A DNA stretch of 64,000 bases. Source: Wenzhouxiangella sediminis. Lineage in GTDB: Bacteria; Pseudomonadota; Gammaproteobacteria; Xanthomonadales; Wenzhouxiangellaceae. Below the pieces are notes generated by a model, which saw only the letters and a list, made by a program, of their open reading frames with translations, did not search any database and had not been told where the DNA came from. The translations under genes and the position numbers were made by a program. Below are positions 1 to 64,000 of this stretch, one piece after another (positions within the stretch are counted from its first letter, which is position 1; each line of letters opens with the position of its first letter). The stretch is from the NCBI RefSeq assembly GCF_003410055.1, contig NZ_QUZK01000014.1:62001-126000 (forward strand), in the 5' to 3' direction.

Positions 1-1
1 C

Positions 2-2296
2 GGCGAGGTCATCATGTACGTCGATGCACAGCAGCGCGCGTCGATCGAGTCGCTTGGATACAAGGTCCGGCTCGACGAAAAACGAATGCGCTCACTCGAG
101 TATGCGCAATCCATCGACGCCGAGGCGTGGCGCCGCGCAGGACTGAACGGCATTCCGGGCTATCCGTGCTACCGAACGGTGGATGAAACCAAATCCGAGC
201 TCTCGGCGCTCGCCATCGAACGCCCGGATCTCGCCCGTTGGCAATCGATCGGCGAGACCTGGCTCAAGGCCAACGGCGAGCCCGGCGGCGACGACATCTA
301 CGTGCTGGTACTCGGTAACCAGGACAGCCCTTATGAGCAGCCGCCTTTCGTGCTGATGGCCGCCCAGCACGCCAGGGAACTGGCCACAGCGGAAACGGCC
401 GCGCGCTTCGGGGAGTGGCTTGTCGACAATTACGACAGCGACCCCACGGCGCGCTGGCTCCTCGATCACCGCGAGATACACATCGTCGCCCAGCAGAATC
501 CCGACGGTCGACGCGAGGCAGAAAACGGTCCCGGCATGTGGCGCAAGAACTCGAACCTAAACGCCTGTCGTGGAGGAACGACCGGCGTGGACCTCAACCG
601 CAACAGCGACTACTTCTGGGGAACCCATTCCAGTGGCTCCGCTTGTAATGAGACCTATCGTGGCACCAGCCCGTCGTCCGAACCTGAAACGCAGGCCATC
701 CAGAACTACATGCACCAGGTTTTCGATCCGCAGTGGCCGAACGGAAGCGGCAATGACCCGGTGCCGGAAGACGCGCAGGGTCTGTTCATTTCGCTGCACT
801 CCTACGGCGACATGGTGATGTTCGCCTGGGAAGGCTCGGGTGGAGGCGCCTCCAACCACGCCCCCAACCACAACCAGATGGCCTGGCTCGGACGCAAGTT
901 CGGCTTCCACACCGGCTACGAGGTGGGTCGCGACATCCTCTATTCCGCCGGCGGCACCACACCCGACTACGCCTACGGCGAGTTCGGGGTTGCCGCCTAC
1001 ACATTCGAGATCGGCAGCCAGTTTCACCAAAGCTGCAGTTCCTTCGAACAGCAGATGCTGCAGGATCTTATGGACAGCCTGGTTTACGCAGCCAAGGCAG
1101 CCGCAAGGCCCTACCAGGCCCCTTCCGGGCCCGATGTGGTCGATGCCGCAGCCGTGTGGAATGCCCAGGCGCAGACCCTGCAGCTGAGTGGCATCGCCGA
1201 CGACACGCGCTTTGATCGGAACGGTGTCGACGAAGCACCCGTCGACAATCCGATCCAGGATATCGTGGACATCCGGGCCAGCTTCGACCTGCCGCCAGCC
1301 CAGGCCGCATCGAGCTTCACGATAAGCCCCGAAAGTGCGGATGCCGTTTCGGCGTTCGGCGCCCGGGTGCACATCGGCCAGTCCATCGAACTTCCGCGAC
1401 TGCTCTTTTTCCAGGCCCGCGACAGCCAGGGAAACCTAGGCGTGCCCGAAGCCGTCTGGGTCGACGAACAACGCGCCGCGGTATCCCCCGACGCGATCAG
1501 CGCAACGCTACCGGTCGGCAGCACGGCTCAACGAACCCTGACCATCGACAACATAGGCAGCGAGGCCGTGACCTGGTCCGTGGCGACCGATCTGCCGGCC
1601 AGCTTCTCCAGGGATGGCCACGACCCGGAGCTGGACGAACCACTCGACCTGCAGGATTTCTCGCTTCCCGGAGGCGGAAGCAGCAGTGAAAACAGGGTCG
1701 GCGGCATTCAGACCAGGGGCCAGGTCGTGGGCTTCAGCTTCGAAGGCACGGTATCGAACCTGGGCAGCGGCAGCTGGGCTTCGGACATGGCCATGACGGT
1801 GACCGCGCCCGATGGCGAATCCTATGTGGTCGGCGGATACGAAACGACCAATCCCGACTGGGATTTCCAGGGCGGCGGCTCCGGCAGCGGCGGCACGTAC
1901 CAGAGCAGCCACATCGGACCGGACGTATTCGGCGATCAGGGGGTCGCCGATGAAGGGCAATGGTCCTTCGGATTCGAGGATACCTGGACGGGTGGCATGG
2001 ACTGGTCCAGCGTGACGGTCACGCTGCACAAACAGGTGCCTCCGTCCTGCATCGATCCAGCCGGCGTCGCCTGGCTCGGCGTGAACCAGACCGCCGGCAC
2101 GCTTGCTCCGGGAGCCAACGCGCCACTCGCAATCTCGATGGATGCCTCCGACTTGAGCCCGGGCCAGCACGACGCACTGCTGTGCGTGAGCACCGACGAT
2201 CCCGCGGCCGGGTTGATCGAGGTGCCCGTGACGCTTCAAGTCATCAGCGGTGAACCGCAGATTTTCGACGATCGCTTCGAAGAGCCCGCCGGCTGA
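2..2296 (+). CDS. Secreted M14-family zinc carboxypeptidase, 5' partial
   Basis: A zinc carboxypeptidase of the M14 family, expected to be exported and to degrade peptides outside the cytoplasm. The frame is open to the window edge, so the signal peptide and true start lie upstream; the first internal ATG is at 14. Counting from that ATG, the zinc ligands look like H119 and E122 (HARE) and H262 (SLHSYGD), with E332 (YTFEIGSQ) as general base; NPDGR and DLNRN lie between. From about residue 490 there is a BACON/ASH-like beta domain (TLTIDNIGSEAVTW), interrupted at about 562-674 by a segment resembling a proprotein-convertase P domain, after which it resumes (WLGVNQTAGTLAPG). The last residues are IFDDRFEEPAG, a tail like that of the secreted protein at 10797-12647. 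It ends 36 bp from the 3' end of convergent gyrA. The family is seen from motifs; substrate is unknown. Confidence 0.9.
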   Translation, partial: GEVIMYVDAQQRASIESLGYKVRLDEKRMRSLEYAQSIDAEAWRRAGLNGIPGYPCYRTVDETKSELSALAIERPDLARWQSIGETWLKANGEPGGDDIYVLVLGNQDSPYEQPPFVLMAAQHARELATAETAARFGEWLVDNYDSDPTARWLLDHREIHIVAQQNPDGRREAENGPGMWRKNSNLNACRGGTTGVDLNRNSDYFWGTHSSGSACNETYRGTSPSSEPETQAIQNYMHQVFDPQWPNGSGNDPVPEDAQGLFISLHSYGDMVMFAWEGSGGGASNHAPNHNQMAWLGRKFGFHTGYEVGRDILYSAGGTTPDYAYGEFGVAAYTFEIGSQFHQSCSSFEQQMLQDLMDSLVYAAKAAARPYQAPSGPDVVDAAAVWNAQAQTLQLSGIADDTRFDRNGVDEAPVDNPIQDIVDIRASFDLPPAQAASSFTISPESADAVSAFGARVHIGQSIELPRLLFFQARDSQGNLGVPEAVWVDEQRAAVSPDAISATLPVGSTAQRTLTIDNIGSEAVTWSVATDLPASFSRDGHDPELDEPLDLQDFSLPGGGSSSENRVGGIQTRGQVVGFSFEGTVSNLGSGSWASDMAMTVTAPDGESYVVGGYETTNPDWDFQGGGSGSGGTYQSSHIGPDVFGDQGVADEGQWSFGFEDTWTGGMDWSSVTVTLHKQVPPSCIDPAGVAWLGVNQTAGTLAPGANAPLAISMDASDLSPGQHDALLCVSTDDPAAGLIEVPVTLQVISGEPQIFDDRFEEPAG

Positions 2297-2332
2297 AGGC
2301 AGCCGGCCGGCAGCCAGGGCGCTGCAAAGGAA

Positions 2333-4897
2333 CTATTCGCCTTCGTCTTCGCCCGCCGCTTCCTCTTCCTCGTCGGAAGCGGCCACCCGGGCCATTCCGA
2401 TGAGCTGCTCGTCCTTGCCGAGACGAATCAGCGTGACGCCCTGGGTGTTGCGGCTCATCTGCGAGATCTCCTCGGCCGATGTGCGCACCAACGTACCGGC
2501 GTTGGAAGTCAGCATGACGTCGTCGTCATCGGATACCGCGAGCGCGGCCACCAGCGGGCCGTTGCGACCCTCGGTCTGGATGCCGATCACGCCCTGCCCA
2601 CCGCGCTTGTGCACCGGGAACTCTTCCAGGGGGGTACGTTTGCCGTAGCCATTGGCCGTACCCAGCAGCACGTCGCCTTCGTCGGCAACCAGCATGGAAA
2701 CGACCTCCTGGTCATCCTTGAGGCGAATGCCCAGCACACCCCGGGTCTGCCGGCCCATCGCGCGTGCATCCGATTCGTGGAAACGCACGGCCTTGCCGGC
2801 CGAGGAAAACAGCAGGATGTCGCAGCTGCCGTCGGTAAACGCCACGTCGACCAGCTCGTCGCCTTCCTCGAGCAACACCGCCCAGATGCCGTTGGAGCGG
2901 ATGTTGGCGAAGTCCGACAGGGGCGTCTTCTTCACGCGACCGGCCCGGGTGGCGAAGAACACGAACCAGTCGTCGGGGAATTCCCGCGTGGGCAGAACGG
3001 CGTTGATGCGCTCGCCCTCGTCGAGCGGCAGCAGGTTGACCATCGGGCGGCCGCGACTGTTGTGCCCGGCCTGCGGCAGTTCATAGACCTTGGTCTTGTA
3101 GACCTTGCCGGCGCTGGTGAAGACCAGCAGCGTGTCGTGGGTATTGGTCACCCAGAATCGCTCGACGAAATCTTCGTCCTTGGTCTTGGCCGCCGAACGT
3201 CCTCGCCCGCCGCGCTTCTGGGCCCGGTAGCGATCGAGCGGCTGGTACTTCGCGTAACCGGCGTGCGAGAGCGTGACCACGACATCTTCCGGCGTGATCA
3301 GGTCCTCCATGGTCAGGTCGAGATGATCGCGCACGATCTCGGAGCGGCGCGCATCGTCGAACTGATCGCGAAGTGCCACCAACTCGTCGTGGATGACCCC
3401 CATCAGAGCGTCGGGCTCGGACAGGATCCGCATCAACTCGCGGATGGTATCGAGGATGCTTTCGTACTCTTCGGAGAGCTTGTCCTGCTCCAGGCCGGTG
3501 AGCTTCTGCAGCCGCAGGTCGAGAATCGCCTGGGCCTGCTGCGGCGACAGCTGATAGCCGCCCTCGCCCAGCCCGTACTCGGGCAGCAGGTCTTCGGGGC
3601 GCGACAACTCCGCTCCCGCCTGGCCCAGCAGGGACTCGACCAACCCGGCATCCCAGCGCTTGCCCTGCAGGGCTTCGCGGGCATCGGCCGGGGTCTTGGA
3701 ACTCTTGATCAACGCGATCACTTCGTCGAGGTTGGCGATCGCGACGGTCAGGCCTTCCAGGATGTGGGCGCGTTCGCGCGACTTCCTGAGCTCGTAGAGG
3801 CTGCGGCGGGTGACGACTTCGCGGCGGTGCGCCAGGAAGGCGGCCAGAATCTGCCGGATGTCGAGCAGTTTCGGCTGTCCGTCGACCAGCGCCACCATGT
3901 TGATGCCGAACACCGTCTGCAGCTGAGTCAACTGGAACAGGTTGTTGAGCACCACCTCGGCCACTTCGCCGCGCTTGAGCTCGATGACCATGCGCATACC
4001 GTCCTTGTCGGACTCGTCGCGAAGCTCGGAGATGCCCTCGAGCCGCTTGGCCTTGACCAGCTCGGCGATCTTCTCGAGCAGACGCGCCTTGTTGACCATG
4101 TAGGGGAGTTCGTTGACGACGATACGCGTCCGCCCCGTGTCCTCGTCGGTCTCGATCTCGGTACGCGCGCGCATGTAGATCCGGCCGCGCCCGGTGCGGT
4201 AGGCCTCGTCGATGCCCGCCGCCCCGTTGATGATCGCCGCCGTCGGGAAGTCCGGCCCCGGCAGGTGCTCCATGATCTCGTCGATCTCGATATCCGGCTT
4301 GCGGATCATGGCCAGAAGCGCGCTGATGACCTCGCCGAGATTGTGCGGCGGAATGTTGGTGGCCATGCCCACGGCGATGCCCGAAGCGCCGTTGACCAGC
4401 AGGTTGGGAACGCGCGCCGGAAGGACGGTCGGCTCGTGCTCCGACTCGTCGTAGTTGGGGATGAAGTTGACCGTTTCCTTGTCGATGTCGGCCAGCATCT
4501 GGTGCGCGATCTTGGCCATGCGCACCTCGGTGTAACGCATGGCCGCGGCCGAATCGCCGTCGATCGAGCCGAAGTTGCCCTGGCCGTCGACCATCATGTA
4601 GCGCATGGAGAACGGCTGGGCCAGGCGCACGATGGTGTCGTAGACGGCCGAGTCGCCGTGGGGGTGGTACTTACCGATGACGTCACCGACCACGCGGGCC
4701 GATTTCTTGTAGGGCTTGTTGAAGTCGTTGCCCAGCTCGTGCATCGCGTAGAGCACGCGCCGGTGCACCGGCTTGAGGCCGTCTCGAACGTCCGGAAGCG
4801 CCCGGCCCACGATCACGCTCATGGCGTAATCGAGGTAGGACTGGCGCATTTCGTCTTCCAGGTTCACCTGGAGCACTTCGCGTGCCATTTCCGCCAT
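2333..4897 (-). CDS. gyrA: DNA gyrase subunit A
   Basis: Breakage-rejoining subunit of DNA gyrase, acting with GyrB in an A2B2 complex to introduce negative supercoils. The 854-residue length is close to the E. coli protein. The catalytic tyrosine is Y122 ([11 protein letters not shown]), at the same number as in E. coli. The quinolone-resistance region reads [10 protein letters not shown] with S83 and D87, the sensitive-type residues. The C-terminal beta-pinwheel carries a GyrA box (QKRGGRG, about residue 560). The tail is strongly acidic ([13 protein letters not shown]), a feature that tunes supercoiling in some homologues. The start is the first ATG of the frame and aligns with known GyrA N-termini. 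It is transcribed alone; a 149-bp AT-rich gap separates it from the neighbouring mtnA stretch. Confidence 0.98.
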
Positions 4898-5046
4898 CTA
4901 CGGTAACCCCGTATCTGCTTTAAGTTATTCTGATAAGTTTCTGAAAATAAAGATTTTCAGGGCGGACTCTCCAAGCCCCCAAAGTGGCGACCCGGAAAGA
5001 CGCAACAAACCCGAAATATTACCACAGACGGCTGTTTCCAGGGATT

Positions 5047-6093
5047 TCAGGCGGCACCGGGGACAGTGAAGCGGTACGGCGGAGAATGGACACCCTGCTC
5101 GGTGACGATGCAGTCGACGAGGTGGCCCGGCGTCACGTCGAATACGGGGTTGTAGGAATCGAAGCCGGCCGGCACCTTCTCGATACCCGCCGCCCGCCAG
5201 ATTTCGGCGGGATCTCGTTCCTCGATGTCGATCGAGGCGCCACTCGGAAGATTCGGGTCCACCGTCGAAGAGGGCGCCACGACCATCATGCGTACGCCGA
5301 AGTGCCGAGCCAGTACGGCAAGCATGCAGGTACCGATCTTGTTGGCAACGTCCCCGTTGGCCGTGATGCGGTCAGCACCGGTGATCACCCAGTCGACGGC
5401 CCCGGCCGCCATGAGCGAGGCGGCCGCGCCCTCGACGATCACGCGAAACGGAATTTCCAGCCGAGCCAGCTCCCAGGCCGTCAAGCGCGATCCCTGCAGC
5501 CAGGGCCGGGTCTCGTCGGCATATACGCGGGAGATCCGGCCTCGGCGCCAGCCTTCCGCGATGACCCCGAGGGCGGTTCCGATGCCGCCGGTGGCGAGAG
5601 AACCGGTATTGCAGTGCGTGAGGACGCCGACGGAATCGCCCAGCATGCCGGCTCCGGCCTGGGCCATGGCGCGGTTGGCTTCGATGTCCTCGGCATGGAT
5701 GCGCCGCGCTTCTTCGAGCAAGGCGTCGGGATCGACGCCCCCCGGACCTTCGGCGCAGCGCCTCATCCTCGCGATCGCCCAACTCAGGTTGACCGCGGTC
5801 GGGCGCGCTCGCTCCAACCGATCGAGCGCATCGTTCCAGGCGCCAGAATCGCCGCGACACTCGCGGGCGGCGAGAACGGCGGCATAGGCTGCCGTGATGC
5901 CGATAGCCGGCGCACCGCGCACGACCAGATCTCGAATGGCGCGAGCCGCCGCTTCGGCATCCGGGATCTCCAGCCAGTACTCGGTTGCCGGCAGCAGCCG
6001 CTGATCGATCAGCCGCAGGCGGTGCCCGTCGAACTCGATGGCCCGGAATCCACTGTCTTCCATTTCTCCGCGCATGCTTTCTTTCGCTGACAT
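5047..6093 (-). CDS. mtnA: Methylthioribose-1-phosphate isomerase
   Basis: Converts 5-methylthioribose 1-phosphate to 5-methylthioribulose 1-phosphate in methionine salvage from methylthioadenosine. The 348-residue protein shows the family blocks in order: [27 protein letters not shown] with the catalytic cysteine, and [17 protein letters not shown] with the catalytic aspartate. An alternative start is the second Met (MRGEM). No other mtn gene is adjacent, so its partners must lie elsewhere. The RuBisCO-like protein at 51667-52776 is a candidate downstream enzyme, because some RuBisCO-like proteins act on methylthioribulose phosphate; that link is inference. It is divergent from the cyclophilin gene, with a 56-bp gap. 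Confidence 0.95.
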
Positions 6094-6149
6094 TCCCGCT
6101 TCGAAAACGTATTATGAGGGATTGTGCAACTCATGGAACAACGACTCAA

Positions 6150-6752
6150 ATGCGAAGCCTGATTGCCTTGCTGATGCTCGCGACCCTGCCGCTGGCCGCG
6201 CAGGAAGCCGAGCAGACCGACCAGTCCCCCACCCCGGAAGCGACGGAGAATCCGACAGTGATCCTGCATACCAACCTCGGCGCCATTACCGTCGAACTGT
6301 TCGAGAAAGAAGCGCCCGAGTCCACCGCGAATTTCCTGCGCTACGCACGCGACGGACATTACGACGGCACGATCTTCCACCGCGTGATCGACAATTTCAT
6401 GATCCAGGGCGGCGGGTTCGACTCGGACTTCAACCAGAAGTCGACGCGCGAGCCGATCGAGAACGAAGCCGATAACGGCCTGGAGAACAAGCGCGGCACG
6501 CTGGCGATGGCGCGCACCAACGACCCCCATTCCGCCACGGCCCAGTTCTTCATCAACGTGACCGACAACGACTTCCTCAATCATCGCGGCAAGATGTCCG
6601 GTCAGACCTGGGGCTATGCGGTGTTCGGCCGGGTGGTTGACGGAATGGACGTGGTCGACGAGATCCGATCGGTCGAGACGACCAGCAAGGGGATGCATCG
6701 TGATGTCCCCGTCGAACCGGTCATCATCGAAAGGGTCGAGCTTTCTGAGTAA
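6150..6752 (+). CDS. Periplasmic cyclophilin-type peptidyl-prolyl isomerase
   Basis: Cis-trans prolyl isomerase of the cyclophilin family that helps fold exported proteins. The chosen ATG at 6150 gives a 200-residue protein starting with a clean signal peptide ([18 protein letters not shown]); the frame is open further upstream but there it overlaps mtnA and reads as non-signal sequence. The catalytic core is visible: [13 protein letters not shown] (active-site Arg and Phe), [10 protein letters not shown] and a following [13 protein letters not shown] linker rich in Gln, Glu and Pro ([13 protein letters not shown]) follows the signal peptide. The Trp of eukaryotic cyclosporin binding is not in its usual place, as in most bacterial PpiA/PpiB. 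It overlaps the start of lpxH, so the two are probably cotranscribed. Confidence 0.93.
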
Positions 6753-7530
6753 CGGCGCACCAACCTACCTGGTCGCCGACCTGCATCTGCAGGAGGAGCG
6801 ACCGGAAACCACGCAGCTGTTCCTCGACTTCGTCGACGGGCCGGCCCGTGAAGCCTCGGCCCTTTACATCATGGGCGACCTGTTCGAGGCCTGGATCGGC
6901 GACGACGCGCCCGGTGAGCTCGGCCGCCGGGTTGCGCGCCACCTCGCGGAGCTTTCCGGCAACGGCACCGAGCTTTACTTCATCTGCGGCAACCGGGACT
7001 TTCTCGTCGGCGACGACTTCTGCCGCGAGGCCCGGATGGAGCGGCTGGAGGAACCCCATTTCCTCGAGCTCGAGGGCGATCGCATCCTGCTGCTGCACGG
7101 CGACACGCTGTGCACCGACGACGAATCCTACCAGCGGTTTCGGCGCAAGGTTCGCGACCCCGCCTGGCAGCACAAGGTGTTGGCCAAGCCGGCCTGGTTC
7201 CGGCGCCTGCTCGCGCGCCTGGCCCGCTGGATGAGTCGACGGCATACCGGCAGCACGGAGGTCAGCATCATGGATGTCAACGCCGGCGCGGTCACGGCGG
7301 CCTTCCGGCATCATGGCGTGCGCCGGCTGATCCACGGCCACACTCATCGTCGGGCCATTCACGACCTCTCCATCGATCAGCAACACTGCCAGCGCATTGT
7401 GCTGGGCGACTGGCACGACACCGGCAGTGCCCTGCGCCTGAACTCGGGCCTGACAATGCTGACCGTCGCCCGCGATGACCATGGAAAGGTGGAGCTCAGG
7501 CTTCAGGAAACGGCCGCTCCGCTGAGCTGA
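6703..7530 (+). CDS. lpxH: UDP-2,3-diacylglucosamine hydrolase
   Basis: Hydrolyses UDP-2,3-diacylglucosamine to lipid X in lipid A synthesis, at the inner face of the cytoplasmic membrane. It is a calcineurin-like metallophosphoesterase with the metal-binding blocks in order: [35 protein letters not shown] and HGHTHR. The start is uncertain. ATG at 6703 gives 275 residues with about 20 extra N-terminal residues and a 50-bp overlap with the cyclophilin gene. Homology would start near [10 protein letters not shown], where no ATG, GTG or TTG is available, so a rare CTG at 6745 is the other option. The location next to a cyclophilin gene resembles the ppiB-lpxH order in other gammaproteobacteria. 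Confidence 0.95.
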
Positions 7531-7543
7531 GCCACGGTCCGGT

Positions 7544-8521
7544 TCAGGGCAGAAGTGCTTCAATGCGTCTGGCGGCAGCAACGCCGCTGATCCAGGCACC
7601 CTCGATTCGCTCGCCCGCACACCAATCCCCGGCCAGGACCAGTTTCTGCGCGTCATCCGCCAGGATCGGACCATCCAGTGCCCGGCTGGCCATTGCATAG
7701 CGCCAACGATGCGCAACGCAGAGCGCGGGCTTCGATGCAAGGCCGGGAGCGAGCCTGCCCATCTCCGCGTACAAGACCGAAGCGACCTCCTCGGAGTCCG
7801 ACTCGAGATGCGCCTGCGACCATTCCGGACCGGCGTGGCCGACCCAGGCCGGCGCACCTCCCCTGCCCGCCTTGACGTCGCAGCGCGCGATCCAGGACAG
7901 GGGCCCCTGGTTGACGAAGGCGGCGTCGAACGGCACCTCGGGCGCATCACGGAAGCCGACCATGATCGCCCAGCAAGGCATCATGTCGACCGAATGCAGG
8001 AGCCCCGACAGCGCATGGTCGCTTCCCAGCAACGCCGCCGACTGGGACGGAGGTGCGGTCACCAGCAGGGTCCGGCCGTGAAGCACCTCGCCATCGCGGG
8101 AGCGAACATGCCAGCTGCCCGCTTCGAAGCCGACGCTCTCGGCATGCCAGCGCCAGCGGCACGCCACGCCCGCGGCAAGCCGTCGCAGCACCGCGTTCAT
8201 CCCGCCAACGCCGACCCAGCGCTCGGCCGGCGTCTCGCCGGCACCCGCCGGCCGACTCCCGAACACCGCCAGTTCGGGGCGCCAGGGAGCAAGCAGACCG
8301 GCGCTCGACCATGCCTCGACCTGGCGCGCGAAGGCCTCACTACGGGCGGTCAGGTACTGGGCGCCGTGGTCGAAGACGAACTCGCCCTGCCGGCGCGCCG
8401 CGCTGCGACCGCCCGGACCGCGCGATTTCTCGACAACCACCACCGAACGGCCGGCCGCAGCGAGGCGGGTTGCTGCCGTCAGCCCGCTCCATCCGGCTCC
8501 GATCACGATCGTGTCGATCAT
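7544..8521 (-). CDS. NAD(P)/FAD-dependent oxidoreductase, renalase-like
   Basis: Flavin amine-oxidase-like oxidoreductase of unknown substrate. ATG at 8521 gives 325 residues and puts the Rossmann dinucleotide-binding motif (VIGAGWSGLTAATRL) directly at the N-terminus, followed by VVEKSRGPGGRSAARR, where the Arg residues contact the flavin phosphate. The C-terminal FAD block is LVLAGDWCAGERIEGAW. Roughly 55 further codons upstream are open but overlap the lipocalin gene and look non-coding. The start codon overlaps the lipocalin stop as ATGA, so translation is probably coupled. The family (COG3380 type) includes renalase, but nothing here fixes the substrate. Confidence 0.88.
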   Translation of the reverse strand: MIDTIVIGAGWSGLTAATRLAAAGRSVVVVEKSRGPGGRSAARRQGEFVFDHGAQYLTARSEAFARQVEAWSSAGLLAPWRPELAVFGSRPAGAGETPAERWVGVGGMNAVLRRLAAGVACRWRWHAESVGFEAGSWHVRSRDGEVLHGRTLLVTAPPSQSAALLGSDHALSGLLHSVDMMPCWAIMVGFRDAPEVPFDAAFVNQGPLSWIARCDVKAGRGGAPAWVGHAGPEWSQAHLESDSEEVASVLYAEMGRLAPGLASKPALCVAHRWRYAMASRALDGPILADDAQKLVLAGDWCAGERIEGAWISGVAAARRIEALLP

Positions 8522-9111
8522 TGCGTGTGCACCGTTTTCTCGAGGCGGCTGATGTCGAAACCCTGCCCCTGCGCCTCGGAAACCATTGTCTCGAATGCCG
8601 CTTCGGAAAGAACGGGTTGACGCGCTAGAATCCAGAGGAACTTCCGATCCCGGCTGCCGACCAGCGCATGGGTGTATTCTCCGTCGAGCGCCATGACCCG
8701 GTAGTCGCCCCAGACGAAAGGAAACAGAGACAACCACCGCGGCGCAAAACGCACTTCCAGCGCTGCCTCACGCCCGTCCGAGGCATTGCGTCGCGCCACC
8801 CCAACCGCTTCGCTCCAGTTTCCGCCGGGCGTCCGGCATCGATTGGTCACACGGACTTTGCCGTCCCCGAGCAATTCGTAGCGTGCCGTCACGTCGCCGG
8901 CGCACTGGTCCTGAAAGCGATTGGGAAGGCGCGCGATCTCGTACCAAAGGCCTTCGTAACGCGACAGATCCAGGTGGCCGACCAGTTCGAGCCGCTCGTC
9001 AGCCACGACCACGCTCCCGGCCAACCCACCGACGGCCAGCACGACCACAGTCACACCGCGCTTGAGGCTTCGTAGCCGATCCGCTTTCGAGAGTCCTGCC
9101 TGTGCATCCAT
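8518..9111 (-). CDS. Lipocalin family protein (Blc-like)
   Basis: Small beta-barrel ligand-binding protein related to bacterial lipocalin Blc. The lipocalin signature is at about residues 50-66 (SRYEGLWYEIARLPNRFQ), followed by the strand pattern of the family (VTARYELLGDGKVRVTNRC) and a terminal WILARQPVLSE motif. The N-terminus has a hydrophobic segment (VTVVVLAVGGLAGSVVVA) with no lipobox cysteine, so it is more likely secreted or membrane-anchored than an outer-membrane lipoprotein; this differs from E. coli Blc. The downstream FAD oxidoreductase gene overlaps it by 4 bp, which suggests a shared role, perhaps in handling oxidised lipid, though that is inference. Confidence 0.9.
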   Translation of the reverse strand: MDAQAGLSKADRLRSLKRGVTVVVLAVGGLAGSVVVADERLELVGHLDLSRYEGLWYEIARLPNRFQDQCAGDVTARYELLGDGKVRVTNRCRTPGGNWSEAVGVARRNASDGREAALEVRFAPRWLSLFPFVWGDYRVMALDGEYTHALVGSRDRKFLWILARQPVLSEAAFETMVSEAQGQGFDISRLEKTVHTQ

Positions 9112-9244
9112 GGTCCGATTGTATTTCCCCGCCCCGCGCGCTCGTGTCGACGCGGCTGGGCGATCGCCCGGAATACTGGTAAGCTAGCCGTACCAGCCGA
9201 TTGAAATCCTTGAACAAAAGGGGGTGACGATGGAGTAGAACTCT

Positions 9245-10693
9245 ATGAAGCACCCGAAACCTTCCTCCTGCCGCTTTCACGCGCAATCCCCCACACGGTG
9301 GTTCTGCAACGATTGCAGTCTGCCATTGTGCACATCCTGCAAGCCCTACGCAGAGCAGCTCCCGCTGCAAGTCGACTGCCCCCTCTGCGGCCAGGCCATG
9401 GTCGAACTTCAGCCCGATGCCGAGAACGCCACGAGCTTCCGTGATTCGCTCAAGGCGGGCGCTGCCGTGCCCGGCCTGCTCGTGGCCGCATGTACAGCGT
9501 TGGTGGGGGCGGCCGGGTTTACTTCCATTGCCGGACTCCTGCTTGCGCTGCCCCTGGCCACCCTGCTGCTCGCCATGATGATCACGCTGGCACAGCGTGC
9601 AGGCGAGGGTCGATCGAACGCGCCCACCCTGGCCGAGCTGATCGATATCGACCAGCTCGAGTACAGCCTTCACCTGCTGCCGCTCGGTCTGCCTCACGCC
9701 GGGATCCTCTTGCTCGGCGCCGCCAGCGGATCGGCGGCGCTCCTGTTCACGGCCGCGCTGCTCGTGGCCATTCTGCTTCCACTTTCGCTGATGGCGGCGG
9801 TCAGCCAGGAGACGCCCCGCGCGAGCATCGATCCGCGAGAGCTCACCCGCGTCGCACGCATCACACGGGAACACTATGTTCCGGTCGCCCTGGGCGCCGC
9901 AGGCCTGACGATCCTTGCCGCTTCGACTCTGCATTTCTCGGCGGCCCCGCCTCTTGTGTCCGCAACCGTCGCCTTCATCACCACCTGGTTCGCGCTGGCG
10001 GCGAGCTTCCGCCTGGGCGCGATCCTGAGAACGCACCGCCGCATGCTGGACTATCCTGCCGGCGTGGCGCCCATCGACCGCCCGCGCCGGCCCGATGCCG
10101 CTGTCTACGAGCCGGCCATGATGGCTGCTGATTCGGAATCGCTCCTGCGCGAGAAGCGGACTCACGACGCCCGCCTCCTTCTCGGCCGGGCACTGACGAG
10201 ATTTCCGGACGACGCACGCCTGAACGAGCAGTTCGACCGACTCGTCGCTGAAACGGCGCGCCCCCGCGAGTTTCGAAGCCACCTCGAGCGAAGAATGCAA
10301 CGCCTGTTCAGGAGCGGATCGACGGCGGCGGCCACTGCGCTGTGGCAACGCTACAGCCCGCAGCTGGAAAACTGGGTGCCCCGCGTCAGCGAGACCCGCT
10401 ACCGGCTGGCGCTGGAACTGGACGAAGCAGGCGACCATCAGACGGCATTCCGTCTCCTGATCGGCCTGTCACCGAACGACAGCCGATTTCGCCATGTCGC
10501 CGAGGCCTGGATGGAAGCGGCAAGAATACTCGAGCAGCGCCTCGACGACCCGGCTCGCGCCGCAGAACTGAGAAGGATCGTGCGAGAACGCTACCCGGAG
10601 AAGGCGCGGAAGTGGGACAGGCACTGGCTGCACGACTCCCGAGCCGTCTCGTCCCCGACCGGAACTCGACAGGCACGAGCAGCAAGCGCGTGA
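9245..10693 (+). CDS. Membrane protein with N-terminal B-box-like zinc finger and C-terminal helical repeats
   Basis: Function unknown; 482 residues. The N-terminus holds eight potential zinc ligands: C9 and H12, C21 and C24, C29 and C32, C45 and C48, arranged like a B-box or double zinc ribbon. About five hydrophobic segments follow between residues 75 and 262. The remaining 200 residues are hydrophilic and helical (SESLLREKRTHDARLLLGRA and later repeats), resembling TPR-like pairs. This layout (zinc finger, membrane domain, cytoplasmic helical tail) occurs in uncharacterised xanthomonad-type proteins. The SD used is probably GGAG at 9232, nine bases before ATG; a two-codon frame ATG-GAG-TAG (9230-9238) lies between a stronger upstream SD and this start. 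It is divergent from the lipocalin gene. Confidence 0.85.
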   Translation: MKHPKPSSCRFHAQSPTRWFCNDCSLPLCTSCKPYAEQLPLQVDCPLCGQAMVELQPDAENATSFRDSLKAGAAVPGLLVAACTALVGAAGFTSIAGLLLALPLATLLLAMMITLAQRAGEGRSNAPTLAELIDIDQLEYSLHLLPLGLPHAGILLLGAASGSAALLFTAALLVAILLPLSLMAAVSQETPRASIDPRELTRVARITREHYVPVALGAAGLTILAASTLHFSAAPPLVSATVAFITTWFALAASFRLGAILRTHRRMLDYPAGVAPIDRPRRPDAAVYEPAMMAADSESLLREKRTHDARLLLGRALTRFPDDARLNEQFDRLVAETARPREFRSHLERRMQRLFRSGSTAAATALWQRYSPQLENWVPRVSETRYRLALELDEAGDHQTAFRLLIGLSPNDSRFRHVAEAWMEAARILEQRLDDPARAAELRRIVRERYPEKARKWDRHWLHDSRAVSSPTGTRQARAASA

Positions 10694-10796
10694 GCGGCGG
10701 CGACCGTCGGATCGTCTCGTCGCCGTTCGCAAGTGCGGGGCGCTTGGGGTAATCTTGCGTCTGATCAGCCACTTGCCGCCACCCGGACGAAAACCG

Positions 10797-12647
10797 ATGA
10801 CGCATCCCCGCTCCCCCGTCTTACGCTGGATTCTGGCACTCTGCCTTGTTGCCGCCGCACAGTCCGGCCAGGCCGAACCTCCCGACCCCAAACAGGTCTG
10901 GCGGACGGACGGCGGCCGGATGACGCTGGAGATTCGCGGTGACTTCCTGCCCGACTTCGGTATCGAGGTGGTTCACCGGGGCGAGCCCGTCGCCTCACGC
11001 AAGAGACTGCATTTCACCGTCGAGCAGATCGAGGCCATCAGGATTCACGCGCCGTGGGGCATCTTTCACTCGATCTTCCAGGACAGCGGTCGCCTAACGG
11101 CGAACACGGATCTCGTGCTTCGACGGGGCGAGCGTGAGCTGCGCCTCGATCGCATCCAGATCATCCCCGGCGAGCGCGACGGTCATGCCCTGTTCCTGGC
11201 CATGGACGCCGAGGGCAATCACCTGTTCACCATGTCCCATCTTCACGTCGAACTGGAAACCGAAACGAGCGGGTTTTCGGCGGCCAACGCCGAGGTCGAA
11301 GCCTCGGCCTACCTGGCGGAGCAACTGGACTTGCCGCAGATGGCCGGCATGCCGATCGCGCTGGGGTGGCTCGACCTGGACCTGTCGATCCCCGAAGGGG
11401 CCGAGCTGGCGGGCACACCGCCGGGATGCACCGAACGACCCATATGGCCCCAGGACGGGCAGTTCGAAGCCGACGTCACGCTGATCGGCATGGGCAATGT
11501 GGCCTACCAGGGCATCCAGCCGCGCACTGGCCGGATCAAGACAGCGCCGTCAGCCACCCTGAAGAACGAAAGCCAGGCCGACATCCCCTGGATCGGGCAC
11601 TTCACGCAGCTTGCAAGCTACCCCTATATGCCCGAGGACCAGCATCCATTCCTGGTCTGGAATATCTACAAGATCGCCGACGGACGCATGGAGATGCTCG
11701 CCGCCTCCGGAGCAAAACATGCTTTCTTCACCGTCAACCAGCAGTGCGACCTCAATTGCAATAACAACCATGTCCTCTGGCCGGGCTGCGAGGACACCTA
11801 CTCATCCGGCAACAACGACACCTCCACCTACCAGGGCCCTCGCGACGAGATCGAAGCCAGTGTCGGGCGATGGGAGAACTGCGGCTCTTTCTTCGACCCG
11901 GAATGCACCGGCGGCCAGACCGATTTCTCCGGCCAATGGCTCAATCGCCTCTTGATCGACCCCGACGAGTTCCAGCAGCCTGATACGCAGTACTTCATGG
12001 ACGCCTGGTACGTCATCCAGTACGACACGAACATCTGGAACGGCATGGGCTTCAGGCCGATCGACCCGACACCATCGGGCAGCGGCTGGTTCATGAACCC
12101 GGGCACCTTCAGCCAGGGACCGGTCATTTCGCAGTGGGTAGCCGAAAACAACACCGACCCCATGGCGGATCACGACGTGATCATCATCCCCTCCGAAACG
12201 CCAGCAGCCGACTATCCCGACAACATGCCGCAAGGGCACCTGCGCCTGCTGGTCAAGGTCACCGAGACACAGCCGGGCCGCTATCGCTACAACTATGCCT
12301 TGCAGAACTACGATTTCGATCGAGCGCTGGACGGGTTCAAGATCGCGGTGCCCACGGACGCGGCAATCACGGATATCCACTTCGGGGATGTCGACGACAA
12401 TCCGAACAACGACTGGGTGACGACCGTCGGAAACGGCTTCGTGTCGTTCCGCGCGGTGGAAGGCAATCGTCTCGGCTGGTTCACCTTGTTCAATTTCGAA
12501 ATCGAGATCGATGCCGCGCCGGTGGACAGCCAGGTTCGGCTCGACCTGGGCCAGGACGCCGTACAGCCGGAACTCTCGGTGGAAACGCTCGGCCCGGCCT
12601 CGGGCAGCGAACTGCTTTTCGAAGACCGTTTTATCGACGTTTATTGA
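10797..12647 (+). CDS. Secreted protein of unknown function with C-terminal F-x-D-R-F tail
   Basis: No family recognised. ATG at 10797 gives 616 residues with a typical signal peptide (hydrophobic stretch LRWILALCLVAAAQSGQA); 14 further upstream codons are open but would push the hydrophobic segment inward. Two cysteine-rich stretches (QQCDLNCNNNHVLWPGCED at about 321-339 and ENCGSFFDPECTGG) may form disulfides or bind metal. Aspartate-rich segments such as FGDVDDNPNNDW resemble calcium-binding loops. The protein ends in ELLFEDRFIDVY, a tail shared in pattern with the M14 peptidase at 2-2296. The gene is monocistronic and converges on lysS with a 6-bp gap. Confidence 0.85.
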   Translation: MTHPRSPVLRWILALCLVAAAQSGQAEPPDPKQVWRTDGGRMTLEIRGDFLPDFGIEVVHRGEPVASRKRLHFTVEQIEAIRIHAPWGIFHSIFQDSGRLTANTDLVLRRGERELRLDRIQIIPGERDGHALFLAMDAEGNHLFTMSHLHVELETETSGFSAANAEVEASAYLAEQLDLPQMAGMPIALGWLDLDLSIPEGAELAGTPPGCTERPIWPQDGQFEADVTLIGMGNVAYQGIQPRTGRIKTAPSATLKNESQADIPWIGHFTQLASYPYMPEDQHPFLVWNIYKIADGRMEMLAASGAKHAFFTVNQQCDLNCNNNHVLWPGCEDTYSSGNNDTSTYQGPRDEIEASVGRWENCGSFFDPECTGGQTDFSGQWLNRLLIDPDEFQQPDTQYFMDAWYVIQYDTNIWNGMGFRPIDPTPSGSGWFMNPGTFSQGPVISQWVAENNTDPMADHDVIIIPSETPAADYPDNMPQGHLRLLVKVTETQPGRYRYNYALQNYDFDRALDGFKIAVPTDAAITDIHFGDVDDNPNNDWVTTVGNGFVSFRAVEGNRLGWFTLFNFEIEIDAAPVDSQVRLDLGQDAVQPELSVETLGPASGSELLFEDRFIDVY

Positions 12648-12653
12648 CGGGCT

Positions 12654-14189
12654 TCATTCCGAGCTTTCCGGGCGCAGATACGGGAACAGCAGCACGTCGC
12701 GGATCGAGGCCGAGTCGGTCAGCAGCATCACCAGGCGATCGATGCCGATGCCCTCCCCGGCCGCCGGCGGCATGCCGTATTCCAGCGCACGGATGTAATC
12801 CTGGTCGAAATGCATGGCCTCGGCGTCGCCGGCGTCGCGCGCTTCGACCTGGGCCCGGAAGCGCTCCGCCTGGTCTTCCGGATCGTTGAGCTCCGAAAAA
12901 CCGTTGGCGATTTCGCGGCCAGCGACGATCAGCTCGAACCGGTCGGCGAAATCCGGATCGTCCTCATTGCGGCGCGACAGCGGCGAGACCTCGATCGGAT
13001 ACTGGGTCACGAAGGTGGGTTGCAGGAGACGATGCTCCACGCCTTCCTCGAACAACTCCATGAGAAGACGGCCCCATTCCCAGGAATCATCGACCGTGAT
13101 GTCGTGCGCCCGACACACCTCGCGCAGGCGATCGGCGTTCTTGACGTCGTCGACCGACAGCTCGTCGTAGTGGGCGACCACGGCATCGGCCACGGTCACG
13201 CGCTCGTAGTCGCCGGTGAAATCGATACGCTCGCCCTGGTAATCGACGCGTCCGTCGGCCATGCCGGGCAGCTGGGTAACCAGGCGATGCAGCAGATCCT
13301 GCGTGAGTCGGATGAGGTCGTTGTAGTCGGCGTGCGCCCAATAGAACTCGAGCATGGTGAACTCGGGATTGTGCCGGGTCGAGACGCCCTCGTTACGGAA
13401 ATTGCGATTGATCTCGTAGACCTTCTCGAGCCCGCCGACCAGCAGGCGCTTGAGATGCAGCTCCGGCGCAACGCGCAGGTAAAGATCCAGATCCAGCGCG
13501 TTGTGGTGCGTGACGAAGGGCCGCGCGGTCGCGCCGCCGGGAATGTGATGCATCATGGGCGTTTCCACTTCGAGAAACCCCTGCGCATCGAAGTAGTGCC
13601 GGATGCCCCGGATGATCAGCGAGCGCCGAACGAACGTTTCCCGCACCTCGGGGTTGACGATGAGATCCACATAGCGCTGCCGATAGCGCGTTTCCTGGTC
13701 GGTCAGGCCGTGCCACTTCTCGGGCAGGGGGCGCAGGGACTTGGTCAGCAGCTCGAGACCCGAGGCGTGCAGGCTCAACTCGCCGGTGCGGGTGCGCATG
13801 AGCTTGCCGGTGACGCCCACGATATCGCCGATATCCCACTGCTTGAAGGCCTTGTAGACCCCCTCGGGCAGGTCGTCGCGGCGCAGGTAAAGCTGGAACC
13901 GCGCACCCGATCCGTCCTGGATGTGGACGAAGCTCGCTTTGCCCATCACGCGGCGCGAGACGATGCGGCCGGCCAGGTTGTACTCCTCGTCGCGTTCCTC
14001 CAGGGCGGACTGGTCCCACTCGTCTGCGTCACCGAAACGCTCGAGCAGGGATGCCGCATCGGCGGTCACCCGGAAGTGGTTGGGAAAGGCCTCGCCCTGC
14101 TCGCGCAGGGCGCGCAGCTTCTCGCGGCGCTCGACGATCAGGCGATTCTCGTCGACCTCGGGCGTTACGCCATGTTCCTTGTCAGTCAT
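12654..14189 (-). CDS. lysS: Lysyl-tRNA synthetase, class II
   Basis: Charges tRNA-Lys with lysine in the cytoplasm. At 511 residues it matches bacterial LysS. The N-terminal OB-fold anticodon-binding domain spans about residues 60-160 ([20 protein letters not shown]), and the class II catalytic core follows with motif 1 ([15 protein letters not shown]), motif 2 ([20 protein letters not shown]) and motif 3 ([19 protein letters not shown]). In gammaproteobacteria lysS is commonly found directly after prfB, as here, but in this genome the 163-bp gap holds a repeat island (14218-14347). Confidence 0.98.
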
Positions 14190-14217
14190 CTGCTCTCACT
14201 TAAAAAAAATCAATTGT

Positions 14218-14347
14218 CCACAGATAAGCACAGATAAAAATTTAAAACACAAGTTATCCGAATCATGGCGCCGCGAATACTTGCTAGAGCAATATTCTTA
14301 ATCCTATGAGCCCTTCTTCATCTGTGTTCATCTGTGTTCATCTGTGG
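14218..14347. repeat. Intergenic inverted quasi-tandem island 1 (CACAGAT words)
   Basis: Left arm CCACAGATAAGCACAGAT at 14218-14235 faces a right arm at 14317-14347 made of three copies of TTCATCTGTG ending in TCTGTGG, which is the reverse complement of the left arm words. The spacer is about 80 bases and AT-rich. It starts just after the prfB stop (14353) and ends before lysS, so it lies at a gene 3' end like the other islands. Confidence 0.75.
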
Positions 14348-14352
14348 ACCTT

Positions 14353-15451
14353 TTATTCCAGCCCGGCCTGGAGCTGGGCGGCGGCGAATTCGTCGAGGTC
14401 GCCATCGAGCACCTTCTGCGTGTCGCTCCGCTCCACGCCGGTTCGCAGGTCCTTGATTCGCGACTGGTCGAGCACGTAGTTGCGGATCTGGCTGCCCCAG
14501 CCGATGTCGGCCTTTTCTTCCTCGGCGGCCTGCGCCTTTTCGCGCTGCTTCTGCAGTTCCAGCTCGTAGAGCTTGGCGCGGAGCTGCTTCATCGCCTGGT
14601 CCTTGTTCTTGTGCTGCGACCGGTCGGTCTGGCACTGCACCACGATGCCGCTGGGCTCGTGGGTGATGCGCACCGCCGATTCGGTCCGGTTGACGTGCTG
14701 GCCGCCCGCGCCGGACGCCCGGTAGACGTCGACCCGCAGGTCCGAGGGATCGATATCGACCTCGATCGAGTCGTCGATCTCGGGCGAGACGAAAACGCTG
14801 GCGAAAGACGTGTGCCGGCGATTGCCCGAATCGAAAGGCGACTTTCGCACCAGGCGGTGCACGCCGGTCTCGGTGCGACACCAGCCGAAGGCGTGATCGC
14901 CTTCCACCCGGACGGTGGCGCTCTTGATGCCGGCCACATCGCCTTCGGAGACTTCGATCAGCTCGGTCTTCCAGCCGCGGTGCTCGGCCCAGCGCAGGTA
15001 CATCCGCAGCAGCATCTCGGCCCAGTCCTGGGCCTCCGTGCCGCCGGAACCGGCCTGGATGTCGATAAAGCAGGGCTTGTCATCCATCTCCCCGGAAAAC
15101 ATACGCCGGAATTCGAGGTCGGCAACCTGCTTTTCCAGCCGCTGGAGGTCGCCGGCCACGCTCTCTAGCGTCTCCTCGTCGTCCTCCTCCTGGGCCAGTT
15201 CGAGAAGATCGGCGGCGTCGCGCACGCCCTCGATCACCTCGCGCTGCGCCGTCACAGAGCGATCGAGATCGGAACGCTCCTTGCCCAGCTTCTGCGCGTG
15301 CTCCGGATCGTCCCAGACGGAGGGAACTTCGAGTTCGCGCGTGACTTCCTCGAGTTTTTCTACCTTGCCATCGTAGTCAAAGATACCCCCTTAGCGCCCC
15401 GACACGGCGCTCCAGGTCGTCCAGGAGATTCTTGATTGCAGTCAGTTCCAT
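14353..15451 (-). CDS. prfB: Peptide chain release factor 2, expressed by programmed +1 frameshift
   Basis: Recognises UGA and UAA stop codons and releases the nascent peptide. The gene is in two frames. A 24-codon leader starts at ATG 15451 and ends ...R-G-Y-L then an in-frame TGA at 15379-15377. A +1 slip on CTT-TGA continues with GAC into the main frame, giving 365 residues in total, the same as E. coli. The main frame carries the release-factor blocks: the GGQ motif ([17 protein letters not shown]) and the tripeptide anticodon region (SPFDS in [19 protein letters not shown]). The in-frame TGA makes this self-regulating: low RF2 favours the shift. It is upstream of lysS. Taking only the open part (14353-15255) would lose the N-terminal domain. 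Confidence 0.97.
15376..15391 (-). other. prfB: Programmed +1 frameshift site of prfB
   Basis: On the minus strand the site reads AGG-GGG-TAT-CTT-TGA-C. It has an internal Shine-Dalgarno-like AGGGGG at 15391-15386, the slippery CTT at 15382-15380 and the zero-frame stop TGA at 15379-15377. This is the canonical bacterial RF2 arrangement, with the SD spaced three bases from CTT. Confidence 0.97.
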
Positions 15452-15659
15452 GAGGGCTCGTATCCTTTGTTCAGAGTCGTGATGGCAAAACGCATTATTG
15501 TAACGCCGGGCCGCGGCCGACGGCCAGCGCGCCGATGCCGCCGCCGTGATTTGATCACCCCCCGAACCGACCCCCGGCCATCGAGAACGCCGGGCAAAAA
15601 GCGCTGCGAAGGAAGGGACGGTTCGCGGAGAAATCGAGCAAATTACCCTGGCCGCGGAT

Positions 15660-17381
15660 TCAGCCCTCGAGTGAATCGATCAGGTAGCGAATCCGCATCT
15701 GCGGAATCACCCGGCCCTGCCAGCGGTTGATGTCGAGCTCGTAGACCACGCCCATCGGATCGGGCAGTTCGCGGTGGCAGAGGCTGCCCGCGCCGAACGC
15801 GATTGCGTCGAGCACGGGCCCGCCGCCTTCCGGCTCCAGGCGCAGCTTGAGGTGGTGCGAACCCACGACGCGCCGCTCGCAAATCCGAAATCGTCCGTCG
15901 AACAGGGGTTCGGGCCAGGCCTGACCCCAGGGTCCCGCCTCGGCCAGTGCGGTCGCCGTTTCCAGGGAGAGTTCCTCGGCCGACAATGCGCCGTCCGAAT
16001 GGACGATGTCCGGTTCGAAGACCCTTTCGGACAGGGCCTCGTCGAAAGCTTGCCGGAAGGCATCCAGGCGCGCTTCGGGCAAGCTCAGGCCGGCCGCCCT
16101 GGCGTGCCCCCCGAAGCGTTCGATCAGGCCGGGATGCCGCGCGTCGATCTCGACCAGCAGGTCGCGCATGTGCACGCCCGAGGGGCTCCGGCCCGAGCCC
16201 TTGAGCTCGCTGCCGCCCGACTCGGCGGGCGCGAAGGCGATGACCGGGCGTTGCAGGCGCTCGACGAGCCGCCCCGCCACCAGCCCGACAACGCCCTGGT
16301 GCCACTCCGAATCGAAGACGCACAGGCCCTGGAGGTCGCCCTCGATACGCTCGGCCAACTCCTGCGCCTGCGCTTCCGCGGCCTCCTGCATGTCTGCCTG
16401 AAGACTCTGTCGTTCGCGGTTGAGCGCATCCAGGCGAGCAGCCAGTTCCACCGCCTCGGATTCGCTGTCGGCGAGGAGGCAGCGGATGCCCACGCCCATG
16501 TCCTCGAGGCGTCCGGCGGCATTGAGCCTCGGCCCGGCGGCGAAGCCCATGTCCGAGGCGTCGACATGGCGCAGGTTCCGCCCGGCCACTTCGAGCAGCG
16601 CCCGAATGCCCGCCAGGCAGCGCCCTGCCCGTATGCGCAGCAGCCCCTGCTGGACCAGTCGCCGGTTGTTTTCGTCCAGGGGCACCAGGTCGGCCACCGT
16701 ACCCAACGCCACCAGGTCCAGCCACTGGTCCAGGCGCGGTTCGCGACCCGCGCCGAACCGGCCCCGCTCGCGCAGGTGGGAGCGTAGCGCCATGAGCAGG
16801 TAGAACACGACGCCCACGCCCGCCAGCGCCGTCGATCCGAAGCGCTCGCCGGACAGGTTGGGATTGACGATGGCATCGGCCGGCGGAAGGCAGTCCCCGG
16901 GCAGGTGGTGATCGGTGACGATCACGCGCATCCCCGCCTCCCGGGCCATGGCAACGCCTTCGTGGGAACTCACGCCCTGGTCGACGGTAAGCACCAGGTC
17001 GGGCCGGAGGTCGGTGAGCTCGCCGACCAGGGTGGGACCCAGACCATAGCCATGGCGAAAGCGATCGGGGACCCGCCAGTGAACGTCAGCCGCGCCCAGC
17101 GCTTTGAGGCCGCGGACGGCCAGGGCGGTACCCGTCGCACCGTCGGCATCGAAGTCCCCCACAACGACAATGCGCTGGTCCCCCCTTATGGCCTCTTCCA
17201 GGATTTCGCAGGCCGCTTCCAGGCCACCGAGCGTCGGTGGCAGCAGTTTCGCCAGGGAGTAGTCGGGCACGGTCGCCGCACCCCGGGCCGAGAGGACCCG
17301 GCCGACGACCGGATGCACACCGGAAACCGAGGAACCCAGCCCTTCGCGGCGCTTGACATGGACGCGCCGGATCAACGCCAA
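15660..17381 (-). CDS. recJ: Single-stranded-DNA-specific exonuclease RecJ
   Basis: 5'-3' single-strand exonuclease for recombinational, mismatch and base-excision repair. The 573-residue protein is close to E. coli RecJ (577). Metal-binding motifs are in order: VVVGDFDADGATGTALA (motif I), LTVDQGVSSHEG, VTDHHLPGD (DHH motif), GVVFYLLMAL and, in the DHHA1 domain, FGGHARAAGLSL. An OB-like C-terminal domain ends the protein. Its start overlaps by 10 bp the stop of the upstream gene (17372-18295), so the two are translationally linked. It is part of the minus-strand run greA - unknown - recJ. Confidence 0.97.
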   Translation of the reverse strand: MALIRRVHVKRREGLGSSVSGVHPVVGRVLSARGAATVPDYSLAKLLPPTLGGLEAACEILEEAIRGDQRIVVVGDFDADGATGTALAVRGLKALGAADVHWRVPDRFRHGYGLGPTLVGELTDLRPDLVLTVDQGVSSHEGVAMAREAGMRVIVTDHHLPGDCLPPADAIVNPNLSGERFGSTALAGVGVVFYLLMALRSHLRERGRFGAGREPRLDQWLDLVALGTVADLVPLDENNRRLVQQGLLRIRAGRCLAGIRALLEVAGRNLRHVDASDMGFAAGPRLNAAGRLEDMGVGIRCLLADSESEAVELAARLDALNRERQSLQADMQEAAEAQAQELAERIEGDLQGLCVFDSEWHQGVVGLVAGRLVERLQRPVIAFAPAESGGSELKGSGRSPSGVHMRDLLVEIDARHPGLIERFGGHARAAGLSLPEARLDAFRQAFDEALSERVFEPDIVHSDGALSAEELSLETATALAEAGPWGQAWPEPLFDGRFRICERRVVGSHHLKLRLEPEGGGPVLDAIAFGAGSLCHRELPDPMGVVYELDINRWQGRVIPQMRIRYLIDSLEG

Positions 17382-18295
17382 ATCCGCCAGGCGTGCCGGG
17401 GGGCAAAGCGGCGGACCGTCTCCATACCACTCAGCTCCAGCTCGCCGATTCGTCCCAGGCGAAGACGCCGCCAGGCGACGCGCAGAAACTCCTGCAGTCG
17501 CTCAAGGTTGGCTTCGGCCGAGGCTTCAAAGCGCGAAGGCCATTCGACAAGATCGCCCGGCCTCGGCTCGACGCCCTCTTCGAAGGCCCTGCAAGGCAGG
17601 CCGAGCCAGTCGGCCAGCCCGACGAGAACGGGATCCCCGGCGACGATGCGCTGAACCCTGGCAACAGCCTTCTCCGGCTCGGGCAAGCTTCCGCCGCCCC
17701 AGAACCACAGGCTACCGGGGATGGCAGCGGGATCGTCCGCACTCCTGCGATGCTGCTGGAGGAGCACCTGCGTTTCATTGAGCAGACGACGCCAGCGGCG
17801 GGCATCGTCACCCTCGGGCATCGCATGATCCAGGCTGGATCCCGCCAGCGCCCATGGCGGGACGAACAGGCTCTCGGGAGACCTTTCCAGTGCGATGTAG
17901 CCGCGCCCGCTCGCGGTCAACTCCAGCGCCAGCCCCTCTTCTTCGAGCAAGTCCGATATCGCTTCACTCCAGGCCCCGGCGCCGAAGCGCCTTTCGGGCT
18001 GCAGCCACACGGCCGCCAGGTCAGGAACCAGGCCGACGGGATCGGCCCGGAGCCAGACTCCGGCCGCGTCGTCGGGTCGATCGAGGCGCCTTGTCAGCGG
18101 GGCCGCCGGCAAGGGACGGCCAGTGACCAGCTCGGCCTGCGGAGATCGGACATCGAGGTTTCGCGGCTCGCAGGCGCGCAACAGCGCCCCGATCAGCGGG
18201 GGCAGCCGCTCCGCCTCCCGCAGGAGGGACTCCAGTTGCGGGACATGCAGGATCAGCCGTCTGTCAGGACTCGTAGCGGACCTCGACGATCTCAT
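17372..18295 (-). CDS. Conserved protein of unknown function (COG4255-like) between greA and recJ
   Basis: No confident function. A protein of about 300 residues with a central block ([13 protein letters not shown]) and repeated acidic/aromatic segments. Similar proteins in xanthomonads are placed next to recJ and have been linked to a phosphoglycerate-mutase-like fold, but no catalytic residues can be picked out here. The start is uncertain: ATG at 18295 overlaps greA by 32 bp and gives 307 residues, while similarity probably begins near [12 protein letters not shown], after the greA stop, where only CTG codons are available. Overlap with recJ at the other end suggests an operon. Confidence 0.75.
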
Positions 18296-18746
18296 AGGTT
18301 CGCTTGCCGTTGGGCGCCTCGAATTCCACCACATCGCCTTCCTGGTGCCCGATCAGGGCCCGCGCCAGGGGGGCGGAAATGGCCAGCCGACCCTGGGAGG
18401 AATCCGACTCGAGGTCGCCCACGATCTGCCAGGTCACTTCCTCGGCATCGTTCTTGTCCTCCATCAGGACCACGGTGGCGCCGAACACGACCTTGCCGCC
18501 TGGATTGAGCGCAGCCACGTCGATGATGCGGGCGTTTCCCAGGGCGGCTTCGAGATCCCGGATCCGGGCCTCGATGAAACCCTGCTGTTCGCGTGCGGCA
18601 TGGTACTCGGCGTTTTCCTTCAGGTCGCCGTGGGCGCGCGCTTCGGCAATGGCCTCGATCACGGCCGGGCGTTCCTTTTTCTTGAGCCGATCGAGTTCGG
18701 CACGCAGGCGCTCGGCGCCCGCCTTGGTCAATGGCGTCTGGCTCAT
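18264..18746 (-). CDS. greA: Transcription elongation factor GreA
   Basis: Binds the RNA polymerase secondary channel and stimulates cleavage of backtracked transcripts. The 160-residue protein has the N-terminal coiled coil ([20 protein letters not shown]...), with the acidic tip residues in the segment [17 protein letters not shown], and the C-terminal FKBP-like domain ending [21 protein letters not shown]. It follows carB by 9 bp, the common carAB-greA arrangement of gammaproteobacteria, so it is probably in the carAB operon. Confidence 0.98.
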
Positions 18747-18755
18747 CTTCGCTCC

Positions 18756-21969
<3,214 letters not shown>

Positions 21970-21977
<8 letters not shown>

Positions 21978-23094
21978 CGGCGCTTTCCATCATGGTCACG
22001 AATTGGGCGAAAAGCGGCCGCAGGTCGTGCGGCCCCGGGCTGGCCTCGGGGTGGCCCTGAAAGCTAATCGCGGGCTTGCCGGCAATGCGGATGCCTTGCA
22101 GGGTGCCGTCGAACAGCGAGCGATGGGTCGGGATGACCGTCTCCGGCAGGCTCGACTCATCCACCGCGAAGCCGTGATTCTGGCTGGTGATGAGAACCTG
22201 GCCGGTGGCGAGATCCTTGACCGGGTGGTTCGCGCCGTGGTGGCCGAACTTCATCTTGACCGTCCTGGCGCCGCCACCGAGCGCCAGCAGCTGGTGCCCA
22301 AGGCAGATACCGAAGGTCGGCAGCCCCTTGTCGAGCAGGCCGCGAATGGCTTCGATGGCGTAATCGCAGGGCTCGGGGTCACCGGGGCCGTTCGAGAGCA
22401 TCACGCCGTCCGGGTTCATCGCCAGCACCTCGTCGAGCGCCGTCCGGGCCGGCACGACGGTCAGGCGACAACCGGCGTCGACCAGCAGGCGCAGGATATT
22501 GCGCTTGACGCCGTAGTCGTAACAGACGACGTGAAAGCGACCTTCCCCGCGGCGGAACTCGCCCGCCTCCAGGTCCCAGCTGCCCTCGTTCCACTCGTAG
22601 GCGCGATCGACCGTCACCGTGCTGGCCAGGTCCTGCCCGCTCATCGGGGCGCATTCCTTCGCGCGACGGACGGCCTCCTCGGCATCGACGGTTTCGCCGA
22701 CCAGCAGGCAACCGTTCTGGGCACCCTTGTCGCGCAGGCGGATGGTCAGGGCGCGCGTATCGATCCCGGCGATGCCCGAGGCATCGTTGTCGTGCATCCA
22801 GTCCGACAGGGACTGCGTCGCGCGCCAGTTGCTGTGGCGCCTGGGATAATTGCGGACGATGAGCCCGGCGGCGTGGATCCGGTCGGCTTCCACGTCCTGC
22901 GGGTTGACGCCGGTATTGCCGACGTGGGATGCGGTCAGCGTGACGAGCTGCCCCGCGTAGCTGGGATCGGTGAGTATCTCCTGGTAGCCGGTCATGGCGG
23001 TGTTGAACACCACCTCGCCGACCCGCGCGCCCGGCGCGCCGATACCCCGCCCGGAAAACGTCGTGCCGTCTTCCAGCGCCAGAATTGCCTGCAT
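21970..23094 (-). CDS. carA: Carbamoyl-phosphate synthase small (glutaminase) subunit
   Basis: Hydrolyses glutamine and channels ammonia to CarB. ATG at 23094 gives 374 residues and is preceded by a strong SD (GGAGG, 7 bases upstream); a longer upstream frame to 23382 is GC-rich non-coding sequence. The class I amidotransferase triad is visible: the nucleophile in [10 protein letters not shown], and His and Glu in [11 protein letters not shown]. The N-terminal CPSase domain has [13 protein letters not shown]-type sequence ([16 protein letters not shown]). First gene of carA-carB-greA. Confidence 0.97.
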
Positions 23095-23255
23095 TGAGAA
23101 ACCTCCGGGTACACAAAGCGGGCCTAGCCGCTGGTGGGCCACGCCCGCTTGTCGCTTGCCGAACCAACCGCTCGGCGTCCGGACGAATATTCTAAACGAA
23201 GCGGCCCGGGCAGGCCAGAAAAACCCGCCGCCGACGCGCGCGGGATGGCTCCGAA

Positions 23256-23750
23256 TCAGGCTTCGGGCGCTGCAGCCGCGATCGGCGCGGGAAAATCGCC
23301 GGCCGGGCGCATGGTTTCCGCGCCGTGCCCCTGGGCGATGAGATAGTCCACCCATTTCAGCAGCGCCCGGTTGAGCCGCCAACTGCGCGCGACCAGGCTG
23401 TTGATCGCCAGATCCGGTCCGGCAAAGCGCTGGATCCCTTGCTGGGGACTGAACGCCGTGGCCTCGGCCATGGCGGCATCATGGTAGATGCGCACGTGGG
23501 CGTTGGGGTTGTGCGAGCGCTCCGCGCCGATGATGTAGGACAGGCGCACGAAGGTCGTGTAGGGGTGACGCTCGATGACTTCCAGGTAGAGCTCGGGCCC
23601 GGAACCCAGCTGCGAGACGAGATGGTCGGTCTCGGCCAGCGCATCCGGCAACAGGACGTTGAGCGCGCGGTACAGCGCACTGTGCAGTTCCGGAAGCCGC
23701 CGCGCCAGAATCCGGCTCGAAGGCTGAAGTTGACGGGTCGTTGTGAGCAT
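23256..23750 (-). CDS. DUF1249 family protein (YqiB-like)
   Basis: Conserved protein of unknown function, 164 residues from ATG 23750 (an in-frame ATG at 23768 is also possible but extends past the usual N-terminus). The DUF1249 core is clear: [22 protein letters not shown] and [13 protein letters not shown], followed by [17 protein letters not shown]. In E. coli the homologue sits near the nudF/cpdA genes. Here it stands alone, 161 bp upstream of carA on the same strand, and a repeat island follows its 5' side. Confidence 0.9.
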
Positions 23751-23807
23751 GGCCGGCGAGAATATCACACCGGCAGAAAACTGCCACCCCCTCCGGAAAA
23801 CCCAAGC

Positions 23808-23873
23808 ACGAAATTCGAAATTTCAAATACGAAACAGGTTCGTAAGAACGGAATTTCGAATGATCCAAACGAT
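23808..23873. repeat. Intergenic quasi-palindromic island 2 (AAATTCGAAATT words)
   Basis: AT-rich stretch unlike its GC-rich surroundings, made of repeated ACGAAATT, TTCGAAATT and GGAATTTCGAATG words that can pair with one another. It abuts the 3' end of ppsR (stop 23874). The same word family occurs in island 7 at 62655-62723. Confidence 0.65.
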
Positions 23874-24692
23874 TCAGCGCATTTCGCGATTGAGGCCCAG
23901 TTCCAGGAGAATGCGGCTGGCCAGCTCCTCCACCGAGGTCTCGGTCGACGACAGCATGGAAATACCTTCGGCGCGAAGCATGGCCTCGGCGGCCTCGACT
24001 TCGTAGCGGCACTGCTTGAGCGAGGCGTAGCGGCTGCCGGGCCGGCGAGCCTCACGGATCTGCGCCAGCCGCTCGGGGTCGATGCTCAGACCGAACAGCT
24101 TGTGCTTGTGCTCGCGAAGGAACGCGGGCAGGCGCGGCTGCTCCAGGTCTTCCTCGGTCAGCGGATAGTTGGCCGCTTTCACCCCGAAATGCAGGGCCAT
24201 GTAGAGGCAGGTGGGCGTCTTGCCCGAGCGAGAGACACCGACCAGGACGACTTCGGCCGCATCCAGGCGCTTGGAAATACCGTCGTCGTGGGTCAGGGCG
24301 TAGTTGGTTGCCTCCATCCGGTCTTCGTAGCCCTTGCTGTCGCCCATGCCGTGCGCCTGGCCGACGCGCGGCGACCGCGGCACGCCGAGGGCTTCTTCGA
24401 GGCGCTCCATGAAGGTCCCGAACATGTCGAAGAGATGCCCGTTGGATTGCTCGAGAATCCCGCTGACCTCCGGATCGACGATGGTGCTGAAAATGAGCGG
24501 CCCCTCGCCCTCGTCGGCTTCGGAGGCCCGGTCGATCAGGGAGACGGCGTCGCGCGCCTTGCTCGGGGTGTCGACGAACGGCAGGCGAACCTGGCGGAAT
24601 TCCACGTTGGAAAACTGGGTCATCAGGCTGTGGCCGAAAGTCTCGGCCGTGATCGCGGTGCCGTCGGAAATGAAAAATACCGTTCTTCGCAT
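23874..24692 (-). CDS. ppsR: PEP synthetase regulatory protein (bifunctional kinase/pyrophosphorylase)
   Basis: DUF299-family enzyme that inactivates PEP synthase by ADP-dependent phosphorylation and reactivates it by Pi-dependent dephosphorylation. ATG at 24692 gives 272 residues starting MRRTVFFISDGTAITAETFGHSL, as in the family; 13 further upstream codons are open. The nucleotide-binding P-loop GVSRSGKTPTCLYMA is at about residues 151-165. It is divergent from its target ppsA with a 59-bp shared upstream region, the usual arrangement. Confidence 0.96.
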   Translation of the reverse strand: MRRTVFFISDGTAITAETFGHSLMTQFSNVEFRQVRLPFVDTPSKARDAVSLIDRASEADEGEGPLIFSTIVDPEVSGILEQSNGHLFDMFGTFMERLEEALGVPRSPRVGQAHGMGDSKGYEDRMEATNYALTHDDGISKRLDAAEVVLVGVSRSGKTPTCLYMALHFGVKAANYPLTEEDLEQPRLPAFLREHKHKLFGLSIDPERLAQIREARRPGSRYASLKQCRYEVEAAEAMLRAEGISMLSSTETSVEELASRILLELGLNREMR

Positions 24693-24751
24693 AAGTTTCC
24701 AGGCGGTTACAATAAGCAGCTGATTCAACACTGCCGCTTTGGGGAGTTCGA
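24693..24751. promoter_or_regulatory. Shared ppsR/ppsA divergent promoter region
   Basis: Only 59 bases separate the two start codons, so both promoters must lie here or overlap the genes. The ppsA SD is GGGGAG at 24741-24746. No clear -35/-10 pairs could be assigned by eye. Confidence 0.5.
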
Positions 24752-27115
24752 GTGTCCGAGTATATCCTTTGGCTCGATGAGCTTGGTATGGGCGACCTGG
24801 AAAAGGTCGGTGGCAAGAATGCGTCGCTGGGTGAAATGATCACCCACCTGAAGGATCTCGGGGTCAACGTACCCGGCGGATTCGCGACCACGGCCGAGGC
24901 GTTCCGCAATTTCCTCGAACAGTCCGGGCTGGCCGAGCGCATCGGCAAGGCCCTCGACGAACTCGATGCCGACGATACCCGCGCGCTGGCGAAGACCGGC
25001 GGCGAGATCCGGCAGTGGATCATGGACACGCCCCTGCCCGATGACCTCGAACAGGCCATCCGCGAGGCCTACGCCAAGATACAGGAACGCTACGGCAAGG
25101 ACCTGGCGGTGGCCGTTCGCTCCTCGGCGACCGCCGAGGACCTGCCGGATGCCTCCTTCGCCGGCCAGCAGGAGACCTTCCTCAACGTCTGCGGCATCGA
25201 GGCGGTGCTCGAGAAGATTCACGCCGTGTTCGCCAGCCTCTACAACGACCGCGCCATCGCCTACCGCGTCCACCAGGGCTTCGCTCACGCCGACGTGGCC
25301 CTGTCGGCCGGGATCCAGCTGATGGTGCGCGCCGGCTCCGGCGCCGCCGGCGTCCTGTTCACGCTCGATACCGAATCCGGCTACCGCGATGTGGTCTTCA
25401 TCACCTCCAGCTACGGCCTGGGTGAGTCGGTTGTCCAGGGTGCCGTCAACCCCGACGAGTTCTACCTGTTCAAGCCCAACCTGCGCGCCGACAAGCCCGC
25501 CGTGTTGCGCCGCACGATCGGCACCAAGGCCACGCGCATGATCTACGGCGACGGCGAATCCGGCGGCGTGCACACCGAGGACACGCCGGAGGCGGAGCGC
25601 CAGCGGTTCTCGATCAGCGATGCCGAGGCGACCGAGCTGGCGAAAATGGCGCTGACCATCGAGGACCACTACGGACGCCCGATGGACGTCGAATGGGGCA
25701 AGGACGGGGAAACCGGGGAACTTTTCATCCTCCAGGCCCGCCCGGAGACGGTCAAGAGCCGCGCGGGGCAGACCATGGAGCGGTTCAAGCTCGAATCCAC
25801 CGGGCAGGTGCTGGCCGAAGGCCGTGCGATCGGCCAGCGCATCGGCCAGGGCAAGGCCCGGGTGATCGAATCGCTCGAACAGATTCACGAAGTCGAGGAA
25901 GGTGACGTCCTGATCACCGACATGACCGATCCCGACTGGGAGCCCGTGATGAAGCGCGCCGCGGCCATCGTCACCAACCGGGGCGGAAGGACCTGCCATG
26001 CCGCCATCATCGCGCGAGAACTCGGCATCCCGGCCGTGGTCGGCTGCGGCGACGCCACCGAGCGTGTTCCGCACGCCTCCGAGGTCACGGTCTCCTGCAG
26101 CGAAGGCGACACCGGCCGCATCTACGAGGGGCAGCTCGAGTTCAGCGTCAGCGAGGACTCGCTCGACGACATGCCCGAGGCCCCGCTCAAGATCATGATG
26201 AACGTCGCCAATCCGGACCGGGCCTTCGACTTCGCCCTGATCCCGAACCACGGCATCGGCCTGGCGCGCCTGGAGTTCATCATCAATCGGATGATCGGCA
26301 TTCATCCACTGGCCCTGCTCGACTACGACGGCCAGAGCGACGAGGTCCGGGCCGAAATCGACCGGCGCACCGCCGGATACGACGATCCGGTCAGCTTCTA
26401 CGTCGACAAACTTGCCGAGGGCATCGCCACGATTGCCGCACCTTTCGGACCCAACCCCGTCATCGTGCGCCTGTCGGACTTCAAGTCCAACGAATACGCC
26501 AACCTGATCGGCGGCGATCGTTACGAGCCCGACGAGGAGAACCCGATGATCGGCTGGCGCGGCGCTTCACGCTACGTCGACGAGAATTTCCAGCCGGCGT
26601 TCGAGCTCGAATGTCGCGCCATGAAGAAAGTGCGCGAGGAGATGGGCCTGGATCACGTTTGGGCCATGGTGCCCTTCGTGCGCACTGTTGGCGAAGCGTC
26701 GGATGTCGTAGCCGTAATGGACAAGTTCGGCCTAAAGCGCGGCGAGAACGGCCTGAAGATCATCATGATGTGCGAATTGCCGTCCAACGCCCTCAACGCC
26801 GAAGCCTTCCTGGACTATTTCGACGGCTTCTCGATCGGCTCCAACGACATGACCCAGCTCACCCTGGGCCTGGACCGCGACTCCGGCCTGGTCGCCCACC
26901 GATTCGACGAACGCGACCCCGCGGTCAAGGCGATGCTGGCGATGGCCATCGAGGCCTGCCGCAAGCAGGGCAAGTACATCGGGATCTGCGGCCAGGGGCC
27001 TTCGGACTATCCGGACCTGGCCGAGTGGCTGATGGACCAGGGTATCGAGAGCATGTCGCTCAACCCCGACACGGTGGTCGACACCTGGCGCAAGCTGGCC
27101 GCACACCGGCGTTAG
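24752..27115 (+). CDS. ppsA: Phosphoenolpyruvate synthase
   Basis: Makes PEP, AMP and Pi from pyruvate and ATP for gluconeogenesis. The 787-residue protein starts at GTG 24752 after a GGGGAG SD. Domains in order: N-terminal ATP-grasp ([25 protein letters not shown]), the mobile phosphohistidine domain with H416 in [14 protein letters not shown], and the C-terminal TIM barrel with the catalytic Cys in the segment [20 protein letters not shown]. The stop codon TAG is itself the start of the repeat island at 27111. Regulated by PpsR, encoded divergently. Confidence 0.98.
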
Positions 27116-27263
27116 CTGGTTAGCTGGTTAGCTGGTTGGCTGGTTGGCTGGTTGGCTGGTTAAGCAATCGTCACGGCTGGCGACGATTCTGTCACGACGA
27201 AGTCGTCCCGCGTTGTTGGCAGTTTCCGAACCAGCAAACGAGCGAACGAGCTAACCAGCCAAC
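27111..27263. repeat. Intergenic inverted quasi-tandem island 3 (GTTAGCTG/GTTGGCTG words)
   Basis: Six exact-length 8-bp units run from 27111 to 27158 (three GTTAGCTG then three GTTGGCTG), overlapping the ppsA stop codon. About 70 bases later, 27229-27263 carries the reverse complement words (AACCAGCAAACGAGCGAACG, then CTAACCAGCC). The island fills the gap between convergent ppsA and orn. Confidence 0.8.
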
Positions 27264-27264
27264 T

Positions 27265-27813
27265 TCAAGGGCCACCGAGCTCGCCCATGAAGCGGCGGTA
27301 GTAGCGGAGCTCGTCGACCGAATCCCTGATATCCTCCAACGCCTGGTGGCTGGAGTCCTTGCTGAATCCCTTGGCCACCTCGGGCGCCCAGCGCCGTGAG
27401 AGTTCCTTGAGGGTGCTGACATCGAGATTACGGTAGTGAAAGAAGGCTTCGAGATCGGGCATCAGTCGCGCCATGAATCGGCGGTCCTGGCAAATGGAGT
27501 TGCCGCACATCGGCGAGGCGCCGGCGGGAACGTGCTGCTCGAGGAAAGCGATCGTGCGGCGCTCGGCCTCGGCCAGATCGATGTCGGATTCCAGGCAGCG
27601 CCGGACGAGCCCCGACTCGGTATGGGTGCGGGTGTTCCACTCGTCCATTCCCTCGAGAACGGAGCGCGGCGTTGCAATGGCCAGCTCGGGTCCGATGGCG
27701 ACCTCGGTCAGGTCGGCATCGGTCACCAGGGTGGCGATTTCGATGATCGTGTCGGCGGCCGGATCGAGTCCGGTCATCTCCAGGTCGATCCAGATCAGGT
27801 TGTTCTCGTTCAT
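27265..27813 (-). CDS. orn: Oligoribonuclease
   Basis: 3'-5' exoribonuclease that degrades 2-5 nt RNAs, including pGpG from cyclic-di-GMP turnover. The 182-residue protein shows the DEDDh exonuclease motifs: [11 protein letters not shown] (Asp and Glu of Exo I), a central [10 protein letters not shown] block with the Exo II Asp, and [14 protein letters not shown] with the His and Asp of Exo III. It is divergent from rsgA with a 56-bp gap, as in many gammaproteobacteria. Confidence 0.98.
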
Positions 27814-27869
27814 GCCCGGGCCAGCTGTTGTTTGGCAGGGGCAGCACTATACCAGCAAGCGTGGACCCG

Positions 27870-28742
27870 ATGACCACGGCCCCCGTCCGCATGGTCCAGG
27901 CGCACGGCAATCATGGCGCGGCTGCCGTCGACGGCGAACTGCTGAAAGTCCACTTTCCGCGTCGAATCGAGCGGCCGCTACCCGGCGATCTCGTTCGGCT
28001 CGACTCGGCCGGCACCCTCACGGAAGTACTCGAGCGAAAGAACCTCTTCGGACGCGGCGACGGTCGCGGGCGTTTTCGCCCAATCGCGGCCAATCTCGAT
28101 CGGGCCGTGATCGTGATCGCCCCGGAACCGGCACCCAGCCGCGACCTCCTCCATCGCTACCTCGCCGCCTGCCTGATTCGCAATATCGAACCCTTGATCG
28201 TTGTGAACAAGTCGGACCTGCCGCAACCGTCGCAGCCGCCCTTCACCGAGCTCGGAGAGCTGGCGGGGATGGGTTTCGCCGTCATCGGAACCCGCTGCCG
28301 GCCGGAGCCCGACACCGAAGAACTCCAGGGGCTTGTGGCCGTCGGCGTCACGCTTTTCGCCGGTCAGTCCGGCGTCGGAAAATCCTCGCTGCTCAACGCC
28401 CTTGTGCCCGACCTGGAGGCCCAGACCGGCAAGCTCTCCCACGTCACCGGCAAGGGCACGCACACGACCACCACGGCGACAGCACACCGCTACGGCGATG
28501 AAGCCTGGCTGATCGACACACCCGGCGTTTGGGAGTACGGCCTGTGGAAGATGGACGCGGTATCGCTGCAGCGCGGCTTTCCCGAGTTCTCCGAGCACGC
28601 GGCTCGCTGCAAGTTTCGCGACTGCCGGCACGACTCGGAGCCGGGCTGCGCCGTCGTCGCCGCGGTCGAAGCCGGCAACCTGCCCGCCTTCCGCCACCAG
28701 GCCTGGCTGCGACTGCTGGCCGAGCAGGAGCGCTTTCGCTAG
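27870..28742 (+). CDS. rsgA: Ribosome small-subunit GTPase RsgA
   Basis: Circularly permuted GTPase that checks late 30S maturation. ATG at 27870 gives 290 residues; an in-frame ATG at 27828 is only 14 bases from the orn start and less likely. The order of G motifs is permuted: NKSD (G4), then GQSGVGKSSLLNAL (G1), TTTATAHRY (G2) and IDTPGV (G3). An N-terminal OB fold precedes them, and a C-terminal zinc knuckle CKFRDCRHDSEPGC follows. Confidence 0.97.
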   Translation: MTTAPVRMVQAHGNHGAAAVDGELLKVHFPRRIERPLPGDLVRLDSAGTLTEVLERKNLFGRGDGRGRFRPIAANLDRAVIVIAPEPAPSRDLLHRYLAACLIRNIEPLIVVNKSDLPQPSQPPFTELGELAGMGFAVIGTRCRPEPDTEELQGLVAVGVTLFAGQSGVGKSSLLNALVPDLEAQTGKLSHVTGKGTHTTTTATAHRYGDEAWLIDTPGVWEYGLWKMDAVSLQRGFPEFSEHAARCKFRDCRHDSEPGCAVVAAVEAGNLPAFRHQAWLRLLAEQERFR

Positions 28743-28770
28743 CGGTGGGGGTTCAGACGGCTCGTCAGGT

Positions 28771-28941
28771 CTCTCGCGAAGGCGCAACGGCGCAAAGTTC
28801 GCCAGGAAAGAAAGCAAAGAATGAAGATTGGATGTTCTTTGAGTAACGCTCTAGAGTCAGCTGACTCCAAAGAGCATCTCAAAGGAATCATTCTTGTTCC
28901 TTTGCCTTTGCGTCCTTGGCGCCCTTGCGCCTTTGCGAGAA
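28771..28941. repeat. Intergenic inverted island 4 (GGCGCAA/TTGCGCC words) with central hairpin
   Basis: Left arm 28771-28822 (CTCTCGCGAAGGCGCAACGG and following) faces right arm 28897-28941, which contains CGCCCTTGCGCCTTTGCGAG, its near reverse complement. Between them is a second hairpin: CTTTGAG and GCTCT pair with AGAGC and CTCAAAG around a perfect 14-base palindrome GAGTCAGCTGACTC (28854-28867). It fills the gap between convergent rsgA and the SDR gene. Confidence 0.75.
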
Positions 28942-28959
28942 AAAACCAGGCCCGAATAC

Positions 28960-29628
28960 CTACCAGGGCAGGGTCTCGCCGTTGGCGTGGCGGAAGCTGC
29001 CGGTCGTCTCCATGCTCAGCTCGTCGATGCGCTCGACCAGGCCGGCGGCGGCCTCGGCGGGCTCGACATCGCCGCGGCCGCCGGTCATGTCGGTTCGCAC
29101 GAATCCGGGATGCAGGAGGCCCACGGCGATCTCACGGTCCTTGAGTTCGTGGGCCAGGTTCATGCCGGCCATGTTCGCGGCCGCCTTGGATAGGCGATAA
29201 CCCCAGGCACCGCCGGATCCGTTGTCGGCGATCGAGCCCACCCGCGAGGAGATGATCACGACCTTGCCGCCGTTGATCAGGTGGTTGATCAGGGCATGCG
29301 TCACCCGCAGGGGGGCGAGCGCGTTGACCTCGTACTGTGCGCGCCAGTTGTCGAGCTCGTCCTCGATGTTCTCGAGGGTGGACGGAATCAGCACGCCGGC
29401 ATTGTTGACCAGCAGGTCGATGCGGCGGCCCGACAGCCGGTCGGCCAGCTCACGCAGGCTGTCGCGGTCGGTAATGTCGATACCTTCCTCGACCTGGACC
29501 TCCAGGGCCTTGAGGGCCGGTGAGGCCTTGCGGCACACCGCGATGACGCGGTAGCCGCGGTCCACGAGCTGACGGGCGAGCTCGAGCCCGATACCTCGAT
29601 TGGCGCCAGTAATCACTGCTGTTTTCAT
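28960..29628 (-). CDS. Short-chain dehydrogenase/reductase family protein
   Basis: NAD(P)-dependent oxidoreductase of the classical SDR type, 222 residues, substrate unknown. The cofactor motif TGANRGIG is at residues 7-14, NNAG at about 75, the catalytic Ser in SSRVGS and the YxxxK pair in YRLSKAA. A short C-terminus ends after FRHANGETLPW, as in csgA/sniffer-like SDRs. It is divergent from the small exported protein gene at 29731 and is followed by repeat island 4. Confidence 0.92.
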   Translation of the reverse strand: MKTAVITGANRGIGLELARQLVDRGYRVIAVCRKASPALKALEVQVEEGIDITDRDSLRELADRLSGRRIDLLVNNAGVLIPSTLENIEDELDNWRAQYEVNALAPLRVTHALINHLINGGKVVIISSRVGSIADNGSGGAWGYRLSKAAANMAGMNLAHELKDREIAVGLLHPGFVRTDMTGGRGDVEPAEAAAGLVERIDELSMETTGSFRHANGETLPW

Positions 29629-29730
29629 GATTGGGAGAATCCGCTTTGAGTTCCCGGCTTATGCTACTATTTTTGCACTGACTTGCCGTGCCAATCACGA
29701 CAAGCCGAGGGTACAACCAGAGGAACTGCC

Positions 29731-30054
29731 ATGATGCGCAACACAGTGGGCAAGCTGGTTTGGGGGGCGGCTTTGAGCACAATGATGGGGGTCGCCGTGG
29801 CCGGCGACGTATTGCTGATCGAAAAGGTCGAGGAGCGCATGATGCGCGACTTGCCCCGGAACGGTCTCACCCAGCAACAGGTCGAAGAAAGATACGGCGA
29901 ACCGAACAGCAAACACGCGCCCGTCGGCGATCCCCCGATCACTCGCTGGATCTACGACGACTTCAACGTCTATTTCGAGTACGACCTGGTCATCGAAAGC
30001 GTCCTCCACCACGACGCCATCATGCGCGAGGTAGAGGCCCGGAGCGAACCCTGA
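29731..30054 (+). CDS. Small exported protein of unknown function
   Basis: 107 residues from ATG 29731, preceded by an AGAGGAA SD; a second ATG follows immediately at 29734. The N-terminus is a signal peptide (LVWGAALSTMMGVAVA, then GDVLLIEKV). The mature part has the pattern LTQQQVEERYGEP...PPITRWIYDDFNVYFEYDLVI, resembling the outer-membrane-assembly SmpA/OmlA fold, in which a short helix is followed by strands. It lacks a lipobox cysteine. It is 3 bp upstream of aguA on the same strand, so it is probably cotranscribed, although its relation to putrescine synthesis is unclear. Confidence 0.85.
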   Translation: MMRNTVGKLVWGAALSTMMGVAVAGDVLLIEKVEERMMRDLPRNGLTQQQVEERYGEPNSKHAPVGDPPITRWIYDDFNVYFEYDLVIESVLHHDAIMREVEARSEP

Positions 30055-30057
30055 TCC

Positions 30058-31044
30058 ATGTCGCATACCGATTACCGCCTCCCGGCCGAATGGGAGGCAC
30101 AGAGCGCCACCCTGCTCGCCTGGCCGGCCGCCGAATCCGACTGGCGAGGCGTGCTCGACGCCATCAGGGACGAATACCGTCAATTGATAGACGCCGTACG
30201 TAGCTTCCAGCCCGTCGTTCTTCTGGTTCCGCAGGACGAACCCCTGCCCGAAGTCCTCGCCGAAGCCGCCGATCTCCACCCCGTTGCGCTTCGCTACAAC
30301 GACACCTGGTGCCGGGACTACGGTCCGGTCATCATGGTGTTCTCGGGCTACCGCCTGGCCCTGGATTTCCATTTCGACGGATGGGGCGGAAAATACCCGG
30401 CCTCACTCGACAACCGGGTCAACACCCACCTGGCGCGCCACGAACTGTTCGACCGGATGCAGTTCCGCCAGTACCTGTTCGAACTCGAAGGCGGGGCGAT
30501 CGAAAGCGACGGCAGGGGGCGCCTGCTGGTCAACTGGCACTGCCTGCGGGCTCGACACCCCCACCTGACCGAGCGCGAGATCGACTTTGAACTGCACAAC
30601 CTGCTCAACGTCGACAAGGTGCTCGGTATCGACATCGAGCCGATGACGGGTGACGACACGGACGGACACATCGACACGCTGGCCCGCTTCACCGATCACG
30701 ACACGATCGTGTTCCAGACCCAGGGCGAGGACGAGCGAACCGCCCGCCTCCGCGGCCAGCTGGAAACCCTTCGCAACCGCGACGAGAACGAATACCGACT
30801 CGTGGCCCTGCCCTGCCCCGACGACATCGATCCGGGCCTGCCCGCCAGCTACGCGAATTTCCTGTTCGTCAACGACGGCTGCCTGGTACCCGCCTACGGC
30901 AGTCGTCATGACGAGGCGGCCTGCGACATACTCGCCGAGCTGCTTCCCGACCGCCGGATCGTCCAGGTACCGGCCGCCACCATGATCACCCAGTCCGGCG
31001 GACCGCACTGTGCCAGCATGCACATTCCGGCCGCGCTCGGATGA
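30058..31044 (+). CDS. aguA: Agmatine deiminase
   Basis: Hydrolyses agmatine to N-carbamoylputrescine and ammonia; a member of the guanidine-modifying (PPAD) superfamily. The 328-residue protein has the family blocks NDTWCRDYGPV, LEGGAIESDGRG, GDDTDGHIDTLARF with the catalytic His, and the nucleophile C318 in GGPHCASMHIP near the C-terminus. ATG at 30058 overlaps no earlier gene. Its stop overlaps the aguB start by 4 bp, so AguA and AguB form a two-step agmatine-to-putrescine route. Confidence 0.96.
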   Translation: MSHTDYRLPAEWEAQSATLLAWPAAESDWRGVLDAIRDEYRQLIDAVRSFQPVVLLVPQDEPLPEVLAEAADLHPVALRYNDTWCRDYGPVIMVFSGYRLALDFHFDGWGGKYPASLDNRVNTHLARHELFDRMQFRQYLFELEGGAIESDGRGRLLVNWHCLRARHPHLTEREIDFELHNLLNVDKVLGIDIEPMTGDDTDGHIDTLARFTDHDTIVFQTQGEDERTARLRGQLETLRNRDENEYRLVALPCPDDIDPGLPASYANFLFVNDGCLVPAYGSRHDEAACDILAELLPDRRIVQVPAATMITQSGGPHCASMHIPAALG

Positions 31045-31928
31045 GTATGCGTCGCCTCGACATCGCCCTGGTCCAGCACGCCATGGGCCCGGAAGCCGAC
31101 GAAAATCGTGCGGCCACGGCCGATGGAATCGCCCGGGCAGCCGAACTCGGCGCCCAACTGGTGCTGTTGCCGGAACTCCACGCCAGCGAGTATTTCTGCA
31201 AGTATCAGGACCCGGATCTGTTCGACCTGGCCGAGCCGCTCGACGGCCCCACGGCCCGGATGCTCTCGGGTGCCGCGGCCGACCACGGAATCGTCATCGT
31301 GGGCTCGATCTTCGAACACCGTGCCCCGGGCCTGGCGCACAACACGTCGGTGGTCTACGAGCGAGACGGCGAGCTGGCCGGCGTGTATCGCAAGATGCAC
31401 ATCCCCGACGATCCCGGCTACAACGAGAAATTCTATTTCACGCCCGGCGATCTCGGCTTCGAGCCCATCGACACCTCGGTCGGTCGTCTGGGCGTGCTGG
31501 TCTGCTGGGATCAGTGGTATCCCGAAGCCGCCCGCCTGATGACGCTGGCGGGCGCGGAACTTTTGCTCTACCCCACCGCGATCGGTCTCGACCTGGACGA
31601 CGAAGAGCCCGAACAACGGCGCCAGCTCGACGCATGGCGCACGATTCAGCGCTCGCACGCCGTCGCCAATGGTATTCCAATGGCCACCTGCAATCGGGTG
31701 GGCTTCGAACCCGACCGCTCCGGCGGAGAGCGCGAAGCGGAATTCTGGGGCCACAGCTTCGTCGCCGGCCCCCAGGGCGAAGTCCTGGCCGAAGCCGGCA
31801 GCGAGGCCGAGGTGCTTTTCGCCAGCCTGGATCTGGGCCGCTCCGAGCAGGTCCGGCGCCTATGGCCCTTCCTGCGCGACCGCCGCATCGACGCCTACGA
31901 CGACCTCCTCAAGCGCTGGCGGGATTAG
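31041..31928 (+). CDS. aguB: N-carbamoylputrescine amidase
   Basis: Nitrilase-family hydrolase converting N-carbamoylputrescine to putrescine, CO2 and ammonia. The 295-residue protein has the Glu-Lys-Cys triad: Glu in LVLLPELHASEYF, Lys in YRKMHIPDDPGYNEKFYF and C155 in VCWDQWYPEAARL. The start codon overlaps the aguA stop (ATGA). Its end is followed by a non-coding region of 777 bp. Confidence 0.96.
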   Translation: MSMRRLDIALVQHAMGPEADENRAATADGIARAAELGAQLVLLPELHASEYFCKYQDPDLFDLAEPLDGPTARMLSGAAADHGIVIVGSIFEHRAPGLAHNTSVVYERDGELAGVYRKMHIPDDPGYNEKFYFTPGDLGFEPIDTSVGRLGVLVCWDQWYPEAARLMTLAGAELLLYPTAIGLDLDDEEPEQRRQLDAWRTIQRSHAVANGIPMATCNRVGFEPDRSGGEREAEFWGHSFVAGPQGEVLAEAGSEAEVLFASLDLGRSEQVRRLWPFLRDRRIDAYDDLLKRWRD

Positions 31929-31962
31929 ACGGACGTCGGAAGTCAGGAGTCGGCGGGGGCTG

Positions 31963-32046
31963 GGTTTCAGGTTTCAGGTTTCAGGTTTCAGGTTTCAGGA
32001 AAAGCCAAACGCTTGGGGTTCCGAGTTCGGGGTTCGGGGTTCGGGC
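31963..32046. repeat. Intergenic quasi-tandem island 5 (GGTTTCA and GGGTTCG words)
   Basis: Five tandem 7-bp GTTTCAG units at 31963-31998 are followed by a run of GGTTC/GGGTTCG words to 32046. It lies just downstream of aguB and just upstream of the 180-bp repeat array. The rest of 31929-32104 shows no gene. Confidence 0.7.
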
Positions 32047-32237
32047 GGCGAGTTTGGCTCTGGGGGCCGGCTTTGCCGGGGGCGGTGTGGTGCTGCTCTT
32101 GACGGTACGTGAGCATTCCAATCGCCGGAGAAGCGCCGGCAGGGGTCGCAAGACGCGGCCACAGCACCGACGAGGCCAGCCTGAAAGCCGCTCCCCGGCA
32201 CGCTAACACCAATCCCGAAGGGCGATGGATTGTGGTT

Positions 32238-32321
32238 CCTGCCGGTGATGATTGGGTGGATGAAAGCGCAGCGTACTTGGATGTACGTGAGCATTTCATC
32301 CGCGCAATCAGCGCCGGCAGG
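32238..32321. other. Array hairpin A
   Basis: Outer stem CCTGCCGG/CCGGCAGG; copy-specific stem GATTGGGTGGATGAAA (32250-32265) with TTTCATCCGCGCAATC (32294-32309), 14 Watson-Crick pairs, one G-U and one mismatch. Apex GCGTAC-TTGGAT-GTACGT. The word GGATG occurs in the stem and again in the loop. Confidence 0.85.
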
Positions 32322-32417
32322 GGCCGCAAGACGCGGCCACAGCACCGACGAGGCCAGCCCGAAGGCCTTCCCTCGCTCAAATTCGCATTACCCCTCGAAG
32401 GCTGATGGATTGTGGTT

Positions 32418-32501
32418 CCTGCCGGTGATTTCGCGGCGTTCGAAAGCGGAGCGTACTCGAGGGTACGTGAGCATTTCGAGCGACGCGAAAGCGCCGGCAG
32501 G
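32418..32501. other. Array hairpin B
   Basis: Same outer stem; copy-specific stem TTCGCGGCGTTCGAAA (32430-32445) with TTTCGAGCGACGCGAA (32474-32489), 14 Watson-Crick pairs, one G-U and one mismatch. Apex GCGTAC-TCGAGG-GTACGT. The word CTCGA, the complement of the right arm, occurs in the loop. Confidence 0.85.
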
Positions 32502-32597
32502 GGCCGCAAGACGCAGCCCCAGCACCGACGAGGCCAGCCCGAAGGCCATCACTCGCTCAAATTCACAGTGCCCCTCGAAGGCCGATGGATTTTCGTG

Positions 32598-32681
32598 CCT
32601 GCCGGTGATTCTCCGGCGATTGAAAGCGCAGCGTACTGATTGGTACGTGAGCACTTCAATCGCCGGAGAAGCGCCGGCAGG
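32598..32681. other. Array hairpin C
   Basis: Same outer stem; copy-specific stem TCTCCGGCGATTGAAA (32610-32625) with CTTCAATCGCCGGAGA (32654-32669), 15 of 16 paired. Apex GCGTAC-TGATTG-GTACGT. The word GATTG occurs in the stem and again in the loop. Confidence 0.85.
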
Positions 32682-32705
32682 GGCGAAAAGACGCGGCCAC
32701 AGCAC

Positions 32706-34694
32706 TTACCAGTGGATGCCTCGCATCAGGCTCGCGAACGCCACCTGCTCCTGGGTCGGTTTGACCTCGCCTTCTTCGCCGCGGCCCTGCGCCGCAGCCG
32801 AATCCGGGAACATCCGGAAAGCCGAGTTCATGACGATCTCCGAGACCTTGGGCGCGGTGGCGTGCAGGATCTGGGCGAAGATCCCCAGGCGCGTGGCGAT
32901 CCGCTGGGGCCGGTAGATCACCGCCTGCTTGATCATGTCGGCGGCGTCCTCGGGCGTGATCGTGGGCACATGCTCGTAGATCTTGGTGGGCGCGATCATG
33001 GGCGTGCGCACCAGCGGCATGTTGATGGTGGTAAACGACACGCCGGTGTCGGCGAATTCCGACGCGGCGCAGCGCGAGAACGCGTCCAGCGCCGCCTTCG
33101 AAGCCACGTAGGCGGAAAAACGGGGTGCGTTGGACAGCACGCCGATCGAGGAAATGTTGATGACCTGCCCCCGGCCCTGCTCGACCATCGTCGGCAGGAA
33201 GCCCATGATGAGCTTCAGCGAGCCGAAGTAGTTGAGCTGCATCAGCCGCTCGTAGTCATGGAAGCGATCATATGACAGCTGGATCGAGCGACGGATCGAG
33301 CGCCCCGCGTTGTTGATGAGAATATCGACGGCACCGTGATCGGCCAGCACCTGCTCGACCAGTTTCTCGGACTTCTTCATGTCCGACAGGTCGGCGGTGT
33401 AGTAGAAAGCCTTCCCCCCGTCGGCCTCGATCTCCGCCTTGGTTTCCTGCAGCCCTTCCTCGCCGCGGGCGACGATCACGACCCTGGCGCCGGCCTGGCC
33501 CATCATCAGGGCCGTGGCCTTGCCGATACCCGAGGAGGCGCCCGTGATCAATACCACCTTGTCGCGCACCTGACCGGACAGGGACCGATCGATGAACAGC
33601 TCGGGATCGAGGTGGCGCTCCCAGTAGTCCCAGATGACCCAGGCGTAGTCTTCCAGCGGCGGCATGGAGATACCCGACCCCTTCAGCGCTTTCTCGGCAT
33701 CGCGATTGTCGAATCGCGTCGGGTAGCTGAAGAAGCCGAGCATGTCCTTCGGAATTCCGAGATCCTCGAGAACCTGGTTGATGATGCGACGCACCGGCGG
33801 CAGCATCGTCAGACCCTGCTTGACCGGCGCCGGGATGAAGCCGAAAAGCCGCGCGTCGATGCGCATCGACATCAGCGGCGCATGGGCGGCCTGCGCGAAG
33901 AGATTCATGACCTCGCCGATCCGTTTCGGGTTGGGATCGGTCAGGTGGAAACACTGGCCGTCGAGCTTGGGCTTGTGGGCGATGTGATCCATCGCCCGTG
34001 CCACGTAGTCCACCGGAACGATGTTGATCCGGCTTCCTTCCAGCCCCAGGGTCGGCACCCAGGGCGGCAGCATGCGGCGCATCTTCTGGATCAGCTTGAA
34101 GAAGTAGTACGGCCCGTCGATCTTGTCGATCTCGCCGGTCTTCGAGTGGCCCACCACGATTCCGGGCCGATAGATGCGCCACGGAACGGAGCAGGTCCGG
34201 CGCACCAGGCCTTCGGATTCATGCTTGCTGCGGAAATACGGATGCTGGAGCCCGGTCGCCTCTTCGAACATGTCCTCCCGGAAGGTGCCCTGGTAGAGGC
34301 CCGCGGCCGCGATCGACGAGGTGTGGTGAAAGCACTTGGCCTTCACCTTCTCGGCCAGCTGGATTGCGTGCCGGGTTCCCCCGATGTTAGCCGCCTCGTT
34401 GGATTCGGCGTCAGCCGCCAGGTCATAAACGGCAGCCAGGTGGAAGAAATGCCTGATCTTGCCGTCGAGCTTCTCGACGTCGGCCTTTCCGACGCCCAGC
34501 GCCGGCTTGGTGAGGTCTCCGGTCACCGCCACCAGGCGTCGTTTGTGATCCGACCAGCGTTCCGCGACGAGGTCGTTGAATTTCTTCTTCGACCCTCGCC
34601 GAACCAGAACGTAGATCGTCCCCTTGCGCTGGACCAGCTGGTCGATCAGGTTGCGGCCGATGAATCCGGTACCCCCGGTCACGAAATAACTCAT
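32706..34694 (-). CDS. Bifunctional fatty acyl-CoA reductase (fatty alcohol-forming)
   Basis: Predicted to reduce fatty acyl-CoA (or acyl-ACP) to fatty alcohol with NADPH. ATG at 34694 gives 662 residues, close to the roughly 660-residue Marinobacter alcohol-forming reductases. There are two Rossmann modules. The N-terminal one is an extended SDR/NAD_binding_4 type with TGGTGFIGR at residues 6-14 and YFRSK as its YxxxK. The C-terminal one is a classical SDR from about residue 375, with TGASSGIGKA, NNAGRS and YVASK. The upstream codons to 34796 are not needed. It is divergent from an acyl-CoA-binding protein gene and near a wax ester synthase, which supports fatty alcohol formation for wax esters. 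A role as a two-domain epimerase/SDR of other substrate is possible but less likely. Confidence 0.88.
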   Translation of the reverse strand: MSYFVTGGTGFIGRNLIDQLVQRKGTIYVLVRRGSKKKFNDLVAERWSDHKRRLVAVTGDLTKPALGVGKADVEKLDGKIRHFFHLAAVYDLAADAESNEAANIGGTRHAIQLAEKVKAKCFHHTSSIAAAGLYQGTFREDMFEEATGLQHPYFRSKHESEGLVRRTCSVPWRIYRPGIVVGHSKTGEIDKIDGPYYFFKLIQKMRRMLPPWVPTLGLEGSRINIVPVDYVARAMDHIAHKPKLDGQCFHLTDPNPKRIGEVMNLFAQAAHAPLMSMRIDARLFGFIPAPVKQGLTMLPPVRRIINQVLEDLGIPKDMLGFFSYPTRFDNRDAEKALKGSGISMPPLEDYAWVIWDYWERHLDPELFIDRSLSGQVRDKVVLITGASSGIGKATALMMGQAGARVVIVARGEEGLQETKAEIEADGGKAFYYTADLSDMKKSEKLVEQVLADHGAVDILINNAGRSIRRSIQLSYDRFHDYERLMQLNYFGSLKLIMGFLPTMVEQGRGQVINISSIGVLSNAPRFSAYVASKAALDAFSRCAASEFADTGVSFTTINMPLVRTPMIAPTKIYEHVPTITPEDAADMIKQAVIYRPQRIATRLGIFAQILHATAPKVSEIVMNSAFRMFPDSAAAQGRGEEGEVKPTQEQVAFASLMRGIHW

Positions 34695-34837
34695 TGCGGC
34701 ACTCCCTCCGGCATTTATTGTGCTGTACTGCAAAGATACCGATTCGTTCCCGATTCCGCCACCGGTAGCGCGCCGTTGACCCCGTCCGGACGGCATGCTA
34801 GAAAGACTGCCGACAACGAAAAAAGGGAAAGCGAGCG

Positions 34838-35095
34838 ATGAGCGAGCTGGAGAAGCGCTTCAAACAGGCGGCAGACGACGTGCAGAGCCTGGACCAGCGT
34901 CCGGACAACGACACCCTGCTAAAACTCTACGCACTGTACAAGCAGGGATCGGAAGGCGATGTCTCCGGGGAAAAGCCCGGCTTCTTCGATTTCGTGGGCG
35001 TTGCCAAGTACGAGGCCTGGGAGAAGCTCCAGGGCATGGAAGCCGACGAAGCCAAACAGAAGTACGTCGATCTCGTCGAGTCCCTGCGCAGCTGA
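34838..35095 (+). CDS. Acyl-CoA-binding protein
   Basis: Four-helix acyl-CoA carrier, 85 residues, the usual ACBP length. The family pattern is present: LEKRFKQAADDVQSL, LLKLYALYKQGSEGDVSGEKPG, and KYEAWEKLQGMEADEAKQKYVDLV. Bacterial ACBPs are uncommon and tend to occur in lipid-rich gammaproteobacteria. It is divergent from the acyl reductase and 25 bp upstream of the TetR gene, so it is likely in the same transcript as the regulator. Confidence 0.96.
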   Translation: MSELEKRFKQAADDVQSLDQRPDNDTLLKLYALYKQGSEGDVSGEKPGFFDFVGVAKYEAWEKLQGMEADEAKQKYVDLVESLRS

Positions 35096-35120
35096 ACGCG
35101 CTCCCCCGGCCCCTGGCCCC

Positions 35121-35744
35121 ATGAGCCGGAACACTCGCGAACGCATTCTCTCGGCGGCCTTGCTGTTGTTCAACGAGCAGGGCGAACCGCACGTGCCCAC
35201 CAACCGGATCGCCGACGAACTGGGCATCAGCCCCGGCAACCTTCACTACCACTTCCGCACCAAGGGCGATCTCATTCAGGCCTTGTTCGAAGCATTCGAG
35301 CATCGCATGCTCGAGTTGCTGGCCACCCCGGACTCCCGTGAAGTTCACATCGAGGATATCTGGCTGTTCCTCCACCTGGTCTTCGAAACCATCGGCGAGT
35401 TTCGCTTCGTCTATCGCGATCTCACCGATCTGTGCGGGCGGTTCCGGAACCTGCATCGACGATTCCAGGCGATCGTCCGACTATCGATGCAAACCGCCCG
35501 GCACCTCAGCGAGGGTCTCGCCGAGCAAGGACAACTGGAGGCCAGCCGGGAGGAGCTTGACGCTCTGGTTCGAAACATCGTGCTGGTATCGACTTTCTGG
35601 CTTTCTTTCGACCAGGTCGTGGAGCGCGACAGCCGCCCCCGGCCCGATCGAGCCGCGTGGCAGGTCATGAGCCTGATCAGCCCTTACCTGGTCGGAGAGG
35701 CGAGAAAGGAGCTCTCCGAACTGGCGGAAGCGTATCGTCACTAG
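35121..35744 (+). CDS. TetR-family transcriptional regulator
   Basis: Ligand-responsive repressor, 207 residues from ATG 35121; the upstream open frame overlaps the ACBP gene. The DNA-binding domain is at the N-terminus (TRERILSAALLLFNEQGEPH, NRIADELGISPGNLHYHFRTKGDL), followed by a variable alpha-helical ligand domain. Its place between ACBP and the phasin-like gene suggests it senses acyl-CoA and controls this lipid locus, which is inference. A hairpin at 35778-35798 lies beyond its stop but has its T-run on the other strand. Confidence 0.92.
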   Translation: MSRNTRERILSAALLLFNEQGEPHVPTNRIADELGISPGNLHYHFRTKGDLIQALFEAFEHRMLELLATPDSREVHIEDIWLFLHLVFETIGEFRFVYRDLTDLCGRFRNLHRRFQAIVRLSMQTARHLSEGLAEQGQLEASREELDALVRNIVLVSTFWLSFDQVVERDSRPRPDRAAWQVMSLISPYLVGEARKELSELAEAYRH

Positions 35745-35770
35745 CTCGGCCGACTGACCGCCAGAAAGAC

Positions 35771-35798
35771 AAAAAAAGACCCGGACAGGGTCCGGGTC
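35771..35798 (-). terminator. Rho-independent terminator of the phasin-like gene
   Basis: Stem GACCCGGA/TCCGGGTC around a short CAGGG loop at 35778-35798, with seven A at 35771-35777, which is a T-run for minus-strand transcripts. The phasin-like gene stops at 35880, so its transcript ends here. Confidence 0.85.
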
Positions 35799-35879
35799 AA
35801 GAGTCGCAGCTAGTACCGGGCCGAGGGAGGAAGCCCGGGCTGCTTCGGGGTAGTCTGGAGAAGTCGACTACAACATCGG

Positions 35880-36488
35880 TCAGGCGCTGGTCGACCCGCT
35901 CTTGGTGTCGGCCGGCTTGCTGGCAGTCTTCTTCGCGGCGCCGCCCGACTTCTTCTGCTGCTCGGAGAGCGCACGCACCTGCTTGTTCAGCTCGGCGACG
36001 CGGTCGCTCAGCTGCTTGATCTCATCGGAGGTCGGCACGCCGAGGCGCGACAGGGCACGGGCGACGCGCTGCTCGAACACCTTCTCGAGCTTGTCCCAGT
36101 TGCTCTGGGCGGAGTCGCGCACCTTGCCGACGCGGCTTTCGACGTCGCCGCGCACACCGCTGACCGTATCGCTGGCCATCTTGCGGCCGCGGCCTTCGAG
36201 CTTGCCGCCTTCCTTGACCAGGCGGTCAAACAGCTTGTTGCTCTCGCCGATGACCTTGCTGCTGGTTTCCTCGACGCTCTTGCGGCCCTGTTCGAAGAGC
36301 TTGTTGCCCTCCTGCTGGGCCATCGAGAAAGCGCCCAGGCCGGCGAGCCAGATTTCGTGCGCGTAGTCCTGAACCTGCGAAGTCGCGGTCTTGCGCGCCG
36401 AAGTCTTGCGGGACGCAGTCTTGCGGGTTGCGGTCTTCTTGGCCACCTTCTTCTTGGCGACCTTCTTCTTGGCAGTCTTCTTGGCCAT
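35880..36488 (-). CDS. Phasin/PHA-granule-associated protein with histone H1-like basic N-terminus
   Basis: 202 residues. The first 37 are Lys/Arg/Ala/Thr repeats (KKTAKKKVAKKKVAKK and so on), like the DNA-binding tails of AlgP/PhaF. The rest is the granule-associated TIGR01837-type phasin helix (YAHEIWLAGLGAFSMAQQEGN, then a long amphipathic coiled coil and a heptad region ELNKQVRALSEQ). In Pseudomonas PhaF the basic domain is C-terminal; here it is N-terminal. Such proteins coat storage granules and may tether them to the nucleoid. No PHA synthase is in the window, but the neighbouring genes point to wax ester or triacylglycerol droplets. Confidence 0.88.
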   Translation of the reverse strand: MAKKTAKKKVAKKKVAKKTATRKTASRKTSARKTATSQVQDYAHEIWLAGLGAFSMAQQEGNKLFEQGRKSVEETSSKVIGESNKLFDRLVKEGGKLEGRGRKMASDTVSGVRGDVESRVGKVRDSAQSNWDKLEKVFEQRVARALSRLGVPTSDEIKQLSDRVAELNKQVRALSEQQKKSGGAAKKTASKPADTKSGSTSA

Positions 36489-36582
36489 GTCTGCTCAACT
36501 CCTTTTCCGCCGCTCAGGCGGGGTGTGCGGGGTGTCTATGAGTTGTAAGATAAACCGAGTTTCTAGAGTGGACACACTAATC

Positions 36583-37359
36583 ATGGACACGGCGAAATGG
36601 GCCGCCTTTCCCCACGAGAACAAGGCCTTCCGCTATCCCGGCGACAAGCTGGCGACGGCCTGGAAAAAGCTGCACCGCGGCGACACCGAGCCGCTTCCCG
36701 ATGAGGCGGGCATTCTCGAGGCGTGGCGCCACTTCCATGCCGGCGATTTTGCCGCCGCCGTGGACCTGGCCGAGGAAGCGGGCCTGGCGGGTCATGCCGT
36801 GGCCAACAAGGCGAGCGGCATCTACGCCGACTACCTCGAGGAAAGCGAAGAATCCAAGATCGCCATCTACCAGGCCGGAATCCAGAGGGCCGAGGCGGCC
36901 ATCGCCGAGTGGGAGGACGACGCCAACGCGCATTACTTCCACGCGTTCCTGCTGGGGCGCTACAGCCAGAGTATCTCGATTGCGCAGGCGCTGGCGCAGG
37001 GCATCGGGGGCAAGGTTCGCGAATCGCTGGAGAACGCCCTTTCGCTGTCTCCGGAGCATGCCGAGGCGCACACGGCCCTGGGGCTCTACCACGCAGAGAT
37101 CATCAACAAGGTCGGCAAGATGGTCGGCAAGTTGACCTACGGCGCCAGCGCCGACAAGGCGCTTGAACACTTCGAGCGGGCCCTGGAACTGACCCCGGAG
37201 GCACCGATTGCGCATATCGAGTACGGCAACGGCCTGTACCTGCTCTTCGGCGACAAGCGCCTGGAGGAATCGAACGCAGCCTACGAGAAAGCCGCGAAGA
37301 TCAAGCCGATCGACGCCATGCAGAAGCTCGACGTGGAGTACGCAAAGGCGTCCCTCTAG
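36583..37359 (+). CDS. TPR-repeat protein of unknown function
   Basis: 258 residues from ATG 36583; the upstream frame overlaps the phasin-like gene. No signal peptide. The second half has tetratricopeptide-like helix pairs (VRESLENALSLSPEHAEAHTALGLYHAEI and ALEHFERALELTPEAPIAHIEYGNGLYLL). It is divergent from the phasin-like gene and convergent with the wax ester synthase: the two stops share the bases CTAG at 37356-37359. Function in the lipid locus is a guess from position only. Confidence 0.88.
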   Translation: MDTAKWAAFPHENKAFRYPGDKLATAWKKLHRGDTEPLPDEAGILEAWRHFHAGDFAAAVDLAEEAGLAGHAVANKASGIYADYLEESEESKIAIYQAGIQRAEAAIAEWEDDANAHYFHAFLLGRYSQSISIAQALAQGIGGKVRESLENALSLSPEHAEAHTALGLYHAEIINKVGKMVGKLTYGASADKALEHFERALELTPEAPIAHIEYGNGLYLLFGDKRLEESNAAYEKAAKIKPIDAMQKLDVEYAKASL

Positions 37360-38825
37360 TCCTCGTCCACCCATTCGTGCACGAGCTCGGCATCCTCCGG
37401 GGAAATCGTCCCGGCTTCCGGCCCCAGCAGCATCGTAAGGTGCAGCAGGTTCTCGAATTCGCGTCGGAAATTGGCGACCACGCTGCTGGGGTCAGGAACC
37501 AGCCTGTTGTCGGTAATCAGGCCCGAGAACACCTTGCCGTTGTAGCTGATGATGCTGATACCCATGCCGACCGATCCGCTCTGTGGCACCCAGAACATCA
37601 TCTCGCGGATCTTCGCTCCGGCCATATAGAGCGGCGCCTGCGGCCCAGGAACGTTGGTCAGCACCGTCGAGGCCTTGCGGCTGAACAGCTCCAGCGCCGG
37701 CTTCTGTAGCGAGGCCGGGCCCATGCCGAGAGCGGCCAGCAGGCCCAATGACATCATCGCCTGCCTGGAGTTCTTGAGTTCGTGCATGAAATCAGCGACC
37801 CGGTAGACGCGCGCCAGCGGGTTGTCCTCGGCAACCGGCAGTTCCAGGAACACCAGCCCGAAGTGATTGCCGAGCTCCCGCGCATGCTCGAGCGGCCGCA
37901 GATTGACGGGTACCGTTGCGCGCATCGTGACGTTCGATGGATCGTCACCGCAGTCGAGCATATAGCGATGCAATGCGCCGGTCATCGCCGCGATCAGGAC
38001 ATCGTTGACCGTGCAGCCGAGCGCCTTGCCAACCGCCTTCACTTCTTCCAGGTCGACAGGCTCGGCCCAGGCCACGTTCTTGCGCACGCCCAGCTCGCCC
38101 TTGAATCGCGACGGCGGATCGTCGGTCAGCAACAGGGCGTTGGCAAGCTCGGCCATCAGGTCCGCGGCGGTGCCGGCATAGTCGGCGGCCAGGTGCGGCT
38201 CGCGGATCATCTGAGCCGCTTCCTCGAGCATCTTGTAGCTGAAGTGGCCGACCGCGTCGATGCCTTCCCGGGCAGGCGCCATCAAGCGGCGGAAGATGTT
38301 GGACTCGGCCGCACGCCGCTTTTTCCAGTGATGCGGGCTGATCAACTTCAGGGACTGGTCACGGTCTGCATCGGTGAGCGACAGCAGGACCTGGACAAGC
38401 GCAATGCCGTCGGCGTAGCAGTGGTGGATCCGGGTGATGATCGCCGGACCTTCGGAATAATTCTCGACCAGGTGGAATTGCCACAGGGGCTTGGTCTTGT
38501 CGAGCGGCGTCGAGGCCAGCTGGGACACCAACTCCTCCAGCTCGGCCTTGCCGGCATCCCCGGGAAGCGCAGTGCGAATGATGTGCGCGCTGGGCTCGAA
38601 CAATTCGTCCTGTTCCCACCAGCAGCCGCGAGCGGACTCGACGGCCTTCTGGCGAAAGCGGCGGAACGACAGGAAACGGTTGACCAGGACATCGCGAAAG
38701 GCCTCGAAGTCGACGGCATCCTCGAGAACGATCACGCCGGTGATCATCATCAGGTTGGTCGGCTGCTCCATCCGCAGCCAGGCAATATCGACCTTGGAAA
38801 TCGCTTCCCGCTTGGCGCTCGTCAC
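37356..38825 (-). CDS. Wax ester synthase/diacylglycerol acyltransferase
   Basis: Bifunctional WS/DGAT that esterifies acyl-CoA to fatty alcohol or diacylglycerol. The 489-residue protein has the catalytic HHxxxDG motif, H134-H135 to G140 (HHCYADG), the N-terminal ISKVDIAWLRMEQPTN typical of the family, and the C-terminal NVPGPQAPLYMAGAKI block. With the acyl reductase at 32706 and ACBP at 34838 it can complete wax ester synthesis from acyl-CoA. Its stop overlaps that of the TPR gene. Family assignment is firm; substrate preference is not fixed by sequence. Confidence 0.95.
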   Translation of the reverse strand: MTSAKREAISKVDIAWLRMEQPTNLMMITGVIVLEDAVDFEAFRDVLVNRFLSFRRFRQKAVESARGCWWEQDELFEPSAHIIRTALPGDAGKAELEELVSQLASTPLDKTKPLWQFHLVENYSEGPAIITRIHHCYADGIALVQVLLSLTDADRDQSLKLISPHHWKKRRAAESNIFRRLMAPAREGIDAVGHFSYKMLEEAAQMIREPHLAADYAGTAADLMAELANALLLTDDPPSRFKGELGVRKNVAWAEPVDLEEVKAVGKALGCTVNDVLIAAMTGALHRYMLDCGDDPSNVTMRATVPVNLRPLEHARELGNHFGLVFLELPVAEDNPLARVYRVADFMHELKNSRQAMMSLGLLAALGMGPASLQKPALELFSRKASTVLTNVPGPQAPLYMAGAKIREMMFWVPQSGSVGMGISIISYNGKVFSGLITDNRLVPDPSSVVANFRREFENLLHLTMLLGPEAGTISPEDAELVHEWVDED

Positions 38826-38908
38826 GCTCGCCGCTCCGTGTGATGGGACTCACGGGATTCTTTCACGCCCCGTGACGAGCGTCAATTTGAACCCGAGGGG
38901 GCAGCGCT

Positions 38909-39364
38909 TCAGTGAACCTGGCGCTGTGCCGGCGGCCCCTGCTCCTGGCCGTTGCCGGCGAGGTCGTAGGGCAGCTTCACCTGGTCGAGACCGAACTGCT
39001 TGAACACCGGCTGGAGCTGGTGGTGGATCAGGGGATAGAGCTGGCGCGTAAGGGTGCCGTGGTTGGCCTTGAAGGTCTCGAAATCGACCGGCTCACCGCG
39101 GAACTGGCTGTAGACCGCCTGCAAGACGAGTTCGACGGTAAACAGCGGCTGATCCGGGCTGTCTTCCCGGCTGCCGCGGCAGACCAGTCGCGCCGTCACC
39201 TGGTACTGGGGAAGCTCTCCCTCGAAGTGCATTTCCAACGGTGTGAGCTTGAGCTCCACCTTTGCGCTGAAAGCCTGGTTGGGCGGCACGATCTCGCTGA
39301 GCTCTGCATTGAGCCGTGTGACCTGGGTGTGGGCCAGCGAGAAGTTTTCGAGCAGATTAATCAT
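38909..39364 (-). CDS. Small protein with SecB-like features
   Basis: 151 residues, function unknown. The pattern of short beta strands (FSAKVELKLTPLEMHF, YQVTARLVCRG, TVELVLQAVYSQF) followed by a helix-capped FKQFGLDQVKLPYDLAG resembles the SecB chaperone fold, where LPYAR occupies a similar position. It lacks the usual N-terminal FxIQRIYxKD start, so it is not the main SecB. Similar stand-alone SecB-like chaperones exist. It is transcribed on the minus strand between the acylase terminator and the wax synthase gene. Confidence 0.8.
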   Translation of the reverse strand: MINLLENFSLAHTQVTRLNAELSEIVPPNQAFSAKVELKLTPLEMHFEGELPQYQVTARLVCRGSREDSPDQPLFTVELVLQAVYSQFRGEPVDFETFKANHGTLTRQLYPLIHHQLQPVFKQFGLDQVKLPYDLAGNGQEQGPPAQRQVH

Positions 39365-39434
39365 GAATCGTCCAGAAAGGGCGGCAGAGTCTCAACAGAT
39401 GGCAGTCGTCGCCCCGGCTTTCAAGCTCGCCCCG

Positions 39435-39469
39435 AAAAAGAGAGCGCCCGCACGATAGCGGGCGCTCTC
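39435..39469 (-). terminator. Rho-independent terminator of the acylase gene
   Basis: Stem GAGAGCGCCCGC/GCGGGCGCTCTC (39440-39451 with 39458-39469) around a 6-base loop, next to AAAAAG on the plus strand, a U-run for minus-strand transcripts. The acylase gene ends at 39494. Confidence 0.88.
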
Positions 39470-39493
39470 GACGGCGTCAGTGCCTCTGATGAA

Positions 39494-42343
39494 TCAGGGC
39501 GTGAAAGTCGTCGTGTCCGCAGCGACGGACTGTGCGTCGCTTTCGCCGAAGCTCAGCGGCAGGTAGTCGTTCATCAGCCACAGTCGCAGCTGGTTGGTAT
39601 AGAACGGACTGACGAACACACCACTGCGGCCGCCCGGCAGAATTTCGGCGACATTGGGCGTACCCGGCGTCATTTCCGCCACGGTGCGACGGGCCGGACC
39701 GGAACCGAACATGAAGTCGTTGAGCCCGTCGGCGCGCACGCTGTGCGAGGACGCATCGACCGTCTGGTAGCCGCCCGCCCGGGCCACACCCGGCAGGTTC
39801 GGGCCGAGATCGCTCAGGCCGCCGCCGTTGGGCACGTTGAAGGGATCGCTGCCCAGCGGATGGCTGAAGACGATGCGATGCAGCTTGCCCCAGCGGTAGT
39901 CGCTCTGATCGGTGGAGTTGCCGAAGGCCGGCGCGAACTCATCGCTGGCCAGCAGCTCGAGCGTCTGCGCCAGGCTGGCGAGCAGAACGGTGTCACGCGC
40001 GCTGGCCATGTCCGGGGCGCCTTCGACATTGAAGAAGGGGATGCCCGAGGCGCCGAATCCGCCGCTCTGCTCGAAACTCGCGAGCTGGTGGTGGAAAGCG
40101 CGCAGCGCGTCGCTCGAGCCGGGCAGCGCATTGCCGAGCTGCAGTGCCTCGAGGGTGGCATCGATCGTGTTGCCGATGACCTGGCCGCGCCACACCGAGT
40201 AGATGGTGGCCGCCACGCTGTTGGCGACTTCATCCTGCGACGGTGCACCGGCACCGGCCGGGCTGCCCGGATCGAATCCTTCGGCCAGGCCCGTGGGCGT
40301 GGAGAAATCCCATTCGGCCAGGCGGCCGACGGCTTCCTGGATTCCCGGATCCAGCGCGAACTGCGCCAGTCCCGGCCAGGCGCCCTCTTCCGTGGCATTC
40401 TCGAAGGCCTGCAGGATGTAGGGCACGATCAGCTCGGCGTCGAATAGCTGGTTGTCGGCCTGCAACGCCTTCATGTCCTCCACGCTGACCGAACCCGACG
40501 CGATCATGTCCTGCAGTTCGCGGTCGATGCGCGCCATGCGCAACTCCGAGTAGGAGGGATTGAGGTAGTAGATCCCGTTGCCGCCCGGCCGCAGCTGGTT
40601 GAGCGGGTTGTTGTCGAGGGTCGTGCCCACCGGGTCGTTGTTGGCGTTGGCGATGTAGCCCCAGGGCGGGTTGACGACATGCGGCATCTCGGACTTGGGC
40701 AGGGAGGCGAAAGGCGCCGCCCGGGTGGAATTCTCGTTGGCCGGCAGCCAGTCGTGGCCGAGCGCGCCCGAACCGTCGCGCAGCAGGAAGGGTGGAACAC
40801 CGCCGCCGACGTTATTGTTCTGCAGGTCCTCGCGCAGCGGCACGGCGCCGGTCGTGAAATAGGCGATGTTGCCCTCCACGTCGGCATACACCACGTTCTG
40901 GGAACCGAAGGTCCAGTTGTCGATGACCGCGCGGAACTCTTCCATGTTGCTCGCGCGTTCAAAGCCGCGGATCGAGGACAGCTCGTAGGTGGCGCCCCAC
41001 CCCGCGTACTGGATGGAAATCGCCGACGAGGCGTCAGGCTGGGCCACGATCGGGCCGTTGTTGCGGCGCGGCACCAGGAAGGTCACACCGCCGGAGTCGT
41101 AGCCGACATTGGCGCGATTGACGTTGTCCATCTCGCCGTCGCCCACACCGTTGACGAAATAACTCTGGAAGGCGTAGAGCACCTGCTCTTCGCCGTCCGC
41201 GTGCACGGTGTGGGTGGGCAGGCCGTAGCTGTTGGTCCGGATTTCTTCGCGGAAGTAATCCGTGACGTCGATGTTGTGGTTGGTCAGCCCCCAGCAGATG
41301 TTGAGGTTGCAGCCCAGCAGCGTCAGCGGTGTGCCGGGCGGCGTCACGCCGCTGACCACGCGCTGCTCGTCGCGGATGACGATGTTCTCGTTGATCATGA
41401 GCGCGGGCATGTCCAGGCCCAAATGCGGGTCGTTGGCCATGATCGGGTATCCGCTGTCGGTATGCTCCCCGGAAACCACCCACCAGTTGGAGCCGGCGCG
41501 GTTGTCTGCGCGGCCGATGGTCGTTCCCAGCAGGGGGATGTTCCGGACACGCTCCATATACCCGTTCAGGCTGTCGACCACCGCGTCACTGATACCGGGC
41601 AGGTTCCGCCACCCGCCGGACGCACCTGCGCCCCCTTCGGCCGACTCCAGGCTCGAGCCCGACGAGCCGGGAACGGGGATGATGCCCGCGGTCTCGAAGA
41701 AGTTCGGGATGCTGACTCGATCGTCCATCGGGGCGGCGCGAGAGAGATCCTCGGAGAAGAGCGTCGCGCCGTCGAAGCCGACGGCTTCGCCGACGGCCTG
41801 GTAGGTCGCCAGGCGCACGGTGCGGTCGACCACCCCGGAATCGAAGCTGAGCTGGAAGGCGAGCAGCTTGCCGATGATCAGCGAGTCGACCGGCGTCCAG
41901 CGCTCGACTTGCGAGAGCTCCAGCGCGCCGTACTCGGGCGGTAGCTGGTCGGCGGACGCCAGGAAGGCGTTGACGCCGTCGGCATAGGCCTTGACCCAGG
42001 CTTTCTCATCGGCGGTCATGTGCTGCCAGGTTTCCAGTGCGCCGCGGCGAAGGCCCAGCGTGCGCAGCTCGACATCGCTGCTCAGGGCGCCGGGGCCGAG
42101 CAATTCGGCCAGGGTCCCGGAGGCTACTCGGCGAAGGTAGTCCATCTGGAACAGGCGGTCGCGGGCGTGCAAGAAGCCACGCACGTAGTTGACGTCGTGT
42201 TCGGTGTCGCCGACGATCGTCGGAATGCCGTTGGCGTCGGTGTGGACGGTAACCGGCGCGGACAGTGCCGGCATCGGCACGGATTGCGCTTGGAGACCGG
42301 CGGCCAGCGCAAGGCCGCCGACCAGTGTGATCAGCTTTTTCAT
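39494..42343 (-). CDS. Penicillin acylase family Ntn-hydrolase (AHL/cephalosporin-acylase type)
   Basis: Exported amidase of the Ntn-hydrolase superfamily; members cleave beta-lactam side chains or acyl-homoserine lactones. ATG at 42343 gives 949 residues with signal peptide MKKLITLVGGLALAAGLQAQ. The precursor should self-cleave before S285 in NRAGSNWWVVS, which becomes the N-terminal nucleophile of the beta chain; HLGLDMPALMINENIVI follows. It is longer than typical penicillin G acylase (about 850) because of inserts in both halves. An upstream in-frame ATG at 42433 overlaps the pdhA region and is unlikely. Substrate cannot be told from sequence; quorum quenching is one option. Confidence 0.92.
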   Translation of the reverse strand: MKKLITLVGGLALAAGLQAQSVPMPALSAPVTVHTDANGIPTIVGDTEHDVNYVRGFLHARDRLFQMDYLRRVASGTLAELLGPGALSSDVELRTLGLRRGALETWQHMTADEKAWVKAYADGVNAFLASADQLPPEYGALELSQVERWTPVDSLIIGKLLAFQLSFDSGVVDRTVRLATYQAVGEAVGFDGATLFSEDLSRAAPMDDRVSIPNFFETAGIIPVPGSSGSSLESAEGGAGASGGWRNLPGISDAVVDSLNGYMERVRNIPLLGTTIGRADNRAGSNWWVVSGEHTDSGYPIMANDPHLGLDMPALMINENIVIRDEQRVVSGVTPPGTPLTLLGCNLNICWGLTNHNIDVTDYFREEIRTNSYGLPTHTVHADGEEQVLYAFQSYFVNGVGDGEMDNVNRANVGYDSGGVTFLVPRRNNGPIVAQPDASSAISIQYAGWGATYELSSIRGFERASNMEEFRAVIDNWTFGSQNVVYADVEGNIAYFTTGAVPLREDLQNNNVGGGVPPFLLRDGSGALGHDWLPANENSTRAAPFASLPKSEMPHVVNPPWGYIANANNDPVGTTLDNNPLNQLRPGGNGIYYLNPSYSELRMARIDRELQDMIASGSVSVEDMKALQADNQLFDAELIVPYILQAFENATEEGAWPGLAQFALDPGIQEAVGRLAEWDFSTPTGLAEGFDPGSPAGAGAPSQDEVANSVAATIYSVWRGQVIGNTIDATLEALQLGNALPGSSDALRAFHHQLASFEQSGGFGASGIPFFNVEGAPDMASARDTVLLASLAQTLELLASDEFAPAFGNSTDQSDYRWGKLHRIVFSHPLGSDPFNVPNGGGLSDLGPNLPGVARAGGYQTVDASSHSVRADGLNDFMFGSGPARRTVAEMTPGTPNVAEILPGGRSGVFVSPFYTNQLRLWLMNDYLPLSFGESDAQSVAADTTTFTP

Positions 42344-42582
42344 CCTCTGTATACCCCTGCTTGTTGTGATATTGCCGGATCGATTATGGCACAAACGACC
42401 CGAGGCACACCAAAAGCGGGGATTTGGCGGCATTTAGGCGCCGGAAGCAGGATGAAACGGACCTTCTGGCACCCTGCCCGCCCGTTTCCTCCGGACCACG
42501 CCGAGCGCTTATAATACGCCCCCGCTTCGGAGCGGCCGGCCGGCCTTCCGAACCCCGGAGTATCACAAAGAGAGGAGTCGAC

Positions 42583-43683
42583 ATGGCGCACACTGCCGCC
42601 GCCTTCAAGGTGGACTATTTCCAGTTCCTCAAGCCAGACGGCAAGCTGGTCGAGGACCAGCAGGTGCCGGCGCTGGCGAGGGATTTCGATCGCCTGACCG
42701 AACTGTACAAGCTGATGGTGCTCACGCGCACCTTCGACAAGAAGGCCGTGGCGCTGCAGCGAACCGGCAAGCTGGGCACATACGCCTCCTGCCTGGGGCA
42801 CGAGGCCGCCCACGTGGCCATCGGCGCGGCGATGAAGGAAGAAGACTGTTTCGCCCCGATGTACCGCGAATACGGCGCGCAGTTCTACCGCGGCGTGAAG
42901 ATGTCCGAAGTGCTGCTCTATTGGGGCGGCGACGAGCGAGGCAGTAATTTCAGCGGGCCGAAGCACGACTTCGCCTGGTGCGTGCCGATCGCCACCCAGT
43001 GCCTGCATGCGGCCGGCGCGGCCCTGGCTTACAAACTCAAGAAGGAAGACCGCGTGGCCGTGACGGTCGTCGGCGACGGCGGTTCCTCGAAGGGTGACTT
43101 CCTCGAGGCCATCAACGCCGGCAGCGCCTGGAAACTGCCGCTGGTGCTGGTCATCGTCAACAACCAGTGGGCCATCTCCGTTCCGCGCAAGAAGCAGAAC
43201 ACCGCGGCCACCCTCGCCCAGAAGGGCATCGCCGGCGGACTGCCAAGCATCCAGGTCGACGGCAACGACCTGATCGCCTGCCTGTGGGCCATGGACAAGG
43301 CCGTCAACGCCGCGCGCGCGGGCAAGGGCGCGTTCGTCCTGGAGATGCTGACCTACCGCCTCAGCGACCACACGACGGCGGACGACGCTCGCCGCTACCG
43401 CCCGAGCGACGAGGTCGACGAGGCCTGGGACAACGAGCCGCTCAAGCGCCTCAAGGCCTACCTGATCGACCAGGGCGCCTGGAGCGACGACAAGGAAGAA
43501 GAGCTGCTCGGCGAGTGCAAGCAGTGGGTGCAACAGGCCGCGGACGAGTACCTCGACATGATCGAGAACGACCCGCAGCCGGTCACCGCCATGTTCGACT
43601 ACATGTTCGCCGAACTGCCGGCCGACCTGATCGAGCAACGTACCTACGCCCAGGACTACGCCGAAGACGGAGGGCACCACTGA
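42583..43683 (+). CDS. pdhA: Pyruvate (2-oxoacid) dehydrogenase E1 alpha subunit
   Basis: TPP-binding subunit of a 2-oxoacid dehydrogenase E1 heterotetramer. ATG at 42583 gives 366 residues and follows an AGAGGAG SD. The TPP fold is marked by GDGGSSKGDFLEA and VIVNNQ at about residues 164-200, and the phosphorylation-type loop is RKKQNTAA. The pair of alpha and beta E1 subunits is different from the single AceE of enterics. It starts the pdhABC operon: pdhB starts on its stop (TGATG). Confidence 0.95.
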   Translation: MAHTAAAFKVDYFQFLKPDGKLVEDQQVPALARDFDRLTELYKLMVLTRTFDKKAVALQRTGKLGTYASCLGHEAAHVAIGAAMKEEDCFAPMYREYGAQFYRGVKMSEVLLYWGGDERGSNFSGPKHDFAWCVPIATQCLHAAGAALAYKLKKEDRVAVTVVGDGGSSKGDFLEAINAGSAWKLPLVLVIVNNQWAISVPRKKQNTAATLAQKGIAGGLPSIQVDGNDLIACLWAMDKAVNAARAGKGAFVLEMLTYRLSDHTTADDARRYRPSDEVDEAWDNEPLKRLKAYLIDQGAWSDDKEEELLGECKQWVQQAADEYLDMIENDPQPVTAMFDYMFAELPADLIEQRTYAQDYAEDGGHH

Positions 43684-44663
43684 TGGCAGAGATTACCCTG
43701 ATCGAAGGCGTCACCATGGCGCTCGCCCGCGCGATGGAAGAAGACCCCAGCGTGGTGATGTTCGGCGAGGACGTCGGCGTCAACGGCGGTGTCTTTCGCG
43801 CCACCGCGGGCCTGCACGACAAGTTCGGCGACGATCGCGTCATCGACACGCCGCTGGCCGAGGTGATGATCGCCGGCATGAGCGTCGGCATGGCCTCCCA
43901 GGGCATCAGGCCCGTCGCCGAGGCCCAGTTCTGCGGCTTCACCATGCCGATGATCGATCACATCATGTGCCACGCCGGCCGCCTGCGAAACCGCACCCGA
44001 GGACGCATGAGCTGCCCGATGGTGCTGCGCTTCCCCTCCGGCGGCGGCATCCATGCACCGGAACACCACTCCGAGAGCCCCGAGGCACTGTTCGCGCACA
44101 TGCCGGGCGTTCGCGTGGTCATCCCGTCGTCGCCGTCGCGCGCCTACGGCCTGATGCTGGCCGCCATCCGCGACCCCGATCCGGTCATCTTCATGGAGCC
44201 CAAGCGCATCTACCGCTGGCAGAAGGAAGAAGTGGCCGACGACGGCGAGGAACTGCCGATGGACGTCTGCTACACCCTGCGCGACGGCAACGACATCACT
44301 CTGGTCACCTGGGGCTCGATGGTCAAGGAGACCATGCAGGCCGCCGACCAGCTCGAGGAACAGGGGCTGAGCGTGGAGGTCATCGACGTGGCCACCGTCA
44401 GCCCGCTCGACATGGACACCATCATCGAGTCGGTCGAGCGCACCGGCCGCTGCGTGATCATCCAGGAAGCGCCGAAGCATTGCGGCGTGGCCAGCGAGAT
44501 CGCCGCGGGCCTGGCCGACGCCGGCATCTGGCACCTGCATGCGCCGGTCAAGCGCGTTTGCGGCTACGATGTGGTGATGCCACTTTACCGAAATGAAATG
44601 AAATACATGCCGAGCGTCCGGCGAATCGTCGACGCGGCCAAAGAGATTCTGGAGGTTTCATGA
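43683..44663 (+). CDS. pdhB: Pyruvate (2-oxoacid) dehydrogenase E1 beta subunit
   Basis: Second half of the E1 heterotetramer, 326 residues. It starts one base inside the pdhA stop and ends 4 bp inside pdhC, so the operon is tightly coupled. Family blocks: GVTMALARAMEEDPSVVMFGEDVG (N-terminal), DTPLAEVMIAGMSVGMASQGIRPVAEAQF, and the C-terminal transketolase domain (VEVIDVATVSPLDMDTI). Substrate could also be branched-chain 2-oxoacids; the E2 partner does not settle it. Confidence 0.95.
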   Translation: MAEITLIEGVTMALARAMEEDPSVVMFGEDVGVNGGVFRATAGLHDKFGDDRVIDTPLAEVMIAGMSVGMASQGIRPVAEAQFCGFTMPMIDHIMCHAGRLRNRTRGRMSCPMVLRFPSGGGIHAPEHHSESPEALFAHMPGVRVVIPSSPSRAYGLMLAAIRDPDPVIFMEPKRIYRWQKEEVADDGEELPMDVCYTLRDGNDITLVTWGSMVKETMQAADQLEEQGLSVEVIDVATVSPLDMDTIIESVERTGRCVIIQEAPKHCGVASEIAAGLADAGIWHLHAPVKRVCGYDVVMPLYRNEMKYMPSVRRIVDAAKEILEVS

Positions 44664-46006
44664 GCGTTTTCAATCTGCCCGATCTCGGCGAAGGCCTGCC
44701 GGACGCCGAAATCGTCGAATGGCTGGTTTCCGAGGGTGACGAGGTCGAGGTCGACCAGCCGCTGGTGTCGATGGAAACGGCCAAGGCCGTGGTCGAGGTG
44801 CCCAGCCCCTTCGACGGCAAGGTGACCAAGTTCCACGGCGGCCCCGGCGACGTGATCAAGACCGGCGCGCCGCTGGCCGAGTTCGAAGTCGCGGGCGAAG
44901 CCGGCAAGGAAGCGTCGACCCAGGACGAGCCGCCGGCGACCGAAGCGGCCGCCGAGGACGAAAAGCCCGCCGAGGCTTCAGCCGAAGCGTCGGCCGGTGA
45001 GCAGCAGGAAGAAGCCGGCAAGAGCGAGGAGCGCGAAGACTCGGGAACCGTCGTCGGCAAGATGCAGGCCGGCGGCGAAGTGCTCAAGGAGCGCACCTCG
45101 ACCGTGGGCGGGGTGAAAGTCACCCCCGCCGTGCGCGCGCTGGCGCGCAAGCTCAAGGTCGATCTCTCTCAGGTCAGCCCCAGCGGGGCCGACGGCGTGG
45201 TCACCGCCGCGGACGTGCGCAAGGCGGCCGAGGAAGGCACCGCCCCGGCGCAGGCGCGCCGTGAACAGCCGGCCGCGAGCAAGCCCGAGCCCGAGTTTCC
45301 GGCCGAGCCCGAGCACGAGTCGAAGCCGGCTTCTCCGGCCCCGTCCAGCCAGCCGGCCGCGTCGGCCAGTGGCGAATGGGAACCGCTGCGGGGCACCCGC
45401 CGCACCATGGCCCGCACGATGAGCGAGTCGCAAAAGCGCGTGGTGCCGACCACGCTGATGGACGACGCCGACATCCACGCCTGGCGCGCCGGCGAGGACG
45501 TCACCTTCCGCCTGCTGCGCGCGCTGGCCGCCGGCGCGAAGGCCGAGCCGGGCCTCAACGCCTGGTACGACGACGAGCAGAACATGCGCATGGTGCACAA
45601 GGGCATGGACGTGGGCATGGCGGTCGACACCGCCGACGGCCTGTTCGTGGCCCGTCTCAAGGGCGTGCACAAGGGTTCGCGCGAGGACATCCGCGGCGAG
45701 ATCAACCGCCTGAAGGAAAACGTCAAGAATCGCAGCATCCCGCCCGAGGACCTCAAGGACTACACGATCATGCTGTCCAATTTCGGGGTCTTCGCCGGAC
45801 GCTATGCCACGCCGATCATCAATCCGCCCTGCGTGTCGATCGTCGCGGCCGGCGTGCTGCGCCACGAGGTCGTGCCGGTGCTCGGCGGCGTGGAAGTGCA
45901 CCGCATGATCCCCCTGTCGCTGACCTTCGATCACCGAACCGTCACAGGCGGCGAAGCGGCCCGCTTCCTGAAGGCGATGATCGCCGACCTGTCGAAGGCA
46001 GAATAG
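44660..46006 (+). CDS. pdhC: Dihydrolipoyl acyltransferase (E2) of 2-oxoacid dehydrogenase
   Basis: Core acyltransferase of the complex, 448 residues. One lipoyl domain has the lipoyl-lysine motif VSMETAKAVVEVPSPF (Lys about residue 41). A long Ala/Glu/Pro linker follows, then the E3-binding domain (VTPAVRALARKLKVDLSQV) at about 152-185, and the catalytic domain. The usual catalytic signature D-H-R-x-x-D-G reads DHRTVTGG, a Thr in place of Asp, as in a subgroup of bacterial E2s. The start overlaps pdhB (ATGA). No E3 gene follows, so dihydrolipoamide dehydrogenase must be encoded elsewhere. Confidence 0.95.
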   Translation: MSVFNLPDLGEGLPDAEIVEWLVSEGDEVEVDQPLVSMETAKAVVEVPSPFDGKVTKFHGGPGDVIKTGAPLAEFEVAGEAGKEASTQDEPPATEAAAEDEKPAEASAEASAGEQQEEAGKSEEREDSGTVVGKMQAGGEVLKERTSTVGGVKVTPAVRALARKLKVDLSQVSPSGADGVVTAADVRKAAEEGTAPAQARREQPAASKPEPEFPAEPEHESKPASPAPSSQPAASASGEWEPLRGTRRTMARTMSESQKRVVPTTLMDDADIHAWRAGEDVTFRLLRALAAGAKAEPGLNAWYDDEQNMRMVHKGMDVGMAVDTADGLFVARLKGVHKGSREDIRGEINRLKENVKNRSIPPEDLKDYTIMLSNFGVFAGRYATPIINPPCVSIVAAGVLRHEVVPVLGGVEVHRMIPLSLTFDHRTVTGGEAARFLKAMIADLSKAE

Positions 46007-46020
46007 AAGCCGAAACCATG

Positions 46021-46102
46021 CAACCACGGAAGTCACTGAAAACGCGGAATATCTTGACTCGTTAACTTTCAACGTCCGTGAATTCCGTGTCTTCCGTGGT
46101 TC
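46021..46102. repeat. Intergenic inverted quasi-tandem island 6 (CCACGGAA/TTCCGTGG words)
   Basis: Left arm CAACCACGGAAGTCACTG from 46021 faces a right arm at 46074-46102 (CCGTGAATTCCGTGTC then TTCCGTGGTTC) that is its near reverse complement. It is 14 bp after the pdhC stop and upstream of rimB. Confidence 0.75.
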
Positions 46103-46126
46103 AATGTTCTTGCGAAGGGGCAAGAG

Positions 46127-46579
46127 ATGATGAAAGGCCACATCGCGCCAAACATGATCATCGGGGCCTGCGAGTGGGTCGCCCTGCCCGAGCTGGGCAT
46201 CAACCAGCTTCGGGCTCGCGTCGATACCGGCGCAAAGAGCTGCGCCCTGCACGCGATGGATATCGAGCAGTTCGACCGCGACGGCGTCCCCTATGCCAGG
46301 TTTCGGGTGCCGATCGGCCGGCACGAGAACATGCGCTGGCAGCGCTGCGAGGCGCACGTTCGTCGTATGCGTCGCGTCCGTAACACTTCAGGCGAGCCGG
46401 AGGAACGCATCACCATCCGAACGCCCCTGATCGTGGGGCACTCGCGCTGGGATGTGGACATCACCCTGACCAATCGTGAGAGAATGCGCTATCGGATGCT
46501 CCTGGGCCGGACCGCCATGGAAAATCATGCGCTGGTCTATCCCGCACGCACCTTTCTCCAGGGCAAACCCCGCCTGTAG
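46127..46579 (+). CDS. rimB: RimK-associated aspartyl-type protease RimB
   Basis: Retropepsin-like protein of the PF05618 family, 150 residues, partner of RimK in controlling glutamate tails on ribosomal protein S6. The active-site block is RARVDTGAKSCALHA (Asp-Thr-Gly-Ala) at about residues 30-44, and the C-terminal LLGRTAME matches the family. It starts at the second of two Met codons region (MMKGH). It lies 27 bp upstream of rimK in the same orientation; in Pseudomonas the order rimA-rimB-rimK is cotranscribed. No rimA is seen here; the 120 bp upstream holds repeat island 6. Confidence 0.92.
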   Translation: MMKGHIAPNMIIGACEWVALPELGINQLRARVDTGAKSCALHAMDIEQFDRDGVPYARFRVPIGRHENMRWQRCEAHVRRMRRVRNTSGEPEERITIRTPLIVGHSRWDVDITLTNRERMRYRMLLGRTAMENHALVYPARTFLQGKPRL

Positions 46580-46606
46580 TCGAATACCGCCTGAGGGTCG
46601 TCAACG

Positions 46607-47512
46607 ATGCGCATCGCCATTCTCTCTCGCAGCCGCCGGATCTACTCCACTCGTCGACTGGTCGAGGCCGCCGAAGAACGCGGTCACGACGTCAAGGTGG
46701 TCGACACCCTGCGTTGCTACATGAACATCGCCTCGCATCGCCCGACCATCCATTACCGCGGCGACCAGATCGAACCCTTCGACGCGGTCATTCCGCGCAT
46801 CGGCTCGTCGATCACCTTCTACGGCACGGCCGTGCTGCGGCAGTTCGAAATGATGGGCACCTTTCCCCTCAACGAGTCCGTGGCCGTAACCCGTTCGCGG
46901 GACAAGCTGCGTTCCCTGCAGCTGCTCTCGCGCAAGGGACTCGGCCTGCCCGTGACCGGATTCGCTTACGCCACCAAGGACATCGGCGACCTCATCCAGA
47001 TGGTCGGCGGCGCACCGTTGGTGGTCAAGATGCTCGAGGGCACCCAGGGCATCGGCGTGGTGCTGTGCGAGACCAAGAAGGCCGCCGAGTCGGTGCTGGA
47101 GGCCTTCATGGGGCTGAACGTCTCGATCATGGTGCAGGAATACATAAAGGAAGCCGGCGGCGCCGACATCCGCTGCTTCGTCGTCGGCGGCAAGGTCGTC
47201 GCCGCCATCAAGCGCCAGGCCCAGCCCGGTGAATTCCGCTCGAACCTGCACCGTGGCGGCTCGGCCAGCCTGATCAAGATCACGCCGGAGGAACGCTCCA
47301 CGGCGGTGCGCGCGGCAAAGATCATGGGCCTGAACGTCGCCGGCGTGGACCTGCTGCGCTCCAACCACGGCCCGCTGGTCATGGAGGTCAACTCCTCCCC
47401 CGGCCTGGAAGGCATCGAAACGGCCACCGGCAAGGACGTTGCCGGCATGATCATCGGCTTCATGGAAAAGAACGCCCGCCACAACAAGACCCAGACGCGC
47501 GGGAAGGGCTGA
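46607..47512 (+). CDS. rimK: ATP-grasp ribosomal protein S6 glutamate ligase RimK
   Basis: Adds glutamate residues to the C-terminus of ribosomal protein S6 and can make poly-alpha-glutamate. The 301-residue protein has the RimK N-terminal domain ([21 protein letters not shown]) and the ATP-grasp core ([54 protein letters not shown]). The Asn-Ser-Ser-Pro-Gly segment binds the second metal. Companion of the rimB gene just upstream. Confidence 0.96.
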
Positions 47513-47575
47513 GCCTTTCCGGGGAGCTCGGCAAGGCGGTATCCAGGCGGCGGCCGTTCGCCCAGGGGCGACGGC

Positions 47576-48166
47576 TTAGAATTCCAGGCGATCGAATTCC
47601 CGGATATTGATCAGCATCTCGTGGATCCCCTTCTCCATGCCCCGCCGGTCGGTCGCTTCGGAGAGTCGGCGGATGCTGTCGACAATGGCGATCCACCAGT
47701 TCATGTGCGTGGCCGAAAGCTGGGCCGCCACGGCGACCAGGTCGCGCGTGAGCGACAAGGTCTCCTCGGCCTCCTTCTTGATGGCCACCAGGCTGTCGAG
47801 ATCGGGATGACGCTCGTCCAGGTCGGACAGGAGACGATCGATCACGCCCGGTTCGGTTTCGAGTTCCTTCGATGGGCTGGGCTCACCCTCCGGATCCAGA
47901 AAAGCGATATCGAGCAGCGAGAGCAGGTCGCGGAATGACCCCCTCAGACTCAGCCACAACTCCTGGCGGCGCGCATGCTCGCGCGAGCGCTGAATCAGGC
48001 TCAACAGGCCGAGCAGGATGAAGCCCTCGATGCAGAACACGACGAGCTCGGGCACCAGTTCATCGTGGAAGGGGTTGCTGGGCGCCGGATTGATGAAATA
48101 AAGCCACAATCCGACACCGATGACGCCGAACAGCACCATCGGCGCAACCCAGACAAGCCGGTTCAT
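47576..48166 (-). CDS. Two-TM membrane protein of unknown function
   Basis: 196 residues. Two N-terminal hydrophobic segments (WVAPMVLFGVIGVGLWLYFI and LVVFCIEGFILLGLLSLI) are followed by a cytoplasmic or periplasmic helical tail with Asp-rich spacing (LDERHPDLDSLVAIKKEAEETLSL). No family recognised. ATG at 48166 overlaps the end of the upstream gene by 4 bp, so the pair at 48163-48732 is cotranscribed. It converges on rimK. Confidence 0.8.
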   Translation of the reverse strand: MNRLVWVAPMVLFGVIGVGLWLYFINPAPSNPFHDELVPELVVFCIEGFILLGLLSLIQRSREHARRQELWLSLRGSFRDLLSLLDIAFLDPEGEPSPSKELETEPGVIDRLLSDLDERHPDLDSLVAIKKEAEETLSLTRDLVAVAAQLSATHMNWWIAIVDSIRRLSEATDRRGMEKGIHEMLINIREFDRLEF

Positions 48167-48732
48167 TCCCCGTCCTCCCCTCTGCCCGGTTCGGTCGCGA
48201 AGGCCCGGACGATCCGGCAGACCTTGTCGGCCTCGGCCCGGCTGAGATCGAGCGGCAGCCCGGCGATATGGACCGTCCGGTTCTCCCCGAGGGCGACCGG
48301 CACCACGTTCAGAGGGTTCTCCGTGGACTCCAGCGCAATTCGCTCGGCCACTTCCTGCTCCGGGCCGATGCCGCTGCGGCCACCCGCCCCTCTCGGGATA
48401 GCACGCAGTCTTTCTGCGCCCACGGTATCGAATGAAGCGGGATTCTCGTTCCAGGACAGGAAATCGGCCAGCGCCAGACGGAAGCGCTCGGCATACAACT
48501 CGAGTGCTTCCATGCGCAGGCTCGACTCCTCGAGCTTGTGAAAACGCGAAGCCAGGTCGTCGACATTGACCCGGCGCAGATCAGCTCGCTCCTCCTCTGT
48601 CAGTTCGGAAGCGAGCTGCTCGACGGCATTGCGGCGGCTGCGCGCCGAGGCCGGATTCACCAAGCCCTCCATACCCGCGTACTTGAGGAACTTGAGCAAG
48701 CTGTCGACTGAATACGACCCGTTGGGCATCAT
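48163..48732 (-). CDS. Helical protein of unknown function
   Basis: 189 residues from ATG 48732 (or the next ATG at 48729); the open frame extends upstream but there it overlaps the small membrane protein gene. Composition is charged and helical (ARSRRNAVEQLASELTEEER, ALELYAERFRLALADFLS) with no signal peptide or membrane segment. No family recognised. Its stop overlaps the start of the membrane protein gene at 47576-48166, so the two may form a complex. Confidence 0.78.
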   Translation of the reverse strand: MMPNGSYSVDSLLKFLKYAGMEGLVNPASARSRRNAVEQLASELTEEERADLRRVNVDDLASRFHKLEESSLRMEALELYAERFRLALADFLSWNENPASFDTVGAERLRAIPRGAGGRSGIGPEQEVAERIALESTENPLNVVPVALGENRTVHIAGLPLDLSRAEADKVCRIVRAFATEPGRGEDGE

Positions 48733-48794
48733 TGCGGCCGTCTCCCATGCATCCGGCGCGGCTCCTCCAAACGGAAACCCTCGCCGGGAGTATA

Positions 48795-49076
48795 TCAACC
48801 TCTCGAGCGCAGCCAGCGCAGCAGCCAGGCCAGGCCCAGCCCGGTGAGCAGCACCAGGTAGGCTGACACCACCGCGATGATGTTGCGGTTGAGATCCTCG
48901 AACTCCAATGTCAGGTGAAGCCAGACCAGCACGGCGGCCGCCAGGATGACCGCCAGGGCCGCGGGAAGCCGGTCGGCCAGCCAGGCGCCGCCGCGGAGAC
49001 CGCGTGGCCCAGAGTAGGCGTAGAGCCACAGCAGGAAAAGCGTGACGGGAAGCAGGATCAGCGCATCGATCAGCAT
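48795..49076 (-). CDS. Small membrane protein of unknown function
   Basis: 93 residues from ATG 49076, three hydrophobic segments (LIDALILLPVTLFLLWLYAY, LPAALAVILAAAVLVWLHLTL and VSAYLVLLTGLGLAWLL). The 7-bp overlap with the downstream end of the second crcB and shared orientation suggest cotranscription with the fluoride channel genes. It could not be matched to a known family. Confidence 0.75.
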   Translation of the reverse strand: MLIDALILLPVTLFLLWLYAYSGPRGLRGGAWLADRLPAALAVILAAAVLVWLHLTLEFEDLNRNIIAVVSAYLVLLTGLGLAWLLRWLRSRG

Positions 49077-49510
49077 CGGGTTCTCCGGTTCATGCAATTG
49101 CCTTTGCAGCCGCCCTCGGGCGGCCGGTTGATTCTTCTTCCGACGACCAGGCCGATCGCCGCCGCGCCCAACCAGCAAACCAGCGACACGGCCAGGTACA
49201 GGACGCCGCCGGTCGCCTCCAGGGAAAGCAGCTCGACGCTGAAGGTCGAAAAGGTCGTCAACGCCCCGCAGAACCCGGCCATCAGGCCCACTGAAAGGCC
49301 CGGCGGCAGCCTGCGGATTCGGCCCGGCTCACTGAAGGCCAGAACCAGGCCGATCAGGCATGAGCCGGCTGCATTGACGCCCAGAAGGGCCAGCGGCAGT
49401 CCGCCCGGCGCCGGCGCCCATGCCGCGAGCACCAGCACGCGCAGCATTCCGCCGAAGGCGCCCCCGGCCGCCACCGCCGCATAAACACCGGGAGATACGC
49501 CCGCGTTCAC
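49070..49510 (-). CDS. crcB: CrcB/Fluc-type fluoride channel subunit, second copy
   Basis: Four-helix subunit of a dual-topology fluoride channel. GTG at 49510 gives 146 residues and overlaps the first crcB stop by 4 bp. The family motifs are present: NAAGSCLIGLV and GFCGALTTFSTFSVE, the latter with the conserved TTFSTF fluoride-track residues. The first-helix GAxxRY motif is degraded to GGAFGGMLRV, unlike the partner, which points to a specialised heterodimer subunit. The C-terminal tail is short and Cys-containing. Confidence in family is high, in assembly lower. Confidence 0.9.
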   Translation of the reverse strand: MNAGVSPGVYAAVAAGGAFGGMLRVLVLAAWAPAPGGLPLALLGVNAAGSCLIGLVLAFSEPGRIRRLPPGLSVGLMAGFCGALTTFSTFSVELLSLEATGGVLYLAVSLVCWLGAAAIGLVVGRRINRPPEGGCKGNCMNRRTRC

Positions 49511-49896
49511 GAGCCGATTCCCGCCGCGACCATGCGACCCGCCAGGGCAAAGAGCAGCCCGCCGGCGATCGAAACCAGCACATAGCCCGCTGCCGCCACC
49601 CGGCGTCGGGACTGCCACAGACCCACGGTCTCCATGCTGAACGTAGAAACCGTCGTGTAACTGCCCAGGAAGCCGCCAAGCAGAAACCCGGACACGAGCG
49701 TGCCGGACGTTTCGAGGGAGCCCGCGAGCGCACCCGCCGCAAGGCAGCCGCTGAGATTGACCGCCAGCGTGGTGGCCAAGGGGTACGTGAATCCGCTGCG
49801 CAGCAACCACTCGCCCAGGCCGAAGCGGGCGACCGCGCCCAGCGCACTGCCCAACCCCACCCATGCCAGCTCGACCATCCCGGGCAGCGCAGCCAC
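49507..49896 (-). CDS. crcB: CrcB/Fluc-type fluoride channel subunit, first copy
   Basis: Fluoride exporter subunit of 129 residues with the consensus N-terminal GSALGAVARFGLGEW, NLSGCLAAGAL and GFLGSYTTVSTFSMET motifs. Its stop overlaps the GTG start of the second crcB (GTGA). Tandem crcB pairs encode heterodimeric Fluc channels in some Gram-positives, and single genes are more common in gammaproteobacteria. No fluoride riboswitch is visible: only 6 bases separate it from the upstream FAH gene. Confidence 0.92.
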   Translation of the reverse strand: MAALPGMVELAWVGLGSALGAVARFGLGEWLLRSGFTYPLATTLAVNLSGCLAAGALAGSLETSGTLVSGFLLGGFLGSYTTVSTFSMETVGLWQSRRRVAAAGYVLVSIAGGLLFALAGRMVAAGIGS

Positions 49897-49902
49897 TACG
49901 CT

Positions 49903-50589
49903 TCAGGAAGCGACGATCTCGAAATCGAGTTCCGGCAGCCCCTCCACACGGGCGCATACGCGCTCGCCCGGCGCCAGCGCCGAAACCCCCGCGGGCGTAC
50001 CGGTAAACACCGCATCGCCGGCGGCCAGCGTGACTGTGCGCGAGAGCTGCGCCAGCAGCTCCGCAACGGGCCAGATCATCTGTCCGAGCCAACCGGCCTG
50101 GCGTCTCTGGCCGTCCACCGAAAGAGCGATGGCGGTTTCCGCTTCGGGCTGCCAGTCACGCGCGGGAACAATCAGCCCGACCGGCCCTGCCTGGTCGAAG
50201 CCCTTGCTCATTTCCCATGGCTGGCCGGCCTGCTTGGCGCGGGTCTGCACGTCGCGCCGGGTCAAGTCCACCCCCGCGGCATAGCCGAAGACCGCCGCGG
50301 CCGCCTGCTCCGGCGTCAGATTCCGACCACCGGAGGCCAGAAGCACCACCAGCTCCACCTCGTGGTGAAGCTCGGCGGTATCCGGCGGATACATCACGGT
50401 CTCGGCGTGGACCAGCGCCTGGGCGGGCTTTGAAAAGAACACCGGTGCCGAGCGCTCGGGATCGACACCCATTTCACGCGCATGATCGGCGTAGTTCCGC
50501 CCCACGCACCAGGCGTGGCGGACAGGGAAAGACCGTCCGTCGCTGACCGGCAGCTCCGGCGGCTGCCAGGATACGGCCGCCTCGCTCAT
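49903..50589 (-). CDS. Fumarylacetoacetate hydrolase family protein (acylpyruvase-like)
   Basis: FAH-fold hydrolase/decarboxylase of 228 residues, substrate unknown, probably an acylpyruvate or oxaloacetate-type ketoacid. Blocks: [24 protein letters not shown] (metal-binding Glu), [14 protein letters not shown] and [19 protein letters not shown]. The start overlaps trpS by 4 bp (ATGA). Similar YcgM-type proteins are found throughout gammaproteobacteria. Confidence 0.93.
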
Positions 50590-51596
50590 CCCAGCGAACG
50601 AATGCCGACGGCTTCGCGCAACTCGGCGATGAACGGCCGGCTGAGCTCGCGCGCCTTCTCTGCGCCCCGCTCGAGCTCCTGCTCGACCTTGTGCGGGTTG
50701 TTGATCAGTGCCTCATAGCGTTCGCGCGGCCCCTCGAGTTCGGCATTGATCAGCTGGAACAACTGCTGCTTGACCTCTCCCCAGGCGATACCGTCGGCAA
50801 AGGCCTGGCGCATCTCGCCTCGCTGGCGCTCGCTGGCGAAGGCGGCGTAGACCGAGTAAACGGCGGCCTTGTCGGGATCCTTGGGCTCGCCGGGCTCCTG
50901 TGAGTTGGTCTTGATCTTCATGATCGCCTTCCTGAGCTTCTTCTCCGGCAGCCACAGGGGGATCGTGTTGTCGTAGCTCTTCGACATCTTGCGCCCGTCC
51001 GTGCCGGGCAACGTGGCCACGTGCTCGTCGACCTGGGCCTCGGGCAGCACGAAATGCTCGCCGTAGCGATGATTGAAGCGCTGGGCGATGTCGCGCGCCA
51101 TTTCCAGGTGCTGGATCTGATCCTTGCCCACCGGCACGATGTTGGCGTTGAACATCAGGATGTCGGCCGCCATCAGGACCGGATAGCAGAACAGGCCCAT
51201 GGTGATGCCGTAATCGGGGTCATCGGACGCGCCGACGTTGTCGTCGACGGCCGCCTTGTAGGCGTGGGCGCGGTTCATCAGCCCCTTGGCCGTCACGCAG
51301 GTCAGAAGCCAGGTCAGTTCCGGAATCTCGGTGATGTCCGACTGGCGGTAGAAAACCGAGCGCGAGGTATCCAGTCCCAGGGCGAGCCAGGTCGCGGCGA
51401 TCTCCAGCGTCGACTGCTGCACGCGGGCCGGATCCTCGCACTTGACCAGGGCGTGGTAGTCGGCCAGGAAGTAGAACGAATCCGTTGCGGCGTCGCGGCT
51501 GGCCACGACCGCCGGCTTGATCGCACCGACGTAGTTGCCGAGATGCGGGGTGCCGGTCGTGGTGATGCCGGTGAGAACACGCTTGTTGGCAGTCAT
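50586..51596 (-). CDS. trpS: Tryptophanyl-tRNA synthetase
   Basis: Charges tRNA-Trp. ATG at 51596 gives 336 residues, matching the family; the longer frame to 51668 overlaps the RuBisCO-like gene region and is unlikely. The class I motifs are visible: the HIGH equivalent TPHLGN at residues 15-20 and the KMSKS loop [10 protein letters not shown]. Only 70 bp separate it from the divergent RuBisCO-like gene. Confidence 0.97.
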
Positions 51597-51666
51597 GGGC
51601 TGGCAGCTGGGGTATGGTCGAAAGGCGTTATTGTAAGCGGTCGGAGACGCCCACCGGAGCGCAATC

Positions 51667-52776
51667 ATGGCAAGTCCGTTGATCGAAGCGACCTACGTCG
51701 CCACGCGGCCCGATCGAGCCGTACCCGAACTCGCCGAGGCCGTGGCGCGAGAACAGAGTCTCGAGATCGTGCCGGAGCTGATTCCCGAATCGATCCGCGA
51801 GCGGCTTCTGGGACGTGTGCTCGAGGTACAACACATCGAGGAGGGTCGCTGGGCGATGCGCATCGGCTACCCCGCGGAACTGGCGAGCGATCAGATCGGC
51901 CAGCTCCTGCAACTCCTCTACGGTAATGTCTCCTTCTATCCCCGCATTCGACTGACGGAGCTGGCCCTGCCCGAAGCGTTGCTTCAGGCACTGCCCGGGC
52001 CGTCGGGCGGCATCGATCGAATCCGCGAACTCAACGGCGCCGGCAACCGAGCCATGCTGATGACCGTGCTCAAGCCCCGGGGCAGTCGCCCGGAGCAACT
52101 GGCGGATCTCGCCCTGCGCTTCGCGCGCGGCGGCGGCGACCTGCTCAAGGACGATCAGAACCTGGTCGAAAGCGACGTTCAGGCATTCAGAAAAAGAATA
52201 AGGTTATGCAGCCAGTCGATTGAAAAGGCGCAGGAAATGACCGGGAGAAGGTGCCTCTATTTGCCGCATGCCGCCGGCAGCGGCGATCACCTGAAACGGC
52301 AACTCGAAGCCGTCTCGGAAGCCGGCCTCCACGGTGTCGTGCTCTGCCCCTGGGTGATGGGCCTGGAATCGGCCGCCGCGGCAGCACGGGAATTCGACCT
52401 GATGTGGCTGGCTCATCCGGCCATGGCCGGCAGCATGACCGAACCGGACGACCGCGGCGTGAGCACCGAGGTGCTGCTCGGCACCCTTGTGCGCGCGGCC
52501 GGCGCGGACATCAGCATTTTCCCCGGCAGCGGGGGACGGATCAGCTCGGGCCACGACGATGAACGAGCGACCTGCCGGGCCCTGACGAAATCCATGGAGC
52601 CTCTGCGCCCCACCCTGCCGTGCACGGGCGGGGGCAAGCGGCTCGAATCGGTGGGCGAAGCCGGCAGACGCCATGGACCGGATTACGCCGTCCTCGTCGG
52701 CGGGGACCTGCTCAGGCAGCGCGACAAGCTGGAGGAGGCAACACGCCGAGCGGTTTCGGAGCTGGCGAGCCCCTGA
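51667..52776 (+). CDS. RuBisCO-like protein (form IV)
   Basis: Member of the RuBisCO large-subunit superfamily, 369 residues, shorter than carboxylating forms. Recognisable positions: N87 (LLYGNVS), K136 (TVLKPRG), K161-D162-D163 ([11 protein letters not shown]), H250 (LAHPAMAG), FPGSGGRIS replacing loop 6, and T320-G-G-G plus VGGDLL as phosphate-binding glycines. The metal-binding residue normally Glu after KDD is Gln here (Q164). The loop-6 lysine is absent. These make carboxylation unlikely; enolase or isomerase chemistry as in methylthioribulose or other sugar-phosphate metabolism is more plausible. mtnA is in the same window but 46 kb away. It stands alone, divergent from trpS. Confidence 0.9.
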
Positions 52777-52781
52777 AAGCG

Positions 52782-53186
52782 TCAGGCGAGGCGCGCGCCC
52801 GGATCGACGGGAATCGGCTCCATGTCGTCGTCGACGGCCACCATGGCCAGGTGCCCCTCGATGGCCAGCTTCTGCTCGCCGCTGCGAGCATTCTCGAGCA
52901 TGATCTGGACTCGAACGGTCGCCGAGGTCCGCCCCACGCGGGTGACCTCGCCGATCAATTCCACGATTGCGCCCTGGGGAATCGGCACCTTGAAGTCCAC
53001 GCGATCCATCGAGACGGTGACTACCTGGCAGCGCGCGAACCGCGTGGCCGTCAGGAAGGCCACCTCATCCATCCACTGCAGGGCGGTGCCGCCGTAGAGC
53101 GTGCCGATTGGATTGGTGTCCTGGGGGAACACCAGCTTGGTGATGCGCGTTATCGACTGCGCGATGCGGTCAGGCTGAGCGTCCAT
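52782..53186 (-). CDS. Acyl-CoA thioesterase, hotdog fold (YciA-like)
   Basis: Hydrolyses acyl-CoA thioesters. ATG at 53186 gives 134 residues; the upstream frame runs into the terminator region. The hotdog core is clear: NPIGTLYGGTALQWMDEVAF with the catalytic Asp, then VTVSMDRVDFKVPIPQGAIVELIGEV and the C-terminal LAMVAVDDDMEPIPV. It converges on the RuBisCO-like gene, leaving 5 bp between the two stops. Confidence 0.92.
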   Translation of the reverse strand: MDAQPDRIAQSITRITKLVFPQDTNPIGTLYGGTALQWMDEVAFLTATRFARCQVVTVSMDRVDFKVPIPQGAIVELIGEVTRVGRTSATVRVQIMLENARSGEQKLAIEGHLAMVAVDDDMEPIPVDPGARLA

Positions 53187-53224
53187 CCAGGCAGTATATC
53201 GGAGCGACGGGCCGGCGACGGGAC

Positions 53225-53254
53225 AAAAAAGAGCCCCGCGAAGTCGCGAGGCTC
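53225..53254 (-). terminator. Rho-independent terminator of ahpC-ahpD
   Basis: Stem GAGCCCCGCG/CGCGAGGCTC (one mismatch) at 53231-53254, flanked by AAAAAA at 53225-53230, a T-run for minus-strand transcripts. It lies about 60 bp after the ahpD stop. Confidence 0.85.
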
Positions 53255-53314
53255 GAACAAGGGTTCGGGGCACGAACCCATGGCACAACCATCAATCGGA
53301 AGAATACACCGGGC

Positions 53315-53875
53315 TCATGCAGCCGCCTTCACACCGCCCGACAGGCCCTCGGCGTCGAAGACCGTGGCCACGGCGTGCATCACCGAGGCAATGCGTACGG
53401 CGTGCTGGACGACATCGCTGCCCACCCCGGCCTGCTTGAGGACCTTTTCGTGGCTGTCGATGCACAGCCCGCAGCCGTTGACCGCGGAGACGGCCAGCGA
53501 CATCAACTCGAAGTCGGCCTTGTCGATGCCGGGTCGACCGATGACGCTCATCCGAAGTCCGGCCGGCATGCTGCCGTACTCTTCGTTGGATGCCAGGTGG
53601 ACGAAACGGTAGTAGACATTGTTCATGCCCATGATCGCGGCAGCGGCTTTCGCGGCGTTGAGCCATTCCTCACCGAGCTTCGGCGTGACTTCCCCCTCGA
53701 TTGACGCGAGCAGCTCCTGGTTGCGGCTGGCGATGGCGGTCGCCAGGGCGGTGCCGAACACCTGCTCGGCCGACATGCCGTCTGGTGCGCGTTCGGGATC
53801 GAGGACATTGCCGATATTGATGCGCAGATCCTTGGCGTAGTCGGGAATCTGTCGCTTGATGCTGTCGATACTCAT
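53315..53875 (-). CDS. ahpD: Alkyl hydroperoxide reductase-associated thioredoxin-like protein AhpD
   Basis: Carboxymuconolactone-fold reductase that recharges AhpC. ATG at 53875 gives 186 residues; upstream codons overlap no gene but lack coding character. The redox pair is C135-x-x-C138 (NGCGLCIDSHE) with H142 completing the motif. In Mycobacterium AhpD links AhpC to lipoamide and NADH, and the nearby pdhABC genes could supply lipoyl protein, but that is speculative. Downstream of ahpC on the same strand with a 161-bp gap. Confidence 0.95.
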   Translation of the reverse strand: MSIDSIKRQIPDYAKDLRINIGNVLDPERAPDGMSAEQVFGTALATAIASRNQELLASIEGEVTPKLGEEWLNAAKAAAAIMGMNNVYYRFVHLASNEEYGSMPAGLRMSVIGRPGIDKADFELMSLAVSAVNGCGLCIDSHEKVLKQAGVGSDVVQHAVRIASVMHAVATVFDAEGLSGGVKAAA

Positions 53876-54036
53876 GGAATCACTCGCTTCTCTGGAATGC
53901 GTGGATTTCAGACCGTCCCGGGTCGCCCTGCGCCCCTCGCGCTTGGGCAATTGCCGGAAGGGCCGGGAAGCCGCGCCCGGCGGACGCGGCTTCCCTGGGC
54001 GACTCGATGCGACGCGTCGCGTCGCTTCAAGCCGAC

Positions 54037-54576
54037 TCAGGCCGCCTGGAGAACGTCGTCGCCCGGCTGCCAGTTGCAGGGACAGAGTTCGTCGGTCTGC
54101 AGCGCGTCGAGAATGCGCAGCACTTCCTTGGGGTTGCGGCCGACGCTCATGTCGGTGACGGACACGTGGCGGATGATGCCCTGCGGATCCACCAGGAAGG
54201 TGGCGCGCGTGGCCACACCCTCTTCCGGATGCAGGATGCCCAGCGCGGAGCTCAGCTCGCGCTTGACGTCGGCGAGCATCGGGATCTGGAGATCCTTGAG
54301 ATCTTCGTGATGCTGGCGCCAGGCCAGGTGCACGAATTCGGTATCCGTGCTCGCGGCAAGCACCTGGCAGTCGCGATCGGCGAACTCGTCGGCCAGGTCG
54401 CTGAAGGCCTTGATTTCCGTCGGGCAAACGAAGGTGAAGTCCTTCGGATAGAAGAACACCAGCTGCCACTTGCCTTCGTAGCTACTGTTGTCGATATCGG
54501 TGAAGGCGGACTCCATGTCCGTGGTCACGGTGGCCTTCAGCTTATAGTTGGGGAACTTGTCACCAATCGTCAGCAT
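54037..54576 (-). CDS. ahpC: Peroxiredoxin AhpC
   Basis: Two-cysteine peroxidase that reduces hydrogen peroxide and alkyl peroxides. The 179-residue protein has the peroxidatic C51 in FTFVCPTEIKAF, and C-terminal C165 and C167 in DELCPCNWQPGDD. The extra Cys pair and partner AhpD match the mycobacterial-type subgroup rather than the enteric AhpC-AhpF system. A strong AAAGGAG SD precedes the start. It is divergent from oxyR, so peroxide induction through OxyR is likely. Confidence 0.96.
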   Translation of the reverse strand: MLTIGDKFPNYKLKATVTTDMESAFTDIDNSSYEGKWQLVFFYPKDFTFVCPTEIKAFSDLADEFADRDCQVLAASTDTEFVHLAWRQHHEDLKDLQIPMLADVKRELSSALGILHPEEGVATRATFLVDPQGIIRHVSVTDMSVGRNPKEVLRILDALQTDELCPCNWQPGDDVLQAA

Positions 54577-54678
54577 TTTATTGGAACTCCTTTTATTTCA
54601 AACACTTGAATTGATCCATCCGGCAGGCAACTTTGCCTCGCCGGTCACTAGGATCGGGGCGGAGGCAAGCCTTTTCAA

Positions 54679-54715
54679 ATTGATTGTCCCAATGCCCTCC
54701 ATAGTTACTTGATAT
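54679..54715 (+). promoter_or_regulatory. Putative OxyR-binding site
   Basis: Four tetramers at 7-base spacing: ATTG, CAAT, ATAG, ATAT, against the consensus ATAG-N7-CTAT-N7-ATAG-N7-CTAT, 13 of 16 tetramer positions match. It lies between divergent ahpC and oxyR and covers an in-frame ATG at 54714, which supports ATG 54726 as the oxyR start. Confidence 0.5.
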
Positions 54716-54725
54716 GATTCGGGCC

Positions 54726-55649
54726 ATGAACCTTCGCGCCCTTCAATACCTCATCGCGTTGGCCGACGTTCGCCACTTTTCGCGCGCGGCAGAGCGCTGC
54801 CACGTCAGCCAGCCGACGCTGAGTACGCAGATCCGGAAACTGGAAGACGAGCTGGAAGTCCAGTTGGTCGAACGTCACCCGAGGCAGGTGATGCTGACGC
54901 CGGTCGGCGAAGAAATCGTGGGCCGCGCGCGCACGCTCCTCGGGGAGATGGAAGCCATCCGCGCCATCGCGCGGCGATCGCGGGACCCCCACAGCGGCAC
55001 GGTTCGCATCGGGATCTTCCCCACCCTGGCACCCTACTTCCTGCCGCACGTCATTCCGAATGTGCGACAGACCTTCCCCCGTCTGACCCTTCGGCTGTAC
55101 GAGGAAAAAACCGAGGATGTCATTCGCATGCTGGGCGATGGCAAGCTGGATGCCGGGCTGCTGGCCCTGCCGGTGTCGGAGGACTGGCTGGAAAGCCGGA
55201 CGCTCTTCGAGGAACCGTTCGTGCTCGCCCTGCCGGAAAACCACCCGCTCGCGGCCAAGCCGCAGGTCCGGATGGAAGACCTCGCGGACCAGGAGTTGCT
55301 CCTGCTCGAGGACGGACACTGCCTGCGCGAGCAGGCCCTGGAAGTCTGCCAGCTCACCGGCGCGCACGAACAACTCGATTTCCACGCCACCAGCATGGAG
55401 ACCCTGCGGCATATGGTCGCGGCAAATACCGGCATCACCCTGATGCCGACCCTGTCGGTCAAGCCGCCCCTGGCCAATACCGACAATCTCGTCACCCGAC
55501 CGTTTGCCGAGCCGGGGCCGAAACGCACCATCGCCATGGTCTGGCGCAAGTCCTCGGCGCTCGCCGACTTTCTCGAGGAGCTGGCCGGGATCTTCGCCGC
55601 CATCGAGCCCGAATTGCTCGCCCCGCCACGGGCCGGCGAAAGGGATTGA
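54726..55649 (+). CDS. oxyR: Hydrogen-peroxide-sensing transcription factor OxyR
   Basis: LysR-type activator of peroxide defence. With ATG 54726 the redox cysteines fall exactly at C199 and C208 (GHCLREQALEVC), the numbers of E. coli OxyR; the alternative ATG at 54714 would add four residues. The N-terminal helix-turn-helix reads FSRAAERCHVSQPTLSTQIRKLE. It is divergent from ahpC, its expected target, with 137-150 bp between starts holding a putative OxyR site. Confidence 0.97.
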   Translation: MNLRALQYLIALADVRHFSRAAERCHVSQPTLSTQIRKLEDELEVQLVERHPRQVMLTPVGEEIVGRARTLLGEMEAIRAIARRSRDPHSGTVRIGIFPTLAPYFLPHVIPNVRQTFPRLTLRLYEEKTEDVIRMLGDGKLDAGLLALPVSEDWLESRTLFEEPFVLALPENHPLAAKPQVRMEDLADQELLLLEDGHCLREQALEVCQLTGAHEQLDFHATSMETLRHMVAANTGITLMPTLSVKPPLANTDNLVTRPFAEPGPKRTIAMVWRKSSALADFLEELAGIFAAIEPELLAPPRAGERD

Positions 55650-55672
55650 GCGCACCGGGAGGCGCAGTCCGG

Positions 55673-56770
55673 CTATTCTTCGCTGGCGCCTTCCGGGGCC
55701 ACGAGCAGATCCTCCACCGACGGCCTCAAACGATCGAAGCGATCGGCCTCCAGCGCGAACTGCCAGGGCGACAGTCGCCCGTCGACGGCGACGATGTCGA
55801 TCTCGACTCCGGCAGCCTCCTCGGCGGTCACCGACCCGCCCTCGCCTTCTGCGGTCGCAGGGTCCTGAGACGACCCGGATCCGGTAGCGGCCTCCTCCCC
55901 GGCTACCCGGAAGTGCACCCAGTCACCTGCCTCGTCGGAAAACGTGGTCGCCGAGAAGACCATGCCGTCGCGTGTCGTGAACAAGGTCTCCACCGCGTCC
56001 GCGGGCACCGATGTCGGCTCGTGGGGCCGCACGTCGGCCATATTGAGCTTGGCCAAGGCGTTGGCCGTCTGCCGCAACTGCCAGGCCTGCTTGACTTCAC
56101 GATCGGCGGGCGGGTCGAGCATGACCCAGACACTGCCCTCCGCATCACCGGGCCGCAGCTCGACGTTCTCATCACCTGGATGCCGCACCGACACTTCACG
56201 GATTTCGGGGGCCGGGATGTCCATGATGGCGCGCTCGAGCCACGCCATCCGCTCTAGCGGAACGTCCAGGGTCCGGCCGGCCAGCCAGGCCTGCTCCCGT
56301 CCTTCCAGTCGCACGTAACGACCGATTTCCGCCGGATCCCGCTTGCCGAGGATCAGCGAGGGCAAGTCGCTGTCGGGAAAGCGCAGCAAGGTTCCGCCGC
56401 CGGTTTCCTCGCCCGGGGCCGCCACGCCGAGGCGCGAGTACCATTCCGGATTGGCGGTGCGCGCTTCCAGCCTTCGAGCCTCGGACAGTTCCCGAAGCAG
56501 GCCGTGAATTCGGGCGAAATCCGCTTCGTAATCGTGCTTCTCGCGCATGCGCCATCGCTCTCGCGCCCGATGAAGGGTGGCCACCGTCCGGCCGTCGGGG
56601 GCGACGATCTCCATGGCATCGATATCGTTGACACGCGCGGCCAGTCCGGGCAGCAGTTCACCGTCACGCTCAGCGGAACCAGGTTCGTCCGCCCGGTCGA
56701 CAAGCAACAGTGCCAGCACCACGGCAAGCAGCGTGGCCGTTGCCAGTATGAGCAGGTTGCGGACGTTCAT
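55673..56770 (-). CDS. DUF4340-domain protein of the ABC exporter operon
   Basis: 365 residues with one N-terminal membrane anchor (LLILATATLLAVVLALLLV) and a large periplasmic region of DUF4340 type (repeated strand motifs such as WRMREKHDYEADF and GDWVHFRVAG, and an acidic linker ATGSGSSQDPATAEGEGG). DUF4340 proteins are regularly found downstream of GldF/GldG-like ABC components. The start overlaps gldG-like by 4 bp. Its job within the exporter is unknown. Confidence 0.88.
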   Translation of the reverse strand: MNVRNLLILATATLLAVVLALLLVDRADEPGSAERDGELLPGLAARVNDIDAMEIVAPDGRTVATLHRARERWRMREKHDYEADFARIHGLLRELSEARRLEARTANPEWYSRLGVAAPGEETGGGTLLRFPDSDLPSLILGKRDPAEIGRYVRLEGREQAWLAGRTLDVPLERMAWLERAIMDIPAPEIREVSVRHPGDENVELRPGDAEGSVWVMLDPPADREVKQAWQLRQTANALAKLNMADVRPHEPTSVPADAVETLFTTRDGMVFSATTFSDEAGDWVHFRVAGEEAATGSGSSQDPATAEGEGGSVTAEEAAGVEIDIVAVDGRLSPWQFALEADRFDRLRPSVEDLLVAPEGASEE

Positions 56771-58662
56771 GCATGACCTCCTTCCCGGGAAGCGCGCACC
56801 CGTCGCAGGCGTCTTCGGCGCCAGGCCATGGCCAGGGCGAACAGCGTCACGAGCACCGGCATAAGGGCGATGTTGACGATCTTGATGCGGGTACCCAGGG
56901 CCTCGATCTCCTCGTCGAGTTCCCGGCGCACCTGGCGCAGCTGCCGACGGATTTCCAGCCGCTTGTCCATGAATCGGTCGATCTCGGCTTCCTGCTCTTC
57001 GGTCAGGATGTCCAGGTCGGTATCCCCCCGCGCCTGCTGCAGTTCGGTCAACCGCTGCTCGGCTTCGGCCAGCTCCGCTTCCAGGCGCTGTTCGGTGGCG
57101 CGCAGATTCTGCTCGGCCTCTCGGCGCAGGGATTCGACCAGCGTGAAGGGTCGGTTCGATGTCGCCCTCGAACGAACGCTGATGAGGTCGGCATTGCCGA
57201 TGAGGTTATCGATGGCGTTGATGACGAAATCGCCGTTGTCGGCGAAGGGCTCGAGCATGGTCGTGCCGAAGAAGCGCTGGCGCGAAACCCAGTAACGGTC
57301 GGCGAGCATGTCGACATCGGCGACCACGATCGCGTTGAGCGGATAGCGCGACGACGCGTCCGCAGAGGCTCGCTCCTTGTCCGCGCCTTCGTCGCCCTGG
57401 CCTTCGTCGGTCATGACCCGAGGCACGTCCCCACTGAACCTTGCCGCCAGCGTGTAGCGCTCACCGGTGGCGCCCATCTGGTCCATCAGTTGCGCGGGAT
57501 CGGAGAGAAACTGAAGGCGCCGGGTTTCCATCAGTCCGGCCTGCTGGCTGGATTGCATCAGAAAGTCCATCTCGAGCGGGCTTTCCTCGGTCAGTTCGAG
57601 CCGCCCGACGCTGGCGAGATTGACCGCGTCCAGTTCGCCGGTGATCACGTCGTCGGCGTTCATATTGTCGGCAGTTGCTCCGAGGATGCCGGCATGGCGG
57701 ACCGGGCGCTGGCTCTGTGCGGTGTTGACCTGCAGCGCCAGTCCCGCGTCGGCGACGAAACGGTCCGCCGAAAAATCGATACCCCAGGCGTCGAACAGCG
57801 CCTCGAGGTTGGAGGAGCGCTCCATGTTCATGGCCGCCATGGGATCGTTGGGATTGTCTGGTGTGGCCGATTCGGCATAGGGATCGACGAAAGCCAGCAG
57901 CCGCCCGCCTTCTGCCAGGAAGCGCTCGATATCGGCCAGCAGGGAATCCGAAAGACCCTGCGGGTGCACCAGCACCAGCACGTCGAGCTCGTCGGGAAGC
58001 GCCTCGTCGTCGGCGTTGACCGTTTCGACCTCGAACATTTCGTTGATCTGATCGTGGATCGCCCAGGGTTCGCGCCTCTGGCCGGTTGCCATGTCCATGC
58101 CCCCATCCATGTCGATCCCGCTCAAGAGTGCGGCACGCGGCTTGTCGGGGCGGCTCAGCAGGTAGACCATGCGGGCCAGTTCGTACTCGAGAAACTGCTC
58201 GCGTGCCGGCGAGATGAAGGGCAGGACCTCCAGGCCGTCGATCATGTTGGTGCCGACGATTCCCAGGTACAGGCTGTCGCCGCCGCTGCCCACCGGCACG
58301 GCCTCCAGCCCGTAGCTTGCGGCCTGATCCTCGGCCTCACTGAAGGGCTCCGGATCGATGCGGCGCACGCGAAGATTGCCGTCGGCCTGCTCTGCCATTT
58401 CGTCGAGCAGTTCCTGCACGCGGCGGGCGAAGTTGCGCACCATGGGCAAGTCGGAACTGGCCTCCTCGCTGAAGTAGAACTCCAGCGTCACCGGCTCTTC
58501 GAGATCCTCGAGGATGTTCTCGGTTCCCGGGCTGAGCGTGTACAGCCCCTGCTCGGTCAGGTCGATCCGCATGCCCTGCAGGGCGGCGCCTCCGAGGATG
58601 GTCAGCGCCAGGAACAGGATCGCGAGCAGCACCAGCCCGGTTGCACTGTAGACATTCTTCAT
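56767..58662 (-). CDS. GldG-like ABC transporter auxiliary/substrate-binding protein
   Basis: 631 residues with a TM helix at each end (LVLLAILFLALTILGGAAL near the N-terminus and IALMPVLVTLFALAMAW near the C-terminus). The extracytoplasmic part contains the GldG domain (PVTLEFYFSEEA, VLVLVHPQGLSDSLLADIERFLAEGGRLLAFVDPY). A charged coiled coil at about 520-590 (AEQNLRATEQRLEAELAEA) precedes the last TM. Together with the ATPase and permease it forms a gliding-type ABC system, in Bacteroidetes linked to motility, elsewhere of unknown cargo. The 265-bp structured element lies between it and the permease gene. Confidence 0.9.
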   Translation of the reverse strand: MKNVYSATGLVLLAILFLALTILGGAALQGMRIDLTEQGLYTLSPGTENILEDLEEPVTLEFYFSEEASSDLPMVRNFARRVQELLDEMAEQADGNLRVRRIDPEPFSEAEDQAASYGLEAVPVGSGGDSLYLGIVGTNMIDGLEVLPFISPAREQFLEYELARMVYLLSRPDKPRAALLSGIDMDGGMDMATGQRREPWAIHDQINEMFEVETVNADDEALPDELDVLVLVHPQGLSDSLLADIERFLAEGGRLLAFVDPYAESATPDNPNDPMAAMNMERSSNLEALFDAWGIDFSADRFVADAGLALQVNTAQSQRPVRHAGILGATADNMNADDVITGELDAVNLASVGRLELTEESPLEMDFLMQSSQQAGLMETRRLQFLSDPAQLMDQMGATGERYTLAARFSGDVPRVMTDEGQGDEGADKERASADASSRYPLNAIVVADVDMLADRYWVSRQRFFGTTMLEPFADNGDFVINAIDNLIGNADLISVRSRATSNRPFTLVESLRREAEQNLRATEQRLEAELAEAEQRLTELQQARGDTDLDILTEEQEAEIDRFMDKRLEIRRQLRQVRRELDEEIEALGTRIKIVNIALMPVLVTLFALAMAWRRRRLRRVRASREGGHA

Positions 58663-58664
58663 TG

Positions 58665-58929
58665 GTGTACCCCGTCACTCATTCTGTAGCTTATAGCGAG
58701 TCGGAAAGCGTTTAGCTGCAAGGCCTATCTCGCAGGGAATGGTGGTGCCATTTTCAAGAGACAGAACGCCGCAGATGAACGCTTTCCGGCTCGCCCTTCG
58801 GGAGCGCGCCTGAACCGACATTGCGGCATTGCGACCCTTGTAAAGGGGCCCGCCATTCACTGCGGGTCGCGCCTTGCACTGCCGGCTCAGGCGCGCTCTA
58901 TAAGTTACACAATGAGTGACGGGGTACAC
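58665..58929. mobile_element. 265-bp MITE-like or structured element with 32-bp terminal inverted repeats
   Basis: Left end 58665-58696 begins GTGTACCCCGTCACTCATT; right end 58898-58929 is its reverse complement at 30 of 32 positions. Inside are two more stems: 58697-58712 with 58778-58793 (15 pairs and one G-U) and 58802-58817 with 58883-58898 (15 of 16), the latter enclosing GCGACCC/GGGTCGC. Nearly the whole element can therefore fold as a three-way junction. No target-site duplication is obvious and no transposase is nearby. It sits in the gap between the permease and the GldG-like gene, and the permease stop codon abuts its end. Confidence 0.75.
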
Positions 58930-59669
58930 TAGTCCGCCTTCTTCAGTTCGAGCACGATGCGGTTGGCCAGCAGCCAGAAGCCGATGACCAGGGCGAAGTA
59001 GACGAGATCGCGCAGGTCAATCACGCCGCGAGAGATCGAGTTGAAGTGAACCAGGAAGCTCAGATTGGCCACGCCGTCGAGCAGCACCTGGGGCATCCAG
59101 GCCCGGAACAGGTCGAGCACCATCGGCAAGCCCGAAAGCAGGAAACCGAAGCAGACCACGACCGACAGAATGAAGGCCACGACCTGGTTGCGCGTCACGG
59201 CCGAGAGGGCCTCGCTGATCGCCAGCATGCCGCCGGCCATCAACCAGCTGCCGACATAGGCAGCCACGATCACCCCGTTGTCCGGATTGCCGAGGATATT
59301 GACCGTGATCCAGATCGGAAAGGTCAGGGCCAGGGACAGGCCGACGAACAACCAGGCGGCGAGAAACTTCCCGAGCACGGCCTCCCCGATTGTCAGCGGC
59401 AGAGTGAGCAGCAGCTCCACCGTGCCGTATTTGCGCTCCTCGGCCCACAAGCGCATGCCCACGGCCGGAACCAGGAACAGGTAGAGCCAGGGGTGGAAAC
59501 GGAAGAACGGCTCCAGGTCGGCAATCTCGCGCTCATAGAAGCCGCCGAGGTAGAAGGTGAAGGCCGATGACATCACCAGAAATATCACGATGAAGACGTA
59601 GGCGACCGGCGTGGCGAAATAGCCCACGAGCTCCCGGCGCATGATGGTCCGGACGTTCTTCAGGTTCAT
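58929..59669 (-). CDS. ABC-2-type permease, GldF-like
   Basis: 246-residue six-helix permease of an ABC-2 exporter, with helices such as VAYVFIVIFLVMSSAFTFYL, LYLFLVPAVGMRLWAEE, and WLMAGGMLAISEALSAVTRN. The motif RLWAEERKYGTVELLLTLP is characteristic of GldF/NosY-like permeases. Its ATG overlaps the ATPase stop by 4 bp. The last codons run directly into the structured element at 58665-58929. Confidence 0.93.
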   Translation of the reverse strand: MNLKNVRTIMRRELVGYFATPVAYVFIVIFLVMSSAFTFYLGGFYEREIADLEPFFRFHPWLYLFLVPAVGMRLWAEERKYGTVELLLTLPLTIGEAVLGKFLAAWLFVGLSLALTFPIWITVNILGNPDNGVIVAAYVGSWLMAGGMLAISEALSAVTRNQVVAFILSVVVCFGFLLSGLPMVLDLFRAWMPQVLLDGVANLSFLVHFNSISRGVIDLRDLVYFALVIGFWLLANRIVLELKKAD

Positions 59670-60586
59670 GCCGCCTCCTCGCGCGTGATCGTGCGGAATA
59701 CCTCGTCGAGCCTGCCGGGTTCGTACTGGAGCTGCTGAACCTCCCAGCCCTCCGCCTCGATCAGGCGGCTGACGGCCTGGAAGAGATTGCCCCGGCCGGA
59801 GGGAAAGACGGTGACGCGCGCGTTGCGCACCTCGACTTCGCGCGCCTCGTCGAGACGGCCCAGGCGGGAGGCGGAACGCTCGGGATCATCGACATGCAGG
59901 GTCACGGCGTTGTGGTAGCGCGAACGAGTCAGCAAGCCGGCCGGCGTGTCGTCGGCAAGAAGCCGTCCCCGGGCGATGATCATCGCTCTGCTGCACAGGG
60001 CATCGACCTCTTCGAGGATATGCGTGGAGATGACGATGATCTTGTCGGGCGCCATTTCGCGGATGAGGTGGCGCACCTGCTGCTTCTGGTTGGGATCGAG
60101 CCCGTCGGTCGGCTCGTCGAGGATGAGCACCGGCGGATCGTGCAGGATGGCCTGCGCCAGGCCGACCCGGCGCTTGAACCCTTTCGACAGGGTTTCGATG
60201 GTCTGCTCCATCACGCCACCCAGTTCCAGCCGGGCGGCCGCGTCGGCAACGCGCCGGTCGCGCTCCGGTCCGGAAAACCCGCGGGCGTCGGCGATGAACT
60301 GCAGCAACTGCGAGACCGTCAGCTCACCGTACAGCGGTGCCCCCTCGGGGAGGTAGCCGATCATCGTTCGCGCCGCCACCGAATCCCGGCGAATGTCGTG
60401 ACCGAAGACCTCGGCCGTTCCGGATGTCGGGGAAAGGAAGCCGGTGAGCATCTTCATGGTGGTGGATTTGCCGGCCCCGTTGGGGCCAAGGAAGCCGAGC
60501 ACGGTTCCGGGTTCCACCTCGAAGGAAATATCGTCGACGGCCAGTAAGGTGCCGAATCGACGGGTCAGATTCCTGGCTGCAAGCAT
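59666..60586 (-). CDS. ABC transporter ATP-binding protein, GldA-like
   Basis: 306 residues from ATG 60586; the 82 upstream in-frame codons lack coding features. Walker A is GPNGAGKSTT at about residues 36-45, the signature is LSKGFKRRVGLAQAI, Walker B VLILDEPTDGLDP, and H-loop VISTHILEEV. A C-terminal degenerate sandwich domain of about 90 residues follows, typical of GldA/DrrA-like exporters. First gene of the four-gene operon ATPase, permease, GldG-like and DUF4340. Confidence 0.94.
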   Translation of the reverse strand: MLAARNLTRRFGTLLAVDDISFEVEPGTVLGFLGPNGAGKSTTMKMLTGFLSPTSGTAEVFGHDIRRDSVAARTMIGYLPEGAPLYGELTVSQLLQFIADARGFSGPERDRRVADAAARLELGGVMEQTIETLSKGFKRRVGLAQAILHDPPVLILDEPTDGLDPNQKQQVRHLIREMAPDKIIVISTHILEEVDALCSRAMIIARGRLLADDTPAGLLTRSRYHNAVTLHVDDPERSASRLGRLDEAREVEVRNARVTVFPSGRGNLFQAVSRLIEAEGWEVQQLQYEPGRLDEVFRTITREEAA

Positions 60587-60746
60587 CCGTCCGTTCTCTT
60601 GTGTTGGTTGTTGAACACGAGCCGCCTCCGCGCAATAGGGCCAGGCCCGCGATTTTTCAAGACCGCCCAGAATCGCGGCGAGTTCCCATTCCCGACGATA
60701 ACAGGTCTTTCCACCGGGACGGGAAGCGGTTACGTTATCTCCCGGT

Positions 60747-61811
60747 ATGGAACCGACAATCCTCGACCACCTTCCCGACGGCCTGCTCGACCGGCCCGCC
60801 AGTCGACTGCATGAAGTCCTTGACGGGCCCACCCTGCTTCACCTCCCGGGGCGACGCCCGCGACCCCTGTTCGTGTCCGTGCTCCAGCACGGCAACGAGA
60901 TCTCCGGCTGGGAGGCCGTCAGGCGCCTGCTCAAGGGCCGCTACGCCCGGGACCCGCTGCCGCGCAGCCTGATCCTGCTGATCGCCAACGTTCGCGCCGC
61001 CTCACGCAACCGCCGCTACCTCTCCGACCAGCCCGACTACAACCGCTGCTGGCCCGGATCGGACACCGAAGCCGGAGACGTCCACCGGCTCTTCGAGCGG
61101 ATCACCGGACACGTTCGCGCCCAGAAGCCCCTGGCCAGCATCGACATCCACAACAACACCGGAGAAAACCCGCACTACGCCGCGATCAATCGAACCGACC
61201 CGGCACACCTGCGCCTCGCTTCGCTGTTTTCGCGAACCGTCCTCTACTTCACCCAACCCCGCGGCGTCCAGTCCATGGCCTTCGGCGAGTTCTGCCCGGC
61301 GGTGACGCTCGAGTGCGGGCCGCCCTCCCGGCTCGACGGCGCCGACCACGCCCTTTCCTACCTCTCGTCGATCATCAACGCCGAGGAGCTGGACCCCCGA
61401 CCGCCGGCGCCGGAAGATATCGAGCTCTTCCAGATGGTGGCAACCGTCAACCTGCCGCCGGCACACTCCTTCAGTTTCAGCCCGGACGGCTCGGACATCG
61501 TGTTGCGCGAAGACCTCGACCAGCTCAACTTTCGCGAGCTGCCGCCCGGCACCCGTTTGGGCCACGTCAACGCACCGGTGGACCCTGCACTCCTGGTGCG
61601 CGGGCACGAGGAAGTCGACGCATCCGCCCTCTGGTTCAGCGTGATCAAAGGCGATATCCTCACCAGCAGGCCCATGATGCCGGCCATGCTCACCACCGAC
61701 GAGCGCGTCATACGGCAGGACTGTCTCTGTCACCTGATGGAACGCATACCGGCAGGACGGCCGTCGGCGGAACCGGAAGACTGGCACCAACTCCCCGAAA
61801 GCCGCCCCTGA
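60747..61811 (+). CDS. AstE/aspartoacylase-like zinc deacylase (M14 superfamily)
   Basis: 354 residues, predicted zinc-dependent amide hydrolase. The zinc ligands are H and E of VLQHGNEISGW at about residues 48-51 and H of IDIHNNTGENPHY, with the general base Glu in VTLECGPPS. This is the succinylglutamate desuccinylase/aspartoacylase pattern, although sequence length and the C-terminal beta domain differ from AstE. The substrate is not determinable. It is divergent from the ABC exporter operon and 27 bp upstream of the small membrane protein gene. Confidence 0.88.
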   Translation: MEPTILDHLPDGLLDRPASRLHEVLDGPTLLHLPGRRPRPLFVSVLQHGNEISGWEAVRRLLKGRYARDPLPRSLILLIANVRAASRNRRYLSDQPDYNRCWPGSDTEAGDVHRLFERITGHVRAQKPLASIDIHNNTGENPHYAAINRTDPAHLRLASLFSRTVLYFTQPRGVQSMAFGEFCPAVTLECGPPSRLDGADHALSYLSSIINAEELDPRPPAPEDIELFQMVATVNLPPAHSFSFSPDGSDIVLREDLDQLNFRELPPGTRLGHVNAPVDPALLVRGHEEVDASALWFSVIKGDILTSRPMMPAMLTTDERVIRQDCLCHLMERIPAGRPSAEPEDWHQLPESRP

Positions 61812-61838
61812 ATTCCTGAAGCCGAAGGAGAACCGAGA

Positions 61839-62048
61839 ATGAACCTGTTTTCCGCCATGGTCGCCATCGCTGCCATTATCGGAATCGTCGCGGTCGCCCG
61901 CCACTGGTTCGAATCCCGCCGCGGCCAGGGTGTCGACCGTGAGCATTTCGAGCGCGTCGAGATCGAACTGCGCGAGCGCATCGAAACACTGGAGCGCATC
62001 GTCACCGACCAGCGCGAAAAACTCAGGAAGCAGATCGATGAGCTCTGA
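61839..62048 (+). CDS. Small PspB-like membrane protein
   Basis: 69 residues preceded by a strong GAAGGAGAA SD. One TM (MVAIAAIIGIVAVA) followed by a charged coiled coil (VEIELRERIETLERIVTDQREK). The layout of a short N-terminal TM plus C-terminal coiled coil matches phage-shock protein B, but no pspA or pspC is adjacent. The stop overlaps the next gene by 11 bp, suggesting co-expression with the DUF502 protein. Confidence 0.8.
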   Translation: MNLFSAMVAIAAIIGIVAVARHWFESRRGQGVDREHFERVEIELRERIETLERIVTDQREKLRKQIDEL

Positions 62049-62646
62049 GCACGACGGCACGGTTGCGCGTCTGGTTCGCCTGTTCCTCAAGGGCCTGGGC
62101 ACGATCATTCCGATCGCGCTCACGCTGCTGATCGTCCTCTGGTTGGCCGGCATCGCCGAACGCGGAATCGGTTCGCTGATCAAGCTCGTCCTGCCGGAAG
62201 ACTGGTACATCACCGGCATGGGCCTGGTCGGCGGCATACTGGTGGTGATGGCGATCGGCTTGCTCAGCCAGGTCTGGCTGTTCCGCAAGCTGATCGATCT
62301 CGGCGAGGCCATCCTCGACCGCATGCCGGTCATCAAGTCCGTCTTCCGCGCCACCAAGGACTTCGTCGAGTATTTTTCGAGCGACGACGCTGAACGCTTC
62401 AGCCAGGCGGTAATGGTGCGCCACCCGGACTTCAAGATCGGCATGATGGGTTTCATCACCCGCGAGGACTTTTCCAACCTGCCCTTCGGCGAGGAAGGCG
62501 AGGTCGCCGTCTACCTGCCGCTGAGCTACCAGGTGGCGGGCTACACGATCTTTGTGCCGAAGGAATGGTGCGAGCCGGTGGACCTGCCCTTCGAGGACGC
62601 GCTGCGCCTGATCCTGACGGCGGCGATGTCGCGGCGAGGAGGATAG
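62038..62646 (+). CDS. DUF502 membrane protein
   Basis: 202 residues from ATG 62038. Two N-terminal membrane helices (LGTIIPIALTLLIVLWLAGI and GLVGGILVVMAIGLLSQVWL) precede the conserved DUF502 segment RMPVIKSVFRATKDFVEYF and the block GMMGFITREDFSNLPFGEEG. Function unknown; the family is widespread in proteobacteria. It overlaps the upstream small membrane protein gene and converges on prpC, with repeat island 7 between them. Confidence 0.92.
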   Translation: MSSEHDGTVARLVRLFLKGLGTIIPIALTLLIVLWLAGIAERGIGSLIKLVLPEDWYITGMGLVGGILVVMAIGLLSQVWLFRKLIDLGEAILDRMPVIKSVFRATKDFVEYFSSDDAERFSQAVMVRHPDFKIGMMGFITREDFSNLPFGEEGEVAVYLPLSYQVAGYTIFVPKEWCEPVDLPFEDALRLILTAAMSRRGG

Positions 62647-62654
62647 AGATAGGG

Positions 62655-62723
62655 CAAATCCGAAACAAGAAGCACCAAATCCGAAAGCAGCTGCGAAAAC
62701 TGGTGCTTCGAATTTCGAATTTG
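62655..62723. repeat. Intergenic inverted quasi-tandem island 7 (AAATCCGAAA/CTTCGAATTT words)
   Basis: Left arm CAAATCCGAAACAAGAAGCA plus a second AAATCCGAAA faces ACTGGTGCTTCGAATTTCG and AATTTG on the right; GAAGCACCA and TGGTGCTTC are perfect complements. It lies between convergent DUF502 and prpC genes and shares words with island 2. Confidence 0.75.
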
Positions 62724-62735
62724 ACCGGGCAAAGA

Positions 62736-62752
62736 GCCGGGCTGTGCCCGGC
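62736..62752. terminator. Hairpin between convergent DUF502 and prpC genes
   Basis: Perfect 7-bp stem GCCGGGC/GCCCGGC around TGT, 9 bp from the prpC stop. There is no T-run on either strand, so it may be only part of a terminator. Confidence 0.4.
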
Positions 62753-62761
62753 CCCGTTACC

Positions 62762-63886
62762 CTACTGGCGCTGGTCGATCGACGGCACCGACCGATCCTC
62801 CGGACCGATGTAATCGGCACCCGGTCGGATGATGCGGTTGTTGGCGCGCTGCTCCATGATATGGGCGCACCAGCCGGTCACGCGCGACATCACGAAGATG
62901 GGTGTGAACAAACTCGTCGGAATGCCCATGAAATGGTAGGCGGAAGCGTGGTAGAAGTCGGCGTTGGCGAACAGCTTCTTCTCGTCCCACATGGTCTTCT
63001 CGACGATTTCCGAGACCGGGAACAAGGTGTCGTCGCCGACGTCTTCGGCCAGCTTGCGCGACCACTCGCGGATGATGGCGTTACGCGGGTCCTTCTCGCG
63101 GTAGACGGCGTGACCGAAGCCCATGATCTTCTCTTTTTCCTCGAGCTTGCGCAGGACGTCCTCGCGCGCCTGTTCGGGCGAGTGGTATTTCTCGAGCATG
63201 GCCATCGCCATCTCGTTGGCGCCGCCGTGCAGCGGCCCCCGGAGCGAACCGATCGCGCCGGTCACGCAGCTGTGCATGTCCGACAGGGTCGAGGCGCACA
63301 CGCGCGCCGTGAAGGTCGAGGCGTTGAACTCGTGCTCGGCGTAGAGAATCAGCGACACGTCCATCACCCGTGCATGCAGTTCACTCGGCGCCTTGCCGTG
63401 CAGCAGGTGCAGGAAATGACCGCCGATGCTGTCATCGTCGGTTTCAACATCGATACGCTTGCCGTCGTGGCTGTAGCGATACCAGTAGGTGATCATCGAC
63501 GGGAAGGTCGCCAGCAGGCGATCGGCCATGTCCTGCTGATCGTCGAAGCTCTCTTCCGTCTCGAGGTTGCCCAGGAAGGAGCAACCGGTTCGCAGCACGT
63601 CCATCGGATGAGCGTTGGCCGGAATCCGCTCGAGCACTTCCTTTAGGGCATCGGGCAGCCCGCGCAGCGCCTTCAGTCGGCTGGTGTAGGCGTCGAGCTC
63701 GTCCTGATTGGGAAGATGGCCCTTGAGAATCAGGTGGGCGACTTCGTTGAACGAGGCCTTCTCGGCCAGCTCGTCGACGGCGTATCCGCGATAGCGCAGG
63801 CTGTTGCCGGACGCGCCGACAGTGCAGATCTCGGTCTGGCCGGCCGACTGGCCGCGCAGGCCGGCTCCGGGTTTCTTCTCGGTCAT
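62762..63886 (-). CDS. prpC: 2-methylcitrate synthase
   Basis: Condenses propionyl-CoA with oxaloacetate to 2-methylcitrate in the methylcitrate cycle. The 374-residue protein follows E. coli PrpC closely, with [15 protein letters not shown] at the start, [48 protein letters not shown] (catalytic His) and MGFGHAVY. The start overlaps the prpB stop as ATGA, confirming a prpB-prpC operon. The absence of the short-form citrate synthase features makes gltA unlikely. Confidence 0.97.
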
Positions 63887-64000
63887 GACGACTCCTTGCT
63901 GAACAACTGATCCAGTTTCTGCTCGAACTCGTGGTAGCCGAGCACTTCGTATAGTTCATCGCGCGTCTGCATGGCATCGACCACGTTCTTCTGGTGGCCG
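63883..64000 (-). CDS. prpB: 2-methylisocitrate lyase, 3' end only
   Basis: The last 38 residues on the minus strand read [20 protein letters not shown] then [13 protein letters not shown] and a stop, matching the PrpB C-terminus (QKNVxDxMQTRxELYE). PrpB splits 2-methylisocitrate to pyruvate and succinate. The rest, including the catalytic Cys, lies beyond the window. Its stop overlaps the prpC start by 4 bp. Confidence 0.9.

Follow-up and report, generated by a model that had tools for sequence, protein, structure and literature searches.

Between two convergent genes of Wenzhouxiangella sediminis lies a tandem array of long hairpins whose inner stems differ from copy to copy yet remain paired. 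The question raised by this locus is what kind of element forms such an array, and whether its paired stems change under selection or through a mechanism that rewrites both arms together. The window, meaning the whole stretch of DNA that was analysed, comprises 64,000 nucleotides.

Architecture of the hairpin array

TRF on the window identifies a period-180 array of 3.4 copies at 32100–32705, and a repeat search places its units at 32038 (a half copy, 63%), 32216, 32396 and 32576, with steps of 178, 180 and 180, giving three full copies and one half copy of a 180-bp unit on the forward strand. The half copy, designated copy 0, retains the right arm only (about 32105–32180, forward strand, from the repeat search and segment comparison), and its stem arm CAATCGCCGGAGA is nearly that of copy 3 by segment comparison. 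Folding and segment comparison define the three full hairpins, all on the forward strand. Specifically, copy 1 (32232–32327) pairs its inner stem between 32250–32265 and 32294–32310 around an apical core at 32266–32293; copy 2 (32412–32507) pairs 32430–32445 with 32474–32490 around a core at 32446–32473; and copy 3 (32592–32687) pairs 32610–32625 with 32654–32670 around a core at 32626–32653. Their folding z-scores are −9.8, −8.7 and −11.3, and for each copy 0 of 200 shuffles are equally stable, which together with the TRF period of 180 bears out the evenly spaced hairpins of the preliminary description.

Comparison of the three copy pairs resolves the unit into conserved and divergent segments. 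The outer stem is constant (10/10 per arm in every pair), the apical core is identical at 23/28 positions in each pair, and the flanks are largely kept, with 20/22, 18/22 and 18/22 on the left and 28/30, 24/30 and 22/30 on the right, the last two values taking in the array end. Identity falls to 7/16, 9/16 and 11/16 in the inner left arm and to 7/17, 9/17 and 10/17 in the inner right arm. The inner stems are thus more divergent than their surroundings while pairing is still kept, as had been claimed from the letters.

The array lies between an aguB-type carbon-nitrogen hydrolase ORF (31041–31928, forward strand) and an acyl reductase-type ORF of 696 aa (32706–34796, reverse strand), both convergent on it and both named by the sequence reader. 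The last base of the array, 32705, directly abuts the TAA stop codon of the acyl reductase (32706–32708, reverse strand, from the ORF call), and the TA of this codon is presumably the target into which the right end was inserted. Other short repeats occur nearby: TRF finds a perfect heptamer tandem repeat, GGTTTCA, with 5.3 copies at 31963–31999, shortly after the end of aguB, with GGGTTCGG repeats coming after it but still ahead of the array, and an 8-mer tandem repeat, GTTAGCTG, with 6.5 copies at 27111–27162, at the end of a 787-aa ORF that is phosphoenolpyruvate synthase-like by eye. Among 25 genomes with the reductase gene, the apical core stands beside it in two (G000 and G016), a count in which one of the other loci was masked and a few had short flanks. 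In G016 (L004, about 1380–1470) the sequence of the second array unit breaks off after CCCCTGCC and gives way to a long palindrome unrelated to it, GTTCCGACGCCGGATCATTC with its inverse.

A dispersed repeat family with compensated stems

A view of the hairpins as peculiar to the array is not borne out: the array is one local cluster of a widespread interspersed hairpin repeat of ~120–150 nt, in which the conserved internal-loop islands GSAG-YGTAC-loop-GTACR-TGAG alternate with compensated stems. The covariance-model search of the genome and its relatives that the description had proposed finds interspersed copies in both. In the own genome, a covariance model of the repeat (R1) reports 17 hits with E <= 1, of which some are the same palindrome read on the other strand. 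With a cut-off of E <= 0.001 it detects the repeat in 26/43 family genomes, one of which has as many as 47 matches, and with E <= 1e-6 in 28/121 genomes of the order. By blastn, relatives of the array occur in 11/61 genomes, singly or in small arrays, at sites that include the region downstream of groEL, the space between atpD and atpC and the vicinity of glnB (names by eye), and these three sites are occupied in more than one species.

In an alignment of 16 copies, the islands are conserved in sequence and the stems in pairing. Changes on both sides are seen in 30 of 39 consensus pairs, against 19.5 in shuffles, with 0/500 shuffles as high; paired cells amount to 93.1%, against 71.1% in shuffles and 35–44% with the partners slid. 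The aligned copies keep their pairing and do not show the random stem mismatches across the genome that the preliminary description had named as evidence against its view. Several Pseudomonas copies carry a compensated apical stem, TTTAC with GTAAA. Among copies at the groEL site of different species, one pair is seen by eye as T-G, C-G and T-A, a series that would be expected of stepwise change under a pairing constraint. Collectively, these comparisons support the view that selection probably maintains stem pairing, or that the element needs it in order to spread.

Tandem amplification recurs within the family, with three copies at 180 bp in locus L065, three at 143 bp in L066 and three matches at 210-bp spacing in genome G034. 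The stems of the L065 and L066 arrays are nearly identical from copy to copy, unlike those of the window array.

Distribution across phyla

An exact scan for the apical core, with one genome per GTDB species, returns at least 118 stretches, against roughly 2 expected by chance (a rough estimate, not a computed value). The 80 loci listed include Rickettsia, Holosporales, Pseudomonas, Legionella, Bacteroidales and Balneolales, as well as Acidobacteria, Deferribacteraceae, Paenibacillus and others, and most of the cross-phylum copies listed fold as long hairpins with the same islands, exceptions being, for example, L096, L099 and L107. A second covariance model, R2, built with 12 pairs only so that its counts are mostly sequence-based, has matches in 9/9 genomes searched. 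At E <= 0.01 the counts are 51 for Rickettsia rhipicephali, 63, 55, 61 and 11 for four Pseudomonas, 23 for Legionella feeleii, 8 for Providencia stuartii and 2 for Serratia silvae; Paenibacillus camelliae has 125, whose best scores are much weaker. Those Pseudomonas and Rickettsia matches that were inspected are the genuine element.

The viral collection contains a single stretch with the core, and viral spread of the repeat was set aside on this count. The plasmid collection gives no match to the Rickettsia query and four records with short matches to the Pseudomonas query, and the E. coli records include five plasmid-borne places. One copy follows an efflux-permease gene on the 330-kb E. coli plasmid pKFu015_1 (L327), which indicates that plasmids can carry the element between strains.

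Occupied and empty sites

Strain-level comparison in E. coli provides the most direct view of mobility. The copies are intergenic, lie in either orientation, with one between divergent genes, and occupy pyrH-frr, rlmKL-ycbX, pheM-pheS, rpsP-ffh, nuoL-nuoM and qseG-qseE in addition to the plasmid. The pyrH-frr site is occupied in 3480 of 5426 E. coli genomes; a sample of 60 rows taken at even steps through the ranking comprises 39 of full length, 20 shorter by 142 bp at 99.6–100% identity and one with a coverage of only 17%. Likewise, rlmKL-ycbX is occupied in 4154/5426 genomes, its empty sites being shorter by 146 bp, and pheM-pheS in 4749/5426, the one empty site examined there having 144 bp less. 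The nuoL-nuoM (709 genomes) and rpsP-ffh (2209 E. coli genomes) sites are polymorphic with flanks that differ too, and qseG-qseE is occupied in 5375 E. coli genomes. The strain phylogeny suggests that the E. coli copies may have been gained rather than lost.

A Rickettsia site compared over 20 loci carries the copy in four and lacks it in 14, the remaining two having no flank match. At this Rickettsia rhipicephali copy (L389, about 380–540), an open frame of 212–296 codons spans the site in 3/4 of the empty relatives checked, whereas no frame across the occupied site exceeds 98 codons. In keeping with MITEs, the element is a short, multi-copy, strain-polymorphic insertion that lacks a gene.

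Ends, putative TA targets and stop codons

Inverted ends bounded by TA can be read by eye in three lineages, and their letters appear to be lineage-specific. Rickettsia copies run from TA-GACNTCTT to AAGANGTC-TA, with TA on both sides in 10/14 read by eye. In Pseudomonas the copies extend from TA-RCAGGCYGTTGAAAAA to the inverse of that sequence (flanked by TA at both ends in 8/11 shown), and E. coli copies run, by eye, from TA-ARAGCC to GGCTC-TA. A regular expression for the end pattern fitted 23/60 fetched copies, and 14 of those it did not fit were inspected separately. Across the cross-phylum copies, paired TA/TA at pair index 59–60 is found in 20/62, against 0–6 at each other outer index; the signal is strong in Rickettsia (16/20), weak in E. 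coli (3/17) and not enriched in the window's own family (7/106), where a separate TA/TA peak of 19 lies at index 41, inside an inner island.

The breakpoints at polymorphic sites vary in how they relate to a TA duplication. Such a duplication is compatible with pheM-pheS given small flank changes, with rlmKL-ycbX, where a 6-nt CTAAGA repeat leaves the breakpoint ambiguous, and with the polymorphic Rickettsia site, which also permits a longer repeat; at pyrH-frr, where ATC is replaced, a TA duplication does not fit.

Among 85 core matches, 57 have an opposing open-frame stop in range at the right, and 14 of these 57 lie 68–71 nt from the apex; a listing over a narrower range gives 32 stops, again with 14 at 68–71 nt, some of whose frames may be spurious. 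The stop is TAA or TAG in 13/14 cases at 68–71 nt and in 14/18 at other distances; since this share is also high at other distances, the evidence lies in the fixed distance and not in the stop type. An element inserted at a stop codon's TA would restore that stop, which would account for the 68–71 nt spacing.

Strand asymmetry, sX9 and a possible role for the host

The right side of the element faces the 3′ end of a gene in 31/38 family copies and 27/36 cross-phylum copies, counted over classifiable copies after setting aside those covered by an ORF in mechanical calls (71/109 family, 21/62 cross-phylum). This orientation is one of the observations that favour a hairpin serving the host as RNA, that is, a 3′-UTR terminator, stabiliser or sRNA source of which sX9 would be the processed product. 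Another is sX9 itself. The 76-nt Rfam model RF02228 (sX9) runs from the apical loop (AUGUAC...CGUACACU) down one arm, the left, on the minus strand; it scores 45.1 against a threshold of 44 at L077:3754-3835 (minus strand), and its matches coincide with element loci, for example G018:C1:993457, G000:C22:13259 and G000:C3:37998. The model reaches threshold in 2/61 relatives and E <= 0.001 in 11/61, and has no match in the window at the gathering threshold. Provided that Rfam is right to list sX9 as an expressed RNA, the strand it covers is transcribed in Xanthomonas. Given the threshold match on a repeat arm in L077, many sX9 annotations may be repeat copies. In the window, matches to miRNA families by Rfam E-value fall far below the gathering scores, and these families were discarded.

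The recurrence of groEL, atpD-atpC and glnB sites in more than one species (names by eye) likewise fits host function. Against this role stand the strain-level presence and absence in E. coli, the high copy number, the occurrence of E. coli copies in either orientation with one between divergent genes, and the Rickettsia copy placed inside the 212–296-codon frame of 3/4 relatives checked. The strand itself also tells against it: wobble and G-A mismatches favour the strand that is not mRNA-sense, Rickettsia excepted. We regard a host-serving RNA as an unlikely account of the element as a whole.

On the written strand, isolated G-T mismatches inside the palindrome exceed A-C mismatches by 158 to 30 at positions 17–35 and by 111 to 47 at positions 36–57, and just outside the palindrome the two are even (44 to 48). 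Beside the apex it is A-C that prevails (69 to 95), at a small number of conserved positions, and there is no bias in Rickettsia (2 to 4; 5 to 6) and little in E. coli (6 to 4; 5 to 3). These counts draw on 211 copies that include close relatives and are not independent. RNA folding energy is lower for the written strand in 59/76 copies, and most classified copies have this strand antisense to the gene on their right. No enrichment of TATAAT-like words is seen in any of four classes of flank and strand (36, 32, 30 and 32 of 76 copies), and antisense promoters left of the element were dropped as a candidate on this basis. Selection may act on folded DNA during transfer, on RNA or on both.

The bias within the palindrome (158 to 30 and 111 to 47, against 44 to 48 just outside) also speaks for an attC-like or REP-like site recombined as folded single-stranded DNA by a site-specific recombinase. 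The absence of the bias in Rickettsia (5 to 6) and its reversal near the apex (69 to 95) weaken this comparison, no cassette array was noticed among the loci inspected, and Y1 transposase has no match in several copy-bearing genomes. The 20–40 bp size and GTAG tag of REPs (PMC3733652) do not fit either, and we consider such a site very improbable.

Divergence of the inner stems and loops

The preliminary description offered selection on, or rewriting of, both arms as the source of the paired divergence. The first part, pairing maintained by selection or because spread depends on it, is supported by the family-wide comparison above; for joint rewriting the evidence points both ways. In the window array the stem change is more block-like and includes the loop, a pattern specific to this array. 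Specifically, the copy 1 loop TTGGAT shares TGGAT with its own left arm, the copy 2 loop TCGAGG shares TCGAG with its own right arm, and the copy 3 loop TGATTG shares GATTG with its own left arm. The shared loop-arm word averages 5.0 in the window copies against 3.1 with shuffled loops, 0/5000 of which are as high, and of 174 copies with loops of at least 5 nt, five show 5-nt sharing, namely the three window copies and 2/171 others. The presence of this sharing in 3/3 window copies makes a joint change of loop and arms possible there.

Such a change, through hairpin copying during replication or through selection for a second loop-arm pairing, is compatible with a mobile palindrome and gains further from the contrast between inner stems that differ at 5–9/16 positions and outer stems that are identical. 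Several observations oppose it: the test of the loop pattern was post hoc, prompted by the pattern itself, and loop-arm words do not exceed those of shuffled loops in any family group (p 0.38–0.98 by group), so that loop-to-stem copying was rejected as a family-wide feature. Moreover, the L065 and L066 arrays have nearly identical stems, and the orthologous groEL-side copies include, by eye, the wobble-bridged pair T-G, C-G, T-A. The right arm of copy 1 is also found beside aguB in G009 (L005), and the alleles are accordingly old enough for slower change. Joint rewriting, even if restricted to the window array, is in our view distinctly unlikely.

The divergence of inner stems and loops may stem from compensatory change, from exchange of whole inner hairpins between copies or from copying within a hairpin. 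If inner hairpins were exchanged by way of the identical outer stems, loop and arms would travel as one and no new mechanism would be needed, but this would not by itself make a loop resemble an arm; copying in a folded hairpin, or selection for a second loop pairing, would do so. No donor of the inner hairpins was found among the sequences examined.

Origin of the array and significance

The element is dispersed, polymorphic among E. coli strains and often separated from a stop codon by a short, constant interval. We therefore favour, with a probability of roughly 0.7, a local tandem amplification in the window of a MITE-like mobile palindrome of about 120–150 nt that lacks a gene. An enzyme acting in trans would recognise the folded strand through its conserved islands and insert copies at TA; recognition through islands would leave the stems free to drift as long as they pair. 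The array would have begun with one copy inserted at the acyl reductase stop codon TAA, and repeat recombination would then have multiplied the 180-bp unit. Local amplification of a mobile palindrome does not predict the loop-arm sharing of the window copies.

Two candidates for the mobilising enzyme, Y1 and IS630-type DDE_3, are absent from G000, do not track copy number and were rejected for lack of correlation with it. DDE_3 occurs in 4/43 family genomes and not in G000, G061, G062 or G063. Membership in the REP/RAYT system is not indicated, with hairpins of at least 96 nt and no Y1_Tnp match in G000, G016, G008 or G009.

A wider reading, which we put forward tentatively and think somewhat unlikely, is that of an ancient class of hairpin mobile elements in E. 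coli, Pseudomonas, Rickettsia, Legionella, Bacteroidales and others. Here a trans-acting enzyme would recognise the folded single strand via G-A type internal loops and insert it at TA, often at stop codons and so without harm to genes. A number of named repeats, together with sX9, would represent pieces or lineage variants of it, and the window hairpin would also be its own template, with loop and arms changing jointly. If true, separately named repeats and an annotated sRNA family would be united in one cross-phylum class, and the frequent annotation of sX9 would be explained. Laboratory strains of E. coli carry copies next to essential genes (pyrH-frr), for which natural strains without them serve as controls; the occupied and empty pyrH-frr strains make mobility, enzyme and effect on neighbours directly testable. 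In addition, stems that drift between fixed islands offer a ready-made data set for studying recognition by structure, and hairpin-templated change may be recorded in the window array.

Comparison with known systems

In the literature searched, with subscription papers mostly outside its coverage, no work was found that unites these copies as one family, and sequence words of the element returned nothing relevant in published papers. The closest named family is sX9 (Rfam RF02228), a Xanthomonas sRNA that matches one arm of the element, has half its length and is treated as a stand-alone sRNA. ERIC also resembles it: the ERIC apex, GGAG-CTTAC-ATAA-GTAAG-TGA, appears similar to the GSAG-YGTAC-loop-GTACR-TGA of the element.

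In the available part of one survey, sX9 ranks among the 20 most prevalent sRNAs in bacteria, a prevalence listing in which it is not presented as a repeat (PMC9029176), and such prevalence is as expected if sX9 is a repeat. In the text available for Herbaspirillum it is merely listed (PMC6337395). ERIC/RU-1 and YPAL/RU-2 are described, in the accessible sections of PMC2759123, as intergenic sequences of about 127–168 bp likened to MITEs, and ERIC is reported to fold as a single long stem-loop (PMC2267715, in part). These repeats belong to enterobacteria and Vibrio (PMC2759123, same sections), whereas the present element spans several phyla with a conserved apex and variable stems; the letters given there for YPAL and RU-3 differ from it by eye.

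Stem-loop families of comparable size and number, likened here by description only, are the R. conorii repeats RPE-5 (115 nt, 55 copies) and RPE-7 (99 nt, 223 copies) in Table 3 of PMC2267715, and RPE-4 and RPE-6 are assigned to the CGTC repeats in the portion available of PMC3733652. According to that portion, GTAG/CGTC REPs and BIMEs are extragenic palindromes of several phyla, often downstream of coding regions, and REP subfamilies carry alternative complementary stem residues (PMC3733652). REPs are, however, units of 20–40 bp with an unpaired GTAG or CGTC tag and stems of 5–13 bp (PMC3733652), whereas the element is one hairpin of ~120–150 nt. Repeats with a tail-to-tail bias are known from P. 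fluorescens (PMC2718517, as excerpted). BoxC is listed as a stem-loop family (PMC2267715, in part) and described as a purine-motif intrastrand triplex sequence (PMC4666352); it was dropped for the E. coli copies on the latter description, and is set apart by description.

With MITEs the element shares its small size, copy number, strain polymorphism and lack of a gene. MITEs are normally recognised through conserved ends. In the present element, by contrast, it is the apex that is conserved, and the ends are specific to each lineage.
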